Source: Epilithonimonas bovis DSM 19482
GTDB taxonomy: Bacteria; Bacteroidota; Bacteroidia; Flavobacteriales; Weeksellaceae
Length of the DNA: 59,659 bases
NCBI RefSeq assembly: GCF_900108115.1
Contig: NZ_FTPU01000020.1
Coordinates: 1 to 59,659 of the forward strand
Reading direction: 5' to 3'
In this document: piece after piece, positions 1-59,659 of the stretch
How positions within the stretch are numbered: the first letter of the stretch is position 1
Layout: each line of letters starts with the position of its first letter
The notes under the pieces: model-generated
Seen by the model: the letters and a program-made list of their open reading frames with translations, nothing else
What the model was told of the DNA's origin: nothing
Databases searched by the model: none
Program-made: the position numbers and the translations under genes

Positions 1-108
1 TCAGGTAATAATAGCTTGAGTAGGTCTTCTGTTTTCATCCTCTACAAAAGTATCAATTTTTGCCATTACTCCCCAACTTTTGTTGCTGATCCTATAAGGT
101 ACAAAAAT
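1..108 (-). pseudogene. 3' remnant of an unidentified gene
   Basis: On the minus strand an open frame runs from an in-frame stop near 108 to a TGA at 1-3. It encodes about 34 residues ending in ...DENRRPTQAIIT, with an internal ATG at 67-69. The composition looks coding-like, but there is no room for a complete gene and I do not recognise the family. It may be a 22-residue fragment or the tail of a decayed gene. Confidence is low because short frames also arise by chance. Confidence 0.25.
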
Positions 109-790
109 TATTTATTTAGTAAATTTACTTCAATAGTAATCTGAATTCGATTGGCAACGCTTAATTCATAAGGATTGCTTTAGTTTTACATATTAGTTTA
201 AAGGATGCCGTGGGTGTGGCCCTTGTCCACTTCGACTGTTTACATCAAAGGTACGAGTGGTAACTCACCAAATATACGCTTAAACAAAAATAGTGCTTTT
301 TTGCCAACAGGAGCTTTTTCTAGGCAGCGGCAGGATTTTGTTTTGCACTTTAGCTGCTAGTTTTTTTATTTCAAACGAGAAACCACTTATATTCCCAAAA
401 TCTAAATCCAATTATCAAATCCGTAATTTCTGCAACCCTAAAAAATCCATTTTAAGCAATACAGATCGTATGAGAAGGCTTTAATAAAAAAATATAATGT
501 TCAGTAAAGCCCTGTCATTGCAGGAAATTCTGTTTTCTGTAAAAATTAGAGTCATCCTTTAAGTATTCTCCATTCATAGCAAAGCCATAGTAAAGCCATA
601 GTAAAGCCATGGATAGTTCATGGATCAAAGTGAGATGTTGTGTTGCGAAATTAATAATTGAAAGACTCTAATATTGTAAATTGTTAAAAGTGGTGAACTT
701 TTACAAAACAATCTAAATTAGACCTGAAAATATAATAGTAACTAAGTTGCGACAATAAGTCGAGTCTTGTGTATAAAACTTTAAAACCAT
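109..790. other. non-coding stretch with short direct repeats
   Basis: No convincing gene is seen on either strand. The only structure found is an 11-bp direct repeat (AAAGCCATAGT) present at 581-591 and 592-602 with a diverged third copy at 603-613, and a weak inverted repeat near 683-708 (GTTAAAAGT/ACTTTTAC). It is probably the remains of rearranged DNA between genes. Confidence 0.4.
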
Positions 791-822
791 AAAAAGGCAA
801 AGCCTGTATTGCTACAGGCTTT
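791..822 (-). terminator. terminator of the fructokinase-like gene
   Basis: The stem AAAGCCTGTA (799-808) pairs with TACAGGCTTT (813-822). On the minus strand it is followed by a T-rich tail. The gene's own stop codon (812-814) lies between the stem arms, so termination signal and coding end overlap. Confidence 0.75.
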
Positions 823-1720
823 GTTTTATAAAAGTATCTAATTGAGAATATTCAATTTTGGGATTGGCGCCGGTAAAAGTGGCTACCATAGCACCCACGG
901 CACTCGCAAAATCAAGCGCATCATCCGGACTGTGACCGGTAAGCAGTTTCGCCGTCAGACTTGCCAAAAAGGAGTCGCCGGCACCCACCGTGTCCGCCAC
1001 GGTGACAGGATAACCACCATGCCTGTAAATCTGATGGTCCCACAGAAGGATAGAACCATGTTTGCCCAATGTCACGCAAATGGCCGGTGTATTGGTCTTT
1101 TCTGAGATAAATTGAATGTTCTCTTCCAGATCATCGGATTGGTATCCCAATTCAGCAGCGATCTCCAGAATCTCCTCATCATTGAATTTGATAAAATCTG
1201 CTTTATCCATCAGTTTTTCCAGAATAGGAATATTGTAAAATGGCTTCCTGAGGTTCACATCAAAAACTTTGAACATGGCATCATTAGAGTCCAGCAAAGA
1301 AAAAAGCGTGGTTCTGGGTGCTTCGTTCCTGCAGGCCAGGCTGCCATAGAAAAAAACATCAGCTTCTTTTACTGTTTTGCTAACATCGTCGTTGATGCTT
1401 ATGAAGTCCCATGCAGAAGGGAATTTAATCTCATAAGTGGCCGAACCTCGGTCATTAAGGGATACCTGCACAACGCCTGTCTCATAATCAGGGGTTGTTA
1501 CGATGCCGGAAGTTTCCAAATGGTGTGCACTGGTATAATCCAGGATAGTTTGGCCGTCTTCATCATTACCGATAGCGCTGATCATAGCTACCGGAAAGCC
1601 AAAAGAAGCTGTTCTGAGAGCCAGATTAAGCGGTGCACCGCCAATTTTTTTTTCCTCACCGAAAACATCAAAAAGGACTTCTCCAAAACTGACGGCTTTA
1701 ATTGTCTTGTTGTTGAACAT
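812..1720 (-). CDS. PfkB-family carbohydrate kinase, fructokinase-like
   Basis: A 302-residue PfkB (ribokinase-superfamily) sugar kinase. Family members transfer phosphate from ATP to a sugar in the cytoplasm. The N-terminal sugar-binding signature GGAPLN lies near residues 27-32. The C-terminal PfkB signature DTVGAGDSF begins at residue 243, and Asp249 is the expected catalytic base. Overall sequence and length fit bacterial fructokinases, but substrate cannot be read from sequence alone. It starts at an ATG and stands alone; the neighbours are remnants and a histone-like gene, so no sugar operon supports the substrate. A second, diverged PfkB protein sits at 11703-12623. Confidence 0.85.
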   Translation of the reverse strand: MFNNKTIKAVSFGEVLFDVFGEEKKIGGAPLNLALRTASFGFPVAMISAIGNDEDGQTILDYTSAHHLETSGIVTTPDYETGVVQVSLNDRGSATYEIKFPSAWDFISINDDVSKTVKEADVFFYGSLACRNEAPRTTLFSLLDSNDAMFKVFDVNLRKPFYNIPILEKLMDKADFIKFNDEEILEIAAELGYQSDDLEENIQFISEKTNTPAICVTLGKHGSILLWDHQIYRHGGYPVTVADTVGAGDSFLASLTAKLLTGHSPDDALDFASAVGAMVATFTGANPKIEYSQLDTFIKQSL

Positions 1721-1737
1721 TAATTGGGTATTTTTAT

Positions 1738-1929
1738 ATTGATATTTTTAAATGTGCTTTCTGCAGAGCTAAAGATACTCCATTTCTGATTAACGACATT
1801 GTAAACTCTGTTGCTAAAGGCCAATTTATCATTAATATAAACCATGCAGACATCGTTGCTGATGAAGGCTGGTGTGTATACGATTACAGTAAAACAGGAC
1901 GGAAAGTCTACCGCAATGAAGTTCGTTAA
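1738..1929 (+). pseudogene. 3' remnant of an unidentified protein gene
   Basis: An open plus-strand frame encodes roughly 63 residues with a Cys-x-x-Cys (CAFC) near its start and ends ...GRKVYRNEVR before TAA at about 1927-1929. The frame is closed by a TGA near 1712 and has no plausible ATG near the beginning. A well-formed terminator follows at 1981-2008. Coding-like composition plus a terminator but no 5' end suggests the surviving tail of a truncated gene. I do not recognise the family. Confidence 0.35.
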
Positions 1930-1980
1930 AAAATAGGCCTCATATTTCTAAAAATAATATCAAATCAAATCAATAATCAG

Positions 1981-2008
1981 AATCCATTGCCTGTGCGATG
2001 GATTTTTT
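1981..2008 (+). terminator. rho-independent terminator
   Basis: AATCCAT (1981-1987) pairs with ATGGATT (1998-2004) and a T run follows. It lies downstream of the truncated frame ending near 1929. Confidence 0.6.
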
Positions 2009-2086
2009 CGTGATTCAAAATAGGTCACAGTTAAAGTTGTGAACAAAAGATTTGCATAATTATGAATTAGAATTGATCTAAGTTTT

Positions 2087-2094
2087 TATATTTG
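2087..2094 (+). promoter_or_regulatory. Bacteroidota -7 promoter box (TATATTTG)
   Basis: TATATTTG matches the TAnnTTTG -7 consensus of Bacteroidota primary sigma factor promoters and lies 27 bp before the start of the histone-like gene. No clear -33 TTTG was found at the usual distance. Confidence 0.55.
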
Positions 2095-2121
2095 CAATCC
2101 AATTAATTAATTATATCAACT

Positions 2122-2298
2122 ATGAAAGAGCTAATTGAAAAAATCAATGCGGAATTTGAAAGTTTCAGCAAAGAGGCAGAGCAACAAGTAGAGAAAGGTA
2201 ACAAAGCTGCTGGTACAAGAGCCAGAAAATCTGCTTTGGAACTTGGAAAACTGTTCAAAGACTTCCGAAAAGTTTCTGTTGAAGAATCAAAGAAATAA
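2122..2298 (+). CDS. small histone H1-like protein
   Basis: A 58-residue, Lys/Arg-rich protein. It starts at ATG 2122 and ends at TAA 2296-2298. The central motif GNKAAGTRARKS and the C-terminal segment LGKLFKDFRKVS fit the small histone H1-like (Hc1-type) proteins widespread in Bacteroidota. These are thought to bind DNA or nucleoid nonspecifically. It is a monocistronic unit: a -7 box lies 27 bp upstream and a strong terminator 16 bp downstream. The family call rests on reading the sequence; a direct DNA-binding role is inferred from the family. Confidence 0.8.
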   Translation: MKELIEKINAEFESFSKEAEQQVEKGNKAAGTRARKSALELGKLFKDFRKVSVEESKK

Positions 2299-2313
2299 TC
2301 TCGGTCACTTTAT

Positions 2314-2348
2314 AATCCCTGTTTTTTATGAACAGGGATTGTTTTTTT
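2314..2348 (+). terminator. terminator of the histone-like gene
   Basis: AATCCCTGTT (2314-2323) pairs perfectly with AACAGGGATT (2331-2340) around a 7-nt loop, followed by GTTTTTTT. Confidence 0.85.
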
Positions 2349-2460
2349 GTTTTTTGGCTCCAAAATTGCTTTTCATAATGATTAAGTTTGCGCTATGGCA
2401 CAGGCTTTTTTTTTGCATTATTTTAGATAGTAGTGCGTTGTTCCAAGTTTTGTGAGTATT

Positions 2461-2490
2461 TTTGAAAAAAAGTATTCACATCTAATTTTG
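2461..2490 (+). promoter_or_regulatory. promoter of the hybrid-kinase/CheBR operon
   Basis: TTTG (2461-2464), 18 bp, then TAATTTTG (2483-2490) matches the Bacteroidota -33/-7 promoter pattern. The first kinase gene starts at 2505. Confidence 0.65.
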
Positions 2491-2504
2491 AAGTATAAAA
2501 TCTT

Positions 2505-3968
2505 ATGATCTTAATTGTAGATGACAATCAAAATAATATCTATTCATTAAAAAAACTATTAGAATCAAAAGATTTTTTGGTTGATACAGCCAGTTCCGGC
2601 GAAGAGGCTCTGGCAAAAGCACTTAAAAATGATTACTCCCTTATCATTCTGGATGTCCAGATGCCTGATATGGACGGTTTCGAAGTTGCGGAAAATTTTG
2701 CCGGTTACAGTAAAACGAAAGAAATCCCAATTATATTCTTATCCGCTGTCAATACGGAGAAAAAATTTATAACCCAGGGCTACGCATCGGGCGGGATTGA
2801 TTATGTCACCAAGCCGATTGATCCGGAGATTCTTTTGCTTAAGGTAAAGGCTTATTATCACTTGCAGGAACAGAACCTTGCCATAAAAAAAACAAAACAG
2901 AATCTTGAGCAGGAGGTAAAAGGAAGAAGAGAGGCTCATGTCTCAATGCGCTCGGAGATTGATCATTTTCATCTGATGCTGGAGGCACTGCCTCAGATTG
3001 CATTTACTTTGGACGAGAATGGCGAAGTAAGTTTTGTCAATGTTAAGTGGTATCAGTATTCCAATTCAGAAAAGGTATTTCCCGAAACACATCCCGATGA
3101 TGTGGATGTCAAAAAAGAATTTGAAAAATGCCGTAAAAAAGGTAAAAACCTGGAGCTGGAAATCAGAATAAAAAATATCGTGACCGGTGACTACCGTTAT
3201 CACCTCTTAAGGATGTTACCCGTTTATAGTGGGACCATTATCAAAAACTGGGTGGGTACATTTACAGATATTGATGACCAAAAACGGATCGAAAAGGAAA
3301 AAGATGAGTTCCTGAGTATTGCCAGCCATGAGCTAAAGACTCCGCTTACAAGCATAAAAGCTTATATGCAGCTATTGGAGCGTAAGCTGAAAATCAGCGA
3401 AAACCAGGATGTAAGCTATGTGTCCAAATCTCTGGTGCAGGTAGAAAAGCTTAACAGCCTCATTACAGACCTGCTGGACGTGTCTAAAATAGAAAACGGC
3501 AAACTGAAAATTAATAAAAAACCAAACGACCTTACCGCTGTTGTGGATAATGCCATAGAAACAATTATGCAGACGCATGACCACAAGCTGAAAATAGAAC
3601 GCCATGGGCTGAAAGAGCCATTATTTCTCCCATTTGATGCCATCAGGATAGAGCAGGTTTTGGTCAATTTCCTTACCAATGCTATCAAATATTCTCCTGA
3701 GAACAATCAGGTTATTGTTACGATGTTTGAAGACGAAGAAGCTGTAAAAGTAAGCGTTACAGATTTTGGGATTGGTATCCTCGAATATAAACAGGAATCT
3801 GTTTTTCACAAATTTTATCGTGTAGAAGAGTCATCGCTGAAATTCCAGGGGATGGGTATCGGCCTTTATATCTGTTCAGAGATTATAAAACAGCATGAGG
3901 GGACGATAGGTGTTTCCAGCAAGATCAATGAGGGATCTACATTCTATTTTACATTACCGCTAAACTAA
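2505..3968 (+). CDS. hybrid response regulator/sensor histidine kinase (REC-PAS-HisKA-HATPase)
   Basis: A 487-residue soluble signalling protein. An N-terminal receiver domain (about 1-118) has the acidic pair Asp6/Asp7, phospho-acceptor Asp50 and Lys103. A PAS-like segment follows (about 150-258). The HisKA domain has the motif SHELKTPL with phospho-accepting His275. A HATPase domain carries the N box (NFLTNAIKYSP) and glycine boxes (DFGIGI, GMGIGLYI). No transmembrane segment is seen, so it is probably cytoplasmic and may pass phosphate from an upstream kinase to downstream partners. It is the first gene of an operon; the next kinase starts 8 bp after its stop. The signal is unknown. Confidence 0.9.
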   Translation: MILIVDDNQNNIYSLKKLLESKDFLVDTASSGEEALAKALKNDYSLIILDVQMPDMDGFEVAENFAGYSKTKEIPIIFLSAVNTEKKFITQGYASGGIDYVTKPIDPEILLLKVKAYYHLQEQNLAIKKTKQNLEQEVKGRREAHVSMRSEIDHFHLMLEALPQIAFTLDENGEVSFVNVKWYQYSNSEKVFPETHPDDVDVKKEFEKCRKKGKNLELEIRIKNIVTGDYRYHLLRMLPVYSGTIIKNWVGTFTDIDDQKRIEKEKDEFLSIASHELKTPLTSIKAYMQLLERKLKISENQDVSYVSKSLVQVEKLNSLITDLLDVSKIENGKLKINKKPNDLTAVVDNAIETIMQTHDHKLKIERHGLKEPLFLPFDAIRIEQVLVNFLTNAIKYSPENNQVIVTMFEDEEAVKVSVTDFGIGILEYKQESVFHKFYRVEESSLKFQGMGIGLYICSEIIKQHEGTIGVSSKINEGSTFYFTLPLN

Positions 3969-3976
3969 AAGTTAAT

Positions 3977-6900
3977 ATGCCAAAAAAAATTGTCAGAAAT
4001 TTACAATTCGGGGTAGGATTTTCTCTACTGATATTAATTGCCAGTTCTGTTGCCTCATATTGGAGTATACAAAAACAGATGGATAACCGGGAGAGCCTTA
4101 CCAACAGCAGGCGTTCTATAACCGCTGTAAAAGATGTTTTGATCGCATTGATAGATGCAGAAACCGGCAACCGAGGTTATCAGCTAACAGGCAGGAAAAA
4201 CTTTCTGGAGCCATATTACCGCAGTGTTAAAGAGTATCCGGATGCCTTAAGAAGGGCCAGATCCGTTAATATTGATGATGAGAGTCAGCTGAAAAGGATT
4301 GATGAGCTTGAAAAAAATGTAAAGCTGAATATGGCCAACCTGCAGCGTTTAATAGAAGATAAGAGCAGAGGCGTGCAGATGACACAGGAGCAAATGCAGA
4401 TGGGAAAAGCCTACATGGATAACTGTAGAGACATCGTAAACGAATTTGTAAAACACGAGGAAATACAGGTCGGTAAAAAGAACAGAGACCTGGATGCCTC
4501 GTCCTCAACTACCGTTTGGTTTATAATTTTATCTGCCATCACAGCGGTGCTTGTAACCATATTTTTCTATCTAAAATTAAGGAATGACCTGATAAGAAGA
4601 GATAAACTTGAGAAAGAACTGAAAGCCAAAGATGCGGAGATATCAAGAAGGGTAACCGCTATACAAAAGATTGCAAACAGAGTGGCCAGCGGCGATTATA
4701 GCCAGAAGGTGGTTGATAATGCGGAGGATGATTTGGGCGATCTTGTAGGGTCACTTAATTTTATGACAGATTCTCTCAAAAATTCGTTTGATAAGATTAA
4801 TAACAGCGATTGGCTGCAGAAGGGCTGGGCATTACTTAATGAGTCGCTTGTGGGAAAAAGCACTGTAAAAGAAGTTTTGCAAAATGCATTACAGCAGCTT
4901 ATCGAATATGGTGACTGTATTAATGGCGCAATCTATCTTTTAGAAGATGGTCAGCTAAAATTAAGTACGGCTGTAGGGTTGGAAGATAATATGAAAAAAA
5001 TCTTCCTGATTGGTGAAGGAATGGTGGGGCAAACCTTTGACCAGGAAAAAGTAAAAGTCTTCAATGACCTTGATGACAACGATTTTGCCGTAACCTTCGC
5101 GTCCAGCAAAATGAAGATCAACGGGATTTTGTTGATGCCTATTGTTGCTAATCATAAAAATATTGGTGTCATAGAAGTTGCGTCATCAGAAAGCTTTAGC
5201 GAGTTGAGAATCGATTATTTTAAAGAATCCTGCCGCAATATTGGTATTGCAGTTCTGGCTGCCAAAAGCCGTGAAAAAGAGCAACGATTGCTGGAGGAAA
5301 CGCAGGCACAGACAGAAGAGCTGCAGGTACAACACGCCGAGCTGGAAAATCTTAATACAGAGCTGGAAGCACAGACTCAAAAGTTACAGGCCTCTGAAGA
5401 GGAGCTCAAAGTACAGCAGGAAGAACTGATGCAAAGCAATACAGAACTGGAAGAGCGGGCAAAACTTCTGGAAGAGAAAAACCAACTGATTGCAAGCCAT
5501 AATACAGAGATTCAGAAAAAAGCAGAGGAACTGGCGCTCAGCACCCAATACAAATCCGAATTTTTGGCCAATATGTCGCACGAGCTGCGCACACCGCTCA
5601 ATTCTATTTTGCTGTTGTCCAGATTGATGGTCGAGAATCCAGACGAAAACCTCAATGAAGATCAGATAGAATCTGCGAAAGTCATCCAAAGTTCGGGAAC
5701 CAGCCTGTTGACTTTAATTGATGAGATTCTTGATCTTGCAAAGATAGAATCCGGAAAAATGGCGTTGGAATATCAGTCCGTCTCTCTGGATGATGTGATG
5801 AAAGATCTTAAGAATCTTTTCAGCCCTGTAGTCCGCGAAAAAGGTATAGCATTTAATGTGCAGATACACAGCGATATCAGTAGAGTGATAGAAACAGACC
5901 GGTTGCGCCTGGATCAGGTTCTAAGGAACCTCCTGTCCAATGCGTTCAAGTTTACCAAAGAAGGCAGTGTTACATTATCGGTACAAAAAGAGCCATCTGA
6001 CCCAAATTTTGTAATTTTCAAAGTTGAAGATACAGGCATCGGTATTCCCGAGGATAAGCAAAAATTGATTTTTGAAGCCTTCCAGCAGGCCGATGGCTCT
6101 ACACAGCGTAAATTTGGGGGCACAGGCTTAGGGTTATCCATCAGCCGCGAAATTGCGAAACTCTTAGGCGGAAAACTCTTACTGAGCAGCAAGGTAAATG
6201 AGGGAAGCGCATTCAGTCTTATTATTCCGATTAATAAAGAGTCCGTTTCTTCTTCAGCGGAGAAAGAAGAACGTTCCGAAGAAATTTTAACCGAAACAAT
6301 TCACAAATTAGATTCTGCCATAGCAACACTAGAGATCCCTGCAGACGTAGATGATGACCGTCATACCATTATCGCAGGGGATAAGGTTATTTTGATTGTG
6401 GAGGACGATATTAATTTTGCCAAGGCATTGCTAAAATATGCACATCTCCAAAATTACAAAGGCGTAGTTGTTGTAAGGGGTGATAGGGCTTTGGATGCGG
6501 CATTGGAGTACCATCCGCTTGCAATCTTGCTGGATGTGCAGCTTCCTATGCAGGATGGCTGGCAGGTGATGGACGAACTCAAGTCCAATCCTCAGACCAA
6601 AGCAATTCCTGTTCACATGATGTCATCTCTGCAGGTGAGAAAAGAAAGCCTGATGAAAGGTGCTATCGATTTTATCAACAAGCCGGTCGCATTGGAGCAG
6701 ATGACGGATGTGTTCAAAAAAATCGAAGAAGCCCTTAGCAGATCGCCGCAAAAAGTTCTGATTGCCGAAGAAAATGCTAAGCATGCCAGTGCATTATCTT
6801 ATTTCTTAAGCAATTTTGATATCGCATTATCCGTAGAAAATAATGTGGAAGATAGTGTAAAAGCCCTTACAAGCGGCAATGTGGATTGCGTAATTCTGGA

Positions 6901-7555
6901 TATTGGTCTTTCCAAAGGCAACGGCTATCAGATTATCGAATCAATCAAAAGTTACGAAGGTTTGGAGAATCTCCCAATTATCATTTTTACGGAGCGCAAC
7001 CTGTCCAAATCTGAGGAGTTAAAGATTAAAAAATATGCTGATTCTATTGTGGTGAAAACAGCTCATTCTTACCAGCGTATCCTGGATGAGGTCGGCTTGT
7101 TTTTGCATTTGGTAGAAGAAAAAAACAGTTCTGTGGAAACCATCAGAAGCAAAACTCTGGGCTCTCTTACCGAAGTCTTGAGTGGTAAAAAGATTCTGAT
7201 TACGGACGATGATGTGCGTAATATTTTCTCATTAACCAAAGCACTGGAAACTTACAAAGTAGAAGTGGTGTTGGCTATGGACGGCAAGCAGGCGCTGGAG
7301 CAGATCAAAGACCATCCTGATATAGATGTTGTGCTGATGGACATGATGATGCCGGAAATGGATGGCTATGATACCATCCGGGAGATCCGCAAAATGCCGG
7401 CCTTCTCCAAGCTTCCGATTATTGCTGTTACTGCAAAATCGCTCATTGGAGATCGCGAAAAGTGTATCCAGGCAGGCGCGTCAGATTATATTACAAAACC
7501 GGTAGATATAGATCAGTTGCTCTCTCTGTTGCGTGTTTGGCTGTATGATAATTAA
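3977..7555 (+). CDS. large membrane hybrid histidine kinase (CHASE3-HAMP-GAF-HisKA-HATPase-REC3)
   Basis: A 1192-residue hybrid kinase. TM1 (about 10-28) and TM2 (about 178-198) flank a CHASE3-type sensory domain with the typical DAETGNRGYQLTG motif. Then come HAMP (about 220-275), GAF (about 290-435) and a Glu/Gln-rich coiled coil (about 435-520). A HisKA domain (NMSHELRTPLN) and HATPase domain (NLLSNAFKFT, DTGIGI, GGTGLGLSI) follow. Three receiver domains end the protein. The first (VEDD...LLDVQLPMQDG) and third (TDDD...LMDMMMPEMDG...TKPVD) look functional. The second (AEEN...ILDIGLSKG) lacks a normal acidic pocket and the conserved Lys, so it may be structural. The stacked receivers next to stand-alone receivers, CheR and CheB suggest a branched phosphorelay. 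Confidence 0.92.
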   Translation: MPKKIVRNLQFGVGFSLLILIASSVASYWSIQKQMDNRESLTNSRRSITAVKDVLIALIDAETGNRGYQLTGRKNFLEPYYRSVKEYPDALRRARSVNIDDESQLKRIDELEKNVKLNMANLQRLIEDKSRGVQMTQEQMQMGKAYMDNCRDIVNEFVKHEEIQVGKKNRDLDASSSTTVWFIILSAITAVLVTIFFYLKLRNDLIRRDKLEKELKAKDAEISRRVTAIQKIANRVASGDYSQKVVDNAEDDLGDLVGSLNFMTDSLKNSFDKINNSDWLQKGWALLNESLVGKSTVKEVLQNALQQLIEYGDCINGAIYLLEDGQLKLSTAVGLEDNMKKIFLIGEGMVGQTFDQEKVKVFNDLDDNDFAVTFASSKMKINGILLMPIVANHKNIGVIEVASSESFSELRIDYFKESCRNIGIAVLAAKSREKEQRLLEETQAQTEELQVQHAELENLNTELEAQTQKLQASEEELKVQQEELMQSNTELEERAKLLEEKNQLIASHNTEIQKKAEELALSTQYKSEFLANMSHELRTPLNSILLLSRLMVENPDENLNEDQIESAKVIQSSGTSLLTLIDEILDLAKIESGKMALEYQSVSLDDVMKDLKNLFSPVVREKGIAFNVQIHSDISRVIETDRLRLDQVLRNLLSNAFKFTKEGSVTLSVQKEPSDPNFVIFKVEDTGIGIPEDKQKLIFEAFQQADGSTQRKFGGTGLGLSISREIAKLLGGKLLLSSKVNEGSAFSLIIPINKESVSSSAEKEERSEEILTETIHKLDSAIATLEIPADVDDDRHTIIAGDKVILIVEDDINFAKALLKYAHLQNYKGVVVVRGDRALDAALEYHPLAILLDVQLPMQDGWQVMDELKSNPQTKAIPVHMMSSLQVRKESLMKGAIDFINKPVALEQMTDVFKKIEEALSRSPQKVLIAEENAKHASALSYFLSNFDIALSVENNVEDSVKALTSGNVDCVILDIGLSKGNGYQIIESIKSYEGLENLPIIIFTERNLSKSEELKIKKYADSIVVKTAHSYQRILDEVGLFLHLVEEKNSSVETIRSKTLGSLTEVLSGKKILITDDDVRNIFSLTKALETYKVEVVLAMDGKQALEQIKDHPDIDVVLMDMMMPEMDGYDTIREIRKMPAFSKLPIIAVTAKSLIGDREKCIQAGASDYITKPVDIDQLLSLLRVWLYDN

Positions 7556-7573
7556 AACTAATAATACATTATA

Positions 7574-7942
7574 ATGAATAATAACAAGATCCTTATTGTT
7601 GACGATGATCCCCGTAATATTTTTGCGCTCAAACTGACACTGAAGGCGCGTGGTTACCAGTCCGAGACTGCTAATTCTGCAGAGGAAGCCATCAGTATCT
7701 TAAAAAAAGATGGAAACATTGCGGTAGTTCTTATGGATATGATGATGCCCGACACAGATGGCTACAAGGCTATCAGCATTATTCGCGGAGATCAGCAGAT
7801 CAGCCATATTCCGGTAATCGCTGTTACTGCACAGGCGATGCAGGAAGATCGCCAAAAATGTCTGGACGCCGGAGCCAATGATTATATTAAAAAACCAATT
7901 GACGTAGATCAGTTGATTAAAGCTATTAAAAATTTGGACTAG
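7574..7942 (+). CDS. single-domain response regulator
   Basis: A 122-residue stand-alone receiver (CheY-like). Acidic residues lie in IVDDD (9-12), the phospho-acceptor is Asp55 in VLMDMMMPD, with the conserved Thr in AVTAQ and Lys in KKPID. No output domain is present, so it acts by protein-protein contact. It resembles the third receiver of the preceding kinase (shared VLMDMMMP and IAVTA segments), suggesting that the kinase's terminal receiver and this protein share an origin. It lies 18 bp after the kinase, and its stop codon is immediately followed by the cheR-like start. Confidence 0.9.
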   Translation: MNNNKILIVDDDPRNIFALKLTLKARGYQSETANSAEEAISILKKDGNIAVVLMDMMMPDTDGYKAISIIRGDQQISHIPVIAVTAQAMQEDRQKCLDAGANDYIKKPIDVDQLIKAIKNLD

Positions 7943-8773
7943 ATGCTGGAACCTAACATCATCAAAGATGAAGAGATAGAACAACTCATCAGAGATATCT
8001 ATGAGCTCTATGGCTATGATTTTTCTTTGTACAGCCGTGCGTCTTTCAAAAGAAGGATCAACAGGATCTGTATGATAGACCGGTTTACAAGTTTTGCAGA
8101 ATTACGCTACAAGATTATTAATGAACCGGATTATCTCAAGCATTTTTTAGAAGAAATCACAGTGAATGTTACAGAGATGTTTCGGGATCCTTCATTTTTC
8201 AAATGCCTGAGAGATGATATATTGCCGCAGTTGGGTACTTACCCGCTAATAAGGGTTTGGATTGCAGGCTGCTCTACCGGAGAAGAAGCTTACTCTGTGG
8301 CAATATTACTCAAAGAAGCTAATCTTTATCACAAGTCATTAATCTATGCCACAGATATCAATCCTGCAGTCCTGGAAACAGCCAGGGCAGGCGTTTTCCC
8401 TTTACAGCAGATGAAGTTATATTCGGAGAATTACAGGCTTTCCGGTGGGCGGCATGATTTCTCTGACTATTACACGGCCAATTATGACAGTGCCCGGCTG
8501 GACAAAAGCCTTAGGGAAAAAATGATTTTGTCCACCCACAATTTGGTCTCGGACAGTTCCTTTAATAGTTTTCAGCTGATTATTTGCCGCAATGTATTGA
8601 TCTATTTTGATAAAGAACTTCAGGATCGGGTTTTTAATCTTTTTGATAACAGTTTAGAGAATTTGGGTTATCTTGCATTGGGTTCCAAAGAGACACTTCG
8701 GTTTTCAGGGCTGGAAAGATTTTACCAGCGCATAGACGATCAGAAGATCTGGAAAAAAGTAATCTCAAATTAA
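7943..8773 (+). CDS. CheR-type protein-glutamate methyltransferase
   Basis: A 276-residue CheR-family S-adenosylmethionine-dependent methyltransferase. The N-terminal helical domain (about 1-70) precedes the family motif NVTEMFRDPSFF (75-86) and the SAM-binding loop GCSTGEEAYS (109-118). A later motif, LIICRNVLIYF, is also typical of CheR. The ATG directly abuts the stop of the upstream receiver gene, so translation is probably coupled. No flagellar or chemoreceptor gene is nearby, and flavobacteria usually lack flagella. The target is therefore more likely a kinase or receptor in this operon than a classical MCP. Confidence 0.9.
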   Translation: MLEPNIIKDEEIEQLIRDIYELYGYDFSLYSRASFKRRINRICMIDRFTSFAELRYKIINEPDYLKHFLEEITVNVTEMFRDPSFFKCLRDDILPQLGTYPLIRVWIAGCSTGEEAYSVAILLKEANLYHKSLIYATDINPAVLETARAGVFPLQQMKLYSENYRLSGGRHDFSDYYTANYDSARLDKSLREKMILSTHNLVSDSSFNSFQLIICRNVLIYFDKELQDRVFNLFDNSLENLGYLALGSKETLRFSGLERFYQRIDDQKIWKKVISN

Positions 8774-8791
8774 GCCATCACCTTGGATGAT

Positions 8792-9361
8792 ATGGAATAT
8801 AAAAATCATACAGATTTGGTAGTCATAGGCGGATCCGCCGGTAGTCTGCAGGTCATTTTAGAAATGATCCGTCATCTGCGATCTCATCTTGATTTTTCTA
8901 TTCTGCTTGTTATCCATCGCAAAGCGCAGGCCGCCAATATATTACCAACGTTGTTGCAGCAATATGCCGAGCAGCAGGTGATTGAGATAGAAGATAAAAC
9001 AGAGATCGAGGCTAATAAGATTTATCTGGTGCCTGCGGATTACCATCTTTTGCTGGACTCGCGGGAGCTTATGTCCTTAGACCGATCGGAGCGGATCAAT
9101 TACTCCAGGCCATCCATTGATATTACTTTTATCTCTGCGGCGGAAATTTTTGGAGAGAATCTGGTGGCTGTACTTCTTTCGGGTGCCAATGCAGATGGTG
9201 TAGAGGGCCTTAAATATATCAAGAAGAAAGGTGGGCGCGTGTGGATACAGGATCCCGAGAGCGCAGAGATCAGTTATATGCCGCAGCAGGCTGTAAATCT
9301 GGTGGATTACGATCTTCTTTTTTCGCCGGAAGATTTAGCCGGTTTGATCAATCATTTATAA
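8792..9361 (+). CDS. CheB-type protein-glutamate methylesterase, stand-alone catalytic domain
   Basis: A 189-residue CheB methylesterase domain without the usual N-terminal receiver. The nucleophile region is GGSAGS (Ser15); HRKAQ supplies the expected His, and LSGANADGVEG supplies the Asp. CheB removes methyl groups, or deamidates, residues modified by CheR. I chose ATG 8792; a TTG at 8783 would add three residues. The missing receiver fits a system in which separate receiver genes on both sides (7574 and 9381) do the regulation. Confidence 0.88.
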   Translation: MEYKNHTDLVVIGGSAGSLQVILEMIRHLRSHLDFSILLVIHRKAQAANILPTLLQQYAEQQVIEIEDKTEIEANKIYLVPADYHLLLDSRELMSLDRSERINYSRPSIDITFISAAEIFGENLVAVLLSGANADGVEGLKYIKKKGGRVWIQDPESAEISYMPQQAVNLVDYDLLFSPEDLAGLINHL

Positions 9362-9380
9362 AAACAATAACAATATAATT

Positions 9381-9752
9381 ATGGACAAGATTTTAATTTT
9401 TGATGATGATAAAAGTATCCTGGAGGTGATAACCATCATTTTCGAATCCAATGGCTATATAGTTGAAATCTCAGAAACCTCGCATGATATCATCCAAAAA
9501 GTCACCGATTACCAACCGGATCTCATCCTGATGGACAACTGGATTCCCAACATAGGCGGAGTAGAGGCTACGCAGTTACTGAAGAATCATGATGAGTTCA
9601 AAAAAATACCGGTGATCTACGTGACTGCCAATAATGATATAGAGGAACTGGCAAAATTGGCTAAAGCGGATGATTTTGTAGCAAAACCTTTTAATCTGGA
9701 AGATCTGGAGGAAAAAGTCGCTTACCAGCTCAAACAAAAAAAGCAGGCTTAG
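9381..9752 (+). CDS. single-domain response regulator
   Basis: A 123-residue stand-alone receiver domain. The acidic triad is FDDD (7-10) and the phospho-acceptor Asp52 is in LILMDNWIP. TAN and KPFN supply the conserved Thr and Lys. It is less similar to the 7574 receiver (NWIPNIGG instead of MMMPDTDG), so the two are not recent duplicates. It is the last gene of the operon, 19 bp after cheB. Its stop codon is embedded in a hairpin that serves as the terminator of the convergent rpoD gene. Confidence 0.9.
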   Translation: MDKILIFDDDKSILEVITIIFESNGYIVEISETSHDIIQKVTDYQPDLILMDNWIPNIGGVEATQLLKNHDEFKKIPVIYVTANNDIEELAKLAKADDFVAKPFNLEDLEEKVAYQLKQKKQA

Positions 9753-9765
9753 AAAACCTGCTTTG
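9735..9765 (-). terminator. terminator shared by the receiver operon and rpoD
   Basis: AAAGCAGG (about 9740-9747) pairs with CCTGCTTT (about 9756-9764). The minus strand has a run of seven Ts after the stem, so it best terminates rpoD transcription. The plus-strand tail is only moderately T-rich. Confidence 0.7.
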
Positions 9766-9782
9766 ATTATTTGTTGCTAAAA

Positions 9783-10649
9783 TTATTTCCCGAGGTAAGA
9801 TTTCAGGATCTTACTTCTGGAGTTATGTTTCAGTCTTTTGATTGCTTTTTCTTTTATCTGGCGCACTCTTTCTCTTGTAAGGTCAAAAGTTTCGCCGATC
9901 TCTTCCAGCGTCATTGGATGTTTACCGTTAAGGCCAAAATACAATCTCACAAGATCCGCCTCTCTTGGCGTCAGCGTGTTAAGTGCTCTTTCGATCTCAA
10001 TTTGCAGCGATTCCAGCATCAGGTCTTTATCCGGGCTTGGTGATTCTCCGGAACGTAAAACATCATAAAGGTTAGAATCTTCACCTTCCACAAGCGGCGC
10101 ATCCATAGACAGGTGTCGGCCACTGTTTTTCATAGATTCCTTGATGTCTTCCTCGCTCATGTCAAGCACCTCTGCCAGTTCTTCGGGAGACGGTGGTCTC
10201 TCATTTTCCTGCTCCAGATGGGCATAAGCCTTGTTGATCTTGTTGATAGAACCAATTTTATTAAGAGGTAACCTTACAATACGGGATTGCTCTGCCAAAG
10301 CCTGAAGAATAGACTGGCGGATCCACCATACCGCATAGGAGATAAATTTGAAACCTCTGGTCTCATCATATCTTTTGGCGGCCTTCATCAATCCAAGATT
10401 CCCTTCATTAATCAAATCCGGAAGAGAAAGTCCCTGATTCTGGTACTGTTTGGATACAGAAACCACGAAACGAAGATTCGCTTTGATCAGTTTTTCCAGC
10501 GCAGCCCTGTCTCCGGCACGTATTCTTTGTGCCAAATCTACCTCTTCATCAGCGGTAATCAGTTCTACTTTCCCGATCTCTTGCAGATACTTGTCGAGTG
10601 ATGCGGTTTCCCTGTTGGTAACCTGTTTTGTAATTTTTAATTGTCTCAT
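9783..10649 (-). CDS. rpoD: primary RNA polymerase sigma factor RpoD
   Basis: A 288-residue sigma-70 protein lacking the long N-terminal region 1.1, as is usual for the Bacteroidota primary sigma factor. Region 1.2 ([16 protein letters not shown]) is near the start, region 2 includes [21 protein letters not shown] (promoter melting and -10 recognition), and region 4 carries the HTH ([23 protein letters not shown]). I place the start at ATG 10649 (MRQLKITKQ). An upstream in-frame ATG at 10700 would add 17 unconserved-looking residues. It would read the TAnnTTTG promoters noted elsewhere in this window. Confidence 0.95.
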
Positions 10650-10769
10650 TATAAAAACCTCATTCTTTAGGTTGCTTATATTATACGACAGCAAAATCAA
10701 AAAGGTTACAAAAATTTTGTTTAGGTAAGAATTATAACTTATTTTAACACACTATTTATCTTTTTTGGC

Positions 10770-10896
10770 GTGTCCCGGCGGTGCTCCTCATTGGCGCTCG
10801 CTGCGCTCGCGCCACGCGTCGCACCTTTGGGCCGGTCTGCGGGCAGTCGCTCTGCTTCTTCGGCGCAGGAGCTCCAACAGTGCCCTTCGCCCTCAC
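10770..10896. repeat. GC-rich interspersed repeat, copy A
   Basis: A block far richer in GC than its surroundings. It shares ordered motifs with a second block at 28114-28247: GTGTCCC (10770), GGCCGGTCTGCGG (10830-10842), GAGCTCCAACA (about 10869-10879) and CGCCCTCAC (10888-10896). The DNA between motifs differs between copies but forms hairpins in both (here CTGC...GCAG and GGCG...CGCC). This looks like a mobile, REP-like intergenic family. A 63-residue basic frame crossing it is a composition artefact. Confidence 0.75.
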
Positions 10897-11033
10897 GCGC
10901 TGGCGCTTCTTATTCGCTTTTTTTCTTAAAATAGATGTTTTGCCCAATTAATATACATTGGTCATTTCCTTGTAAATCAGTTATTCTTAATAAAAATTAG
11001 GTTTTCAAAATTCTCTGTATCAATTCTTATTGT

Positions 11034-11041
11034 TATTTTTG
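11034..11041 (+). promoter_or_regulatory. -7 box of gldD (TATTTTTG)
   Basis: TATTTTTG ends four bases before the gldD ATG, so the transcript would begin at or next to the start codon (leaderless or nearly so). Confidence 0.5.
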
Positions 11042-11045
11042 CCGA

Positions 11046-11603
11046 ATGTTTAAAAATCTGATCATAATAGTCGTTGGTCTCTCGTTGTTTTCCTGTGGCA
11101 AAGAACCAGTTCCCAAGCCCAAAGGAGATCTGCGCCTGGAGTATCCCAACCCAAAGTATACCAGATTCAGCACGCCATGCAGTTATTCTTTTGATTATTC
11201 GGATTTTGCCAGTGTAAAAGAAGCCAAACAGCCTTGTTGGTACAACCTGTCTTATCCCAAGATGAAGGCCAACGTATTTATCACCTATTTCCCGATCAAG
11301 AATGACTTCCCGCTTCATGTAAAAGAAGTGGAAAAGATGGTTTACGAGCATACTATCAAAGCGAGCGCCATAGATACCAAGTTTTTCCAGTATCCTGAGA
11401 AAAAAGTCTATGGTAATTTTTATGAACTCAAGGGGCAGACAGCATCTAATATTCAGTTTTTTGTAACCGACAGTACCAGGCATTTTGTTACCGGGAATTT
11501 ATACTTCAATACCCGACCAAAACCGGATTCTCTGGCACCGGCTGTCGATTACATCAAAAAAGATCTTTTGCACCTCATTGATTCCTTTGAATGGAAAAAG
11601 TAA
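11046..11603 (+). CDS. gldD: gliding motility lipoprotein GldD
   Basis: A 185-residue lipoprotein of the GldD family, which is required for flavobacterial gliding and linked to type IX secretion. A short hydrophobic signal ends in LSLFSC, so Cys17 is the lipidation site. The body carries the family features RLEYPNPKY, CWYNLSYP and NLYFNTRPKPDSL. The protein is expected in the periplasm, anchored to a membrane. Between gldD and the next gene lies a 100-bp spacer, so co-transcription with the downstream PfkB gene is possible but not shown. It is upstream of the PfkB and foldase genes; I recall that order from other flavobacteria. Confidence 0.92.
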   Translation: MFKNLIIIVVGLSLFSCGKEPVPKPKGDLRLEYPNPKYTRFSTPCSYSFDYSDFASVKEAKQPCWYNLSYPKMKANVFITYFPIKNDFPLHVKEVEKMVYEHTIKASAIDTKFFQYPEKKVYGNFYELKGQTASNIQFFVTDSTRHFVTGNLYFNTRPKPDSLAPAVDYIKKDLLHLIDSFEWKK

Positions 11604-11702
11604 GAAATACAGGAATCAAGACTTTAAGAAACAAGAATAGAAAATAACATTATAAAAGTGCAATCAGCTAAAAGCCAGTTGCCATTAGCAAAAATTTAAA
11701 AT

Positions 11703-12623
11703 ATGAAATTATTAGCAGTAGGAACTGTCGCATTTGATGCCATAGAAACACCATTTGGTAAAACAGATAAAATCCTTGGCGGTGCAGCCACTTTTATTGG
11801 GCTGGCAGCTTCGGCTCTGGATACAGATGTAAGTTTGGTTTCTGTCATTGGCGGCGATTTTCCTCAGGAATACCTGGATATGCTGACTTCCAAAAATATC
11901 AATATCGATGGTGTAGAAGTGGTAAAAGACGGTAAAACATTTTTCTGGAGTGGGAAGTACCATAACGATCTCAACTCCAGGGATACATTGATTACAGAAC
12001 TTAACGTTTTGGCGGATTTTGATCCCAAAGTCCCTGCCCATGCTGCCGATGCCGATGTACTTCTGTTAGGTAATCTGGATCCTGTAGTTCAGCTTTCTGT
12101 GTTGGAAAGAATGGCCAAAAAACCACAGCTTGTTATTCTGGACACGATGAATTTTTGGATGGATATTGCCTGGGATAACCTGATGAAGGTCATTGCCAAA
12201 ACAGATGTGATTACAATCAATGACGAGGAGGCCAGACAACTTTCCGGAGAATATTCTCTGGTAAAAGCGGCTAAAAAAATCCATGCTATGGGGCCAAAAT
12301 ATGTGATCATCAAAAAAGGGGAACATGGCGCTTTGCTTTTCCACGAGGAGAAAGTATTTGCCATTCCGGCCTTGCCTCTTGAGGATGTGTTTGACCCAAC
12401 CGGTGCGGGTGATACTTTTGCAGGCGGTTTTGCTGCCTACCTTACCAAAAAAGGAGACTTCGGGTTTGAAAGTATGAAAACTGCTATTATCGTAGGTAGT
12501 GCGATGGCATCCTTTACCGTAGAGAAATTTGGGACAGAGAGGATTCAGGCTGTTACAAAACAGGAATTAAGTAACAGGATTTTACAGTTCCGAGAGCTGA
12601 CATCATTTGAGTCTGCCATTTAA
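11703..12623 (+). CDS. PfkB-family sugar/nucleoside kinase
   Basis: A 306-residue PfkB-family kinase. The N-terminal GGAATF motif lies near residues 22-27, and the C-terminal signature DPTGAGDTFAGGF starts at 231 with Asp237 as the probable catalytic base. The sequence resembles adenosine-kinase-like members (AVGTVAFDAIETPFG start), but the substrate is unknown. It is only weakly related to the fructokinase-like protein at 812-1720. It lies between gldD and the parvulin-type foldase genes and may share an operon with the foldases (60-bp gap). Confidence 0.88.
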   Translation: MKLLAVGTVAFDAIETPFGKTDKILGGAATFIGLAASALDTDVSLVSVIGGDFPQEYLDMLTSKNINIDGVEVVKDGKTFFWSGKYHNDLNSRDTLITELNVLADFDPKVPAHAADADVLLLGNLDPVVQLSVLERMAKKPQLVILDTMNFWMDIAWDNLMKVIAKTDVITINDEEARQLSGEYSLVKAAKKIHAMGPKYVIIKKGEHGALLFHEEKVFAIPALPLEDVFDPTGAGDTFAGGFAAYLTKKGDFGFESMKTAIIVGSAMASFTVEKFGTERIQAVTKQELSNRILQFRELTSFESAI

Positions 12624-12683
12624 AATTTTAACTTTCACAAAATTTATCACTCCAAAAAGTGTTATAAATTAATATATTATCAA

Positions 12684-14519
12684 ATGAAGAAGATTTTTTT
12701 TCCGGTGCTATTGGCGTTTGCTTCGCAGTCGTTGTTTTCACAATATCTCATTGTGGGCAAAGACAGCATCTCTGCAAAAGATTATATCAAAGAAAACAAA
12801 TACGGCCTTGAAAAAGCAGGCCCAGATAAAGCCGTCAGTTCTACGGTAGAATTTCTGCTTTTGCAGCAGCTAGCCAAAGAGAAAAAAGCTGATACGCTTA
12901 ATTTCTATGTCAATGCTGTCAATCAGAGATTATCAGAATTAAGGGATAAAAAATTCTATCCTAAGAGTATTGTTGATCCTCTTTTACAAGACTTTGTCAA
13001 CTCCAGCAAGACAGAACAGCAAGTCCTTCTTTTTATCAAGCAAAAAAAATCAGATGATAAAACTGATTACAAAGCGCTTTACAACCAGGTAAAAACCGGT
13101 AAACTAGGTATGCAGGATGTTATCACCAAAAATACCACGGCCGAAGCTGCCAAAGCGTTCTACATAAAGCCTGGGATGCTGGATTATGAGCTGTATCAGC
13201 TAATCAAAAATACGGCGGTTAATTCCTTTACACCTTTGATTGACAGGCAAAATATAGTAGCCTTTGCACAAGTCGTCAATACAAGGCCTAGCTTGGGTTA
13301 TATGCTTTTTGGCGTGCTGAGCATTCCTAAAGATGCTAATTATGAGACGACTAAAGATAAAATCTATAAAGAACTGGCGGCGGGGAAAAAGTTTCAGGCA
13401 GTTGTAAAAGAGTTTGCGACTACCGATGAAGCCAAAAACTCCGGCGGTGCTGTGATGGGCTCACCTATATTGCCGGATGAGGTTTATAATGCACTGAAAG
13501 GGCAGAAAAAAGATTTTTATACCAAGGAGCCGCTCTTGTTTGGCGACAACTATTTTATTTTCAATATTTATAATATAGAACCCTATACGCTTACGGATGA
13601 AAACCGGACATTTTTTCAGAAAGAGATGCTCTCGTCAAGCTATGGTGAGGAGGTAACTGCTAAAATGGTAGACTATCTAAAGTCTCAAAATAAATATTCT
13701 GAAACCAAAGAATTTGCTGAAATCAAAAAATCTTATCAGGCCTATCTCAATCCAAAAGATCCTAAAGCGGTATTGTTTACGTACGGTAAAAATAGTGTTA
13801 CCTATGAGGATTTGAAAAAATCCTTGGATGCACAGTATAAAAACCTAGAGCAAATGCCAACTTCGCAATGGTCAGAATTGGTAAGCTACCAGGCCAACCA
13901 GTATATAATGGGCAATTATGCTAAAAGCTTTGATCAGCTTCCGGATGTGAAACCGGAGATGGATGAGCTTAAGAAAAATCTCCTGTCAGAATATATCTTC
14001 TCAGAATATCTTAAAACTGAGGTCAAAAATAACCCACAACTTTACAAGGAATATTATGACGCGAATAAATCCAAATTTGTCTGGGAAAAACGAGCCGAAT
14101 CCAGAGCTGCAATTATCTCAGATCCTACATTGGTAAAAGATGTTGAGAAGCAGGTGAAGGATCCTAAAAAATGGGCAGAACTTAAAGAATTGTACAAAAA
14201 CCGGGTGAACAGTAAGAATCAGGTTTTGGTCCATTTCGAAGAAGGGAAAATCACAGAGAGCGCAGATATTTTTAAAAAGTATAATGTCCCCTTCAAAAAA
14301 GGAACTTTTTTAACCAAGATTGGGGAAAGAGATGTGGCTATTGCTATTGATGATATCCTGCCGGAACAGCAGATGACACTAGCAGAAGCAGAACCCGAAA
14401 TGACCGATGCTGTGACAGAGAAAGTCCTTCAAAAAACCATATCTGCTCAGCGCGCCAAGACCAAGGTAGAGGTTCAACCAGCCTTTATGGCAGAACTTAA
14501 TAAAAATTTTAAGAAATAA
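12684..14519 (+). CDS. periplasmic parvulin-type peptidyl-prolyl isomerase/foldase
   Basis: A 611-residue exported protein with an N-terminal signal peptide (about 1-19, ending LFSQ). The central segment (about residues 200-300, GYMLFGVLSIPKDANYE...FATTDEAKNSGGAVMGSPILPDEVY) has the parvulin/rotamase layout seen in SurA and PpiD. The rest is Lys-rich and helical. Proteins of this kind assist folding of secreted and outer-membrane proteins. It sits directly before a second, more typical SurA-like gene. Unlike PpiD it has no N-terminal transmembrane anchor. Whether its rotamase fold is catalytically active cannot be judged. Confidence 0.75.
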   Translation: MKKIFFPVLLAFASQSLFSQYLIVGKDSISAKDYIKENKYGLEKAGPDKAVSSTVEFLLLQQLAKEKKADTLNFYVNAVNQRLSELRDKKFYPKSIVDPLLQDFVNSSKTEQQVLLFIKQKKSDDKTDYKALYNQVKTGKLGMQDVITKNTTAEAAKAFYIKPGMLDYELYQLIKNTAVNSFTPLIDRQNIVAFAQVVNTRPSLGYMLFGVLSIPKDANYETTKDKIYKELAAGKKFQAVVKEFATTDEAKNSGGAVMGSPILPDEVYNALKGQKKDFYTKEPLLFGDNYFIFNIYNIEPYTLTDENRTFFQKEMLSSSYGEEVTAKMVDYLKSQNKYSETKEFAEIKKSYQAYLNPKDPKAVLFTYGKNSVTYEDLKKSLDAQYKNLEQMPTSQWSELVSYQANQYIMGNYAKSFDQLPDVKPEMDELKKNLLSEYIFSEYLKTEVKNNPQLYKEYYDANKSKFVWEKRAESRAAIISDPTLVKDVEKQVKDPKKWAELKELYKNRVNSKNQVLVHFEEGKITESADIFKKYNVPFKKGTFLTKIGERDVAIAIDDILPEQQMTLAEAEPEMTDAVTEKVLQKTISAQRAKTKVEVQPAFMAELNKNFKK

Positions 14520-14585
14520 TTATAATTAAAAATAAAGCAAAATTGGTTGATAATATTAATTTTGCTGCTTAATAATCTAAAAATA

Positions 14586-15962
14586 ATGTCAAATTACAAG
14601 AAATATCTTTTTTTCTTATCGGTAGTTGCTGTTTTGTTCAGCACAAATTTTTCCGCACAGGTAAAAAAAGGTCAGTTGATAGATGGGATAGCTGCTGTAA
14701 TTGGTAATGAGATTGTGCTGGAGTCTGATATAGATGAGCAGGCCAATTACGCCAAACAGCAAGGTGCCAATGTGGGGGATAAGTGTGAGTTTATGGAGAG
14801 TATCCTTAATAATAAACTCCTGATCTACGAAGCCAAAAAAGATACGCTGATAGAAAACAGAACTGCAGCCATCAAGGAAATGGCCGGCAGTAAGTATAAT
14901 CAGATTCTTGGACAGTTCCCGGATGAGAAAGCCATGTTGGCTGCATATAAGTTCCGTACATCTTATGAGATGAAGTCGGCTATCGAAAAGATCGATACAG
15001 ATAACTACTACGGTCAGCAAAAATACGCCAGGATTACAGAGAAGGCAGATGTTACACCGAATGAGGTAACTGATTTTTATAACCAGTACAAGTATCAGCT
15101 TCCGAACGTGAAAGACGAAGTTGTGCTGTCTAAGATCAGCATGTACCCGAAGCTTTCTGATGCTCACAAAAAAGAAATTATTGCCAAACTGAACAAGATC
15201 AAAGAGGATATAAAAGGCGGGCAAAGCTTTGAGAATCTTGCCAGGATCTATTCCGAAGATGAAGGTTCTGCAGCAGTAGGCGGGCTTTATAAGAATATCA
15301 ACCTGGGACAGATGGTAAAACCTTTTGAGGCTGCGGCACTTAATCTTCAGGAAAACGAAATCTCCGATCCTGTAGAATCTGAGTTTGGCTATCACCTCAT
15401 CCAGCTTGTGAAGAGGAACGGGAAAAAGTATGATGCAAGGCATATTCTCATTAAAAATACGCCTAACGCAGATGAAATTGCCTCTACCAAAAAAGAATTG
15501 GACAGCATCCGAACGTTGGTACTGGAGAAGAAAATGAGTTTCAAAGATGCTGCATACAAGTTCTCGGATGATAAGAGCAACAAGTACAGTGGTGGTATTA
15601 TGACCAACCCTCAGGATGGTTCTGATAAACTTGAAAAACTTAGCCTGGATCCTACCATCTCTTATCAGATTGCCGGCCTCAAAAAAGATGATATCACAGA
15701 ACCTTTTCAGCAGGAAGACCAGCAGAAGAGAATAATGCTCAGCATTGTACAGGTGAATGATATTATTGATGCCCACCAGCTGGAACTGGCCACGGATTAC
15801 GAAAGGATAAAAGACCTGGCACTTAATAAGAAAAAGCGTGAGATTGTTGAGAAATGGGTGAATGATAAAATCCCTTCCGTATTTATCTCCATTGATAACA
15901 AATATAAGGATTGTAAATTCCATAACAACTGGCAGAAAAACCCAGTTACCACGGCAAAATAA
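14586..15962 (+). CDS. SurA-like periplasmic chaperone/peptidyl-prolyl isomerase
   Basis: A 458-residue exported foldase. I chose ATG 14586 (MSNYKKYLFFLSVVAV), which gives a clean signal peptide ending FSAQ. An upstream TTG frame has no support. The N-terminal SurA-type domain contains GIAAVIGNEIVLESDIDEQ. Two consecutive parvulin domains follow (roughly 170-280 and 285-385), each with the FxxLAxxYSEDxGSxxxGG-like and ARHILIK-type motifs. The protein is expected to escort outer-membrane proteins through the periplasm. It is the second gene of a foldase pair and is followed by a strong terminator. Confidence 0.9.
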   Translation: MSNYKKYLFFLSVVAVLFSTNFSAQVKKGQLIDGIAAVIGNEIVLESDIDEQANYAKQQGANVGDKCEFMESILNNKLLIYEAKKDTLIENRTAAIKEMAGSKYNQILGQFPDEKAMLAAYKFRTSYEMKSAIEKIDTDNYYGQQKYARITEKADVTPNEVTDFYNQYKYQLPNVKDEVVLSKISMYPKLSDAHKKEIIAKLNKIKEDIKGGQSFENLARIYSEDEGSAAVGGLYKNINLGQMVKPFEAAALNLQENEISDPVESEFGYHLIQLVKRNGKKYDARHILIKNTPNADEIASTKKELDSIRTLVLEKKMSFKDAAYKFSDDKSNKYSGGIMTNPQDGSDKLEKLSLDPTISYQIAGLKKDDITEPFQQEDQQKRIMLSIVQVNDIIDAHQLELATDYERIKDLALNKKKREIVEKWVNDKIPSVFISIDNKYKDCKFHNNWQKNPVTTAK

Positions 15963-15982
15963 TCGCAGTTGGAAAAAGATAA

Positions 15983-16020
15983 AAAAAGCAGTATAACCTC
16001 GGGTTGTACTGCTTTTTTTT
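15983..16020 (+). terminator. terminator of the foldase operon
   Basis: AAAGCAGTATAACC pairs with GGTTGTACTGCTTT around a short TCGG loop, followed by eight Ts. Confidence 0.88.
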
Positions 16021-16351
16021 CGCTAATCTCTTTCTGATAGAAGCAAGTATATTACCTGAGATGAGATAATTTTAAGACCAATTAGTGATAGATTTTAGTG
16101 TAGGCAAGCTTAATATATAAGGATTTAATTTTCTCAATATGAAATTAAGTCCCGACCTAAGAAATTATAAACAGCTTCCTTTGCTGATTCTACAATTTTG
16201 GCAGATTAACAGTTAAGCATTTCCAAAATCTGGAAGACTTCTGTATTGGGACCACGCTGGAGACTTGGTAATAATCCAAAAACATGAAATAATCAAATGA
16301 CAATGACCTGAATTCAATTCAGGTCATTATTACTTTTGTTAGAGCAAGATC
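16021..16351. other. non-coding gap between convergent genes
   Basis: No gene is seen on either strand. The only feature is a near-perfect palindrome, AATGACCTGAATT/AATTCAGGTCATT at 16302-16327, close to the 3' end of the lptF/G-like gene. It could terminate that minus-strand gene, but its T-tract is poor. Confidence 0.5.
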
Positions 16352-17803
16352 CTATTGATAACGCTGGTGTTCTTTCGGTTTTGAGAATCTCTCGACAAAC
16401 GGTTTAAATAAAGCCCGGTATTTTTCTATATCAAACAGTTGAGAATCTGTCAGTGCCTTGTAAGTTAGCCAAATACTGAACGGAAATAATACAATATTAG
16501 GGATCCAAGTTGCTAAATAAGGATTGAGAGAACCCTTCCACGAGAGGTTTTCTACAGACAGGTTCAGGACATAGAAAATGATAAAAATAACGATGGCGAT
16601 AATCACCGGCAGACCCATACCGCCTTTTCTGATGATCGATCCCAAACTGGCACCAATCAAAAAGAAAATAATACAGGTAAAGGAGTAAGATATGATCCGC
16701 TGCTGATAGATAACAATCTTGTTATGCTGTTTTACAAGATCATCAATGGCTCCCTGGTTAGACATTACGGCAGCCTTGAGGGATTCAATCTTATTATAGG
16801 CGCCCCACAGCACTTCCAACTTTTTAGGTTTCTTCAGCGTATCAATTTTATACGGCTGTGTTACTTTTTCTTTGGTTTTGGTCTTATCAATATACTGGAC
16901 GTAATTGTTGGTCTGCGAGATAATAGGAGAACTTACAGATCCCATAATTGTCACATTATCTTTGCGGTTTTTCTCCAGCGTTTTAGCCACTTCTCCATAA
17001 GTCTGGAAGCGGTAATCGTCCGTTATTTTTTCGTTTTCAATCCCTTTGTTAATTAATTCACTAATATCAAAATGATTGACCAGACTATCAAATTTTACTG
17101 ATTGGTTAGGTTGTTTTAGCCGCTCCTCATAAGATTTGTTAGACACATTATCCGTATAAACATAGCCGTCGTACAGGATTAATTTAAGATAATTACGGTC
17201 GACTGCCGGCGCAAATTTTCCCCGTTTGGCAATAATGGTTTGCTGATCATCATAAGTGCTGGCATTTTTATGCAGAAAAACACCTTCCAGTTTTTCGCCA
17301 TTCTCGCCCTGTATTTTATCAAATTTTACCGAGTATCCTGAGATCTGATCTATAAAAACACCGGGCGTAAAATTGATAGCCGGTTTTGACGAGATAATAT
17401 TAAACATCATATTTTTGGCCTTCCGCTGAAAATCCGGGATCACATTATTAGAAAATAAAAACAGAATGCCGGCCAAGATAGATACTGTGATAAAAAGGGG
17501 CATCATCACTCGTACCAGAGAAATCCCGGCAGCCTTCATCGCGGCCAGCTCATACCGCTCGCCAAAATCCCCAAATGTCATGATAGAGGAAAGCAGGATT
17601 GTAAGCGGAAGCACCATGCTTACTACGCTGATTCCCAGATAAAAAAGAAACTTGGTTATTTCCCAATATGTTAAGCCTTTCCCTGCCAGCTGCCCCATTT
17701 GTGTCCAGATAATGTTGACAATAAATATGAAAAACAATACACTGAAAATAAAAAGAAAGGGCCCGAAAAAGGTTTTGATGATATATTGATCTAGTTTTTT
17801 CAA
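16352..17803 (-). CDS. LptF/LptG-family lipopolysaccharide export permease
   Basis: A 483-residue inner-membrane protein of the YjgP/YjgQ family, the transmembrane part of the LPS transporter LptB2FG. Four to five N-terminal and C-terminal hydrophobic segments flank a periplasmic beta-jellyroll-type domain (about 125-350). Features include the start LDQYIIKTFFGPFLFIF and the late motif FFLIGASLGSIIRKGGMGLPV. The start is TTG 17803: an in-frame stop lies just upstream and the next in-frame ATG is about residue 36, past the conserved start. A -7 box TATTTTTG lies at 17821-17828 on the same strand. The minus-strand gene stands alone here. Confidence 0.9.
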   Translation of the reverse strand: MKKLDQYIIKTFFGPFLFIFSVLFFIFIVNIIWTQMGQLAGKGLTYWEITKFLFYLGISVVSMVLPLTILLSSIMTFGDFGERYELAAMKAAGISLVRVMMPLFITVSILAGILFLFSNNVIPDFQRKAKNMMFNIISSKPAINFTPGVFIDQISGYSVKFDKIQGENGEKLEGVFLHKNASTYDDQQTIIAKRGKFAPAVDRNYLKLILYDGYVYTDNVSNKSYEERLKQPNQSVKFDSLVNHFDISELINKGIENEKITDDYRFQTYGEVAKTLEKNRKDNVTIMGSVSSPIISQTNNYVQYIDKTKTKEKVTQPYKIDTLKKPKKLEVLWGAYNKIESLKAAVMSNQGAIDDLVKQHNKIVIYQQRIISYSFTCIIFFLIGASLGSIIRKGGMGLPVIIAIVIFIIFYVLNLSVENLSWKGSLNPYLATWIPNIVLFPFSIWLTYKALTDSQLFDIEKYRALFKPFVERFSKPKEHQRYQ

Positions 17804-17820
17804 TTCAGAAATTTAGACTT

Positions 17821-17828
17821 CAAAAATA
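17821..17828 (-). promoter_or_regulatory. -7 box (TATTTTTG) of the lptF/G-like gene
   Basis: On the minus strand TATTTTTG lies 17 bp before the TTG start codon and supports transcription starting close to it. Confidence 0.5.
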
Positions 17829-17920
17829 CTGCAAAAAAAGCAATACAGAAATTGATTAAGGTAATTTTAGCAATTATTAATAGTTTCAAAACCAGATAAA
17901 AAAACTTTATGGTTTAATAA

Positions 17921-17955
17921 AAAATTCCGTCATGTAAAAAACAGGACGGAATTTT
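17921..17955 (-). terminator. terminator of the DoxX-like gene
   Basis: AAAATTCCGTC (17921-17931) pairs with GACGGAATTTT (17945-17955). The minus strand has a T-rich tail after it. Confidence 0.8.
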
Positions 17956-17975
17956 GTAATATTAATACAGTTCCT

Positions 17976-18365
17976 TTACTTTTTATCTGTTGATTTAAGA
18001 GCCCAAAATATTAGCAGCGGCTGCATAAAAAGGCGGGCAAACCGCCGCTGATCTGTATTGAGTCCAAATGCACTCCGGCGCTCTTTGTATTGGGTGTAGT
18101 TTCCCGGGAAAACGGCTGCAAAAAGACCTGCGGCCAGTTTTCCTACCAGCGATTCATATTTTTTAGGAGCCGCAATAATGGCTGTTCCCAAAGCAATCTC
18201 TACAACGCCGGAGTAGACCACGGTGTCATCCTTTTCCAAAGGCACCCATTCCGGAACTTGTGCCTGGAACTCTTTTCTGGCAAAGGTCAAGTGTCCGATA
18301 CCGGCGGCGATGAGCATAGCGCCCAATCCGTATTTTGCAACTGTTTTGATGGTGTCTGATTTCAT
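17976..18365 (-). CDS. DoxX-like small membrane protein
   Basis: A 129-residue protein with about four hydrophobic segments and the DoxX-family layout (GAMLIAAGIGHLTF..., PEWVP, VYSGVVEIALGTAII, NYTQY). DoxX-like proteins are small integral inner-membrane proteins, often of unknown function; some are linked to redox or thiosulfate metabolism. Nothing in the neighbourhood sharpens the role. It has its own terminator and is separated from the upstream gene by about 210 bp, so it is probably monocistronic. Confidence 0.75.
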   Translation of the reverse strand: MKSDTIKTVAKYGLGAMLIAAGIGHLTFARKEFQAQVPEWVPLEKDDTVVYSGVVEIALGTAIIAAPKKYESLVGKLAAGLFAAVFPGNYTQYKERRSAFGLNTDQRRFARLFMQPLLIFWALKSTDKK

Positions 18366-18575
18366 ATTAAGATATTTTTAGTTATGTATTTGCCATAAGT
18401 TATCGCCGTATCTTATAGGAGTGATGCCACTTTTTGATAACTGAATCTAAGTTGGATGATTGCTTAATGATATTTCCAACCATGGCGATTCATAATGGAT
18501 ATTTTTGTAACAGACTCAATTATAGTTCCAAAAAATAAAATGTAAGTGTTAAATTGATGCTAATTCTTCCTGAGG

Positions 18576-19334
18576 CTAAAGATGAAAGTACCGCGGATCC
18601 GGATATTGGTATTCATAGCCTAATTCTGAAATCAGTTTTTCAGTAGAGATGGTTCTGCCTTTGGGAAATGCTTCGCCGCTGTACGGAAGGCCTTTTTGAG
18701 TATTAATGACCGCTTCTTTGCTGGGGTGCAGCGGGGCAGTTAGATTATACACCTGGGACTGCGAATGGTTGTGGAGCATTTTCTCAACCACCTTACATAT
18801 ATCAGCATAATGGATGTGGTTCACGGGCTGGTTGAGATTAGAAATATTATAATTTTTGAGCAGGCGCTGGTCGCCCATGAGCCCGGCCAATCTTAGGATA
18901 TTGGTTTGAGGGAATTGCTCTAAAATAAATTGCTCACTCTCCACTTCGTCTGCCGGTTTATCGTCTTCGGAAAAATCTTGATCTGTTTGCGGATATACAC
19001 CTGTTGAGCTGAGAAGGAAGAGCTGACCTTTGTAATCGCCAAGGAAATTGAGGAGGTTCTGGCGTTTGACATTCATCGGAATCTGTGCGCCCCGGATTCC
19101 GGAAAACGGAACGCTGATGATGATGGCATCCAGATCTTTGGCGGCTTCCCAAGTTGGCGTCTCAGCATCCAACTCGTTGGGGAAACTGACGAGAGTGGCG
19201 TGGTAGCCTTTGGTGTTGAGGTCTTGTGCTTTGGCAGGATTGGTAGTGGTGGCGAAGATGTGGTATCGGTCAGACAGTCTTTCCGCGATGTGATTTCCGA
19301 GCCAGCCGAAACCGATGATTCCTAGGTTTTTCAT
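18576..19334 (-). CDS. NAD(P)-binding epimerase/reductase-like protein
   Basis: A 252-residue Rossmann-fold protein. The dinucleotide-binding motif GIIGFGWLG (residues 4-12) opens the protein, and later segments (LLSSTGVYPQTD, NILRLAGLMGDQR, NHIHYADICKVVEKML) match the extended SDR/epimerase family, as in YeeZ-like proteins. The start is ATG 19334. A longer frame to 19499 would run into an interspersed repeat and is not used. It is probably a cytoplasmic oxidoreductase or epimerase with unknown substrate. Confidence 0.78.
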   Translation of the reverse strand: MKNLGIIGFGWLGNHIAERLSDRYHIFATTTNPAKAQDLNTKGYHATLVSFPNELDAETPTWEAAKDLDAIIISVPFSGIRGAQIPMNVKRQNLLNFLGDYKGQLFLLSSTGVYPQTDQDFSEDDKPADEVESEQFILEQFPQTNILRLAGLMGDQRLLKNYNISNLNQPVNHIHYADICKVVEKMLHNHSQSQVYNLTAPLHPSKEAVINTQKGLPYSGEAFPKGRTISTEKLISELGYEYQYPDPRYFHL

Positions 19335-19410
19335 TGATTTATTTCGAGGCTTCAAAAATATCGATTTAATGTGTATTACAATGAATAAAAATTGTTTTTG
19401 TATCGTCGTT

Positions 19411-19496
19411 ATTGAGAGAAGTGAGGCAACAAGGACGAAGCAATCTGTTCGGGATGACGTAATAAATTCAACAGATTGCTTCGTCTTGTCTCCACG
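19411..19496. repeat. interspersed inverted repeat, family 2 (copy 1)
   Basis: Arms GACGAAGCAATCTGTT (19434-19449) and AACAGATTGCTTCGTC (19470-19485) are perfect complements around a 20-nt centre. The AACAGATTGCTTCGTC arm recurs in a second element at 21942-22025. It is an intergenic repeat of the kind I recall as common in flavobacterial genomes. Confidence 0.75.
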
Positions 19497-19521
19497 CAAA
19501 GGCGCGCCATTATTTCGCCTC

Positions 19522-19585
19522 GTCAGTTCGAGTGTTTTTTCGAAACGAAGTGTAGAAAAAATGTATCTAGAACCCTTGAACTGAC
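19522..19585. repeat. inverted repeat with GTCAGTTCGAG/TTGAACTGAC ends
   Basis: GTCAGTTCGAG (19522-19532) and TTGAACTGAC (19576-19585) are complementary ends of a 64-bp element. It sits between the family-2 repeat and a further GC-rich palindrome-like block at about 19612-19655. Together they fill the gap between two minus-strand genes. Confidence 0.6.
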
Positions 19586-19670
19586 AACAAAACTATTTTT
19601 CAAAACCCAAACTTCTCGATACGTTCCGCTTCGCTGCGCTACTCGAGGTGACGGTGCATGCAAAGCAACA

Positions 19671-19694
19671 AAAAACTCAGCATTCCGCTGAGTT
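19671..19694 (-). terminator. terminator of the 232-aa gene
   Basis: AACTCAGC (19674-19681) and GCTGAGTT (19687-19694) form the stem. On the minus strand a run of Ts follows. Confidence 0.8.
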
Positions 19695-19702
19695 CTCATA
19701 AT

Positions 19703-20401
19703 TTACACTGGTTTTTCTTCCTTCCTTTTGACATCAGAATTCTTCGCTGCCTTTACCAGCTCATTCGTATCGGTGTAGAGCAGTTCCCAACCCGGAACTT
19801 CTTTCATGACTGTCAACAGATTGAGATACGCTTTCAGGTTTTTCTCCAAATCTTTACGGATGGCAGAAGCACTCGACTGATTTCGGAGGTCTGCATTGGC
19901 GTCCGCCTGATCAGCAAAAATTGCTTCAAAATCTTCATGCTTTGTTTTCATTTCCGTGAAAGCAGGATTCAGGGAAAGAAGCGATATGCTCTGTTGTTTT
20001 TTCGGCGTTTCCAGTTCTTCAATCAGCTTTTTCATCTGAGCGGTTTGAGAGGAATAACTTAAACGGTCAAGATTCAGTCCGTACGTTTTGAAAACGTTGT
20101 ACAAATCTTCCGCCGCCTGATAATTGGGTGCTGTCTGAAGTTTTCGGTAACCGTTAAGAAAAGCTTTTAGATTGGTGTAAGCGACATCTCTTTCGTGGTC
20201 TGCATGGGCAACATCTTGTCCTTTTCCGCTGTAGATTTGTTTGGTATAAACCAAATCGTATTCGTTGTAGGAAGTCTGCAAAGTTTCGGTAAGCGGATGG
20301 TTGGAAATCACAGGATATTTTCCTGACTGAATGTTGCTGATAATTCTCTGAGCTACAGTCGCAAGATTTTTGGTGCTCAATCTTACTAATGAAATTTTCA
20401 T
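19703..20401 (-). CDS. uncharacterised protein, possibly DUF6261 family
   Basis: A 232-residue, mostly helical and apparently soluble protein with no signal peptide or transmembrane segment. It begins MKISLVRLSTKNLATVAQRI and ends in a charged tail (KRKEEKPV). The overall look resembles the Bacteroidota-specific DUF6261 family, but I am recalling this rather than having searched it. The gene has its own well-formed promoter (TTTG-N20-TATATTTG) and terminator, so it is a single transcription unit. No function is proposed. Confidence 0.6.
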   Translation of the reverse strand: MKISLVRLSTKNLATVAQRIISNIQSGKYPVISNHPLTETLQTSYNEYDLVYTKQIYSGKGQDVAHADHERDVAYTNLKAFLNGYRKLQTAPNYQAAEDLYNVFKTYGLNLDRLSYSSQTAQMKKLIEELETPKKQQSISLLSLNPAFTEMKTKHEDFEAIFADQADANADLRNQSSASAIRKDLEKNLKAYLNLLTVMKEVPGWELLYTDTNELVKAAKNSDVKRKEEKPV

Positions 20402-20445
20402 CGTTTAATGTGTATATTTGTTAAAAATGTATTAATTGATCAAAA

Positions 20446-20477
20446 CAAATATAAATAATTATGCATTTAGCTTCAAA
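20446..20477 (-). promoter_or_regulatory. promoter of the 232-aa gene
   Basis: On the minus strand TTTG (20474-20477), a 20-bp spacer and TATATTTG (20446-20453) form a textbook Bacteroidota promoter about 45 bp before the start codon. Confidence 0.7.
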
Positions 20478-20497
20478 CATTTTGTGGGAAATAAAAT

Positions 20498-20744
20498 GCA
20501 GTCGCATGAAGTTCCCCGCAACCTGCTGGAGACTTCATGCAATTGCAGGAGGTTACAAACAAGGTGTTTTAAAGAAAATGCGGTTGCGGGAGATTTGTTT
20601 TAATATTGTTTATGAGTTCCCGCAAATGCGGGAGATCTAAACTAAGATTGTTTTGAATAGGAATATTTTGATACTTTAAGTCGCTGGCGCGAGCTTCAAG
20701 CTCTTGTCTTAAACTGTACGAACAAGATGCTCGCACCAGCGTGG
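20498..20744. repeat. cluster of three inverted repeats
   Basis: Three hairpin-forming units lie in a row: arms GCATGAAGT/ACTTCATGC (about 20504-20540), TTGCGGGA/TCCCGCAA (about 20584-20625) and CGCTGGCGCGAGC/GCTCGCACCAGCG (20682-20694 and 20729-20741). They fill the gap between the 232-aa gene and the TIR gene. They look like REP-type intergenic repeats; no coding capacity is supported. Confidence 0.65.
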
Positions 20745-20779
20745 CTAATTTATTGTTTCTTCTTATAGGATTGTTAATG

Positions 20780-20816
20780 TTTGTGAGAAAATAAGTCTGA
20801 TTATAACTTATATTTG
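20780..20816 (+). promoter_or_regulatory. possible promoter of the TIR-domain gene
   Basis: TATATTTG (20809-20816) is a good -7 box 17 bp before the ATG. The nearest TTTG (20780-20783) is 25 bp upstream, longer than usual. Confidence 0.5.
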
Positions 20817-20832
20817 TGTACTTAAATATTTT

Positions 20833-21879
20833 ATGATGAAAATATTCATATCTCACTCTTCTAAAAATTCGAAATTTGGACAAGCAATTGTTGATTTACT
20901 TTTATCTGTTGGTGTGAGTAGTAACCAAATAATTTTTACAAGTAATGATGCTTTTGGTATTCCAAATGGTAAAAATATATTCAATTGGCTTAAAGAAAGG
21001 ATAACTGAAAAACCTCACGTTATTTATTTACTATCACCCGAGTATTATTCTAGTATTGCTTGTTTAAATGAAATGGGTGCAGCTTGGATAATTGAAAATC
21101 AGCACACGATTATTTTTACACCCCAATTCAATTCATCAAGCCCAGAATTTCAAAATGGAGCTCTCGACCCTAGAGAAATGGGTTTTAAAATTAATAATGT
21201 TGATAGAATAACAGAGTTTGTTGAGTCCTTAAAACAATATTATAGTATTTCTACTAATCCTGTTTTAATAAATCAAAAAATACGAAAATTTATTGAAGAT
21301 GTAAATAATATTGAAAGTCAGAACATAATTAAGCCTATCACAAATAGATTTCGAGATGTCAATATTTCTGATAAAGAAAAATTAGAAAGCAAATTGATAA
21401 AAGAGCCATTAAAAAAAAGTGTTGAGCTTAAAACCGAATCTAATCAAGTAAATAAATTTTTCAAAGATCTTCAAGAAGATAAATTAAAAGATGAAGAAAT
21501 TCTTCTTTTACATTATGTTAACGATACTGCACGATATAAGCTAGGTGTTGGATGGAAAAGCACAGGGGAAATTGAAAATATTAAAGTGTGGGAAGATGTT
21601 AATTCTTTAAATTCAAAATTATCAACAAGCTATGATGATATTATGCGTAGGTATGATTTTAAAAAATTAACTGAAGTTTCAGAATTTACAAGTAGTGGTA
21701 ACCCGAGAGAGGTTATTCTCATTCCTGACTTAAGAGAATTGCTATTAGACCTACCTACGGATATTTTATCGCAAATCAAAAAAGTAGCTGATAGAAATCC
21801 AAAAATAATATCAAGTCCATCTCGAAATTTTGGATGGGTAGAGGAGGAGGAAGAAGAAGAGGAAGATTTACCTTTTTAA
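20833..21879 (+). CDS. TIR-domain protein, candidate NADase/defence effector
   Basis: A 348-residue protein. Residues 1 to about 150 form a TIR domain: KIFISHSSKNSKFG at the start, IYLLSPEYYSS in the middle, and CLNEMGAAW, where Glu80 is at the position of the catalytic glutamate of NAD-cleaving TIR domains. The C-terminal part (about 190-348) is not recognised and ends in a run of eight Glu (about 336-343). Bacterial TIR proteins often act as NAD-degrading effectors in anti-phage systems, but no Thoeris, CBASS or Pycsar partner is next to it. The gene is notably AT-rich and lies among repeats, which suggests acquisition by transfer. Signalling or scaffold roles remain possible. Confidence 0.8.
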   Translation: MMKIFISHSSKNSKFGQAIVDLLLSVGVSSNQIIFTSNDAFGIPNGKNIFNWLKERITEKPHVIYLLSPEYYSSIACLNEMGAAWIIENQHTIIFTPQFNSSSPEFQNGALDPREMGFKINNVDRITEFVESLKQYYSISTNPVLINQKIRKFIEDVNNIESQNIIKPITNRFRDVNISDKEKLESKLIKEPLKKSVELKTESNQVNKFFKDLQEDKLKDEEILLLHYVNDTARYKLGVGWKSTGEIENIKVWEDVNSLNSKLSTSYDDIMRRYDFKKLTEVSEFTSSGNPREVILIPDLRELLLDLPTDILSQIKKVADRNPKIISSPSRNFGWVEEEEEEEEDLPF

Positions 21880-21941
21880 TTATAGGTTTTGTTAAGTTAA
21901 AATAATAAAAACCCGCCTCACAGCAGGTTCTTCTATGTTAT

Positions 21942-22025
21942 GTCATTACTAGCAAAGCGAAGTAATCTATTGGAGTTATCATGATCAATTCAACAGATTG
22001 CTTCGTCGTTCCTCCTCGCAATGAC
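21942..22025. repeat. interspersed inverted repeat, family 2 (copy 2)
   Basis: GTCATT... at 21942 is complementary to ...AATGAC at 22020-22025, with GAAGTAATCT and AGATTGCTTC as inner arms. The inner arm AACAGATTGCTTCGTC is identical to that of the element at 19411-19496. Confidence 0.7.
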
Positions 22026-22027
22026 TT

Positions 22028-22145
22028 TTAAAACAAACTCTCGTCCACGAAATTCGGCAACGTTACTTTCAGATTCGGTTCAGCTTCCATTGCTCTTTTG
22101 ATGGCGAAAACGGCACCTTCATTTCTTGCTCAGCTTCGTCGGGAA
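22028..22145 (-). pseudogene. decayed duplicate of the hutU 3' end
   Basis: Read on the minus strand, the segment encodes a close copy of the last 37 residues of the intact urocanate hydratase at 22557: RNEGAVFAIKRAM..., AEPNLKVTLPNFVDE, then SLF and a TAA stop, against RNEGAIFAIKRAM and NLL in the intact gene. A Trp codon is replaced by TGA in the copy. The intact end and this copy are direct repeats flanking a small membrane-protein gene. It therefore marks a past insertion or partial duplication at the 3' end of hutU. Confidence 0.85.
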
Positions 22146-22170
22146 AAGCCTGCCTCACAGCAGGTTTTTA
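22146..22170 (-). terminator. terminator of the 126-aa membrane-protein gene
   Basis: CCTGC/GCAGG stem around CTCACA. A very similar hairpin (CGCCTCACAGCAGG) lies at 21912-21927 after the TIR gene. Confidence 0.5.
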
Positions 22171-22535
22171 TTATTTGTGAAAATATTTTTGATGATGTTC
22201 AGAAACAGAAAAATAAGTAAAAAATTCTGCAAGAAATAATCCCAGTGCATTTTAGAAATAACGCGAACATCTACCTGATCTTTGCCGATGTAATGAGCCA
22301 TATCAAAAATCTGTCGCGGAAATCCATAACGCGTTCCACAATACATTCCGCTGCAGAATTTTTCTTGATAAAATGCGGTAAGTATTGTAATGAGAAAAGC
22401 AGGAATGATCATCCACAAATTGAAAATCTCCTTAAATTTTCTTCTTTTAAATTTCTGGAAAACCACATTCGCAATCAGCAAAATAATACCAAACAGTAAA
22501 AAATGCAGAAATGTAAATTGTGAATGAATATTCAT
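22155..22535 (-). CDS. small integral membrane protein, unknown function
   Basis: A 126-residue protein if it starts at ATG 22535 (MNIHSQF); a TTG at 22556, directly against the hutU stop, would add seven residues. Three hydrophobic segments (about 6-23, 37-55 and the C-terminal 100-118) suggest an inner-membrane protein. Between them a loop carries three Cys (FCSGMYCGTRYG contains two). I do not recognise it. It lies between the intact hutU end and a decayed copy of that end, so it probably arrived as a passenger of that rearrangement. Confidence 0.6.
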   Translation of the reverse strand: MNIHSQFTFLHFLLFGIILLIANVVFQKFKRRKFKEIFNLWMIIPAFLITILTAFYQEKFCSGMYCGTRYGFPRQIFDMAHYIGKDQVDVRVISKMHWDYFLQNFLLIFLFLNIIKNIFTNNKNLL

Positions 22536-22556
22536 AAAATAAGTTTCAATTTTCAA

Positions 22557-24542
22557 TTATAGCAGATTCTCATCTACAAAATTCGGCAAGGTCACTTTCA
22601 GGTTCGGTTCTGCCTCCATTGCTCTTTTGATGGCGAAAATGGCGCCTTCGTTTCTTGCCCAGCTTCTTCGGGAGATTCCGTTGTTCACGTCCCAGAACAG
22701 CATAGATTTCAGCCTTCTTTCCGCATCATCACTACCATCCAGCAACATTCCGAAACCGCCGTTAATAACTTCTCCCCAGCCAACGCCGCCGCCGTTATGA
22801 ATACTCACCCAGGTCGCGCCACGGAAACTGTCGCCAATCACGTTTTGGATTGCCATATCTGCCGTAAATCTCGAACCGTCATAGATATTGGAAGTCTCTC
22901 TGTACGGCGAATCCGTCCCTGACACATCGTGATGGTCCCTGCCTAAAACAACAGGCCCTATTTCTCCGTTTTTAATGGCTTTGTTGAAGGCTTCCGCAAT
23001 CTTCATTCTTCCTTCGGCATCAGCATAAAGGATTCTCGCCTGCGAACCAACCACCAAATTATTTTCCTGCGCCCCTTTGATCCATTGGATATTATCTGCC
23101 ATTTGCTGCTGAATTTCCTTTGGCGAATTTTCCATGATTTTTTCTAAAACGGTACAGGCAAGTTCATCGGTTTTCTGTAAATCTTCAGGTTTTCCGCTGG
23201 TGCAAACCCATCTGAAAGGCCCGAAACCGTAATCAAAACACATCGGCCCCATAATATCCTGAACGTATGAAGGAAATTTGAATTCTCTTCCTAAACCCGG
23301 ATTTTCTGCCATCACATCAGCCCCTGCTCTCGAAGCTTCCAGGAGGAACGCGTTTCCGTAATCGAAAAAATAAGTCCCTTTTTCTGTATGTTTATTGATA
23401 GCAGCAACCTGTCTTCGCAGGCTTTCCTGGACTTTTTCTTTAAATAGTCCAGGGTTTTCCGCCATCATTTTATTGGATTCCTCAAAGCTTTGCCCGGCAG
23501 GGTAATAACCGCCGGCCCAGGGATTATGAAGCGAAGTCTGGTCGCTGCCGATATCAATTCTTAAATTTTCTTCATCAAATTTTTCCCAGACATCCACCAC
23601 ATTGCCGAGATAAGCCAGAGAAACGGCTTCCTGATTTTCCTGTGCTTTTCTGACTCTTTCAACCAATTCGCCCAGGTTTTCATGGATTTCATCCACCCAC
23701 TTCTGGTCGTGACGGATTTTGGTGATTTTCGGATTGACTTCTGCAATTACCGTAATGCAACCGGCAATATTACCTGCTTTTGGCTGTGCTCCGGACATTC
23801 CTCCCAAACCAGAAGTTACAAATAATCCGCCTTTTGGCTCTTTTCTAATTTTTCTGAAGGCGTTCAGAACCGTGATTGTCGTTCCGTGAACAATTCCCTG
23901 AGGTCCGATGTACATATAACTTCCTGCCGTCATTTGTCCGTACTGCGAAACGCCCAACGCATTGAATTTTTCCCAATCGTCCGGTTTGGAATAGTTGGGG
24001 ATTACCATTCCGTTTGTCACGACCACTCTCGGCGCGTCTTTGTGCGAGGGAAACAAGCCAAGAGGATGTCCGGAATACATTACCAAAGTCTGCTCATCTG
24101 TCATCTCCGACAGGTATTTCATCGTCAGAAGATATTGCGCCCAGTTCTGGAACACTGCGCCGTTTCCGCCGTAAGTAATCAGTTCGTGAGGATGTTGTGC
24201 TACCGCATAATCCAGATTATTCTGAATCATCAACTGAATAGCTTTTGCTTGCTGAGATTTCCCTGGATATTCTTCAATATTTCTCGCTTTCATCTCATAA
24301 TCCGGACGAAAACGGTACATATAGATCCGACCGTATTTTTGCAGTTCTTCTTTGAATTCCGGCAATAATTCTGCGTGGAATTTGGGTTCAAAATAACGCA
24401 AGGCGTTTCTGAGCGCAAGTTTTTGCTCTTCTTCAGAGAGAATTTGTTTACGTTTCGGAGCGTGATTGATGTTGGGATCGTAAGGTTTTGGTTGTGGCAA
24501 TTCGTTGGGAATTCCCTGCTGTATCTGCTGCTGAAATGTCAT
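22557..24542 (-). CDS. hutU: urocanate hydratase
   Basis: A 661-residue urocanate hydratase (urocanase). It converts urocanate to imidazolonepropionate, the second step of histidine breakdown, with tightly bound NAD+. Recognisable family segments are LITYGGNGAVFQNW, MYSGHPLGLFPSH, TSGLGGMSGAQPKAG and HNGGGVGWGEVINGGFGMLLDG. The length matches the long form common in Bacteroidota rather than the roughly 555-residue proteobacterial form. No hutH, hutI or hutG is adjacent, so the pathway would be split across the genome. Its last 37 codons exist again as a decayed copy at 22028-22145. Confidence 0.95.
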   Translation of the reverse strand: MTFQQQIQQGIPNELPQPKPYDPNINHAPKRKQILSEEEQKLALRNALRYFEPKFHAELLPEFKEELQKYGRIYMYRFRPDYEMKARNIEEYPGKSQQAKAIQLMIQNNLDYAVAQHPHELITYGGNGAVFQNWAQYLLTMKYLSEMTDEQTLVMYSGHPLGLFPSHKDAPRVVVTNGMVIPNYSKPDDWEKFNALGVSQYGQMTAGSYMYIGPQGIVHGTTITVLNAFRKIRKEPKGGLFVTSGLGGMSGAQPKAGNIAGCITVIAEVNPKITKIRHDQKWVDEIHENLGELVERVRKAQENQEAVSLAYLGNVVDVWEKFDEENLRIDIGSDQTSLHNPWAGGYYPAGQSFEESNKMMAENPGLFKEKVQESLRRQVAAINKHTEKGTYFFDYGNAFLLEASRAGADVMAENPGLGREFKFPSYVQDIMGPMCFDYGFGPFRWVCTSGKPEDLQKTDELACTVLEKIMENSPKEIQQQMADNIQWIKGAQENNLVVGSQARILYADAEGRMKIAEAFNKAIKNGEIGPVVLGRDHHDVSGTDSPYRETSNIYDGSRFTADMAIQNVIGDSFRGATWVSIHNGGGVGWGEVINGGFGMLLDGSDDAERRLKSMLFWDVNNGISRRSWARNEGAIFAIKRAMEAEPNLKVTLPNFVDENLL

Positions 24543-24673
24543 GAGACTGGTGTGTTGTTGTTATTTTTTTGGTGTTTAAAGATATTCAAAATAAAAAAAG
24601 TAAAAATAAAAAATGTCTCTCATTTTCTGTTGATCTTTTGGTGAGGGACTGTTCGTTTTTTGATTATTAATTG

Positions 24674-24681
24674 TAAGTTTG
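24674..24681 (+). promoter_or_regulatory. -7 box (TAAGTTTG) before the rhodanese gene
   Basis: TAAGTTTG fits TAnnTTTG and lies 29 bp before the ATG at 24711. No good -33 element is seen. Confidence 0.45.
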
Positions 24682-24710
24682 TTATGTAAAATCAATTTAA
24701 AATTTAGATT

Positions 24711-24998
24711 ATGTCATTAGAAGATGTATTAAAAGCAGGCAATTATCATTTGATTGATGTTCGTGAGCCTCTGGAACTTGAGATGGACGGCAACATAGAG
24801 GAAGCCCAAAATATACCGTTGGGTGAGCTGGAAGACCGCAAGCAGGAAGTCTTTAACCTTGCGGGACCTATTGTTTTCTTTTGCAGGTCTGGAAACCGGT
24901 CTGGCAAGGCTGTAGATTATTTCAAGTCCGAAGGGTTGACTGAAGTGTACAATGGCGGTGGTTACAAAGATATTAAGGAGACTCTGGATAACTTATAA
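24711..24998 (+). CDS. rhodanese-like sulfurtransferase
   Basis: A 95-residue single-domain rhodanese. LIDVREPLELEMDG and the active-site loop FFCRSGNRSGKA place the catalytic Cys at residue 58. Such proteins carry sulfur as a Cys persulfide in sulfur transfer or cyanide detoxification. It is the smallest functional form, cytoplasmic, with no signal peptide. It appears monocistronic, with a hairpin following at 25051-25102. Confidence 0.9.
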   Translation: MSLEDVLKAGNYHLIDVREPLELEMDGNIEEAQNIPLGELEDRKQEVFNLAGPIVFFCRSGNRSGKAVDYFKSEGLTEVYNGGGYKDIKETLDNL

Positions 24999-25050
24999 AG
25001 GCTGTCTTATTGCATGGCCAAGTCTTTTGCCTGCACTGGTGTATAATTGT

Positions 25051-25102
25051 TTTTCTGAGGATATTCTTTTGAAATATTTTCAGAAAAACTTTTTTTTGTT
25101 TT
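25051..25102 (+). terminator. terminator of the rhodanese gene
   Basis: TTTTTCTGA and TCAGAAAAA form the outer stem and a run of eight Ts follows. It ends about 30 bp before the mtgA start. Confidence 0.65.
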
Positions 25103-25129
25103 ATTTTCGCTACTTATTTACGAGCCGGT

Positions 25130-25777
25130 ATGTGGAGATTTATCAAAAGACTTTTCCTGATTCTTATTTTAGCCAATATCCTCTTTGTGGTGTTGGGTAT
25201 ATTTTTTAATCCACCAATTACATTGACACAGTTGGGCGGCCTAATCAAGTATGGCAAGCTGCAAAGGGATTATATCTCCTACGATGATATGGGCAGCAAT
25301 ATCAAAAAAGCAGTAATTGCCTCAGAAGATCAGACATTTTTTAATCATAACGGTTTTGATTACAAAGCCATAGAAAAAGCGATTAAAAAAAATGATAAAA
25401 AGGGAAAAGTTGTAAGGGGCGGAAGCACCATTTCTCAACAGACTGCAAAAAATATTTTTCTCTGGCAGGGCAGAAGCTGGTTTAGGAAAGGGCTGGAGGT
25501 TGTCTACACTTTTATCATAGAGAAAGTCTGGGGTAAGGATATTATACTGGAAAGGTACCTCAACTCTATAGAAATGGGGCAGGGTGTTTTCGGTATAGAG
25601 GCGGCTTCGCAGTATTATTTTGGGAAATCGGCTAAAGACCTTACCAAGAGCCAGGCCGCTTGGATTGCCGCAGTGTTGCCAAATCCCAAGAAGTATGATC
25701 CCAAAAAACCTTCCGCATATCTTAATAAAAAACACAACTGGATTATGCGCCAGATGAACAATATTGTTTTGAAATAA
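25130..25777 (+). CDS. mtgA: monofunctional peptidoglycan glycosyltransferase
   Basis: A 215-residue family GT51 transglycosylase that polymerises lipid II into glycan strands at the outer face of the inner membrane. One N-terminal transmembrane segment (about 8-26) anchors it. Motif 1, ASEDQTFFNHNGFD, contains the catalytic Glu66. GGSTISQQTAKN and RYLNSIEMGQGVFGIEAASQYYFGKSA are also typical. No transpeptidase domain is present, so it is the monofunctional form. The next gene starts 18 bp after its stop and is probably in the same operon. Confidence 0.93.
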   Translation: MWRFIKRLFLILILANILFVVLGIFFNPPITLTQLGGLIKYGKLQRDYISYDDMGSNIKKAVIASEDQTFFNHNGFDYKAIEKAIKKNDKKGKVVRGGSTISQQTAKNIFLWQGRSWFRKGLEVVYTFIIEKVWGKDIILERYLNSIEMGQGVFGIEAASQYYFGKSAKDLTKSQAAWIAAVLPNPKKYDPKKPSAYLNKKHNWIMRQMNNIVLK

Positions 25778-25794
25778 CTACTTTTGTATCTGTT

Positions 25795-27822
25795 ATGGCA
25801 TTTAGATTTATAAAAAAAGAAAGTTTCAGCACAATACTAAAGCATTATTTTGGTGAGAAAAACGAGACTTTGTCCCTGAAGCCATTATCAGAGATTATCA
25901 ATAGTTTAAAAAAAGAAGATCTCGGTGTTTTCACAGCTTATCTTAAAGATAATGAGGTGATTCGCCAGAATCTCACGTACTATATCCACAATATTTTCAA
26001 AGACAGGAGCTTTAATCTTTCTCTGACAGAGGCAGATATACTTTCAGAAAATGCTTTTTTCCCTGAATTCAAAAAGCGGCTGCTCAACAAGGTTTTGCCA
26101 CCAATAGAGAACGAGAAAACTATTTGGTACCTCGTAGATACTGTGCTGGTAACCCCTAAAAAAGATCTTGAGTTTTTCCAGAATTCCTCAGAGGATAAGA
26201 TGGATGAACTATTCAGGTTATTGAAAATTGATCAGTTTATCAACGATCCTAAAGTAAAAAAAGAGCTTCTCTTTTCGTTGAATATCCTGGCATGGCGTGT
26301 CATTGGCAATGCGCTGGATGTGGATGTTATGAAAATGGCGCCGGAATACCGCAATTTTGACAATCCGTTTTTGGCTTTGCAGGATGAGCTGGATATTCTC
26401 AACGCTGAGTTTAAAGCCAATCCCGGCTACCATTTGACTTCGGGGGATGATATATACAAGCAGACTAAGATTTACCTGGAGCAATGTATGGATTTTGTAA
26501 GTTTTGCTTTTAAAAATTCATCAAAATACGGCATCTCCAGCAAAACCAATCAGGCGTTGCTCAAGATCAGGCAACAACTAAATAGGATGTCTGCTATCGT
26601 CAAGCTTCTTGTGATAGATGATGCAGAAGATACTTTAATTAATTCTAAGCAGCTGTTCTTTAATATATTAAAATACAAATCGCATAAGAATAATCTTCGT
26701 GACCTTATCTCAGACAGTACCAGGCTGATGTCCCACCTGATTACCAATCATACTGCGGAGACCGGTACACATTATATTACCGCTAATCTCCGGGACTATA
26801 TGGAAATGTTCTGGAAGGCCTCTGGCGGTGGTGTTATCGTGGGAGCGCTTTGTGTACTCAAGATGCTGTACAGCTATGTGCCATCCAGCGATTTTGCGCA
26901 CGCTTTATTGTACTCTATGAATTATGCCATGGGATTTGTGATGATCTATCTGATGCATTTTACACTGGCAACCAAGCAACCGGCTATGACGGCGGCTACC
27001 ATGGCAAAAGTATTGGCCGAAGGCAGCAACAAAAGTACATACAAGGATTTTGCCCATGTTGTGTCACAATTGTTCCGGTCGCAGTTTATCGCATTTGTCG
27101 GGAATGTCCTGCTTTCTTTTCCAGTCTCGTTGATAATCATCTATGGACTGGAGATTCTCTTTAAACAGAATTTTGCCTTTGAGAAATCAGGGAAACTGCT
27201 TTATGATCTTGATCCGTTTCAGTCCAAGGCGATTTTACATGCCTCCATAGCAGGTGTTTTTCTTTTTATCTCGGGTGTTATCTCCGGTAATATCAGCAAT
27301 AACGCTGTATTTTACCAGATACCGAGGCGGATAGCAAAAAATCCTTTTATTAATTATTTCTTTGGGCAGCGCATTGCCAAGCGGTTATCTGTGTACTATT
27401 CCAGAAACTGGGCGGGTATCGTATCCAATTTTTGGTTTGGTGTGTTTTTAGGTGCTACAGCGCCCATCGGTTTGTTTTTAGGCCTGGATCTGGATATCCG
27501 CCACATTACTTTTGCAGCCGGTAATCTCGCTTTGGGGCTTTATGGGAAAGATTTTGTGGTCAGCTCCTACACATTTTGGATTTCGTTTGTAACCGTTTTT
27601 ATCATCGGATTTTTCAATTTTGCAGTCAGTTTTGGGCTGTCTATGCTGTTGGCATTCCGCTCCAGAAAGGTTGAATGGAGTGAAGTGCGCGATATTTTCA
27701 AAGAGATTTTTCGTTATTTTATCAGCAATCCGCTGCGGTTTTTCTTCCCGCTAAGATCCATGTTGGATGCCAAAAGCAAGAAGATGATAGAAGATATCGC
27801 TACAAAATCAGGAGATCATTAA
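25795..27822 (+). CDS. membrane protein annotated as 'site-specific recombinase' (PF10136-type)
   Basis: A 675-residue protein. The N-terminal half (to about 330) is soluble and helical; the C-terminal half carries about six hydrophobic segments (for example GGGVIVGALCVLKML and IAGVFLFISGVISG). It matches, from memory, the family named 'site-specific recombinase' (SiteSpecRecomb, Gcr). No tyrosine- or serine-recombinase catalytic motif is visible. The name is historical and a membrane role is more likely. It probably shares an operon with mtgA and ends tail-to-tail, overlapping the DUF721 gene by about 22 bp. Confidence 0.75.
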   Translation: MAFRFIKKESFSTILKHYFGEKNETLSLKPLSEIINSLKKEDLGVFTAYLKDNEVIRQNLTYYIHNIFKDRSFNLSLTEADILSENAFFPEFKKRLLNKVLPPIENEKTIWYLVDTVLVTPKKDLEFFQNSSEDKMDELFRLLKIDQFINDPKVKKELLFSLNILAWRVIGNALDVDVMKMAPEYRNFDNPFLALQDELDILNAEFKANPGYHLTSGDDIYKQTKIYLEQCMDFVSFAFKNSSKYGISSKTNQALLKIRQQLNRMSAIVKLLVIDDAEDTLINSKQLFFNILKYKSHKNNLRDLISDSTRLMSHLITNHTAETGTHYITANLRDYMEMFWKASGGGVIVGALCVLKMLYSYVPSSDFAHALLYSMNYAMGFVMIYLMHFTLATKQPAMTAATMAKVLAEGSNKSTYKDFAHVVSQLFRSQFIAFVGNVLLSFPVSLIIIYGLEILFKQNFAFEKSGKLLYDLDPFQSKAILHASIAGVFLFISGVISGNISNNAVFYQIPRRIAKNPFINYFFGQRIAKRLSVYYSRNWAGIVSNFWFGVFLGATAPIGLFLGLDLDIRHITFAAGNLALGLYGKDFVVSSYTFWISFVTVFIIGFFNFAVSFGLSMLLAFRSRKVEWSEVRDIFKEIFRYFISNPLRFFFPLRSMLDAKSKKMIEDIATKSGDH

Positions 27823-28096
27823 TCAGCGATTCGTCCTTTAAGACTTCCTGGAATTTTTTCAGAAAAAAGGATTTTCTCATGCGGAAATCGTTTTTCAGCA
27901 ATGGTGACTGGATACGCAATACAAGAACTTTCTCTTTCAGGTTGACACTGGTAATCTCTGCAAAAAGCGCATCAGAAAGATATTCCTGCAAAAAATCTTT
28001 GATTTCAAAAGCTCTCAGTTTGTCTTCAAAACCATATATTTTTGCAAAAGAATTAAGTAATTCCGAGGATTGAAATTCGCGTTTTTTTCTGGCCAT
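27800..28096 (-). CDS. DUF721 (DciA-like) protein
   Basis: A 98-residue protein of the DUF721 family, related to DciA, the ancestral loader of the replicative helicase DnaB. The layout is an N-terminal charged region (MARKKREF) followed by the DUF721 core (VLVLRIQSPLLKNDFRMRKSFF). Its last 22 bases overlap the convergent membrane-protein gene. Whether it is the main helicase loader here cannot be told from the window. Confidence 0.75.
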   Translation of the reverse strand: MARKKREFQSSELLNSFAKIYGFEDKLRAFEIKDFLQEYLSDALFAEITSVNLKEKVLVLRIQSPLLKNDFRMRKSFFLKKFQEVLKDESLINDLLIL

Positions 28097-28113
28097 GATT
28101 CTTCAGTTTGGGT

Positions 28114-28247
28114 GTGTCCCTTTTGATTTTGATAATTGCTGCAGTTCAGAAAATAGCTGGCGGGCAAGCAAAATCAAAACGGCCGGTCTGCGGCAAGTCG
28201 CTGTCCGCCTTCTGCGGACGAGCTCCAACAATTGCCTCCGCCCTCAC
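28114..28247. repeat. GC-rich interspersed repeat, copy B
   Basis: It shares GTGTCCC (28114-28120), GGCCGGTCTGCGG (28181-28193), GAGCTCCAACA (about 28220-28230) and CGCCCTCAC (28239-28247) with copy A at 10770-10896, in the same order. The variable parts form hairpins: TTTTGATTTTG.../...CAAAATCAAAA and GTCCGC/GCGGAC. Confidence 0.78.
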
Positions 28248-28346
28248 ACAGCTTTGCAAATATAGATAGATTTGGTTGATAAAAAACCAGCCAATGCGTG
28301 GATTTTTCGTCCGGAATAAAAATCAAAATTTACAAAACAAAATCAG

Positions 28347-28354
28347 TATCTTTG
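28347..28354 (+). promoter_or_regulatory. -7 box of ychF (TATCTTTG)
   Basis: TATCTTTG is a good Bacteroidota -7 box. It lies 82 bp before the ychF ATG, leaving room for a leader. Confidence 0.5.
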
Positions 28355-28436
28355 CGCACTTGAAATTCAATATTCAGTGTTAGCCATATCAAGGCTTAGC
28401 GCTGGACAGTCAACTTAAAACATTGAACTTTTAATT

Positions 28437-29528
28437 ATGAAATGTGGAATCGTAGGTCTGCCAAATGTAGGGAAATCAACCTTGTTTAACTGCCTGAGCA
28501 ACGCAAAAGCTCAGTCTGCAAACTATCCGTTTTGTACGATAGAACCTAACCTTGGAACTGTATCTGTACCGGATACGCGCCTTTTTGAGCTGGAAAAACT
28601 GGTCAATCCGGAGCGGGTTTTGCCTGCTGTGGTAGAGATTGTAGATATTGCCGGATTGGTAAAAGGTGCCAGCAAAGGCGAAGGTCTTGGTAACCAGTTT
28701 TTGGCCAACATCCGCGAGTGTGAAGCGATTATCCATGTGCTGAGATGTTTTGACAATGGCAATATTGTTCACGTAGAAGGTTCTGTAGATCCGCTTAGAG
28801 ATAAAGAAATTATTGATATAGAGCTGCAGCTTAAAGATCTTGAAACCATAGGAAAAGCTGTTGATAAGGCTAAAAAATTTATAAAATCCGGTAAAAAAGA
28901 AGATATTCTGGCGTACGAGACTTTGCAAAACCTGCAGAAGTTTGTAGAAGACGGCAAAAATGCGAGAGAGTTTCCCGTGGATGATTTTACAAAAAGCATC
29001 ATCGATGATGTTCAGCTGCTGACAAAAAAGCCAGTGCTTTACGTTTGTAATGTAGACGAAAATTCGATCAAAAATGGTAACAGCTGGATAGGTAAAATCG
29101 AAGAGATGGCTCAGAAAGAGAGCGCAGAGGTTGTAATATTGGCAGCACAGATAGAAGCTGATATCAATGAGCTGGAGACGTTTGAAGAGAGGCAAATGTT
29201 CCTGGAAGAACTTGGTTTGGAAGAGCCTGGTGTTAACCGACTAATTAGGAAAGCTTATGATCTTTTGAAACTTCAGACGTATTTCACCGCCGGTGTAAAA
29301 GAAGTAAGAGCCTGGACTATTGGCCAGGGGTGGACAGCGCCTCAGGCGGCAGGTGTTATCCATACCGACTTTGAGAAAGGTTTTATCCGCGCAGAAGTGA
29401 TTGCCTATGATGATTTTGTGAATTATGGTTCCGAAGCAAAAGTAAAAGAAGCCGGAAAAATGAGAGTGGAAGGTAAAGAATATATTGTGAAGGACGGTGA
29501 TATCATGCATTTCAGGTTTAATGTTTAG
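28437..29528 (+). CDS. ychF: ribosome-binding ATPase YchF (OLA1 family)
   Basis: A 363-residue Obg-family P-loop protein. The Walker A motif GLPNVGKS lies at residues 7-14, switch region DIAGLVKGASKGEGLGNQFL follows, and YVCNVDEN replaces the usual NKxD guanine-specificity motif, as in YchF, which prefers ATP. The C-terminal TGS-type domain (AWTIGQGWTAPQAAGVIHTDFEKGFIRAEVI) is intact. It binds ribosomes and is linked to stress responses. It is well conserved and followed by a strong terminator. Confidence 0.95.
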   Translation: MKCGIVGLPNVGKSTLFNCLSNAKAQSANYPFCTIEPNLGTVSVPDTRLFELEKLVNPERVLPAVVEIVDIAGLVKGASKGEGLGNQFLANIRECEAIIHVLRCFDNGNIVHVEGSVDPLRDKEIIDIELQLKDLETIGKAVDKAKKFIKSGKKEDILAYETLQNLQKFVEDGKNAREFPVDDFTKSIIDDVQLLTKKPVLYVCNVDENSIKNGNSWIGKIEEMAQKESAEVVILAAQIEADINELETFEERQMFLEELGLEEPGVNRLIRKAYDLLKLQTYFTAGVKEVRAWTIGQGWTAPQAAGVIHTDFEKGFIRAEVIAYDDFVNYGSEAKVKEAGKMRVEGKEYIVKDGDIMHFRFNV

Positions 29529-29550
29529 ACTTGCCTTTAAAATTAAATTC

Positions 29551-29585
29551 AAACGCTTTCCGGAAACGGGAAGCGTTTTTTTTTG
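29551..29585 (+). terminator. terminator of ychF
   Basis: AAACGCTT...AAGCGTTT stem with CCG/CGG inner pairs around GAAA, followed by a run of Ts. Confidence 0.85.
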
Positions 29586-29628
29586 TAACAAAATTTTTGA
29601 AGAGAGAACTAATTGTAAAATCAAAACA

Positions 29629-30405
29629 ATGAAAAATCACGAAATTGACTATAAGATCTATGGTGAAGAACTCCAGTGTGTGGAGATAGAACTGGATCCA
29701 AACGAAGCTGTGATTGCCGAGCCAGGCAGTTTTATGATGATGAATGACGGCATACGCATGGAGACCATGTTTGGTGATGGCAGCAATTCCGGGCTGATGA
29801 ATAAACTCTTCACGGCCGGTCGCAGGATGCTCACTGGTGAGAGCCTTTTTATGACGGTTTTTACAAATATAAGCTCGCAAAAACGTCAGGTTTCGTTCGC
29901 CGCACCTTATACTGGTAAAATTATCCCGCTCAATTTATCAGATTATGGTGAGAAAATCATTTGTCAGAAGGATAGTTTTCTCTGTGCGGCAAAAGGCGTT
30001 TCCATAGGTATCGAATTTCAAAGAAAATTAGGGACCGGGTTATTTGGCGGAGAAGGTTTTATTATGCAGAAGCTGGAAGGCGATGGGATGTGCTTTGTCC
30101 ACAGCGGTGGTTATGTGATGGAAAAAGAATTGCAGCACGGCGAGATTCTAAAGATAGATACAGGTTGTATCGTAGCATTTACACAGTCTGTTTCGTATGA
30201 TATTCAATTCATTGGCGGGATAAAAAATACGCTCTTCGGTGGCGAAGGATTATTTTTTGCGGAACTCAGAGGGCCGGGCAAAGTATGGGTACAGACATTG
30301 CCGATCAGCCGCCTTGCCGGTAAAATTCTGCAGTATGGTAGCGGAAGCAGGAGAGAAGAAGGTAGTATCCTCGGCAAATTGGGAGACATCATCGATGGTA
30401 ATTAG
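29629..30405 (+). CDS. TIGR00266/AIM24-family protein
   Basis: A 258-residue protein of the AIM24 (TIGR00266) family, a double-psi or beta-rich fold of unknown molecular function. It has typical Gly-rich segments (GTGLFGGEGFIMQKLEGDG and FGGEGLFFAELRGPG). I start it at ATG 29629 (MKNHEIDYKI); a longer frame to 29497 would cross the ychF terminator. It stands alone with its own terminator at 30431-30460. Confidence 0.85.
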   Translation: MKNHEIDYKIYGEELQCVEIELDPNEAVIAEPGSFMMMNDGIRMETMFGDGSNSGLMNKLFTAGRRMLTGESLFMTVFTNISSQKRQVSFAAPYTGKIIPLNLSDYGEKIICQKDSFLCAAKGVSIGIEFQRKLGTGLFGGEGFIMQKLEGDGMCFVHSGGYVMEKELQHGEILKIDTGCIVAFTQSVSYDIQFIGGIKNTLFGGEGLFFAELRGPGKVWVQTLPISRLAGKILQYGSGSRREEGSILGKLGDIIDGN

Positions 30406-30430
30406 ACAGATAAGAAAAATTAAGATAATT

Positions 30431-30460
30431 AAAAGCCAAGCAATTGTTTGGCTTTTTTTT
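30431..30460 (+). terminator. terminator of the AIM24-family gene
   Basis: AAGCCAA pairs with TTGGCTT around GCAATTGT, followed by eight Ts. Confidence 0.8.
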
Positions 30461-30511
30461 GTTATTACTGAAAAATGAATACAAAAATTTTCAAATTAAA
30501 ATCCATTTCGT

Positions 30512-30519
30512 TAAATTTG
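30512..30519 (+). promoter_or_regulatory. -7 box (TAAATTTG) upstream of the topoisomerase operon
   Basis: TAAATTTG lies about 44 bp before the parE-like start. It fits TAnnTTTG; the -33 element is not clear. Confidence 0.45.
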
Positions 30520-30562
30520 TGAGTTACTGGTTTTTAATCTCTTTTTTTTAAATCTGACTTAT

Positions 30563-32458
30563 ATGAGTGAAGTTAATTCTGCAAATTATTCCGAAGACAA
30601 TATCCGAACGCTCGAACCTAGGGAGCACGTGCGATTGCGCCCCGGTATGTACATTGGGAAATTGGGAGACGGTTCATCTGTAGATGACGGGATTTATATT
30701 TTGCTGAAAGAAGTTTTGGATAATTCTATCGATGAATTCAGGATGAAAGCCGGAAAAAGAATTGATGTAAAAATCAAGGACGGAACGGTAACGGTCCGTG
30801 ATTACGGCCGAGGAATCCCTTTGGGGAAAATTGTGGATGTAGTTTCTATAATGAATACCGGTGGGAAATATGATGATGGCGCTTTCAAAAAATCCATCGG
30901 TTTGAATGGTGTAGGTACAAAAGCGGTTAACTTTTTATCAACTTATTTCAGAGTAAAATCAGTTCGTGAAGGCAGAATGAGAATAGCCGAATTCCGGGAG
31001 GGAAGATTGGATATATTGCACGATGAAGCCGAAACTACTGAAAGAAATGGGACGGAAATTACCTTTGTCCCGGATAACAGCATTTTTGTCAACTTCAAAT
31101 TCAGGAATGAATATGTTGAGAAAATGCTCCGTAATTACACTTACCTCAATTTAAGTTTAAAAATCTATTTTAACGGAGAAGTTTTTGAATCTCAAAATGG
31201 TTTGAAGGACTTATTGGAAGAAGAGATTGATGGCGAAATTGTCTATCCGATTATCCATATCAAAGATGAAGATATGGAACTGGCCATTACACATTCCGAC
31301 AAATCCCAGTCTGAGACGTATTTTTCTTTTGTTAATGGGCAATACACTTCTCAAGGTGGTACGCATCTCAGTGCTTTCAAAGAAGCTTACGTAAAAACCA
31401 TTAGGGAATTTTTCAATAAAAACTTTGAAGCCACCGATATTAGAAAAGCGATCATTGCTGCAGTATATATCAATGTTGGTAATCCGGTTTTTGAGTCCCA
31501 GACCAAGACCAAATTGGGTTCTACCACAATGGGGCAAGACAAGGATGGAAAAGAACTGGAGACTATTAAGACTTTTGTTATCAATTACTTAAAAAGTAAA
31601 TTGGATAATTATCTTCACAAAAATCCAGAGATTGCAGAAGCTATTCATAAAAAGATTTTAATTTCAGAAAGAGAACGAAAAGAACTATCAGGAATCCAAA
31701 AATTGGCAAGAGAACGTGCTAAAAAAGTATCGCTTCATAATAAAAAACTGCGTGATTGCCGCCATCATTATAACGATCAAAAAGCTGCCAGGAAGTCTGA
31801 GACGATGATTTTTATCACCGAGGGAGATTCTGCGTCAGGCTCTATCACCAAGTCCAGAGATGTGGAAACGCAGGCTGTTTTTTCGTTGAAGGGAAAACCT
31901 CTAAACTGCTACGGGTTGACCAAGAAAATAGTGTATGAGAACGAGGAATTTAACCTGTTGCAGGCTGCGCTTAATATCGAGGAAAGCCTTGAGGATTTGC
32001 GTTACAACCAGGTGATTATTGCTACAGATGCCGATGTAGACGGGATGCACATCAGATTATTGATGATTACATTCTTTCTTCAGTTTTTTCCCGACTTGAT
32101 AAAAAACGGGCATTTGTATATTTTACAGACACCACTTTTCCGGGTGAGGAACAAAAAAGAAACAAGATATTGCTATTCTGATGCAGAGCGCCTGAAAGCG
32201 CTTAATGAGCTGGGGAAAAACCCGGAAATCACAAGGTTTAAAGGTTTGGGCGAGATCTCACCGGACGAGTTTAAGCATTTTATTGGTAAAGATATCCGGC
32301 TGGAACCTGTTGTAGTGGGCAGGGATCAAACCATAGACCAGTTATTGGAATTTTATATGGGTAAAAACACACCGGACAGGCAATTGTTTATCCTGGATAA
32401 CCTTGTGGTTGAGGATGATAGCGAAATTGATAAGAAAAAAACTTTAGAATCAGCATAA
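30563..32458 (+). CDS. parE: type II topoisomerase subunit B (ParE/GyrB family, probably topoisomerase IV)
   Basis: A 631-residue ATPase subunit of a type II topoisomerase. The GHKL ATPase domain contains EVLDNSIDE and GRGIPLG near residues 50-95 and the glycine loop [11 protein letters not shown]. The TOPRIM domain shows [10 protein letters not shown] and [12 protein letters not shown], which bind Mg2+. Its length and its pairing with an A subunit in one operon support topoisomerase IV rather than gyrase. Naming parE is inferred; a gyrB elsewhere would confirm it. A small membrane-protein gene separates it from the A subunit. Confidence 0.9.
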
Positions 32459-32459
32459 C

Positions 32460-32960
32460 ATGCGACTCAGTAACAGAGAAAAAAAACCGTTTTACAGTTT
32501 TATCTACTCATTGGGAGGAATTATTTTTTTGCTCGGCCTCATTGCATATATTTTGGAGATCAGCAAATTTGATGTTTTTGGGAGTAGATCGTGGATATTA
32601 CTGATTATTCCTTTGGTTTTATTTGCCTTTCTGTACCTTTTGGGGCGCCCTATTTTTGAATACGACAGCGATGGCGAGGCTCTTAATTTCAGAAACAGTC
32701 ATATCCTCTACCTGCTTGCAAAAAAAGATGCCAGGGATGAATTTCCCAAATACAAAATAATAAAGTATAACATTATAAGTGTTTTGTTTTTCAAAAGGTT
32801 ATATGTATATATTCTCAGCAAAAAAAATCAGGTTATCATTCTTAAATATGAGATTTCTTATCTTAACAGAAAACAGATCGAAGACCTGAAATTTTCATTA
32901 AATAAAGTTGTCAAATACAATTCAGAAAACCAAAAGCAGGATAATACAGTTACAGATTAA
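32460..32960 (+). CDS. small membrane protein between parE and parC
   Basis: A 166-residue protein with two N-terminal hydrophobic segments (about 12-34 and 43-60) and a charged cytoplasmic C-terminal domain. It starts one base after the parE stop, and parC starts at the last base of its stop, so it is tightly coupled to both. I do not recognise it. Its place inside a topoisomerase operon suggests co-expression rather than a proven shared role. Confidence 0.8.
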   Translation: MRLSNREKKPFYSFIYSLGGIIFLLGLIAYILEISKFDVFGSRSWILLIIPLVLFAFLYLLGRPIFEYDSDGEALNFRNSHILYLLAKKDARDEFPKYKIIKYNIISVLFFKRLYVYILSKKNQVIILKYEISYLNRKQIEDLKFSLNKVVKYNSENQKQDNTVTD

Positions 32961-35542
32961 TGGAAGAAAGTACACACAACGAAGAAAGTTTGAAAAAAGT
33001 CTCCGGACTGTATAAAGATTGGTTTTTGGATTATGCCTCGTATGTTATTCTGGACAGGGCAATCCCTTCTATTTTTGACGGTTTCAAACCTGTTCAGCGC
33101 CGTATCATGCACTCGATGCGTGAGCTGGAAGACGGACGTTATAACAAAGTAGCCAATATTGTCGGGAACACTATGAAGTACCACCCACATGGGGATGCCT
33201 CTATCACGGATGCGATGGTACAGCTTGGCCAGAAAGAATTATTGATCGATACCCAAGGGAACTGGGGAAACATCTATACAGGTGACTCTGCGGCGGCAGC
33301 AAGATATATTGAGGCAAGGTTAACACCCTTTGCGCTGGATGTTGTGTTTAATCCAAAAACCACGCACTGGACAAAATCCTACGACGGGCGAAATAATGAG
33401 CCGGTGGATTTACCTGTGAAATTCCCGCTTTTGTTGGCACAAGGCGTAGAAGGGATCGGTGTAGGGTTGTCTACCAAGATTATGCCGCATAATTTCAATG
33501 AATTGATTACGGCTTCCATTCTTTATCTCAAAGGTAAAAAATTTGAACTTTATCCTGATTTTCTTACAGGCGGTATGTTGGATGTTGCCGGCTATAACGA
33601 TGGTAAAAGAGGCGGTAAAATCAGGGCAAGGGCAAGGATTTCTCAAAAAGAAAAACATACGCTGACCATTACAGAACTTCCTTTCTCCAAAAATACAGGT
33701 GACCTGATAGACAGTATTCTTAAGGCTAATGAAAAAGGGAAGATCAAGATTAAGAAGATAGAAGATAATACGTCGGATAATGTGGAGATCAACATTCATC
33801 TGCATCCCGATGTCTCTCCCGATAAAACGATTGACGCACTTTACGCCTTCACAGATTGCGAAGTTCCGATTTCTCCGAATGCCTGCGTGATTGTTGGTGA
33901 TAAACCAATGTTTCTATCGGTTTCCGAAATTCTAAAACATAATACAGATCATACCGTTTCACTGCTTAAAAAAGAATTGGAAATTGAACTTCACGAGTTA
34001 CAGGAAAGTTGGCATTTCTCATCTTTGGAGAGGATTTTTATCGAGAACAGGATTTACCATGATATAGAAGAAGTAAAATCCTGGGAAGACGTTATCAGTA
34101 CCATTGATGAAGGGCTGAAGCCGCATACGGCGCATCTTCTGAGAGCCGTAACAGAGGAAGATATCGTGAGGCTTACAGAGATCAGGATCAAGAGGATTTC
34201 CCGTTTTGATCTTGATAAGTTCAAAGAAAACATTCTCGCGTTGGAAGGTAAGATTGAACAAGTTAAGCATAATTTGGCTAATCTTATTACTTATGCCATA
34301 GATTATTATACTAATATTCAGAAAAAATATGGTAAAGGTAAAGAGCGGCGAACCGAATTGAGGATTTTTGATACCATTGATGCCACAAAAGTAGCCGTTG
34401 CCAACGAAAAATTCTATGTCAACCGCGAAGAAGGTTTCATTGGGACCTCCCTCAAAAAAGACGAATACCTGTTTGACTGTTCGGATATAGATGATATCAT
34501 TACTTTCCAGAAAGACGGAACTATGAAGGTGGTAAAGGTAGAAGCCAAAACTTTTATCGGGAAAAATATTGTTCACGTAGCAGTCTGGAAAAAGAATGAC
34601 AAGCGCACAGTGTATAACATGATCTACCGGGAAGGTAGGGAAGGACCTTTTTATATGAAACGCTTCTCTGTAATCGGCGTTACAAGGAATACGGATTATA
34701 AACTCGCTTCTGACAAAAAAGGATCAGAGATGCTTTACTTTTCTGCTAATCCCAATGGCGAGGCCGAGCTTGTATCGGTACTGCTAAAACCCAATGCGAG
34801 AGTCAGAAAGAACAAAATTGATATCGATTTTTCTGAACTGGCAATCAAAGGGCGGGACTCCAAAGGGAATCTGGTAACCAAATATGCCGTGAAAAAAGTA
34901 GACCTCAAAGAAGAAGGCGTATCGACTCTGGCACCCAGAAAAATCTGGTTTGATGACTCTGTAAGGCGTCTGAATGCCGATGGCCGGGGAACGTTGCTTG
35001 GCAGTTTCAAAGGAGATGATAAGATTTTAACCATCAATTCTCAGGGAGAAGCCAAACTCGTTTCTTTTGATCTCATGAATAGGTTTGATGATGACTATCT
35101 GATCCTTCAGAAATGGAATCCGGAGCAGCCTATTACCTGTATCTACTTTGATGGTGAAAAAGACAAATACTTTGTAAAGCGTTTCCTTTTGGAAGCGACG
35201 CCCAATATCCAGACATTTTTCGGAAACGAAAATCCAAAATCCTTCATCGAGTTTGTCACCACAGATGCTGGCGCGAAGGCAGAAATTATATTCCCGAAGA
35301 TCAAGGACAGGCAAAAAGATCCGGAGATTGTAGATTTAGATGAGTTCATCACCGTAAAGGGGATCAAAGCGATCGGGAACCAGTTGACCAAAGATAAAGT
35401 CAAAACCATTAACATCACCATTCCCGAACCGCCGGAAATTGTAGAAGAGGAGATAGAAATAGACATCAGACCCGCCGATGAATCAGATGAAGAAGGCGGA
35501 ACCATTGGCAACCTTTTTGACGAAAACACCGAATCAATATAA
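32960..35542 (+). CDS. parC: type II topoisomerase subunit A (ParC/GyrA family)
   Basis: An 860-residue DNA-cleaving subunit. The winged-helix core contains YHPHGDASITDAM and the active-site segment AARYIEARL, with catalytic Tyr116. A coiled-coil dimerisation arm and a C-terminal beta-pinwheel-like part follow, and a strongly acidic tail ends the protein. It pairs with the parE-like protein upstream. At the position of the quinolone-resistance Ser80 (E. coli ParC numbering) this protein has Ala80, while an acidic residue (Asp84) is kept. Confidence 0.9.
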   Translation: MEESTHNEESLKKVSGLYKDWFLDYASYVILDRAIPSIFDGFKPVQRRIMHSMRELEDGRYNKVANIVGNTMKYHPHGDASITDAMVQLGQKELLIDTQGNWGNIYTGDSAAAARYIEARLTPFALDVVFNPKTTHWTKSYDGRNNEPVDLPVKFPLLLAQGVEGIGVGLSTKIMPHNFNELITASILYLKGKKFELYPDFLTGGMLDVAGYNDGKRGGKIRARARISQKEKHTLTITELPFSKNTGDLIDSILKANEKGKIKIKKIEDNTSDNVEINIHLHPDVSPDKTIDALYAFTDCEVPISPNACVIVGDKPMFLSVSEILKHNTDHTVSLLKKELEIELHELQESWHFSSLERIFIENRIYHDIEEVKSWEDVISTIDEGLKPHTAHLLRAVTEEDIVRLTEIRIKRISRFDLDKFKENILALEGKIEQVKHNLANLITYAIDYYTNIQKKYGKGKERRTELRIFDTIDATKVAVANEKFYVNREEGFIGTSLKKDEYLFDCSDIDDIITFQKDGTMKVVKVEAKTFIGKNIVHVAVWKKNDKRTVYNMIYREGREGPFYMKRFSVIGVTRNTDYKLASDKKGSEMLYFSANPNGEAELVSVLLKPNARVRKNKIDIDFSELAIKGRDSKGNLVTKYAVKKVDLKEEGVSTLAPRKIWFDDSVRRLNADGRGTLLGSFKGDDKILTINSQGEAKLVSFDLMNRFDDDYLILQKWNPEQPITCIYFDGEKDKYFVKRFLLEATPNIQTFFGNENPKSFIEFVTTDAGAKAEIIFPKIKDRQKDPEIVDLDEFITVKGIKAIGNQLTKDKVKTINITIPEPPEIVEEEIEIDIRPADESDEEGGTIGNLFDENTESI

Positions 35543-35587
35543 CCCGGATCTGAACTCCGAGGCTGACAAATAATAGCATTAACAGAC

Positions 35588-36229
35588 ATGAATATCGTAT
35601 TAATCATTATAATAGCAATCACTTGTATCACAAGTTACATCGGTTTCCAGAAACCGGAAATTTTCCAGAAATATAAATTTGAAGTGGGCGCCATCCAGCG
35701 CAGGAAAGAATATATAAGGCTTCTATCCGCAGGATTCCTTCACGGTGACTGGATGCATTTGTTTTTCAATATGTTAACGCTTTATTTCTTCGCGCCCATT
35801 GCTATCTATGGCTTTGGCGTCGTTGGTTTTCTGATCATTTATATCGCATCCATTATTTTGGGCAATTTGTTTTGCCTTATCGTTTACAAAAACGTTCCGT
35901 TCTATTCGGCAATCGGTGCCAGCGGCGGCGTTTCGGGCGTATTGTTTGCGGCTGTCGCGCTCGCTCCCAAAGAGATAGAGGTCAACTTTCTTCCCGGCTA
36001 TTTATTCGGGGCCTTGTATTTTGGTTATTCCGTATATATGATGCTCAATCCACGCGCGCATGACAATATTGGTCACGCTGCACATTTGGGCGGCGCATTT
36101 TTCGGATTGGTTTATGCGGTGGCCGTTTATCCGCAGGTAGCGATGCAAAATGCAGTTTACCTGGGTATTATGGCGTTGCCGCTCATTTATTTGGCTTATC
36201 AGATTTTTGTGAATAAAAGAATTGGATAA
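35588..36229 (+). CDS. rhomboid-family intramembrane serine protease
   Basis: A 213-residue membrane protein with about six hydrophobic segments. The catalytic Ser lies in GASGGVSGVLFA, and the catalytic His in HAAHLGGAFFG. HGDWMHLFFNM is the typical L1/TM2 region. Rhomboids cleave substrates within the membrane. It starts 45 bp after the topoisomerase A subunit stop and may be the last gene of that operon. Confidence 0.9.
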   Translation: MNIVLIIIIAITCITSYIGFQKPEIFQKYKFEVGAIQRRKEYIRLLSAGFLHGDWMHLFFNMLTLYFFAPIAIYGFGVVGFLIIYIASIILGNLFCLIVYKNVPFYSAIGASGGVSGVLFAAVALAPKEIEVNFLPGYLFGALYFGYSVYMMLNPRAHDNIGHAAHLGGAFFGLVYAVAVYPQVAMQNAVYLGIMALPLIYLAYQIFVNKRIG

Positions 36230-36287
36230 TTTTTTAGAAGCACAGGGTTTCGGGTTCTTTCCACATTGGTAACCCGCTGTCCACTGT

Positions 36288-36351
36288 ATCTTTTGTTTTG
36301 CTGCTCGGTCGGCTCCGCTTCGCTCCGCCGCCTCGCGCAAAACAAAAGGAT
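36288..36351. repeat. GC-rich hairpin repeat
   Basis: ATCTTTTGTTTTGC (36288-36301) pairs with GCAAAACAAAAGGAT (36337-36351) around a GC-rich loop that itself repeats GGCTCCGCTTCGCTCCGCC-like units. Flanks (about 36240-36400) are also GC-rich. It lies in the gap between the convergent rhomboid and prmC genes and could terminate both. It belongs to the same general class as the repeats at 10770 and 28114. Confidence 0.65.
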
Positions 36352-36415
36352 GCCGTTTCCATCGGGGCTAGATCCACGCGGGGTTGTTCATTCAACATTC
36401 CGAGCTCGCAGTTAT

Positions 36416-37315
36416 TTATTTTTTTACACAAATTATCCGGTCATTTCCCGATATATCCTTCAATAATTCAGAATACGCAAATTGGCTGTATAATTCCAAG
36501 GTCTCTTTTCCTAATTTCTGATTGATTTCAAGAAAGATTAAGCCGTTTTCAGCAAGGTGTTTTTCAGCATCTTCCGAAATCTTTCTGTAAAAAATCAGCG
36601 CATCAGAAGTGGGAGAGAAGAGCGCCAAATTGGGCTCAAATCCTTTTACAGAATCTTCTATTTCTACATTCTCTTCAATCCCAATGTATGGCGGATTGCT
36701 AATGATAATGTCATACACGTCATCAAGCTTCTCATTCAAATAATCTTTTTGAATAAAGCTGATTTCAGTTTGGTGAAAATCAGCATTTTTTTTGGCCATT
36801 TCCAAAGCATCTCTAGAAATGTCGATGGATGTGACTTCTGCTTCCGGAAAATACTTTTTTAGGATAATCGGTATAATGCCGCTTCCGGCTCCGATATCAA
36901 GAATTCGAAAATGTTTGTTAGTTGTTGGTTGTTGGTTGCCAGGCTGAGGCTCTCTAAGCCTTTCCTGATTCTTTTTACGTGATTCTTGCATTTTATTGAT
37001 GGCTAATTCCAGCAATTCTTCCGTTTCCGGTCTGGGAATCAAAACTTGATCGTTAACAAAGAATTTCATTCCAAAGAACTCGGTTTCGCCCAAAATTTGC
37101 TGGAAAGGTTTCCCTGTTTTCAGTTCAGAAATGGCATCATAAAATTGGTTTGAGTCACTTTCAGCTAAGCCTTTTTCAAGATTTTGCCGCAGTTCAATTT
37201 TATTGAGTTCAAGAAAATGGCCGCAAAAAATAACGAACAATTCCTCAATCTCAGATTTTGAATAGAGTTCGGAAAGTTCTTTTTGAAAAAGTAGTTTGAT
37301 CTCGGAAAGCTTCAT
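36416..37315 (-). CDS. prmC: release-factor glutamine methyltransferase PrmC
   Basis: A 299-residue SAM-dependent methyltransferase that modifies the GGQ glutamine of peptide release factors. The N-terminal helical domain precedes the SAM motif ILDIGAGSGIIPIIL and the catalytic NPPY in IIISNPPYIG. The family anchor LIPRPETEELLE (residues 92-103) is also present. A Gln/Asn/Lys-rich insert lies just before the SAM motif (about 110-135), a low-complexity linker. It appears monocistronic. Confidence 0.93.
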   Translation of the reverse strand: MKLSEIKLLFQKELSELYSKSEIEELFVIFCGHFLELNKIELRQNLEKGLAESDSNQFYDAISELKTGKPFQQILGETEFFGMKFFVNDQVLIPRPETEELLELAINKMQESRKKNQERLREPQPGNQQPTTNKHFRILDIGAGSGIIPIILKKYFPEAEVTSIDISRDALEMAKKNADFHQTEISFIQKDYLNEKLDDVYDIIISNPPYIGIEENVEIEDSVKGFEPNLALFSPTSDALIFYRKISEDAEKHLAENGLIFLEINQKLGKETLELYSQFAYSELLKDISGNDRIICVKK

Positions 37316-37379
37316 CCCTAATTTAATTTATAAATCCAACATCTGTTATCTATCCGTCAATTATCTCTCAATATCAAAT

Positions 37380-38141
37380 CTATCTCGTGAAAACCAGTTT
37401 TGTTTCCGAAGATAATTTTTCGTCTAACAGATAATTTTCGTAATTGAAGGCTTTCAGTTCATCCAAAGTCTCAACTTGATTTTCGGCACAAAAACGCAGC
37501 ATCAGTCCTCTTGCGTGCTTGGTATAAACAACAATTGTTTTCAGTTTTCCATCAGGTTGGATTTGCTTAAAATCAAAATCAACAACTTTGGTTTTCAGTT
37601 TTTTCCGGTCGATGACTTTTCCGTATTCGTTGCTGGCAAGGTTAATGAGGAGTTCGTTTTTCTTGAGTTCAGAATTGAGCTGGTCAGTCACTTTTTCTGT
37701 CCAGAAGGCATAGAGGTTCTTAAAAGTATCAAATTGAAATGGGCGTCCCATTTCCAAACGATACAGCATAATTTTATCAGACGGTTTCAGAAGTCCGTAA
37801 AGTCCGGATAAAATCCTGTAATTCTTCTCAAGATATTTTACCGCTTTTTCATCCAGGGTTTTTGCGTCCAAACCTCTGTAAACTTCACCTGTAAAGGCAA
37901 ACATAGCCGGTGCAGAATTTTTGGCAGTTGGTTTAGCGGACCATTTTTGGTTGCGTTCCCAGTTTTCATCCGCCAGTTTTGGAGAGATCTCCATCAATTC
38001 TACCAAGAATTTAGGTGATTTCTCTTTTAAAAACGATTGTATCAATTCTGCATCTTTGATGAATTTGGGTGTTGTAGTTTTTAGTAATTCTGTAGAGTTT
38101 TCTACATTCATCAGTTTGGCAGGCGATGTTATGAATTTCAT
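37380..38141 (-). CDS. yaaA: YaaA-family peroxide-stress protein
   Basis: A 253-residue protein of the YaaA/DUF328 family. In E. coli YaaA limits intracellular iron and protects DNA during peroxide stress. The start KFITSPAKLM and the segments GEVYRGLDAKTL, LSGLYGLLKPSD and NLASNEYGKV are typical. It is soluble and cytoplasmic. It is separated from prmC by 64 bp and may be cotranscribed on the minus strand. Confidence 0.88.
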   Translation of the reverse strand: MKFITSPAKLMNVENSTELLKTTTPKFIKDAELIQSFLKEKSPKFLVELMEISPKLADENWERNQKWSAKPTAKNSAPAMFAFTGEVYRGLDAKTLDEKAVKYLEKNYRILSGLYGLLKPSDKIMLYRLEMGRPFQFDTFKNLYAFWTEKVTDQLNSELKKNELLINLASNEYGKVIDRKKLKTKVVDFDFKQIQPDGKLKTIVVYTKHARGLMLRFCAENQVETLDELKAFNYENYLLDEKLSSETKLVFTR

Positions 38142-38240
38142 TTTTGTTACTGCTTATGTCAAATGTTGTTATGCTTGTTGAAATTACGTCCGGACTTATC
38201 TCATTATTTCTATCTGAATCTACAAATCTCAACTCTTCGA

Positions 38241-38302
38241 TTTGAGCGGAACTCACTTTTTGCGGCTATGCCGAACAAAAAGAGTGGGAGCCGAAGACGG
38301 AA
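38241..38302. repeat. hairpin-forming repeat
   Basis: CGGAACTCACTTTTTG and CAAAAAGAGTGGGAGCCG form an imperfect stem around a GCCGA-rich loop. It lies between the yaaA and sua5-like genes and resembles the other intergenic hairpin repeats of the window. Confidence 0.5.
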
Positions 38303-38315
38303 AAGATACCAATAA

Positions 38316-38927
38316 TTACAAAATCCCTTTCCCTTGTCGGATGATTTCCGGTTCGCCGGTAGTCAGGTCTACGATCGTGGAGGCGTTGTTGTCGCCATAA
38401 CCGGAGTCAATAACAATGTCTACGAGTTTGTCATATTTCTCGGCTATCAGTTCCGGGTCTGTAGAATATTCCAAAATTTCGTCATCATCGTGAATGGATG
38501 TAGATACAATCGGATGTCCCAATTTCTCAACCAGCATTTGGGGAACAATATGATCTGGGACACGGATTCCCACGGTTTTCCGGCCTTTATAAGTGGTTGG
38601 CAGATTTCTGTTGGCTTCCAAAATAAATGTAAATGCACCGGGTAAATGGTTTTTCAGAAACCTAAAAGTTGATGTCTCGATAGGTTTTGTAAATTCGGAC
38701 AGGTGGCTGAGATCGTTACAGATAATAGAAAATTGGTGTTTGTCCAGCTTGATCCCTTTGATCTGTGCCAGCCTTTCCATCGCTTTGTGATTATAAATAT
38801 CACAGCCGATAGTGTAGATGGTATCCGAAGGATAAATAATGACACCACCGTTTTGTAAAACTTTTACAGCTTCGTCAATCAAATTTTCTTGGGGATTTTG
38901 CGGATATATTTTTAGGATTTTTGCCAT
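38316..38927 (-). CDS. Sua5/YciO/YrdC-family threonylcarbamoyl-AMP synthase
   Basis: A 203-residue YrdC-domain protein. These enzymes make threonylcarbamoyl-AMP for the t6A modification of ANN-reading tRNAs; the YciO branch is less well defined. Typical segments are GGVIIYPSDTIYTIGCDIYN, AIERLAQIKGxx-like (AMERLAQIKGIKLDK), and TVGIRVPDH. I start it at ATG 38927 (MAKILKIYP); the TTG at 38933 adds only two residues. A -7 box lies directly upstream. Confidence 0.88.
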   Translation of the reverse strand: MAKILKIYPQNPQENLIDEAVKVLQNGGVIIYPSDTIYTIGCDIYNHKAMERLAQIKGIKLDKHQFSIICNDLSHLSEFTKPIETSTFRFLKNHLPGAFTFILEANRNLPTTYKGRKTVGIRVPDHIVPQMLVEKLGHPIVSTSIHDDDEILEYSTDPELIAEKYDKLVDIVIDSGYGDNNASTIVDLTTGEPEIIRQGKGIL

Positions 38928-38930
38928 AAC

Positions 38931-38938
38931 CAAATTTA
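38931..38938 (-). promoter_or_regulatory. -7 box (TAAATTTG) of the sua5-like gene
   Basis: On the minus strand TAAATTTG ends three bases before the ATG, so the message would be leaderless or nearly so. Confidence 0.45.
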
Positions 38939-39015
38939 CGAATTTATTTAAAGAATTTGATAATCAATTAAAAACCCTTTCTGCGGAGCCGAATTTTTAA
39001 TGGGTTACAGTATTT

Positions 39016-39049
39016 ATAAAAAAAAGAGAATCAAAAAATTGATTCTCTT
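39016..39049 (-). terminator. terminator after tRNA-Met copy 1
   Basis: AAGAGAATCAA (39024-39034) pairs with TTGATTCTCTT (39039-39049). On the minus strand a T run follows. Confidence 0.85.
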
Positions 39050-39053
39050 AGTT

Positions 39054-39129
<76 letters not shown>

Positions 39130-39140
39130 ATATTGTTCTG

Positions 39141-39170
39141 CAAATATACGATATTTTCTTTACAAGTCAA
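39141..39170 (-). promoter_or_regulatory. promoter of tRNA-Met copy 1
   Basis: On the minus strand TTG (39168-39170), a 19-bp spacer and TATATTTG (39141-39148) precede the tRNA 5' end by 11 bp. Confidence 0.75.
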
Positions 39171-39318
39171 GTTAATTAGTGTTTTTATTTTTTACTGAGG
39201 TATTGAATTCTAAATTTCCGCAGATTAAACAAAATTTTACAAATAAGAATTCTGATTAATTCGCAAAGTCTGTGAAAGGATATATTAATTAATTCAACAG
39301 GTGAATTTGTAATTTTTG

Positions 39319-39352
39319 AAAAAAAAAAGAGAATCAAATAATTGATTCTCTT
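39319..39352 (-). terminator. terminator after tRNA-Met copy 2
   Basis: AAGAGAATCAA and TTGATTCTCTT form the same stem as in copy 1, again with a T run on the minus strand. Confidence 0.85.
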
Positions 39353-39356
39353 AGTT

Positions 39357-39432
<76 letters not shown>

Positions 39433-39443
39433 ATATTGGATTG

Positions 39444-39473
39444 CAAATGTAAGGTAATAATTTTAGTAAGCAA
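39444..39473 (-). promoter_or_regulatory. promoter of tRNA-Met copy 2
   Basis: On the minus strand TTG (39471-39473), 19 bp, then TACATTTG (39444-39451), 11 bp before the tRNA 5' end. The spacing equals that of copy 1, though the spacer sequence has diverged. Confidence 0.75.
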
Positions 39474-39492
39474 GCTTTATTTTGGTTTTTTT

Positions 39493-39621
39493 ACTAACTT
39501 AGTGAAATTAATTATTTTAATGACTGTAAATCAATTGGTTATTATTTTTAACGCCTTTTAACTATAAAAATAGTTGTACAATAAAAAAATAATTCTACAT
39601 TTGTATTACTAAGTTTTTAGT
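39493..39621 (+). promoter_or_regulatory. blaI-like promoter with overlapping palindromic operators
   Basis: The promoter is TTG (39574-39576), 19 bp, TACATTTG (39596-39603). The -7 box is itself part of TACATTTGTA (39596-39605), which has the TACAnnTGTA form of BlaI/MecI/CopY operators. Two further palindromes flank it, ACTAACTTAGT (39493-39503) and ACTAAGTTTTTAGT (39608-39621). Autorepression by the downstream regulator is inferred. Confidence 0.65.
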
Positions 39622-39653
39622 GATATAAGATTGATTGTTTAAAGTAAAAGAAA

Positions 39654-40013
39654 ATGAATAAGTTAACCAAAGCAGAAGAACAGGTGATGCAATATCTTTG
39701 GCAGATAGAGAAAGGATTTTTAAAAGACGTTTTAGAATTGTTTCCTGAGCCAAAACCGCACACCAATACTATCTCTACCATTCTGAAAATACTGATGGAA
39801 AAAGGTTTTGTGAATTACAAGACGTTTGGCCGGCAGCACGAGTATTTCCCTATTGTGAGTAAAGAAAGTTATAGTGGCCGGTCTATCAGAAGCCTGGTTA
39901 AGAATTATTTTGAAGGCTCTTACACCAATGCTGTTTCGTTTTTGGTAGAAGAAAATGAAATCAGTGTACAAGATCTGGAACTCTTATTAAATGAACTTAA
40001 AAATAAGGAATAA
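39654..40013 (+). CDS. BlaI/MecI/CopY-family transcriptional repressor
   Basis: A 119-residue winged-helix repressor. MNKLTKAEEQVMQYLWQIEKGFLKDVLELFPEP and TNTISTILKILMEKGFVNYKTFGRQHEYFPIVSKE are typical of the family, with the HTH at about 20-70 and a C-terminal dimerisation helix. Members are inactivated by proteolysis triggered by the partner M56 sensor. The partner gene starts at the last base of its stop codon. In Bacteroidota such pairs are abundant and usually do not govern beta-lactamases; the inducer here is unknown. Confidence 0.92.
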   Translation: MNKLTKAEEQVMQYLWQIEKGFLKDVLELFPEPKPHTNTISTILKILMEKGFVNYKTFGRQHEYFPIVSKESYSGRSIRSLVKNYFEGSYTNAVSFLVEENEISVQDLELLLNELKNKE

Positions 40014-42100
40014 TGGAACCTACGCTATTGTATCTGGGCAAAGTTATCATCTGCTCTGCAGTGATGTTTGCTTATTATCTGCTTTTTTTGAAGGATAAAA
40101 CTTTTCATCATTACAATCGGTTTTACCTGCTTTTGTCGGTTATTATAAGTCTGGTTTTGCCGCTTATAAAGGTTTCGTATTTCACGATAGAGACCAATAA
40201 GAATTTGTATGTGCTGCTCAGCCAGTTTAATCAAAATCAATTACAAACAACTGCGAACTATGATATCACTATTTATTCGATTTTTTATGCAATTACTGGA
40301 GTGGTTTCAGTCGCTCTTTTAATCCGCCTCATTATAGGGATTTTAAAAATCAATTCGATGAAAAACAAGTTCCCGAATGAAACAATCCGGGGAATCAATT
40401 TTTATCAGACGAACCTTAATAACGCACCTTTTTCATTCTTCAGAAATCTGTTCTGGAAGAGATCAATAGAGATCAATTCTCCTGTGGGGCAACAGATTTT
40501 GAAACACGAGATGGTGCATATAGAACAGAAACACAGCTGGGATAAGCTCCTGATGCAAGTTGTAAAATCCATTTTCTGGTTCAACCCTGTGTTTTACTTT
40601 ATCAGCAAAGAAATCAATCTTATTCACGAATACTTGGCGGACAAGAAAGCGGTGAAAAAATCGGACACCAAAGCATTTGCACAGATGCTGCTGGAGAGTC
40701 ATTTCTCTGGTTCGGTTTTACCTGTTACAAGTCCGTTTTTATCTTCTAACCTCAAAAAAAGACTTACAATGCTTACAAAAAACAAAACCAAGTACAGCTA
40801 TGCACGCAAACTTTTTGCGCTGCCGATTTTATTTTTGATGGTATTTGCCTATATGGTGAATGCTAAAAATATAGAGATCAAAGAAACCAACAAAGCCATA
40901 GAGCTGGCGGTAGAACAGTTAAAAACGGATACTATCAAACCTTCCTCTACGGTTGCATTAGACAGCTTGGCAAAAGATCATCAGTCCAAACTGAAAATGC
41001 ACGGCGATGCGCTGCAGGAGGACAATCTGAAGATTGCTGCACTAAGTAAAAAAATTAATGAGAAAAGCCAGCAGTTGAAAGCTCTGTCCAAGGCTAAGAA
41101 AACGGATTCGCCGGAATTTGAGGCGCTGGAAAATGAAATTGATCAGCTTGGCACCCAAATAGACGGGATTGTCAGTTCTGACAATTTTAAAATTAATCAA
41201 AAAGAATTAGAAAAAAATGCTGATGCTATTGCTAAAATCTATGATTCGCCGGAGTGGAATAAAAGGTATGCTGACATAGAGAAAAAAGCCAATTCCCCAG
41301 AATTCAAAAAGAGGATTGCAGATGCGGAAAAACGTGCCAGGGAAACGGAAAAGATGCTCAATTCGCCGGAGTTCAAAAAGAGGATTGCTGATGTAGACAA
41401 GCGCGCTAAGGAAGCGGAAGCGAGAGTTAACTCACCGGAGTTTCAAAAAATGATTCAGGAAGTGCAAAAAAGAGCTCAAGAAGTGGGTGATAAATTTGGT
41501 AAAATCTATACGGATGAGCAGTTTCAGAAAATGATAAAAGACCAATATGGCAAAAATGCGTTCTCTGATGGGACTGTCTCTTACGGCCGGGTTCCTACGA
41601 ATGAAGAACTTAAAATAATGAGAGATCTTCCCAGCAACTTTACTTATAGTTTTTCAGATGATTTCTTTTTCAATAATGCAAAATCTCATCTGACTCTTAA
41701 AGAGCTTAGAAAGCTGGAGAAAAAAAGAAAGGAGCTTAAGGAAAAACAAAAAGAATTGCAGGAAGATCAGAAAAAACTTTGGCTAAAACAGCAGGAGTTA
41801 AATAAAGAAATGTGGCAGAACCGTCCCAGGACTATCAGTTTTAAGTCTCTATCGGATTCTCCCAGGTCAAAGGTTTCTAATGTCAATGTTTTTACAGCAC
41901 CACAAAGGGTAAGCAGGTCGAATCAAGTGATTATCCTTGATAATGATGGGTTGGCTTCCAATGATAATTTAACTAATATCTATATCAATGGGAAGTTGAC
42001 AGATAGAGTAGAAATACAAAAAATTGACCCTAATCTGATTTCATCAATGAGTGTCATTAAGAATGAAAGTGGCAAGTCTATCAGTATCATTACCAAGTAA
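40013..42100 (+). CDS. BlaR1/M56-family sensor metallopeptidase
   Basis: A 695-residue membrane protein. Three to four N-terminal hydrophobic segments lie in the first 110 residues, followed by the zinc motif HEMVH (165-169) and the downstream HEYLADKKA. A final hydrophobic segment (about 268-283) ends the M56 core. The extracytoplasmic part lacks a penicillin-binding domain. Instead it has a coiled coil with four imperfect copies of NSPEFxKRIADxxKRA (about residues 405-500), a Lys/Glu-rich helix, and a C-terminal plug-like module (IYINGKLTDRVEIQ). The start overlaps the repressor's stop. It probably cleaves or triggers cleavage of the repressor on an unknown signal. Confidence 0.85.
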   Translation: MEPTLLYLGKVIICSAVMFAYYLLFLKDKTFHHYNRFYLLLSVIISLVLPLIKVSYFTIETNKNLYVLLSQFNQNQLQTTANYDITIYSIFYAITGVVSVALLIRLIIGILKINSMKNKFPNETIRGINFYQTNLNNAPFSFFRNLFWKRSIEINSPVGQQILKHEMVHIEQKHSWDKLLMQVVKSIFWFNPVFYFISKEINLIHEYLADKKAVKKSDTKAFAQMLLESHFSGSVLPVTSPFLSSNLKKRLTMLTKNKTKYSYARKLFALPILFLMVFAYMVNAKNIEIKETNKAIELAVEQLKTDTIKPSSTVALDSLAKDHQSKLKMHGDALQEDNLKIAALSKKINEKSQQLKALSKAKKTDSPEFEALENEIDQLGTQIDGIVSSDNFKINQKELEKNADAIAKIYDSPEWNKRYADIEKKANSPEFKKRIADAEKRARETEKMLNSPEFKKRIADVDKRAKEAEARVNSPEFQKMIQEVQKRAQEVGDKFGKIYTDEQFQKMIKDQYGKNAFSDGTVSYGRVPTNEELKIMRDLPSNFTYSFSDDFFFNNAKSHLTLKELRKLEKKRKELKEKQKELQEDQKKLWLKQQELNKEMWQNRPRTISFKSLSDSPRSKVSNVNVFTAPQRVSRSNQVIILDNDGLASNDNLTNIYINGKLTDRVEIQKIDPNLISSMSVIKNESGKSISIITK

Positions 42101-42126
42101 TCCAATTTTTATTTTCATAACACTTG

Positions 42127-42145
42127 AGCCGGTTCGCCGGCTTTT
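42127..42145 (+). terminator. terminator between the M56 gene and the GLPGLI genes
   Basis: AGCCGG, loop TTCG, CCGGCT, then TTTT: a short, very stable tetraloop hairpin. Confidence 0.75.
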
Positions 42146-42158
42146 AAAATTAATAGCC

Positions 42159-42997
42159 ATGAACAAATTATTTACAATCTATTTTATCATGTTGTGTACC
42201 CTTATGTTTGGGCAGAATAAAAGATTTATCTACGAGTATCAATTAATCCCGGATTCTGCCAATGTCGCGGATGTAAAAAAGGAAATGATGTACCTGGATA
42301 CGTCAAAAGATGGCTCCAAATATTATAGCTACACAGTTTTTAATTCTGATTCCCTGATGAAAGCTGATATAGAACGACAGGTAAAAGCAAATGGGACTAT
42401 CAACATTACGGCTCCCATGAAGGCTGGCAGTGTAAGATATTCGGTGACAAAAACGTATCCCGATTACAAGGTCAATCTCCACCGCAGGTTGGGAATGGAT
42501 GCCTATAATATCTCAGAAGACCGAAAAATCAACTGGAAAATAGCCTCGGACAAAGAGAAAATTGGAGAATGGAATGCCCAAAAAGCGGAAGCTGATTTCG
42601 CCGGCAGGCACTGGATTGCATGGTTTTCTATCGATTTACCGATTCAGGATGGGCCGTATAAATTCTATGGTTTACCAGGTTTGATTGTGAAAATTGAGGA
42701 CAAACTGGTTCCCACAAGATGGAGTTGAGAGGGATTAAGAATATTAATAGTGATCTTGATATCAACGTATTTAATGCCAAAGAAGTATCAGTTAATCAAA
42801 AGCAGTTTCAGAAAGTAATGTCAGATTATGAAAACGATCCTACAAAAGGCATCCGGCAGATGCAGATGGGCGGTACTACAGTTATTATGACAGGTAAAGA
42901 CAGCAACTCTGTCAAGTTTGCAAAAGAGCAGGAGGAACGCCTGAAAAACCAAATCAAAAAGGATAATAATAGGATAGAGCTGGACATTGTTAAGTGA
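42159..42997 (+). pseudogene. GLPGLI-family protein, frameshifted
   Basis: The frame from ATG 42159 encodes a signal peptide, a GLPGLI-family body and reaches GLPGLIVKIED. It then shifts into an early stop at 42726. The remaining 90 codons continue in another frame from about 42707 to 42997. The intact paralogue at 43023 reads GLPGLIVKIEDRSGSHLMELKGIKN here. Inserting one A in the A run at 42703-42705 would restore KIEDKTGSHKMELRGIKN. So it is a one-base deletion or a sequencing error. GLPGLI proteins are exported and of unknown function. Confidence 0.85.
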
Positions 42998-43022
42998 AAA
43001 TTAATTCAAAAAATAATAACTC

Positions 43023-43871
43023 ATGAGACAGATAATTCTATTGACAGTAGTTTTGCTATCAGCATTTCTTTTTTCACAAAACCAGAGATTTTATTACGAT
43101 TATACATTCCAAACAGATTCTACCGATGCAGATACCAAAAAGTCTGAATTGATGGTTTTGGATATTAATAAAAAAGGATCGCAGTACTACAGCGAGTATG
43201 TTTTTCAGAATGATTCTATAATGGATGCCCAGTTCAAGAAAAATAGAGCTGCTCATAATAATGATGTTATTGCAATGTCTGGCAAACAGGGGGTTGTTGG
43301 TTATAAGATCTTAAAAACATATCCCGATTTCAGAATCAATCATATAGTAACTTTGGACATGACACCTTATAATGCCAGCCAACAGGTGAAGTTTGACTGG
43401 AAAATATTACCCGAAAAAACTAAAATTGGTAATTGGAATGTTCAAAAAGCTGAAACCGATTTTGCCGGCAGGCATTGGATCGCCTGGTTCTCAGCAGAAA
43501 TCCCAATCCAGGACGGTCCGTATAAATTTTATGGATTGCCCGGGCTGATTGTAAAGATCGAAGACCGGTCCGGATCCCATCTTATGGAACTGAAAGGAAT
43601 CAAAAATAATGTTATCGAAAGGGATCTTTTTAGTTTTGCATCAGAAAAACCTGTGGCAATAGATTACAAAAAATATCAGAGTGCTTATAAAGCTTACAGA
43701 AAAGATCCGCTGGCCAATTTTAAGAAAAAAACATTGGCAGGAGAGATTTATATGACAGACGAATCAGGGAATCGCTTAAACGGAGCTGATTATATGAAAT
43801 CTCAGGAAAAACTAATGTCTGAACGGATGAAAAAGAACAACAATATCTTGGAAATCAATTTACTGAAATAA
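43023..43871 (+). CDS. GLPGLI-family protein
   Basis: A 282-residue exported protein of the Bacteroidota GLPGLI family (porin-like or lipocalin-like beta structure, unknown function). A signal peptide spans about residues 1-19 (ending LFSQ), and the family motif FYGLPGLIVKIED appears near residue 175. It is a paralogue of the frameshifted gene just upstream, sharing AGRHWIAWFS and QDGPYKFYGLPGLIVKIED. The pair lies downstream of the BlaI/M56 genes but is separated from them by a terminator. Confidence 0.85.
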   Translation: MRQIILLTVVLLSAFLFSQNQRFYYDYTFQTDSTDADTKKSELMVLDINKKGSQYYSEYVFQNDSIMDAQFKKNRAAHNNDVIAMSGKQGVVGYKILKTYPDFRINHIVTLDMTPYNASQQVKFDWKILPEKTKIGNWNVQKAETDFAGRHWIAWFSAEIPIQDGPYKFYGLPGLIVKIEDRSGSHLMELKGIKNNVIERDLFSFASEKPVAIDYKKYQSAYKAYRKDPLANFKKKTLAGEIYMTDESGNRLNGADYMKSQEKLMSERMKKNNNILEINLLK

Positions 43872-43903
43872 AAAAAATGCCACAACATTGTGGCATTTTT
43901 TTT
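43871..43903. terminator. bidirectional terminator
   Basis: AATGCCACA and TGTGGCATT form the stem, with A runs on one side and T runs on the other, so it can serve the GLPGLI gene and the convergent mscL gene. Confidence 0.85.
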
Positions 43904-43917
43904 ATGATAATAGATGA

Positions 43918-44289
43918 CTATTTCTTTTTAAGTTCATCACGGATTTCCATTAACAGTGCATCTGTAGAAGATGGCCCTGCTGGTGCTTCTTCTGGTTTTT
44001 TAGTCACTTTGTTAGCTAGTTTTATCAACCAAAATAACACAAAAGCAATAACCAGAAAACTGATGACTGACGATAGGAAATTACCATAAGTAACACCATT
44101 CCATGATAATTCTTTGATATTCTCTGCACCAGCCGCTTTAAGAGCCGGAGTCAGCAATAATGGCGTGATAACATCATCTACCAAAGATTTTACAATCGCA
44201 CCAAATGCACCACCAATGATGACACCCACTGCCAGATCGACTACATTCCCTTTGAATGCAAATTCTTTAAATTCTTTTACAAATCCCAT
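43918..44289 (-). CDS. mscL: large-conductance mechanosensitive channel MscL
   Basis: A 123-residue inner-membrane channel that opens under high membrane tension and saves cells from osmotic burst. The N-terminal EFKEFAFKGNVVDLAVGVIIGGAFGAIVKSLVDD is the pore-lining TM1 and is well conserved. TM2 (FLSSVISFLVIAFVLFWLIKL) and a charged C-terminal bundle (ALLMEIRDELKKK) follow. It is monocistronic. Confidence 0.97.
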   Translation of the reverse strand: MGFVKEFKEFAFKGNVVDLAVGVIIGGAFGAIVKSLVDDVITPLLLTPALKAAGAENIKELSWNGVTYGNFLSSVISFLVIAFVLFWLIKLANKVTKKPEEAPAGPSSTDALLMEIRDELKKK

Positions 44290-44376
44290 AGTTGTATTTT
44301 TTAATTAATAAACAAAAATATTGTTTTTTTATTTAAAATGCTTTGTAAATTCATTTTTTGTCAGAATTATAATGAT

Positions 44377-44384
44377 TAAATTTG
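44377..44384 (+). promoter_or_regulatory. -7 box (TAAATTTG) of the nnr gene
   Basis: TAAATTTG lies 19 bp before the ATG; TTTG at 44357-44360 is 16 bp upstream of it. Confidence 0.5.
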
Positions 44385-44403
44385 AGAAATAACTTTTTGT
44401 AAA

Positions 44404-45894
44404 ATGAAGATCCTTTCAGCGCCTCAAATCAAAGAATGCGACCAAACCACAATCAGAACCGGCATCTCATCCATCCAGCTGATGGAGAAAGCGGCTAATG
44501 CATGTGCATCGTGGATTGTCAATAATATGAAGAATATCAAAAAAGTACAGGTATTCTGCGGAAAAGGCAATAATGGCGGCGACGGGTTTGCAGTTGCACG
44601 CCTGTTGTATGAAAAAGCCATCGATGTAGAAGTTTATATAGACAGAGGTAAACAGGACTTTTCGGAAGATGCAAAAATTAATTATAAAAAAATAAGAAAG
44701 AACAGTGGTATTGTTTTCAAATATTTTTCTAAGTTTTTGCCGGATAATAATGAGAATTCCTTAATCATTGATGCGCTTTTCGGCTATGGTCTCAACAGAA
44801 ATCTCAGTGGCAGAGTCAAAGCGGTTGTTGATCAGCTGAATAGTTCCAGGCAGCCAAAACTGGCGATTGATATCCCTTCGGGTTTGTATGCTGATAAGAT
44901 GACAGACGACAATTCTACAGTTTTCAAAGCGGATATTACACTTACATTCCAGTTTTACAAGCGCAGTTTTATGCATCCAGAGACCGGGAGGTTTTGTGGC
45001 ACAATAGAATTGCTGGATATTGGCCTTGATCAACAGTTTATTGATGACGCTAAAACTGATTTTTTTGTAGCCGATAGGCAAATGATCCGTTCGATTTATA
45101 GACCAAGAGCGGATTTTAGCAACAAAGGCACTTTTGGTAAAAGCATATTGGTTGGCGGCAGTTATGGAAAAATGGGATCTGTGTTGATGTCTACTCTGGC
45201 AGCGCTCAGAACCGGTAGCGGATTAACCTTCACTATGGCTCCTGATTGCGGGTATGGCATTTTGCAGTCTCAGGTTCCTGAAGCTATGTTTGTTAACTCG
45301 GGCGACAATTATATTGATAAACTCGAGATTCAGGAAAAATCGGTTTATGGCATTGGGCCAGGCTTAGGGAAAGAAAAACTTACACAACAGGCGCTTTTTG
45401 ACTTTCTAAAATCGTATAAAAACCCGGTGGTATTAGATGCTGATGCGCTTAATATCTTAGCAGAAAGTAAAAAACAGAATTTAATTCCGGAAAATTCAGT
45501 TATAACACCACATCCATTGGAGTTTGGGCGCCTGTTTGGCAAAACCCACGATTCTTTTGAAAGGCTGGATCTGGCAAAGAAAAAAGCTAAAGAACACCAG
45601 ATTTTTATAGTTCTCAAAGATCATCATACGGCTGTTGTTACCCCGCAAGGACAAGTTTTTTATAATATTACGGGCAATTCCGGGATGGCAAAAGGTGGCA
45701 GCGGTGATGTGTTGACCGGTATTATAACATCATTGATTTCCCAAAAATACGAACCTGAAAGCGCATGTATTTTAGGTGTTTGGCTTCATGGGATGGCCGG
45801 AGATTTGGCTGCTGAACAATTCTCAAAAGAAGCGATGTTGCCAACAGACCTTATTCATAAAATAGCTGATGTTTTTAAATTGCTGTCTAAGTAA
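44404..45894 (+). CDS. nnr: bifunctional NAD(P)H-hydrate epimerase/dehydratase
   Basis: A 496-residue fusion of two NAD(P)H-repair enzymes. The N-terminal YjeF_N epimerase domain (about 1-215) includes FCGKGNNGGDGFAVARLL. The C-terminal ADP/ATP-dependent dehydratase domain (about 225-496) includes GSYGKMGSVLMSTLAALRTGSG, GPGLGKE, and the final NSGMAKGGSGDVLTGIITSL. Together they convert damaged NADHX and NADPHX back to NADH and NADPH. Confidence 0.95.
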   Translation: MKILSAPQIKECDQTTIRTGISSIQLMEKAANACASWIVNNMKNIKKVQVFCGKGNNGGDGFAVARLLYEKAIDVEVYIDRGKQDFSEDAKINYKKIRKNSGIVFKYFSKFLPDNNENSLIIDALFGYGLNRNLSGRVKAVVDQLNSSRQPKLAIDIPSGLYADKMTDDNSTVFKADITLTFQFYKRSFMHPETGRFCGTIELLDIGLDQQFIDDAKTDFFVADRQMIRSIYRPRADFSNKGTFGKSILVGGSYGKMGSVLMSTLAALRTGSGLTFTMAPDCGYGILQSQVPEAMFVNSGDNYIDKLEIQEKSVYGIGPGLGKEKLTQQALFDFLKSYKNPVVLDADALNILAESKKQNLIPENSVITPHPLEFGRLFGKTHDSFERLDLAKKKAKEHQIFIVLKDHHTAVVTPQGQVFYNITGNSGMAKGGSGDVLTGIITSLISQKYEPESACILGVWLHGMAGDLAAEQFSKEAMLPTDLIHKIADVFKLLSK

Positions 45895-46189
45895 TTGACT
45901 TGGGAATTTTTCTACTGAAGTTTTTAGAAGTTTCAGTTTGTCAGTTGCATTAAGATCTTTTTCTCAGCATTTTGGATATTAAATTACAAATCATTTTAAT
46001 GTAAAGATGGATTTGCTTATCATTATTGTATGATATTAAACATAAAGCAAAGGTTTCTTAATTAATAAAATATTGATTTGTAATCATTTGACTAAATCTA
46101 TGATATGATGCAAAAATGTTATTTGTCATATCGTTTTTTATAGAAATCAATAAGGGTAGTTTTAAATTTACAGTATAAAAATAAAAAAG

Positions 46190-47722
46190 ATGAAAGATTT
46201 CCAACAAGAAGTTAAGGAGAAATTCTATCTTCATTTCAATTTGGTTCCTGCGATATTATCGCTGGTAAGTTTTGTTCTCGTTTTGCTCATACCAAAGCCA
46301 GATGCTTTGTCTCAGAGTGCGTGGACGATGTTGGCAATTTTTGTCGCATCTATTGTTGCAATTATTGGGAAAGCTTCCAGCGTGGGTGTTGTTTCACTTT
46401 TCGGTATTGCTTTGGTTGCGATATTCAAGGCAACGGCTCCCCATTTAGATGCCAATGGCGCTGCACTTCCTGTAACCAGCAAAATGGCAATACAGGATGC
46501 GCTGGCAAGCTATTCTAACGAGCTGATCTGGCTCATTGTCATCGCTATAATGATTTCGCGCGGAATTATAAAAACCCGTTTGGGCGAGAGGCTTGGCTAT
46601 TATTTTATTTCTGTTTTTGGTAAAAAAACCTTAGGTATTGGCTATGCTTTAGCACTCTGCGAAACCTTGCTGGCGCCTCTTACACCTAGTAATACGGCAA
46701 GAGGAGGTGCTATAATCCATCCCATTATGAGATCTATCGCACTGGCTTTTAATTCTAAACCCGAAGATGGCACTCAGAATAGGATAGGGCGTTACCTGGC
46801 TTTGGTAAATTACCATGCGAATCCCATTTCTTCTGCCATGTTTTTAACTGCCACTGCGCCTAATCCTTTGGTCATGGAATATGTGAATAAGGTGGCGGGG
46901 ACTTCGCTCCATATTACCTGGAGTACGTGGGCGCTAACGATGCTTGTGCCGGGTTTGGTTGCAATGTTCCTAATGCCGCTGGTCATATTCTTCCTTGCAA
47001 AACCAGAGGTTACCGAAACGCCTAACGCCACATCCTTCGCGAAAGACAAAATTAAAGAACTTGGGCCTCTATCACTTAATGAAAAATTAATGTTAGGCAT
47101 TTTTGCATTGCTTCTCATACTTTGGGCAGATGTGCCGGCCATGTTATTTGGTGATATGTTTATAGTTAATCCTACAACTACAGCAATAATTGGATTATTC
47201 TTACTCATAATAACCGGGATCCTGGACTGGGACGAAATCCTTGGACAAAAAAGTGCCTGGGACACCCTTTTCTGGTTTGGTGCGCTGGTGATGATGGCCG
47301 ATCAGCTGAATAAACACGGGATTATAAGCTGGTTTTCAGATAACTTTCAGGTTTGGTTGTTGAGTATGCATCTGGGAAGTTTGCTTGTTTTTGCAATATT
47401 GGTTTGCGTCTTCTTCTATTCGCATTACTTTTTTGCCAGTACTACGGCACATATCTCTGCGATGATGCTTGCCTTTCTTATTGTCGGATCGCAGACCATA
47501 GAACCTGGTTTGAGAGTGCCTTTTTACCTAATGATGATGGCGGCCGGATCTCTCATGATGTGCCTTACGCATTACGCCACAGGTACTTCGCCAATTATTT
47601 TTGGTAGTGGTTATGTGACGATGGGCAGTTGGTGGGGCATCGGTTTTGTAATGAGTATCGTTAATCTGATTGTCTTCGCTGTTGTTGGAGCTGTGTGGTG
47701 GAAAATTTTAGGTCTTTATTGA
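46190..47722 (+). CDS. DASS-family anion transporter (CitT-like)
   Basis: A 510-residue secondary transporter of the divalent anion:sodium symporter (DASS/SLC13) family. It has about 12 hydrophobic segments and the family-type motifs APLTPSNTARGGAIIHPIMRS and AMFLTATAPNPL. These carry dicarboxylates or citrate, either in exchange or with Na+. The exact substrate is unknown. It is an isolated gene with no metabolic partner beside it. Confidence 0.9.
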   Translation: MKDFQQEVKEKFYLHFNLVPAILSLVSFVLVLLIPKPDALSQSAWTMLAIFVASIVAIIGKASSVGVVSLFGIALVAIFKATAPHLDANGAALPVTSKMAIQDALASYSNELIWLIVIAIMISRGIIKTRLGERLGYYFISVFGKKTLGIGYALALCETLLAPLTPSNTARGGAIIHPIMRSIALAFNSKPEDGTQNRIGRYLALVNYHANPISSAMFLTATAPNPLVMEYVNKVAGTSLHITWSTWALTMLVPGLVAMFLMPLVIFFLAKPEVTETPNATSFAKDKIKELGPLSLNEKLMLGIFALLLILWADVPAMLFGDMFIVNPTTTAIIGLFLLIITGILDWDEILGQKSAWDTLFWFGALVMMADQLNKHGIISWFSDNFQVWLLSMHLGSLLVFAILVCVFFYSHYFFASTTAHISAMMLAFLIVGSQTIEPGLRVPFYLMMMAAGSLMMCLTHYATGTSPIIFGSGYVTMGSWWGIGFVMSIVNLIVFAVVGAVWWKILGLY

Positions 47723-47754
47723 TGTAAAAAAGCAAATGATTTGATTGTCAGTTA

Positions 47755-47790
47755 ACAAAAGTTCTGAAATTAATTTATCAGAACTTTTGT
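47755..47790. terminator. terminator between convergent genes
   Basis: ACAAAAGTTCTGA (47755-47767) and TCAGAACTTTTGT (47778-47790) form a 13-bp perfect stem. T-rich tails are modest on both strands. Confidence 0.75.
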
Positions 47791-47849
47791 CTTAATATAT
47801 TTGAGTAAAATCACGTCGCTTAGTCATCTTTTTCATGTTTTTTTCAGGC

Positions 47850-48848
47850 TTATGATTTCGAAGTCTTTAGCTTAGATTTTAACATATAAAGTACACCGAC
47901 TTCGGTTTCTGACAAATTTTCATTTTTTTTCAGGAGTTTTTTGATCTCCTTTTGGAAGTAATGGATGGTATGTCCGTTTTTATAATGCTCAAAAATTCTC
48001 GGATCTATGTAAGAATCGCGTGCTACAGAAGGCGTATTGCCCAACTTTTCAGAAACTGCAACTATGGCGTTTCGGACCCTGATTTTTAATTCTTTTTGCT
48101 GTTTTTTTTCGCAAATTCCCAATTCGTCCAATATGCCGGCTGCGATCATGGTTCCTGCCCAGGTCCGGAAATCTTTGGCCGAGAATTCTTCTCCCATTAC
48201 CTCTTTTATATATTGGTTGAGATCCTGACTTTCTACAAAAATCAATGCATCGTTTTCATCATAATATTTAAAAAGCCTGTAACCGGGCAGTGCTTCCAAC
48301 TGTTTGATGACCTTTGATAATTTTGAATTGATAACGTGTTTTTCCTGGAATTTTCCTGATTTCCCTTTATAAGAAAATATCATCTCATCACCTTCTATGG
48401 TGAGGTGTTTTTTTCGGATGGTGGTGAGACCATAACTTTTGTTCTGCTGAGTATATTTTGGACTTCCAGGGCGAAAGTAGGCGGAATCCAGAAGCCTTAC
48501 CATGGCGGCCAGCACTTTTTCCCGGGACATCTTTTTCTTTCGCAGGTGTTGTCCGGTTACCCGTCGCATATGCTCGAGATTTTCTGCAAAATGAAGGATC
48601 CGGTCAAATTTGTCGGCATCTTTTCTGGCCCTGAATCTTGGATTATAAATATATTGTTTTCGCCCTTTCTGGTCCCGTCCGTAAGCTAAAATCTTTGCGC
48701 GTTTGTTGGTCGTGATTTCCACATCTTTCCAGGCAGGTGGTATCACAAGGGATTTGATATAGTCTATTGTTTCGGGATCTTTTAGGCGATCTTTGTTTTT
48801 ATCAAGGTAAACAAAATTTTTTCCGGAAGCTCTTCTGGTAATTTTCAT
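47850..48848 (-). CDS. DNA topoisomerase IB
   Basis: A 332-residue poxvirus/bacterial-type topoisomerase IB. The tyrosine-recombinase-like active site is complete: Arg145 (YGLTTIRKKH), Lys168-region FQEKHV, Arg228 (DFRTWAGT) and the nucleophile Tyr280 in TPSVARDSYIDP. It relaxes supercoils by nicking one strand through a 3'-phosphotyrosine. This enzyme is patchily distributed among bacteria. It is monocistronic and faces the DASS transporter gene. Confidence 0.93.
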   Translation of the reverse strand: MKITRRASGKNFVYLDKNKDRLKDPETIDYIKSLVIPPAWKDVEITTNKRAKILAYGRDQKGRKQYIYNPRFRARKDADKFDRILHFAENLEHMRRVTGQHLRKKKMSREKVLAAMVRLLDSAYFRPGSPKYTQQNKSYGLTTIRKKHLTIEGDEMIFSYKGKSGKFQEKHVINSKLSKVIKQLEALPGYRLFKYYDENDALIFVESQDLNQYIKEVMGEEFSAKDFRTWAGTMIAAGILDELGICEKKQQKELKIRVRNAIVAVSEKLGNTPSVARDSYIDPRIFEHYKNGHTIHYFQKEIKKLLKKNENLSETEVGVLYMLKSKLKTSKS

Positions 48849-49140
48849 AGTTAGTTTACTTATTTTTAGTGGTCATGCGTAATCGCCTAATTTCCATCTG
48901 TCTTGACTCTTCTTTTCTCTACTTTTAATCAGAGTTCGATGATTTATCAATTGGATTTTCAAATCCCGGCAAATTAATAAGACGAATGTAAACTGGCTAA
49001 ACAAGAAAAATGCCGATTTAGAATTTACTTCCCGGCTGCAATTCAGAAAAGGAATTAGCCATCATGTTTTTATGATTTTATTAACAGTGGACAGCACGGC
49101 TTTTTGTACGAAAATTTCTATTTTAGCAAAAATTTTTTGG

Positions 49141-50040
49141 ATGCCAAAGACCGTTGACGACTTTAATAAAAGCAGATTAAGATCCAGTAACATTACTGTA
49201 GTCATCAGTATTTCACTGGTTTTGTTCCTTGTAGGACTTTTTGGATTGATATTAATTAATGCTCAGAAATATTCGGACTATATCAAGGAGCAATTGGTAG
49301 TAGAAGCTTATTTTGATGAATATCTTGATCCGCGTGATTCTGCCAAGACACTTAAGTTTCAGGAGGAAACATTTGCAAAAATCAAAGAGCAGAATTATGT
49401 AAAACAAGCGAGGTACATCTCAAAACAGCAGGCCACTGTATTAGCCAAAAAGCAATTGGGAATTGATGCCAATGCACTGTTTGAGGAAGATATTTTCCCG
49501 GCATCGGTAGAAGTTACACTTAAGCCAGAGTTTGTAGATCCAGCGAAAATAGATGGGGTGGTAAGCCAGCTTAAGGCCATACCCGGCGTAAAAGATGTGG
49601 CTAACGACAACCAGCTAACCATTGATGTTTATAATAATCTGAACAGGATTCTTACCTGGATTCTAGCATTTTCCATATTATTCCTGATAGTAGCTATTGT
49701 ATTGATAAACAATTCTATACGGCTCAAGATTTTCTCCAAAAGATTTATTATCAAAACCATGCAGCTTGTGGGTGCCAAGCGGCGTTTTATCCTCAAACCT
49801 TTTATCAAAGAGGCTCTGATATTAGGATTAATCGGTGCATTTATAGGGCTTGCAGCTTTGGGAGGCGTTTGGTATTATTTTACAAGCCAGATCGGGACAC
49901 CATTTGTACAGGATACCAACCAGTATATTGTTTTGATTTTCATAATTTTATTTGTGGGTATTTTTATTACCGTTGCAAGTACTATCTTTGCAACCTGGAG
50001 ATTCTTACGCAGCAATGTAGATGACCTGTATTATTCTTAA
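49141..50040 (+). CDS. ftsX: cell-division protein FtsX
   Basis: A 299-residue FtsX-type permease, which with the ATPase FtsE controls peptidoglycan hydrolases at the division site. TM1 is near residues 20-42, then comes an extracytoplasmic domain (about 45-170), and three C-terminal TM segments (about 178-200, 228-250 and 268-290). MQLVGAKRRFILKPFIKEALILGLIGA is the family signature. I use ATG 49141 (MPKTVDDFNKS); a longer frame to 49072 has no conserved residues. The tandem ftsX-DUF3098-uppP-truB order is recalled from other flavobacteria. ftsE is not adjacent. Confidence 0.92.
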   Translation: MPKTVDDFNKSRLRSSNITVVISISLVLFLVGLFGLILINAQKYSDYIKEQLVVEAYFDEYLDPRDSAKTLKFQEETFAKIKEQNYVKQARYISKQQATVLAKKQLGIDANALFEEDIFPASVEVTLKPEFVDPAKIDGVVSQLKAIPGVKDVANDNQLTIDVYNNLNRILTWILAFSILFLIVAIVLINNSIRLKIFSKRFIIKTMQLVGAKRRFILKPFIKEALILGLIGAFIGLAALGGVWYYFTSQIGTPFVQDTNQYIVLIFIILFVGIFITVASTIFATWRFLRSNVDDLYYS

Positions 50041-50042
50041 TA

Positions 50043-50351
50043 ATGGCAAAAAAGACAACAAATAAATTTTCTGCAGATCAGTTTGGCAAGCCCACAAAGA
50101 CTGAAGAAAAAAAAGCATTTTATTTTGGGAACAAAAACTTTAAGCTGATGCTCATTGGATTGGGTTTGATCCTGTTGGGTTTTGTTCTCATGATGGGTTC
50201 AGACGCTAACACTACGCCTGATGGTAAATTTGATCCTAATTATTGGAATGAAGCTATTTTCTCCTTCAGAAGAATCAGATTAGCACCAATTCTTGTGATT
50301 GCCGGTTTTATAATCCAGGTAGTTGCAATTCTAAAAAGAAACAAAGATTAA
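50043..50351 (+). CDS. DUF3098 membrane protein
   Basis: A 102-residue protein with two hydrophobic segments (about 34-52 and 78-94) separated by a short loop. It is a DUF3098-family protein found almost only in Bacteroidota. It starts two bases after ftsX and is followed by a terminator, suggesting an ftsX-DUF3098 transcription unit. Confidence 0.85.
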   Translation: MAKKTTNKFSADQFGKPTKTEEKKAFYFGNKNFKLMLIGLGLILLGFVLMMGSDANTTPDGKFDPNYWNEAIFSFRRIRLAPILVIAGFIIQVVAILKRNKD

Positions 50352-50373
50352 TCTTATAAAAATACTATAAAAG

Positions 50374-50405
50374 CTTTGTCCTGATCATTCGGGACAAAGT
50401 TTTTT
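50374..50405 (+). terminator. terminator of the ftsX-DUF3098 unit
   Basis: CTTTGTCC (50374-50381) pairs with GGACAAAG (50392-50399), followed by six Ts. Confidence 0.85.
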
Positions 50406-50426
50406 ATTCATAAAAACACCTCAATT

Positions 50427-51245
50427 ATGGATTTGATCAAAGCGATAATTATCGCCATCGTAGAAGGTCTTACAGAATATTTACCTATCTCATCCACCGC
50501 TCACATGGGCTTCACAGCCAGCCTGATGGGACTCGAAGAAACCGAATTTCTCAAGATGTTTCAGGTTTCTATTCAGTTTGGAGCCATACTATCTGTGGTG
50601 GTTGCTTACTGGAAAAAATTCTTCGACTTCAGTAATTTTCAGTTTTACATCAAGCTTGCTTTTGCGGTGCTTCCGGCGTTGATTATCGGTTTCTTTCTGG
50701 ATGATAAAATCGAAGCGGTTCTTGGGAATCAGATTGCCATTTCGTCCGTTTTGGTTCTTGGCGGGATTGTCCTTCTTTTTGCGGATAATTGGTTTAAGAA
50801 TCCTGTGATCCATGACGAAAAAGAAATTACAATAAAAAAAGCCATAACCATAGGATTTTGGCAATGTTTGGCCATGATGCCCGGAACGAGTAGGAGTGCT
50901 GCATCCATCATTGGTGGTATGACCCAGGGATTATCCCGAAAAGCCGCCGCCGAGTTTTCATTTTTCCTGGCCGTGCCTACCATGTTAGCCGTTACGCTTT
51001 ATTCTGTTTTTGTGAAAACGTGGGGAAAAGAAACGCCCAACCCACAAAAGGGATACGAAATGATTTTGGCTTCACAGGATCATATCCTTATTTTTATAGT
51101 AGGAAATTTGGTTGCTTTTATAGTAGCTTGGATAGCCATTAAATCGTTCATTGCTTTGCTTAACAAGTATGGCTTCCGGCCTTGGGGCTGGTACCGTATT
51201 TTCGTAGGTTTGGCTTTGCTCATCTATTTTTATTGGTTCAAATAA
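50427..51245 (+). CDS. uppP: undecaprenyl-diphosphatase UppP (BacA)
   Basis: A 272-residue polytopic membrane enzyme that recycles the lipid carrier undecaprenyl diphosphate for cell-wall synthesis and confers bacitracin resistance. The active-site motifs are EGLTEYLPISSTAH (residues 13-26) and PGTSRSAASIIGG (about 153-165). Length and about eight TM segments are as expected. Confidence 0.96.
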   Translation: MDLIKAIIIAIVEGLTEYLPISSTAHMGFTASLMGLEETEFLKMFQVSIQFGAILSVVVAYWKKFFDFSNFQFYIKLAFAVLPALIIGFFLDDKIEAVLGNQIAISSVLVLGGIVLLFADNWFKNPVIHDEKEITIKKAITIGFWQCLAMMPGTSRSAASIIGGMTQGLSRKAAAEFSFFLAVPTMLAVTLYSVFVKTWGKETPNPQKGYEMILASQDHILIFIVGNLVAFIVAWIAIKSFIALLNKYGFRPWGWYRIFVGLALLIYFYWFK

Positions 51246-51267
51246 AATTAATTGGACAGCATTTTCG

Positions 51268-51330
51268 GCCTTCGTTTATCCTGAGCTTGTCGAAGGGTTC
51301 CCGCTTTGTTACAAGTGAGGCCGGGCTACG
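51268..51330. repeat. interspersed repeat fragment
   Basis: TTCGTTTATCCTGAGCTTGTCGAAGGG is part of a repeat element of the kind scattered through flavobacterial genomes; here it fills the uppP-truB gap. Assigned from memory, with no second full copy in the window. Confidence 0.4.
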
Positions 51331-51393
51331 ATAGATTCTAAATTTTATAATTAAAGAAAAAAAATATAACTCTCAAACATTACAACTCAAAAA

Positions 51394-52098
51394 GTGACAG
51401 CAGAAGATTTACAATCAGGATATGTTTTTTTACTGGATAAACCTCTGGATTGGACCAGTTTTCAGGCTGTTAATAAGTTGAAGTATAAGCTTAAAAGAGA
51501 GTTTAGAGAACTTCCTAAAAAATTTAAAATTGGTCATGCCGGAACTCTGGATCCAAGAGCAACAGGGCTTTTGATTGTTTGCACAGGAAAATTCACAAAG
51601 AAGATTCCAGAGATTCAGGATGCGCCAAAAGAATATTGGACAGAGATAAAAATTGGCGTTCAAACCGAATCTTATGACACCGAAAAACCCGAAATGCTGC
51701 CAACCGATTTTTCTCATATTACCGAAGATCAAATACACCAGGCTTTAGATAAATTCCTTGGAGAGATTGATCAGAAGCCGCCTATTTTCTCAGCGATAAA
51801 AATTGATGGGAATCGCGCTTATGACCTAGCCAGAAAAGGTGAAGAAGTTGAGATGAAAACCCGGAAAACCACCATTCATTATATCAATGATATTGAAATT
51901 AATCTGCCATTTATTTCTTTCACGGTTGGATGCTCAAAAGGGACTTATATCCGCAGTCTGGCGCACGATATTGGCCAGGAATTAGGCGTTGGTGCTTATC
52001 TGACCCAACTCAGGCGAACAAAAATTGGAGATTACCGCGTAGAAAATGCCACGCAGGATTATCTTGATAATGATTATCATTTTTCAGAAAACTTATAG
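51394..52098 (+). CDS. truB: tRNA pseudouridine(55) synthase TruB
   Basis: A 234-residue pseudouridine synthase that modifies U55 in the T loop of tRNAs. The catalytic Asp53 lies in GHAGTLDPRATG. Other family segments are PPIFSAIKIDGNRAYDLARKGE and GTYIRSLAHDIG. The start is a GTG (51394), since no suitable in-frame ATG exists upstream and the conserved start FLLDKP follows closely. The next gene begins three bases after its stop. Confidence 0.93.
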   Translation: MTAEDLQSGYVFLLDKPLDWTSFQAVNKLKYKLKREFRELPKKFKIGHAGTLDPRATGLLIVCTGKFTKKIPEIQDAPKEYWTEIKIGVQTESYDTEKPEMLPTDFSHITEDQIHQALDKFLGEIDQKPPIFSAIKIDGNRAYDLARKGEEVEMKTRKTTIHYINDIEINLPFISFTVGCSKGTYIRSLAHDIGQELGVGAYLTQLRRTKIGDYRVENATQDYLDNDYHFSENL

Positions 52099-52101
52099 GG
52101 G

Positions 52102-52689
52102 ATGAAGCATTTTTTACTCTTTATGACGTTGATTGGTATTACAAATACTTTTGCCCAGGAGACGGCGAAAAGTAAGACGATGGGATTTTACATCAGTCCT
52201 AATGTGCAAGTGGGTTATAATTTGGGAAATTCGATAAAAGACAGCCAGCATAAAAATGATGCTTATTATCAGCAATACGTAAGTCCTTACCTTCCCAATG
52301 ATTTTACTTATGGTTTGGGAGTGGTAGGAGGTTATCATATATTACCATTTTTTGCTTTGGGAACAGGGTTGAGGTATAATTTTATTGCCAATAACCAGCA
52401 CCTTCTCAATTGGGTTGTACAACCTAAGTTTTTTTTCGGGAACAATGATGACAAAGGTTTTTTGGAACTGGAATATGGTACGCAGATCAATCATTCTAAT
52501 GTTAATAATACCAATTTTTACGGACTGAAAATTGGCTATTTGGAGTCTTTTTCCAAAAGACTCAACAGCGATATCTCGTTTTTTATCTATAGCCAGAATT
52601 ATGATAAATCAGGTGCTGTTTTTATAGGTGTTTCTTTTGGCGCAACAATTTTTACTAACAAAAATTATACGGTTTACGGCAAAGATTAA
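52102..52689 (+). CDS. exported outer-membrane beta-barrel-like protein
   Basis: A 195-residue protein with a signal peptide (about 1-18, ending TFAQ). The mature part alternates aromatic and hydrophobic residues (YNLGN..., [18 protein letters not shown]), fitting a small outer-membrane beta-barrel. The function is unknown. It is tightly packed between truB and the pseudouridine synthase gene, overlapping the latter's start by one base. Confidence 0.75.
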
Positions 52690-53411
52690 TGGAAAAAATA
52701 AGAATTAACAAATACCTTTCCGAAGTAGGCTATTGCTCCAGAAGGGCTGCTGACAAACTTTTGGAAGAAGGAAGGATTACGATTAATGGGAAAATCCCGG
52801 AATTGGGAACCAAAGTTTCTGATGAGGACGAAATCTTTGTTGACGGAAAGTCCATCAAAAAAACAGAACAGGATTTTGTTTATATCGCTTTTAATAAACC
52901 TGTCGGTATTGTCTGCACCACAGATACCAAACGAGAAAAGAATAATATTGTAGATTATATCAATCATCCTAAGAGGATTTTCCCCATCGGGCGGCTGGAT
53001 AAACCAAGTGAAGGCTTGATTTTATTGACTTCTGATGGCGATATCGTCAATAAAATCCTCAGAGCAAGAAACAACCACGAGAAAGAATATCTTGTAAGAG
53101 TTGACAAACCGATTACTGAAAAATTCCTGGATAAGATGAGAAATGGCGTGCCAATTCTGGATACCGTTACAAAAAAATGTGAGGTAGAAAAAATAGATAC
53201 TATGACGTTCCGCATTGTTTTGACGCAAGGTCTCAACCGTCAGATCAGAAGAATGTGTGAATATCTCGGTTATGAAGTCAAAAAACTGAAACGTATCAGG
53301 ATTATGAATATCAAACTCGATATGCCGGTTGGCAAATGGCGGGATTTAACCGATGAAGAGATGCACGAATTAAATACGTTATTATCTGATTCCAGCAAAA
53401 CTTTTGATTAA
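52689..53411 (+). CDS. 23S rRNA pseudouridine synthase, RluF-like
   Basis: A 240-residue RsuA/RluB/E/F-family enzyme. An N-terminal S4 RNA-binding domain ([27 protein letters not shown]) precedes the catalytic domain with [10 protein letters not shown] (Asp104). The C-terminal [11 protein letters not shown] resembles RluF, which makes pseudouridine 2604 in 23S rRNA. The RluF assignment rather than RluB or RsuA is by sequence resemblance. It is in an operon with truB and the beta-barrel gene. Confidence 0.85.
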
Positions 53412-53425
53412 ATTCAGAATATTTA

Positions 53426-54757
53426 TCACCTATCATTGATAGTATAAAGCCGCATCCTTTCTTCGTATTCGGGTTTTAGTTTTAGGAATTTCCAGATTTT
53501 CCGGTCATCCGGATTGGTGATCCTGTAATAGATGATTTTATCCGCCGAGTACCGGAAATAGGGATGTCTTTTCAGCCATTCTTCAGGGGCATCTTTCAGA
53601 GCGTATCTTGTAACAGTTGCATTGTTGAGTTTGGCCACAAAAATGAGCTTTTCTCCCGTAGCGCGGTCAATGTCATAGGTTTCCAATAGCTGTTGCTTGT
53701 TGATAAAACCGCCCAGTTTTTTGCGGAAAGAAAGTATCATCGCAGCGTCTTTCTCGGTAAAACCAAATTCCTTTAGCTGCCGGAAATTAATCTGATTAAG
53801 ATCAACTGTCGCAAAGTCTGTTTTCTCCTGAAGTGCCAATTTTTCATCTTTGCCTTTTGCCGATACAGACAGTTTAATCCAAGGTTTCATCTCTTCAAAT
53901 TTATCTGCAGAGATCACAAAACATTTCTGGATATCTTCCAAGGATTTGAAGCTGCCTCTTAGGTTTTTGTCGCGGTAATTGACGATGACATTGGCTTGCT
54001 TTTCCGTAAAACCTAAAGCTTGCCATTGGTCGGCGTTCAGTTCATTGGGATCAAAATAATTTTTGATTTTTATCGGTTCTTTTTCTTTTTGTTTTGGGAA
54101 GCGATTGACATAATTTTCCGGTGTTTTCTCCTGTAAAATCAAAAACGGAGACAATTGCGAAAACTGGACATCATTAATAATAAAGCATTCCTTAAGCTTT
54201 TCTTTGCTTATAAAACTGCCACCAAGGTAATTTTTGTATTTTAAAATTGCTGCAGCCTGCTTCTCAGAAAACCCTAAGTTTTCCCAGTCTTTTTGCGATA
54301 GCAAATCTGGATTGAATTTCCCTTTGATATTCAGCTTTTTCTTTTCAAATGGTCTAGAATCGAAAGATTTATTTTTGAACCCAAGATTGGTTTCCGGCAG
54401 AATAATGTACTTTTCCAGGGATAGGTATTTCTCTTCAGAAATTGCATAACACTTTTTGAATTGCGCTTTCGATTTAAAATTTCCGCCTACGATATCTTTA
54501 TATTTCAAAATTGTCTTGATCTGCCGGTCTGTAAAGCCCAGATTTTTCCATTGTTTTTCGTCAAGATCGTTGGGGTTAAAATCGATAAGCGTAATCTCTG
54601 GTGTAACGGCGGCGATAAAATGGATGTCAGGCGTTTCGTAGACCTGATTTTTCCTGTAAACAGAGAAAAAAAGTTGGCTGGCTAAAATCATGATTCCGAA
54701 AATAGCAAGGCTTATAAGCTGCCTTTTCCGGATCTGGAAAGGTAATTTTGGTTTCAT
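53426..54757 (-). CDS. membrane-anchored protein with repeated helix-hairpin-helix domains
   Basis: A 443-residue protein with one N-terminal TM (about 12-32). The rest holds four to five ComEA-like helix-hairpin-helix modules (from about 58, 150, 240 and 320). Each follows the pattern F(N/D)PNxLxxxxWxxLGFxxKQAxxILxYK...GG-FxSKxxLKxCF. HhH motifs bind DNA nonspecifically. A role in DNA handling at the membrane, for example uptake, is possible but not shown. It lies 14 bp from the convergent RluF-like gene. Confidence 0.78.
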   Translation of the reverse strand: MKPKLPFQIRKRQLISLAIFGIMILASQLFFSVYRKNQVYETPDIHFIAAVTPEITLIDFNPNDLDEKQWKNLGFTDRQIKTILKYKDIVGGNFKSKAQFKKCYAISEEKYLSLEKYIILPETNLGFKNKSFDSRPFEKKKLNIKGKFNPDLLSQKDWENLGFSEKQAAAILKYKNYLGGSFISKEKLKECFIINDVQFSQLSPFLILQEKTPENYVNRFPKQKEKEPIKIKNYFDPNELNADQWQALGFTEKQANVIVNYRDKNLRGSFKSLEDIQKCFVISADKFEEMKPWIKLSVSAKGKDEKLALQEKTDFATVDLNQINFRQLKEFGFTEKDAAMILSFRKKLGGFINKQQLLETYDIDRATGEKLIFVAKLNNATVTRYALKDAPEEWLKRHPYFRYSADKIIYYRITNPDDRKIWKFLKLKPEYEERMRLYTINDR

Positions 54758-54824
54758 TTGGAGGTGTGTTTACTCCAAAATTAGGAATTTAAAATCAATA
54801 ATTATTACGGTAAACCGTAAACAG

Positions 54825-55157
54825 TCAATCGTTTAGTGAATTTTTTAGTTTGACGAGTTCGGCCTTTATAAACTCCAGCCGATCGATAATAGTGATGGTT
54901 TCTGATATTTTGGAATTGGTAGTAAGCGCTATTCTTGCACCATCCAGCGTGTAACCTTTTTCTTTTACGAGATGATAAATAATCTTCAGATTGCTGATAT
55001 CTTCCGGCGTAAAATAGCGGTTGCCTTTTTTATTTTTCTTTGGTCTGATGATCGGGAATTCCTGCTCCCAATACCGGATGAGCGAGGTGTTGACATCAAA
55101 TGCCCTGGCCACTTCGCCAATAGAATAATAGAGTTTGTCCGGGAGGTTGAGTTTCAT
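54825..55157 (-). CDS. MerR-family transcriptional regulator
   Basis: A 110-residue MerR-like regulator. The winged HTH spans about residues 8-75 (YYSIGEVARAFDVNTSLIRYWEQEFPIIRPKKNKKGNRYFTPEDI), followed by a coiled-coil dimerisation helix. The effector domain is absent, so no ligand is suggested. A -7 box lies at 55184-55191 on the minus strand. Confidence 0.88.
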   Translation of the reverse strand: MKLNLPDKLYYSIGEVARAFDVNTSLIRYWEQEFPIIRPKKNKKGNRYFTPEDISNLKIIYHLVKEKGYTLDGARIALTTNSKISETITIIDRLEFIKAELVKLKNSLND

Positions 55158-55183
55158 TTAAATCAAAAAACTTAAGAAGATTA

Positions 55184-55191
55184 CAAATATA
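55184..55191 (-). promoter_or_regulatory. -7 box (TATATTTG) of the MerR gene
   Basis: On the minus strand TATATTTG lies 26 bp before the start codon, inside the 3' end of the upstream gap. Confidence 0.45.
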
Positions 55192-55205
55192 AAAATTATA
55201 GCTCA

Positions 55206-56513
55206 TTAATAGGCAATCTCCATTTTTACTTTTTTGCCTTTCAGTTTTTCATTAGCTAGCTTTTTCAGAAGTTCTACTGTTTTTTTTCTGTTAACAGCCA
55301 CGTATGATGTGGTATCTTTTACTTCAATAAGTCCGATGTCATCTTTTTCCAGTCCGCCTTTTTTGATAAGATAGCCCACAATATCCACCTTGTTTACCTT
55401 ATCTTTTTTTCCGGCGCTGATATAGATTGTTTGATTGGGTGTACGCTCGGGAACGCGGTCAAATCCAGAGACGCTTTCTTCTGGTGTATCATTTTTAATG
55501 AAAGGGAAGTTTTCGTCTTCTGTCATGATTAGGTAAGCAAAACCTTTGGCGTTCATTCTGGCAGTGCGGCCATTTCTGTGGATAAAAGCATCTTCTTTTG
55601 GCGGCAATTGATAATGAACAATAGATTCGACTTCCGGGATGTCCAAACCTCTTGCAGCCAAATCTGTGGTGATCAGGATTCTTGCAGAATCATTCCTGAA
55701 TTTCAAAAGCGCACGTTCGCGCTCGTCCTGTTCCATCCCGCCGTGGAAGGTTTCTCTGGCAATCCCTTTTTCTCGTAAAAGCTCAGAGATACGATCAACA
55801 GCATCACGGTGATTGCAGAAGATCAAAGTTCTTTTGTTCCCGATTTTGCAGATCAGGCTGAATAATGTGTCAAGTTTTTCTTCCGGGATGGTCATCACTT
55901 TTTTGAGCTGGATATCCGGTTTTTTGTCACCCAACTTTAGAAAATTAATGATTTTCTCATTTTCCAATCCAGTGAATTTCGGAATCTCATCCATTGCTGT
56001 TGCAGAGGTTAAAATCCTTTGTTTAAGATGGCTTAATGAACTAATAATGAAATCCATATCCTCCTGGAAACCTAATTCCAGAGCTTTGTCGAACTCATCC
56101 AAAACCAAAGTCTGGATCGTTGATGGATCAAAATTCTCATTTTTTAAATGATAGGCGATCCTTCCCGGTGTTCCAATTAAGACAGCCGGCGCCTCTGTTA
56201 GATTATTAATTTCAATCTTTTTATCGTGTCCACCATAAGCAACAGAAACCTTGAAATCTGTTCCCATTGCTTTGAAAACCTGTTCTATTTGCAATGCCAA
56301 TTCTCTTGCTGGTACCAGAACCAAAGCCTGAATACCTTTGATATCGGACTTTAAATTTCTAAGGACCGGAAACAGGAATGCCAATGTTTTCCCGGAACCT
56401 GTAGGTGATAACAGAACAATATCGGTGTTGTTTTCCGAGGTTTTATAGGTAGACTGCTGCATTTGGTTCATATCCTGAATCTGCAGTTTTTGAAAGATTG
56501 GTTCTAATTGCAT
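55206..56513 (-). CDS. DEAD-box RNA helicase, DbpA-like
   Basis: A 435-residue DEAD-box helicase. Motif I is LLSPTGSGKT, the DEAD motif appears as VLDEFD, SAT is present, and motif VI is HRNGRTAR. The C-terminal domain (about 365-435, ISAGKKDKVNKVDIVGYLIKKGGLEKDDIG) resembles the DbpA RNA-binding domain, which binds 23S rRNA during ribosome assembly. The DbpA assignment is by resemblance. A -7 box lies four bases before the start. Confidence 0.85.
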   Translation of the reverse strand: MQLEPIFQKLQIQDMNQMQQSTYKTSENNTDIVLLSPTGSGKTLAFLFPVLRNLKSDIKGIQALVLVPARELALQIEQVFKAMGTDFKVSVAYGGHDKKIEINNLTEAPAVLIGTPGRIAYHLKNENFDPSTIQTLVLDEFDKALELGFQEDMDFIISSLSHLKQRILTSATAMDEIPKFTGLENEKIINFLKLGDKKPDIQLKKVMTIPEEKLDTLFSLICKIGNKRTLIFCNHRDAVDRISELLREKGIARETFHGGMEQDERERALLKFRNDSARILITTDLAARGLDIPEVESIVHYQLPPKEDAFIHRNGRTARMNAKGFAYLIMTEDENFPFIKNDTPEESVSGFDRVPERTPNQTIYISAGKKDKVNKVDIVGYLIKKGGLEKDDIGLIEVKDTTSYVAVNRKKTVELLKKLANEKLKGKKVKMEIAY

Positions 56514-56517
56514 GGTG

Positions 56518-56525
56518 CAAAGATA
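56518..56525 (-). promoter_or_regulatory. -7 box (TATCTTTG) of the DEAD-box gene
   Basis: On the minus strand the box ends four bases before the ATG, another arrangement predicting a leaderless or nearly leaderless message. Confidence 0.5.
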
Positions 56526-56726
56526 ATGATTTGGTTTTGGGTTTCAGAATTACTATATCTTGTTGTACTAAGACAACCTCGGCATACTTCTTAGCCCCGA
56601 TGTTCTATGTTAATCTGCAAATTTTTCAGGTTAAAATTTTTAATTTATTTTGAAAATCCTGTTGAAAAGCTGTTTTGTTTTTTACTACGCTGAAGCATAT
56701 TCGTAGAAGTTTGTTGCATACTGCAA
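56526..56726. other. non-coding DNA between helicase gene and peptide locus
   Basis: About 200 bp with no supported gene, hairpin or repeat. It marks the left edge of the peptide locus; the truncation of the adjacent membrane-protein gene at 56727 suggests a deletion joined these sequences. Confidence 0.4.
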
Positions 56727-56894
56727 TTAGTGCCAGTTTTTTTGGCTTTCCATATAGTTTTGAACGACTTCACTAGGGTAATCTTTAGAAAGAAAATCAA
56801 TTATTTTGGAGCTGGTGGAAATGTAGTTTTTGTCTAAAAACATCAAAAATATATAAAAAGCAAATAGACTTATGAATATTATAAAATTTCTCAT
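56727..56894 (-). pseudogene. truncated membrane protein of the peptide locus (paralogue of 58104-58774)
   Basis: A 55-residue frame starting at ATG 56894. Its N-terminal membrane segment and following DKNYISTSSKIIDFLSKDYPSEVV match the first quarter of the 214-residue protein at 58104-58774 (EKIYISTDSKIFDFLSKNYPSDAV). Similarity ends after QKNW and a stop follows, so about 160 residues are missing. It is the last gene of the left cassette, in the same place as the full-length paralogue in the right cassette. Confidence 0.75.
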
Positions 56895-56911
56895 ATAAAT
56901 CAAATGAAAAA

Positions 56912-57142
56912 TTATCGCTTTTTAAAGAGGTTAACTAAATAAGGGAAAAATTTGTAAGTTCCAAAACCTGTATTTCTTAATTTGGGAAAGATGAAATTTA
57001 GAATACCAGGTAATAAAAACGCTAATATTAAAAAATATAAATGATTATCAGGATAATCTTTCGACTCCTTATTGTAAAATAGAAAGTAACTGAATATAAA
57101 TAATAATAAATATGGCAGTAAAATCAAAAATTTTGTTTTCAT
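56912..57142 (-). CDS. small two-TM protein, candidate immunity protein (left cassette)
   Basis: A 76-residue protein with two hydrophobic segments (about 3-22 and 34-53) and a basic tail (LVNLFKKR). No family is recognised. It follows a double-glycine peptide gene across a perfect hairpin (57168-57198), in the same place as the 59-residue two-TM protein of the right cassette. Small membrane proteins directly downstream of bacteriocin genes are commonly immunity proteins; that role is inferred from position only. Confidence 0.6.
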   Translation of the reverse strand: MKTKFLILLPYLLLFIFSYFLFYNKESKDYPDNHLYFLILAFLLPGILNFIFPKLRNTGFGTYKFFPYLVNLFKKR

Positions 57143-57167
57143 TATAAATAATTTAGAAGTTAATAAT

Positions 57168-57198
57168 ATGGGAATTTAAATCAATTTTAAATTCCCAT
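57168..57198 (-). promoter_or_regulatory. intercistronic hairpin, left cassette
   Basis: ATGGGAATTTAAA (57168-57180), a 5-nt loop and TTTAAATTCCCAT (57186-57198) form a perfect 13-bp stem. It lies between the peptide gene (ends 57215) and the small TM gene (starts 57142). There is no T run after it on the minus strand, so it may attenuate transcription or stabilise the peptide message rather than fully terminate it. Confidence 0.75.
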
Positions 57199-57214
57199 TC
57201 TATACTAATGCTTT

Positions 57215-57364
57215 CTATATACAAGTTAGAGCAATGCCTCCTAATGCTACTACGGTCGCTTCAGGACCAAAAAAGCTTGAAAAAGCCATTAGAATTATAC
57301 CGTTTGGTGAACCTACTTTTTCAGAAAAGCAACTTTTCCCTCCCTGCAAACTCTCCATCTGCAT
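57215..57364 (-). CDS. double-glycine-type peptide precursor A (bacteriocin-like)
   Basis: A 49-residue frame from ATG 57364: leader MQMESLQGG, then a core of 40 residues with one Cys near each end and a Gly/Ala/Val-rich hydrophobic C-terminus (VVALGGIALTCI). Compared with peptides B and C the leader is shorter: codons for HKALD precede the ATG in frame, aligned with MKKLDV of B. So the original start codon has probably been lost and A may be decaying or poorly translated. It is second or third in the left transcript. Confidence 0.6.
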   Translation of the reverse strand: MQMESLQGGKSCFSEKVGSPNGIILMAFSSFFGPEATVVALGGIALTCI

Positions 57365-57411
57365 ATCCAGTGCTTTATGATTAAAACACTGTTCAATGGT
57401 TGAATGTGAAA

Positions 57412-57492
57412 TTACTTTTTCTTTTTAGAATTATGTTGATATCCTAAAGCAATGATGATGATTATAATACAAATTATGTATCCGCTAGACAT
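57412..57492 (-). CDS. 26-aa hydrophobic peptide between the two precursor genes
   Basis: An ATG at 57492, four bases after the stop of peptide B, opens a 26-residue frame. It encodes a single hydrophobic stretch with six consecutive Ile and a Lys-rich C-terminal end (NSKKKK). It could be a small membrane peptide, an immunity or accessory factor, or a chance frame. The tight spacing and TM-plus-basic-tail design are the only support. Confidence 0.35.
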   Translation of the reverse strand: MSSGYIICIIIIIIALGYQHNSKKKK

Positions 57493-57496
57493 TCAA

Positions 57497-57664
57497 TTAA
57501 TCCTGATGAGAAACAGTTTCTAAACATCCCAGTGTTGTTAATCCACCTACTATAGGATTCATTCCCGAAGCAATTCCAGCAGCTAATCCAAGACAAGCAC
57601 ATCCAAAATGTACATTGATTCCTCCTTGTAGATTCTCCATTTGCAAAACATCTAATTTTTTCAT
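57497..57664 (-). CDS. double-glycine-type peptide precursor B (bacteriocin-like)
   Basis: A 55-residue precursor. The leader MKKLDVLQMENLQGG ends in Gly-Gly, the typical cleavage site of peptidase-containing ABC exporters (C39 type). The 40-residue core starts INVHFGCACLG and is rich in Gly, Ala and Leu. It has Cys at 22, 24 and 47, allowing one disulfide. The leader matches peptide C at 10 of 15 positions or more. Expected fate: export with leader removal. Antimicrobial or signalling activity is inferred from layout. Confidence 0.8.
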   Translation of the reverse strand: MKKLDVLQMENLQGGINVHFGCACLGLAAGIASGMNPIVGGLTTLGCLETVSHQD

Positions 57665-57793
57665 TTGTATAAAATTTTAATTTATTTTTTAGTTTTCCTC
57701 GTGAAAACCTTTAGCGAATTTGTGGGTAATCTTATATATTTCCTATTCCATTTTGGAATAATCGTATTTTTTAAGTTGTTTTTAAGTTTTTAA
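57665..57793 (-). promoter_or_regulatory. duplicated regulatory region upstream of peptide B
   Basis: 129 bp that closely match 59215-59343. It holds the perfect palindrome TATTCCATTTTGGAATA (57744-57760) and two direct repeats TTTTTAAGTT (57768-57777 and 57779-57788) spaced by 11 bp. On the right, a divergent XRE-type regulator gene (57839) begins 45 bp away. The palindrome is a plausible operator and the direct repeats a plausible activator site. No standard TAnnTTTG box was found on the minus strand. Confidence 0.7.
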
Positions 57794-57831
57794 TGAAAAA
57801 TAATTTTTTAATTTTGTTATTCACAAATGAA

Positions 57832-58104
57832 CTAACTAATGACCGAAAAAGATCTAGGCTTTAAAATAAAAAAGCTGCGTGAAGAAAAAAATATGTCACA
57901 GGAAGAGCTAGCTATTCTTTTTCCATTTGTTTTCCAATTGTAATAATATGAGATTGTTATTAATATCCAAAACATTGGGACTTTGAGTTCGTGAAGGTCA
58001 TTTTTCCAATTCAAACCCATAACAATTAATAGATAAGTACTTCCAATACTACAAATGATAAGACCTATAAATATTAGATTTTTTTTAGATAATTTAATTT
58101 TCAT
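57832..58104 (-). pseudogene. small two-TM protein fused to antisense XRE sequence (right cassette)
   Basis: ATG 58104 overlaps the stop of the upstream membrane gene (TGATG), implying translational coupling. The first about 62 residues contain two hydrophobic segments (about 9-31 and 43-57) and end with a basic stretch NWKTNGKR. Residues after that are encoded by the reverse strand of the truncated XRE gene and look random (IASSSCDIFF...). The native C-terminus has therefore been replaced by a deletion junction at about 57917-57926. The membrane part may still be made. Confidence 0.6.
57839..57943 (+). pseudogene. truncated XRE-type regulator, divergent to the peptide genes
   Basis: ATG 57839 opens MTEKDLGFKIKKLREEKNMSQEELA, the first helices of an XRE (Cro/CI-type) DNA-binding domain. 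After about residue 25-26 (near 57917) the frame runs into sequence belonging to the antisense membrane-protein gene and stops at 57941-57943. The second half of the HTH and any dimerisation part are missing. It was probably the local repressor. Confidence 0.75.
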
Positions 58105-58774
58105 CAGTACTGAGAATTAAGAATTAAAAAACAAACAATCCCTGTCCAGAATATTAATCCAATACCATAAGTCAACGATACTAATCCGAAAGATTTGAGA
58201 GGTTTTACTTTTTGGTCAGACAGTTCATAAATGCCCCAGGCTAGAATTCCCCAATAGAACAGCTCAAAAAGATTGACCAATTGTAACGGATAAGCCAGCC
58301 ATTTTTCTGTAGAAATATGTTCCCGAATGTTGATGAGTGAAATAGGATAGTAGGTTTGGAGATCTTCCAAAGTATAGTCTGTATTGATCCAATGAAAATT
58401 GACAAACTTATAAAATCCTGCAATCACAAAAACAAATTCTGCAATAAGTGCTAGAAAAACAAAATCCGAAAACTTTACTTTTTCTAATCCTTCCAAGTCC
58501 AAAAGCTTGATAAAATTAAGGCAAAAAGCAACCAGTAAAACTTTGATGCCGATTAATAATGGCGTAACAGCGTAAGATATCCACCACCATTTTTTTTGAC
58601 CTTGAATATAATCTTGTACGGCATCACTTGGATAATTTTTTGATAGAAAATCAAATATTTTCGAGTCTGTAGAAAATCAAATATTTTCGAGTCTGTAGAA
58701 ATGTAAATTTTTTCAATAAATGTCAAGAAAAAATAGCATAAAAAGACACTTACGAAAAATATGAAATTTTTCAT
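58104..58774 (-). pseudogene. ~214-aa membrane protein of the peptide locus, frameshifted by a 26-bp tandem duplication
   Basis: The frame starts at ATG 58774 (MKNFIFFVSVF). At 58644-58695 a 26-bp unit (tagaaaatcaaatattttcg...) occurs twice in direct succession, shifting the frame to an early stop. The rest continues in frame from about 58640 to the TGA at 58104-58106. Removing one unit gives an uninterrupted reading of 214 residues with four to five hydrophobic segments. I recall similar proteins next to bacteriocin-like genes in Chryseobacterium, but no search was run. A truncated paralogue is at 56727-56894. Confidence 0.88.
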
Positions 58775-58793
58775 ATATTATAGAGAAATTTGT

Positions 58794-58973
58794 TCAAATA
58801 TTTTGCTCTTTGCTATCTTTTTTTTTTAAATAAATTACTAGCTTAGAAATAGACCAGATAAAAATTGTTAAAGTAAGTACATCGAATAAAGGATTATTAA
58901 TTTTTTTTACAAATAAAAAATAGCTAATGCCCGATGATATTATAAGGATTAAATAAAATATTTTATTTCTCAT
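58794..58973 (-). CDS. 59-aa two-TM protein, candidate immunity protein (right cassette)
   Basis: A 59-residue frame from ATG 58973 to TGA 58794-58796. Two hydrophobic segments (about 5-22 and 30-48) and a Lys-rich tail (YLKKKDSKEQNI) suggest a small inner-membrane protein. It lies directly downstream of peptide C, separated by a perfect 17-bp hairpin. It resembles in layout, not clearly in sequence, the 76-residue protein of the left cassette. Immunity is inferred from position. Confidence 0.6.
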   Translation of the reverse strand: MRNKIFYLILIISSGISYFLFVKKINNPLFDVLTLTIFIWSISKLVIYLKKKDSKEQNI

Positions 58974-58990
58974 GATATTTTTTTTAAAAT

Positions 58991-59027
58991 TGCAATAATT
59001 TAGTTTGTTTTCAAACTAAATTATTGC
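58991..59027 (-). promoter_or_regulatory. intercistronic hairpin, right cassette
   Basis: TGCAATAATTTAGTTTG (58991-59007) and CAAACTAAATTATTGCA (59011-59027) form a perfect 17-bp stem with a 3-nt loop. It lies between peptide C (ends 59041) and the 59-aa TM gene (starts 58973), the same relative place as the hairpin at 57168-57198. It is followed by an A-rich rather than T-rich sequence. Confidence 0.8.
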
Positions 59028-59040
59028 AGAATTGATTATT

Positions 59041-59214
59041 TTAAATACAACCGTAAGAAGCTAAAGCGATAAAACAAGCTCCGGCAAAACCAGCACCAAC
59101 GCCTGTTTCTGCAAATGCTAATCCTACTCCCATACCAAAAGCTAATGCTTTACAATTTGGCTGCGCAAGTCCACCTTGCAAATTCTCCATTTGGGAAATT
59201 TCTAATTTTTTCAT
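59041..59214 (-). CDS. double-glycine-type peptide precursor C (bacteriocin-like)
   Basis: A 57-residue precursor from ATG 59214 to TAA 59041-59043. The leader MKKLEISQMENLQGG ends in Gly-Gly. The 42-residue core is LAQPNC... followed by a Gly/Ala-rich hydrophobic helix (GMGVGLAFAETGVGAGFAGA) and ...CFIALASYGCI. It has Cys at 21, 47 and 56. Its layout is that of class II bacteriocins or secreted peptide signals. The upstream 129 bp are shared with peptide B, so both are probably under one regulator. Confidence 0.82.
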   Translation of the reverse strand: MKKLEISQMENLQGGLAQPNCKALAFGMGVGLAFAETGVGAGFAGACFIALASYGCI

Positions 59215-59343
59215 TTGTATAAAATTTTAATTTGCTTCTAAGTTTTCCTCGTGAAAACCTTTAGCAAATTTGTAAGGAAAAAATTTTATTTCCTATTCCA
59301 TTTTGGAATAATTGTATTTTTTAAGTTGTTTTTAAGTTTTTAA
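59215..59343 (-). promoter_or_regulatory. duplicated regulatory region upstream of peptide C
   Basis: It nearly matches 57665-57793 base for base: the palindrome TATTCCATTTTGGAATA at 59294-59310 and the TTTTTAAGTT repeats at 59318-59327 and 59329-59338. The match stops sharply at 59343, where the IS-like sequence begins. Confidence 0.72.
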
Positions 59344-59659
59344 TCAATCGCGTCCTAAACGTTTAAAAAAAAGTCAAAAAAAAGAGGGTTGAATTAAGTA
59401 TCTCAAATTATCTTTGAGGTTGCACAACCAAACTCGTCCCTCTGATGCCAAATATAACATTGTTTTCTCAGATTATTGCAAAATTAGACCGTTCAAAATT
59501 CAATAAATTAGTTGCAAGTAAACAAACCGATAAACATACTAAAGGATTCAGCAGCTGGAATCATTTGGTTTCAATGCTTTTCTGCCAATTTGCAAAAAGC
59601 CAGTCTGTTCGGGATATAAGTAACGGGATACGTTCTGCCACCGGGAATTTAAACCATCT
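59344..59659 (+). mobile_element. left end of an IS4-type insertion sequence (incomplete at window end)
   Basis: Sequence homologous between the two cassettes ends at 59343, which marks a probable IS boundary. About 100 bp later the transposase gene starts and runs off the window. The terminal inverted repeat cannot be confirmed because the right end is not in view. The element sits on the far side of the duplicated promoter, where the divergent regulator would be in the left cassette. Confidence 0.6.
59445..59659 (+). CDS. IS4-family transposase, N-terminal part (partial)
   Basis: ATG 59445 opens an uninterrupted frame of at least 71 codons to the end of the window. The start MPNITLFSQIIAKLDRSKFN, then GFSSWNHLVSMLFCQFAKSQSVRDI and a GIRSATGNL segment, match the N-terminal domain (DUF4372-type) of Bacteroidota IS4-family transposases. 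The DDE catalytic region lies outside the window. Confidence 0.8.
   Translation, partial: MPNITLFSQIIAKLDRSKFNKLVASKQTDKHTKGFSSWNHLVSMLFCQFAKSQSVRDISNGIRSATGNLNH

Follow-up and report, generated by a model that had tools for sequence, protein, structure and literature searches.

A double-glycine peptide locus of Epilithonimonas bovis DSM 19482 as a probable decayed two-cassette array of a bacteroidetocin-like bacteriocin system

What do two paralogous runs of very small genes near the contig end of Epilithonimonas bovis DSM 19482 encode, and can they still function? The window, i.e. the whole stretch of DNA analyzed (59,659 nucleotides), carries two cassettes, A and B, both on the minus strand within positions 56727-59347. 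The first-pass annotation had read them as class II bacteriocin or peptide-signal units, each composed of a duplicated promoter, GG-leader peptide(s), a perfect hairpin, a small two-TM protein and a ~214-aa membrane protein. We take the locus to be, probably, a class II bacteriocin system of the bacteroidetocin-like kind, present as an array of two cassettes that has decayed and most likely no longer exports. The following features were distinguished.

59445..59657, plus strand: start of a DUF4372-containing frame (PF14294, 1.9e-23) at the contig end
59170..59347, minus strand: promoter and leader of cassette B (repeat copy, 87% identical to 57620-57797)
59294-59310: palindrome TATTCCAAAATGGAATA within the promoter/leader region of cassette B
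59041..59214, minus strand: precursor B, 57 aa, leader MKKLEISQMENLQGG, core of 42 aa with 3 Cys (ORF and family matches)
58991..59028, minus strand: hairpin with a 17-bp perfect stem, separating precursor B from the small membrane gene
58794..58973, minus strand: 59-aa two-TM protein, candidate immunity protein of cassette B (position and topology)
58104..58774, minus strand: ~214-aa gene, copy B, frameshifted (73-aa frame 58553-58774; 132-aa frame 58104-58502)
58644..58701, no strand: 26-bp tandem duplication, 2.2 copies, 100% matches (repeat search)
57918..58104, minus strand: small membrane ORF, its end fused to the XRE remnant (reading frame and weak alignment)
57839..57943, plus strand: remnant of an HTH gene of the XRE family, truncated to 34 aa (HTH_3 at 0.0005, not reaching its cut-off)
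57620..57797, minus strand: promoter and leader of cassette A (other copy of the 178-nt repeat)
57744-57760: palindrome within the promoter/leader region of cassette A
57497..57664, minus strand: precursor A1, 55 aa, leader MKKLDVLQMENLQGG (ORF and alignment to L051)
57412..57492, minus strand: 26-aa scrap ending in KKKK, after A1 (reading frames)
57215..57364, minus strand: frame of 49 aa for precursor A2, opening at an internal ATG (MQMESLQGG; profile match 4.1e-4)
57163..57203, minus strand: hairpin with 89% complementary arms and a 13-bp perfect stem, between A2 and the 76-aa gene
56912..57142, minus strand: 76-aa two-TM protein, candidate immunity protein (topology and L047 homologue)
56727..56903, minus strand: ~214-aa gene, copy A, 58-aa 5' stump (alignment to relatives)

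The duplicated promoter was borne out by the direct repeat of 178 nt, which spans promoter and leader and is 87% identical between its copies. Up to the GG codons the nucleotide identity of the two cassettes is 67-97% per 30 nt and beyond them it falls to 17-43% (gapped), in agreement with the earlier description of nearly identical leaders and differing cores. The palindrome was also matched in locus L036 (within a precursor) and in L053 (away from the promoter), and is absent from L051 and L055, both of which have XRE matches. The hairpins claimed for both cassettes are present; that of cassette B has a 17-bp perfect stem, and the arms of the second are 89% complementary and include a 13-bp perfect stem. 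Both stems exceed those of all 200 mononucleotide shuffles, and stems of at least 10 bp were found in 7 of 20 regions, two being those of the window (2 regions were too short for scoring).

The proposed GG-leader peptides are present as two GG precursors (B and A1) and one GG frame (A2). Precursors B and A1 each have a 15-aa leader ending in GG, and the core of A1 comprises 40 aa with 3 Cys. Precursor A1 shares 70% identity over 47 aligned residues with the precursor of L051, located on the same contig as L064 in a Cruoricaptor ignavus MAG (dN/dS about 0.19). In A2 no in-frame ATG, GTG or TTG lies upstream of MQMESLQGG, which leaves the usual 15-residue leader without a start codon; the core (40 aa, 2 Cys) is retained. 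Each cassette also encodes the predicted small two-TM protein, as ORFs of 59 aa (B) and 76 aa (A), each with two hydrophobic stretches. The 76-aa protein is identical in 42% of 67 residues to a 73-aa protein adjoining an A2-like precursor at L047, which lies on the same contig as L063 in Chryseobacterium limigenitum (dN/dS about 0.28). This pairing is known from that one other genome, where the core alignment is weak. The 26-aa scrap following A1 may be all that is left of a small membrane gene, namely its end.

That the cassettes are intact was not supported; the lesions comprise the broken ~214-aa genes, the start-less A2 and the truncated XRE gene. Neither cassette was found to hold a whole ~214-aa membrane protein: copy A is a stump and copy B a frame split by the 26-bp duplication, which could be an assembly error. 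A stump like copy A was also found in L052. The protein is full length only in relatives, e.g. as a 216-aa open frame in a congener, against which the 132-aa part of copy B gives a dN/dS of about 0.06. Of the truncated XRE gene, 23 residues are alignable to the congener's regulator. The neighboring small membrane ORF aligns weakly, over the first ~60 aa of its 90-aa frame, with genes of L036 and L040 that stand directly after the ~214-aa gene. The contig end at 59,659 is an IS, and genes beyond it fall outside the window; the DUF4372 frame located there is presumably an IS4-type transposase.

The intact arrangement was recognized in relatives within a comparison set of 320 family genomes (one genome per species), among them Chryseobacterium-type bacteria such as Chryseobacterium lathyri CC29 and C. 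flavum KCTC 12877. At the congener's locus the order is an XRE gene, two GG peptides, a small membrane protein, the ~214-aa protein, a CxxC thioredoxin-like protein and a C39 exporter. Matches to the precursor profile occur in 24 of the 320 genomes (own included) and the ~214-aa protein in 23, with 21 genomes having both. In all 21 non-own loci examined, the ~214-aa gene is followed by the thioredoxin-like gene and then by a C39-type ABC gene, the latter in a single frame at 19 loci; CxxC is present in all 21 thioredoxin-like proteins (20 by script, L055 by reading). An XRE gene match lies near 5 of the 21 loci. All 38 tabulated cores contain two or three Cys, while 10 of the 38 precursors lack an exact GG and have GA, GS, GE, GK, GN or HG instead. 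Paired peptides with one small membrane protein make up 15 of 23 tabulated cassettes, L046 being an example of a locus with two peptides, and cassette arrays are also found in L045 and L050. Values of dN/dS among relatives range from 0.04 to 0.36 (11 of 12 compared gene pairs, those with finite dS). Homologues keeping the GG leader and the gene order thus exist in other genomes, and this order, with its C39-type exporter, supports the class II assignment.

A helicase adjoins the locus and is present in 23/23 genomes of the genus, among which only the own genome and G017 have precursor profile matches. In G017 the locus is on contig C43 and the helicase on C28. The helicase-neighbor listing comprised frames of at least 90 aa within the first 1.5 kb of loci lying in mixed orientation, a range in which small cassettes are not detectable. 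The DEAD-box helicase, a MerR-like gene, HlyD-/TolC-like genes (C71) and a membrane-protease-like gene (C43) were named by eye.

The first-pass annotation spoke of candidate immunity genes in the cassettes. The ~214-aa protein was rejected for this role as it keeps to the thioredoxin-like protein and the exporter while the cassettes change. Because it accompanies both of them in 21 of 21 relatives, it looks like part of the export or maturation machinery. Its hydropathy profile has 6 hydrophobic stretches (the bacteroidetocin protein is a five-TM one). It has no sequence relative in PDB and no PHROG match at 0.01, and any one Pfam family is hit by at most one of 13 members. A plasmid search returned a single weak Flammeovirga match.

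The small two-TM proteins covary with the precursors, which adds to the support for bacteriocin cassettes. Homologous small proteins were found in 20-22 of 253 cassette pairs, and 18 of these pairs also have homologous cores. In 20,000 shuffles, the mean number of matching pairs was 2.5-3.1 and the maximum 13. One cassette type accounts for 10 of the 18 matching pairs; with three members of this largest type dropped, 9 of 11-13 pairs match, against a shuffle mean of 1.3-1.6, and the value of 9 was reached by 0 or 1 of 20,000 shuffles. Similar cores occur without detectable small-protein similarity in 14-18 pairs, and the reverse in 2-4 pairs. Immunity partners and the ten non-GG cleavage points (of 38) were assigned by hand. 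The table covers cassettes other than L039 (the locus begins at a contig end), L051 (no small ORF recognized past the precursor), the lone upstream peptide of L042 and A1 of the window (its partner being a scrap), and L050a was entered with one precursor, a profile search showing another nearby. The core of cassette B is similar to those of L010, L036 and L054, whose small proteins are not matched by its 59-aa protein. As that protein has no homologue at threshold among the relatives' small proteins, the covariation fails or is silent for cassette B. Taken over the family, this pattern makes the small two-TM proteins better immunity candidates than the ~214-aa protein.

Cassette type does not track relatedness of the machinery. 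L037 and L052 share a cassette though their ~214-aa proteins are 68% identical, and L042, the closest to L037 (88% in the ~214-aa protein), carries a different one, which suggests that cassettes have been swapped between strains.

Export of GG-leader peptides by C39 transporters serves peptide pheromones too, and the peptides might be signals rather than bacteriocins. BlpC is such a pheromone (PMC4739721), and the XRE matches near 5 of 21 loci would suit a regulatory role. The cores are many and unrelated, and a matching small membrane protein accompanies most of them; this, with the paired peptides (15/23 cassettes) and the cassette arrays, fits toxin and immunity better and makes signaling highly unlikely. 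If the small proteins do confer immunity, they would be, to our knowledge, the first immunity proteins known for bacteroidetocin-like peptides. They could instead be accessory export or peptide-stability factors, with immunity encoded elsewhere or absent, in line with PMC6671954, where two bacteroidetocin regions were studied and neither yielded an immunity gene. We regard this as improbable, since the small proteins covary with the cores and not with the machinery.

No cognate exporter was found elsewhere in the assembly of E. bovis, the best candidate having 29% identity to the cognate type. The C39 exporter sought in the genome does exist, on another contig (C71), as an open C39 ABC frame (E 1.1e-34) with a GG peptide of its own nearby, but it is that 29% identical protein. 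Contig C43 (L112) was rejected as linked machinery, its partial ABC frame being only 36% identical and its neighbors different. L111, whose gene order looked bacteroidetocin-like (a TM protein, a 4-Cys peptide, one further gene and C39), was dismissed, the gene before C39 matching CarboxypepD_reg-like and not a thiol oxidoreductase. The C71 exporter might export both intact precursors in trans, which would make the locus a working satellite of that system. The leaders of the C71 peptide and of the window share hydrophobic residues at -4, -7 and -12 (by eye), and PMC4739721 reports that in strains with a frameshifted blpA secretion of BlpC is possible through another transporter, ComAB. The leaders otherwise differ, the exporter is distant, and both copies of the gene for the ~214-aa protein, which analogy suggests is required, are broken; a working satellite is thus distinctly improbable. 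With the machinery broken or gone, export of the peptides encoded here has most likely ceased.

Orphan cassettes with 3' scraps of the exporter were also found in G187 and G125, which suggests that export genes are sometimes lost in cassette-bearing lineages, two other genomes being like this one. G187 kept a precursor and a small protein after machinery loss, and in G125 no small gene was recognized next to the orphan precursor. The latter would suit a locus of pure debris, with nothing expressed or selected and the intact frames merely young, as would the several separate lesions and the 132-aa part of copy B, whose apparent constraint implies a recent break, so that intact neighbors need no selection. 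Precursors, small membrane genes and promoters all persist, two of each; this and the similar retention in G187 argue against debris, which we hold possible rather than probable.

Our preferred reading is that of a decayed array. In intact relatives a cassette consists of a promoter followed by one or two precursors of the GG type, in many cases a hairpin, and a small membrane protein as the putative immunity factor; it lies upstream of a fixed module of the ~214-aa multi-TM protein, a membrane-anchored thioredoxin-like protein and a C39-type ABC exporter. While this anatomy, the breaks, the conservation and the covariation are observed, we infer the following working, biochemical steps and recombination route alike. 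At a few loci a divergent XRE protein may repress the cassette via the palindrome. The exporter would cleave the ~15-aa leader and then export the core, whose conserved cysteines the thioredoxin-like protein would join in a disulfide, with the ~214-aa protein aiding maturation or export. The peptide(s) would kill related bacteria, the small protein shielding the producer. Cassettes could be exchanged by recombination in two conserved stretches, the promoter/leader on one side and the 5' part of the ~214-aa gene on the other, leaving stumps and arrays behind. The locus of E. bovis may still give immunity through its two intact small genes, or may simply be decaying.

The view that such loci are poorly described in flavobacteria is fair within the literature searched, which gave no account of a flavobacterial system of this kind and in which diffusible peptide warfare there seems little charted, but the architecture has been published for bacteroidetocins (PMC6671954). 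Precursor A1 resembles two known peptide families weakly, below both cut-offs: Pfam PF10439 Bacteriocin_IIc (16.3 bits, cut-off 27.1) and NCBIfam TIGR04149, an rSAM-modified RiPP (14.9 bits, cut-off 25); precursor B matches neither and A2 does not match TIGR04149. Class IIb two-peptide bacteriocins have two adjacent precursors, one immunity gene and GxxxG-type motifs in both peptides, and their activity requires the two together. The 15 of 23 cassettes with two adjacent precursors and one small membrane protein are reminiscent of this layout; the Gram-negative host, the Cys in every tabulated core and the GxxxG in just 21 of 38 cores set the system apart. Within the window, cassette B has one precursor and cassette A two, one damaged.

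The gene plan is like that of bacteroidetocins. Coyne et al. 2019 (PMC6671954) describe the same 15-16-aa GG leader, a Cys core of similar size, and a region which, like that of the window's relatives, holds a multi-TM protein, a thiol oxidoreductase-like protein and a C39-type ABC. Deletion of the five-TM or the thiol oxidoreductase gene attenuated bacteroidetocin activity and neither gave protection (PMC6671954; the TM protein is EH213_1845), and bacteroidetocins kill Bacteroidota by way of BamA (PMC8546649). A 15-16-aa leader ending in GG is present in B and A1, with A2 keeping only MQMESLQGG, and all three cores have about 35-53 residues with at least 2 Cys. Unlike in bacteroidetocins, the peptides here are paired, precede the TM gene and are accompanied by covarying small membrane proteins, and the cores are Gly/Ala-rich with mostly two Cys; the window moreover has only two broken TM genes, with no close exporter in the genome.

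The pneumococcal blp region likewise pairs peptide and immunity genes with a peptide exporter, and immunity proteins are still produced by strains whose blpA is disrupted, the 'cheaters' of PMC4739721. It is Gram-positive and pheromone-controlled, whereas the present system has thioredoxin-like and ~214-aa proteins and, at some loci, an XRE gene. By analogy with these cheaters, the locus of E. bovis is most likely a non-producing remnant with two immunity candidates. A wider proposal, which we think as apt to fail as to hold, is that flavobacteria possess, among Gram-negatives, an equivalent of the bacteriocin-immunity region of pneumococci. The ~214-aa protein, the thioredoxin-like protein and the C39 exporter would form a fixed module for export, served by interchangeable one- or two-peptide cassettes with dedicated small membrane immunity proteins. 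These would be swapped with the shared promoter/leader and the first part (5' end) of the ~214-aa gene as recombination arms, and the outcome would be arrays, gene stumps and immune non-producers, this genome among them. Immunity by the covarying small proteins would explain how bacteroidetocin-like producers protect themselves, which the published regions leave unexplained. The cores offer many peptide pairs suited to activity tests, and swappable cassettes beside a constant exporter, together with repeated exporter loss, would make the cheater dynamics of pneumococci testable in another phylum.

The two paralogous cassettes of double-glycine (GG) leader peptides (56727..59343) are situated at the end of the 59,659-base contig, in an assembly composed of 96 contigs (completeness 100), and the coding parts of both are carried by the minus strand.

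Features of cassettes B and A, in order from the contig end (minus strand)
Cassette B: promoter and leader
Cassette B: precursor B, 57 aa
Cassette B: perfect 17-bp hairpin
Cassette B: two-TM frame, 59 aa
Cassette B, 58104..58774: broken gene of the ~214-aa membrane protein
Cassette A, downstream of B: promoter and leader
Cassette A: precursor A1, 55 aa
Cassette A: scrap, 26 aa
Cassette A: A2, a GG frame without a start codon before MQMESLQGG
Cassette A: hairpin
Cassette A: two-TM frame, 76 aa
Cassette A, 56727..56903: stump of the ~214-aa membrane protein gene, 58 aa

The promoter/leader copies form a 178-nt repeat (87% identity), and the identity between A and B drops sharply directly 3' of the GG codons. 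The cassettes, GG peptides, hairpins and small two-TM frames noticed in the first-pass annotation are real and were mostly well observed, but the ~214-aa protein that it placed in each cassette is intact in neither, and the broken state of the locus was overlooked: copy B is split by a 26-bp tandem duplication, while copy A ends after 58 aa. Between the cassettes, on the plus strand, an XRE gene is truncated to 34 aa and fused into the end of a small membrane gene, and therefore the two cassettes were probably joined by a deletion.

An intact locus was found in a genome of the same genus (G017), on a contig of uncultured Chryseobacterium sp., S1C26695. It comprises a divergent XRE gene, two GG peptides, a 50-aa protein, a 216-aa protein sharing 85% identity with the 132-aa part of copy B, a thioredoxin-like protein (AhpC-TSA match, 4.8e-9) and a C39-type ABC exporter, whose best NCBIfam model is bacteriocin_ABC (326 bits, under the cut-off of 524). 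Among 320 genomes of the family, the ~214-aa protein occurs in 23 (own genome included; G019 weakly, with stops), a precursor of this type in 24 (own included) and both together in 21. The protein lacks a precursor in G019 and G246 (the locus of the latter begins at a contig end), and precursors without the protein were found in G125, G187 and G245, the last being a match of 15 residues in a locus that stops directly after it. In all 21 non-own loci fetched, the thioredoxin-like protein and the exporter are encoded 3' of the ~214-aa gene (the exporter being divided between two frames in L038 and L039); Chryseobacterium accounts for nine of the 13 named loci.

Class-wide, 18 of 395 genomes (own included) match the ~214-aa protein, and of the 18 class-level loci examined only six have a thioredoxin-like match and nine a C39-exporter match, which indicates that this protein family extends beyond the present system. 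Seven loci with homologues (L103-L107, L109 and L110) contain no thioredoxin-like or C39 query match and no recognised matching precursor within about 10 kb, and therefore the family probably has other roles too.

Other peptides were also seen. Three genomes of one family and genus encode a near-identical core (L101:4044-4235, L102:4088-4255 and L108:3901-4068, reverse-complement coordinates), CAYNIAVSASVGGLFGG...TGPSCLGWW in two and CGYHIVVSATVGGLFGG...TGPSCLGWW in the third, close to a ~214-aa homologue and a 450-480-aa protein similar to the C39 exporter; these peptides are a candidate for another bacteriocin family. Five consecutive GG peptides precede a ~214-aa homologue, a thioredoxin-like gene and a C39-type exporter in L097:3628-4825. 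Minus-strand peptides of a different type, whose leader is (K)LSLKK(L/I)...GG, were seen a few kb away from several loci (offsets from the ~214-aa gene: L041, -3244; L043, -3239; L044, -3131).

The machinery (~214-aa protein, thioredoxin-like protein and exporter) has been lost more than once, since G187 and G125 keep precursors with exporter scraps: G187 retains a precursor and a 59-aa small protein, with the final 150 exporter residues after them, the precursor of G125 has a shorter exporter scrap behind it, and the family genome search found the ~214-aa protein in neither. The window's locus is likewise a remnant. Compared with the congener, the 132-aa part of copy B still has a dN/dS of about 0.06, which argues for a recent break, and the 26-bp tandem repeat could revert by slippage. 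The own genome encodes a single C39 exporter above the Pfam cut-off (contig C71), 29% identical to the cognate type. This exporter (L003:12960-15152) has a separate GG peptide (MKKITLKDMKKGMSRNEMRTIKGG...; L003:8545-8709) nearby, with adjoining HlyD- and TolC-like genes named by eye. Contig C43 of the own genome (L112; 6,052 bases) encodes a second possible peptide cluster, in which a VGG-motif peptide of 67 aa occurs with large proteins, a partial ABC frame of 198 aa and, judged by eye, a 391-aa membrane-protease-like protein.

Precursor cores and the small ORF nearby were tabulated by hand for 23 cassettes. The 38 cores range in length from 32 to 52 (median 38) and contain two (34/38) or three (4/38) cysteines; in ten of 38 precursors, whose cuts were set by eye, the leader ends in GA, GS, GE, GK, GN or HG. 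Small proteins are homologous in 20-22 of 253 cassette pairs, and in 18 of these the cores are homologous too, against a shuffled expectation of 2.5-3.1 (maximum 12-13; 20,000 shuffles). The agreeing pairs are drawn from six separate groups, with 10 of the 18 coming from one cassette type. Without three of the five members of the largest type, 9 of 11-13 pairs agree (shuffle mean 1.3-1.6), a value reached by 1/20,000 shuffles at the looser threshold and 0/20,000 at the stricter. Similar cores accompany small proteins without detectable similarity in 14-18 of the 253 pairs, including cases with cassette B, whose core is similar to the cores of L010, L036 and L054; the reverse holds for 2-4. In 11 of 12 gene comparisons dS was finite (in the twelfth it was saturated), and dN/dS in these lay at 0.04-0.36 for the precursors, the small proteins and a thioredoxin-like gene, which argues that the small frames in relatives are real genes.

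Cassette type does not track the machinery. The same cassette is found in L037 and L052, whose ~214-aa proteins are 68% identical, and the nearest relative of L037 by this protein (L042, 88%) has a different one. Upstream in L045 lies the cassette that L049 has beside its machinery; the upstream cassette of L050 recurs in L041, L046, L048 and L053. Two conserved stretches flank the variable payload: promoter and leader on one side, the 5' end of the ~214-aa gene on the other. In L052 an intact copy of this gene is preceded by a 56-aa stump; this stump and that of the window (at 56733-56760) diverge at the same A-rich tract, and the upstream regions of 21 loci contained no further stump. We interpret these stretches and stumps as traces of cassette insertion or exchange, for which the conserved stretches would have served as recombination arms.

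Both window precursors have the palindrome TATTCCAAAATGGAATA upstream, ending at a distance of about 80 bases. In L010, L038 and L040 the same sequence or a similar version is present at 80-90 bases upstream (both arms altered together in L040), and all three loci have XRE matches (partial in L038). L051 and L055 have XRE matches and lack the palindrome. It is plausibly an operator.

The first-pass annotation correctly recognised a system of the class II kind, and a toxin/immunity role is likely; its immunity candidate is probably the wrong one. The system varies on a known type. According to PMC6671954, the bacteroidetocin region consists of four genes, encoding a five-TM protein, a cysteine-containing peptide with a 15-aa GG leader, a thiol oxidoreductase and an ABC exporter with a double-glycine peptidase domain; activity is attenuated when either the TM or the oxidoreductase gene is deleted, neither of the two genes confers protection, and no immunity gene is apparent in these regions. 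The window's relatives follow the same plan and differ from bacteroidetocins in that their peptides come in pairs and their small membrane proteins covary with the cores. Judged by title, the papers found on Chryseobacterium bacteriocins and Bacteroidota two-peptide bacteriocins (including PMC4573289 and PMC11195462) give no apparent account of this system, and no paper was found that pairs Chryseobacterium with bacteroidetocins. A persisting immunity function of the remnant is a guess, at best a toss-up. By analogy, the best model for its fate is the pneumococcal 'cheater' strains, which have a disrupted blpA and do not secrete, and still make immunity proteins in response to a competitor's pheromone (PMC4739721).
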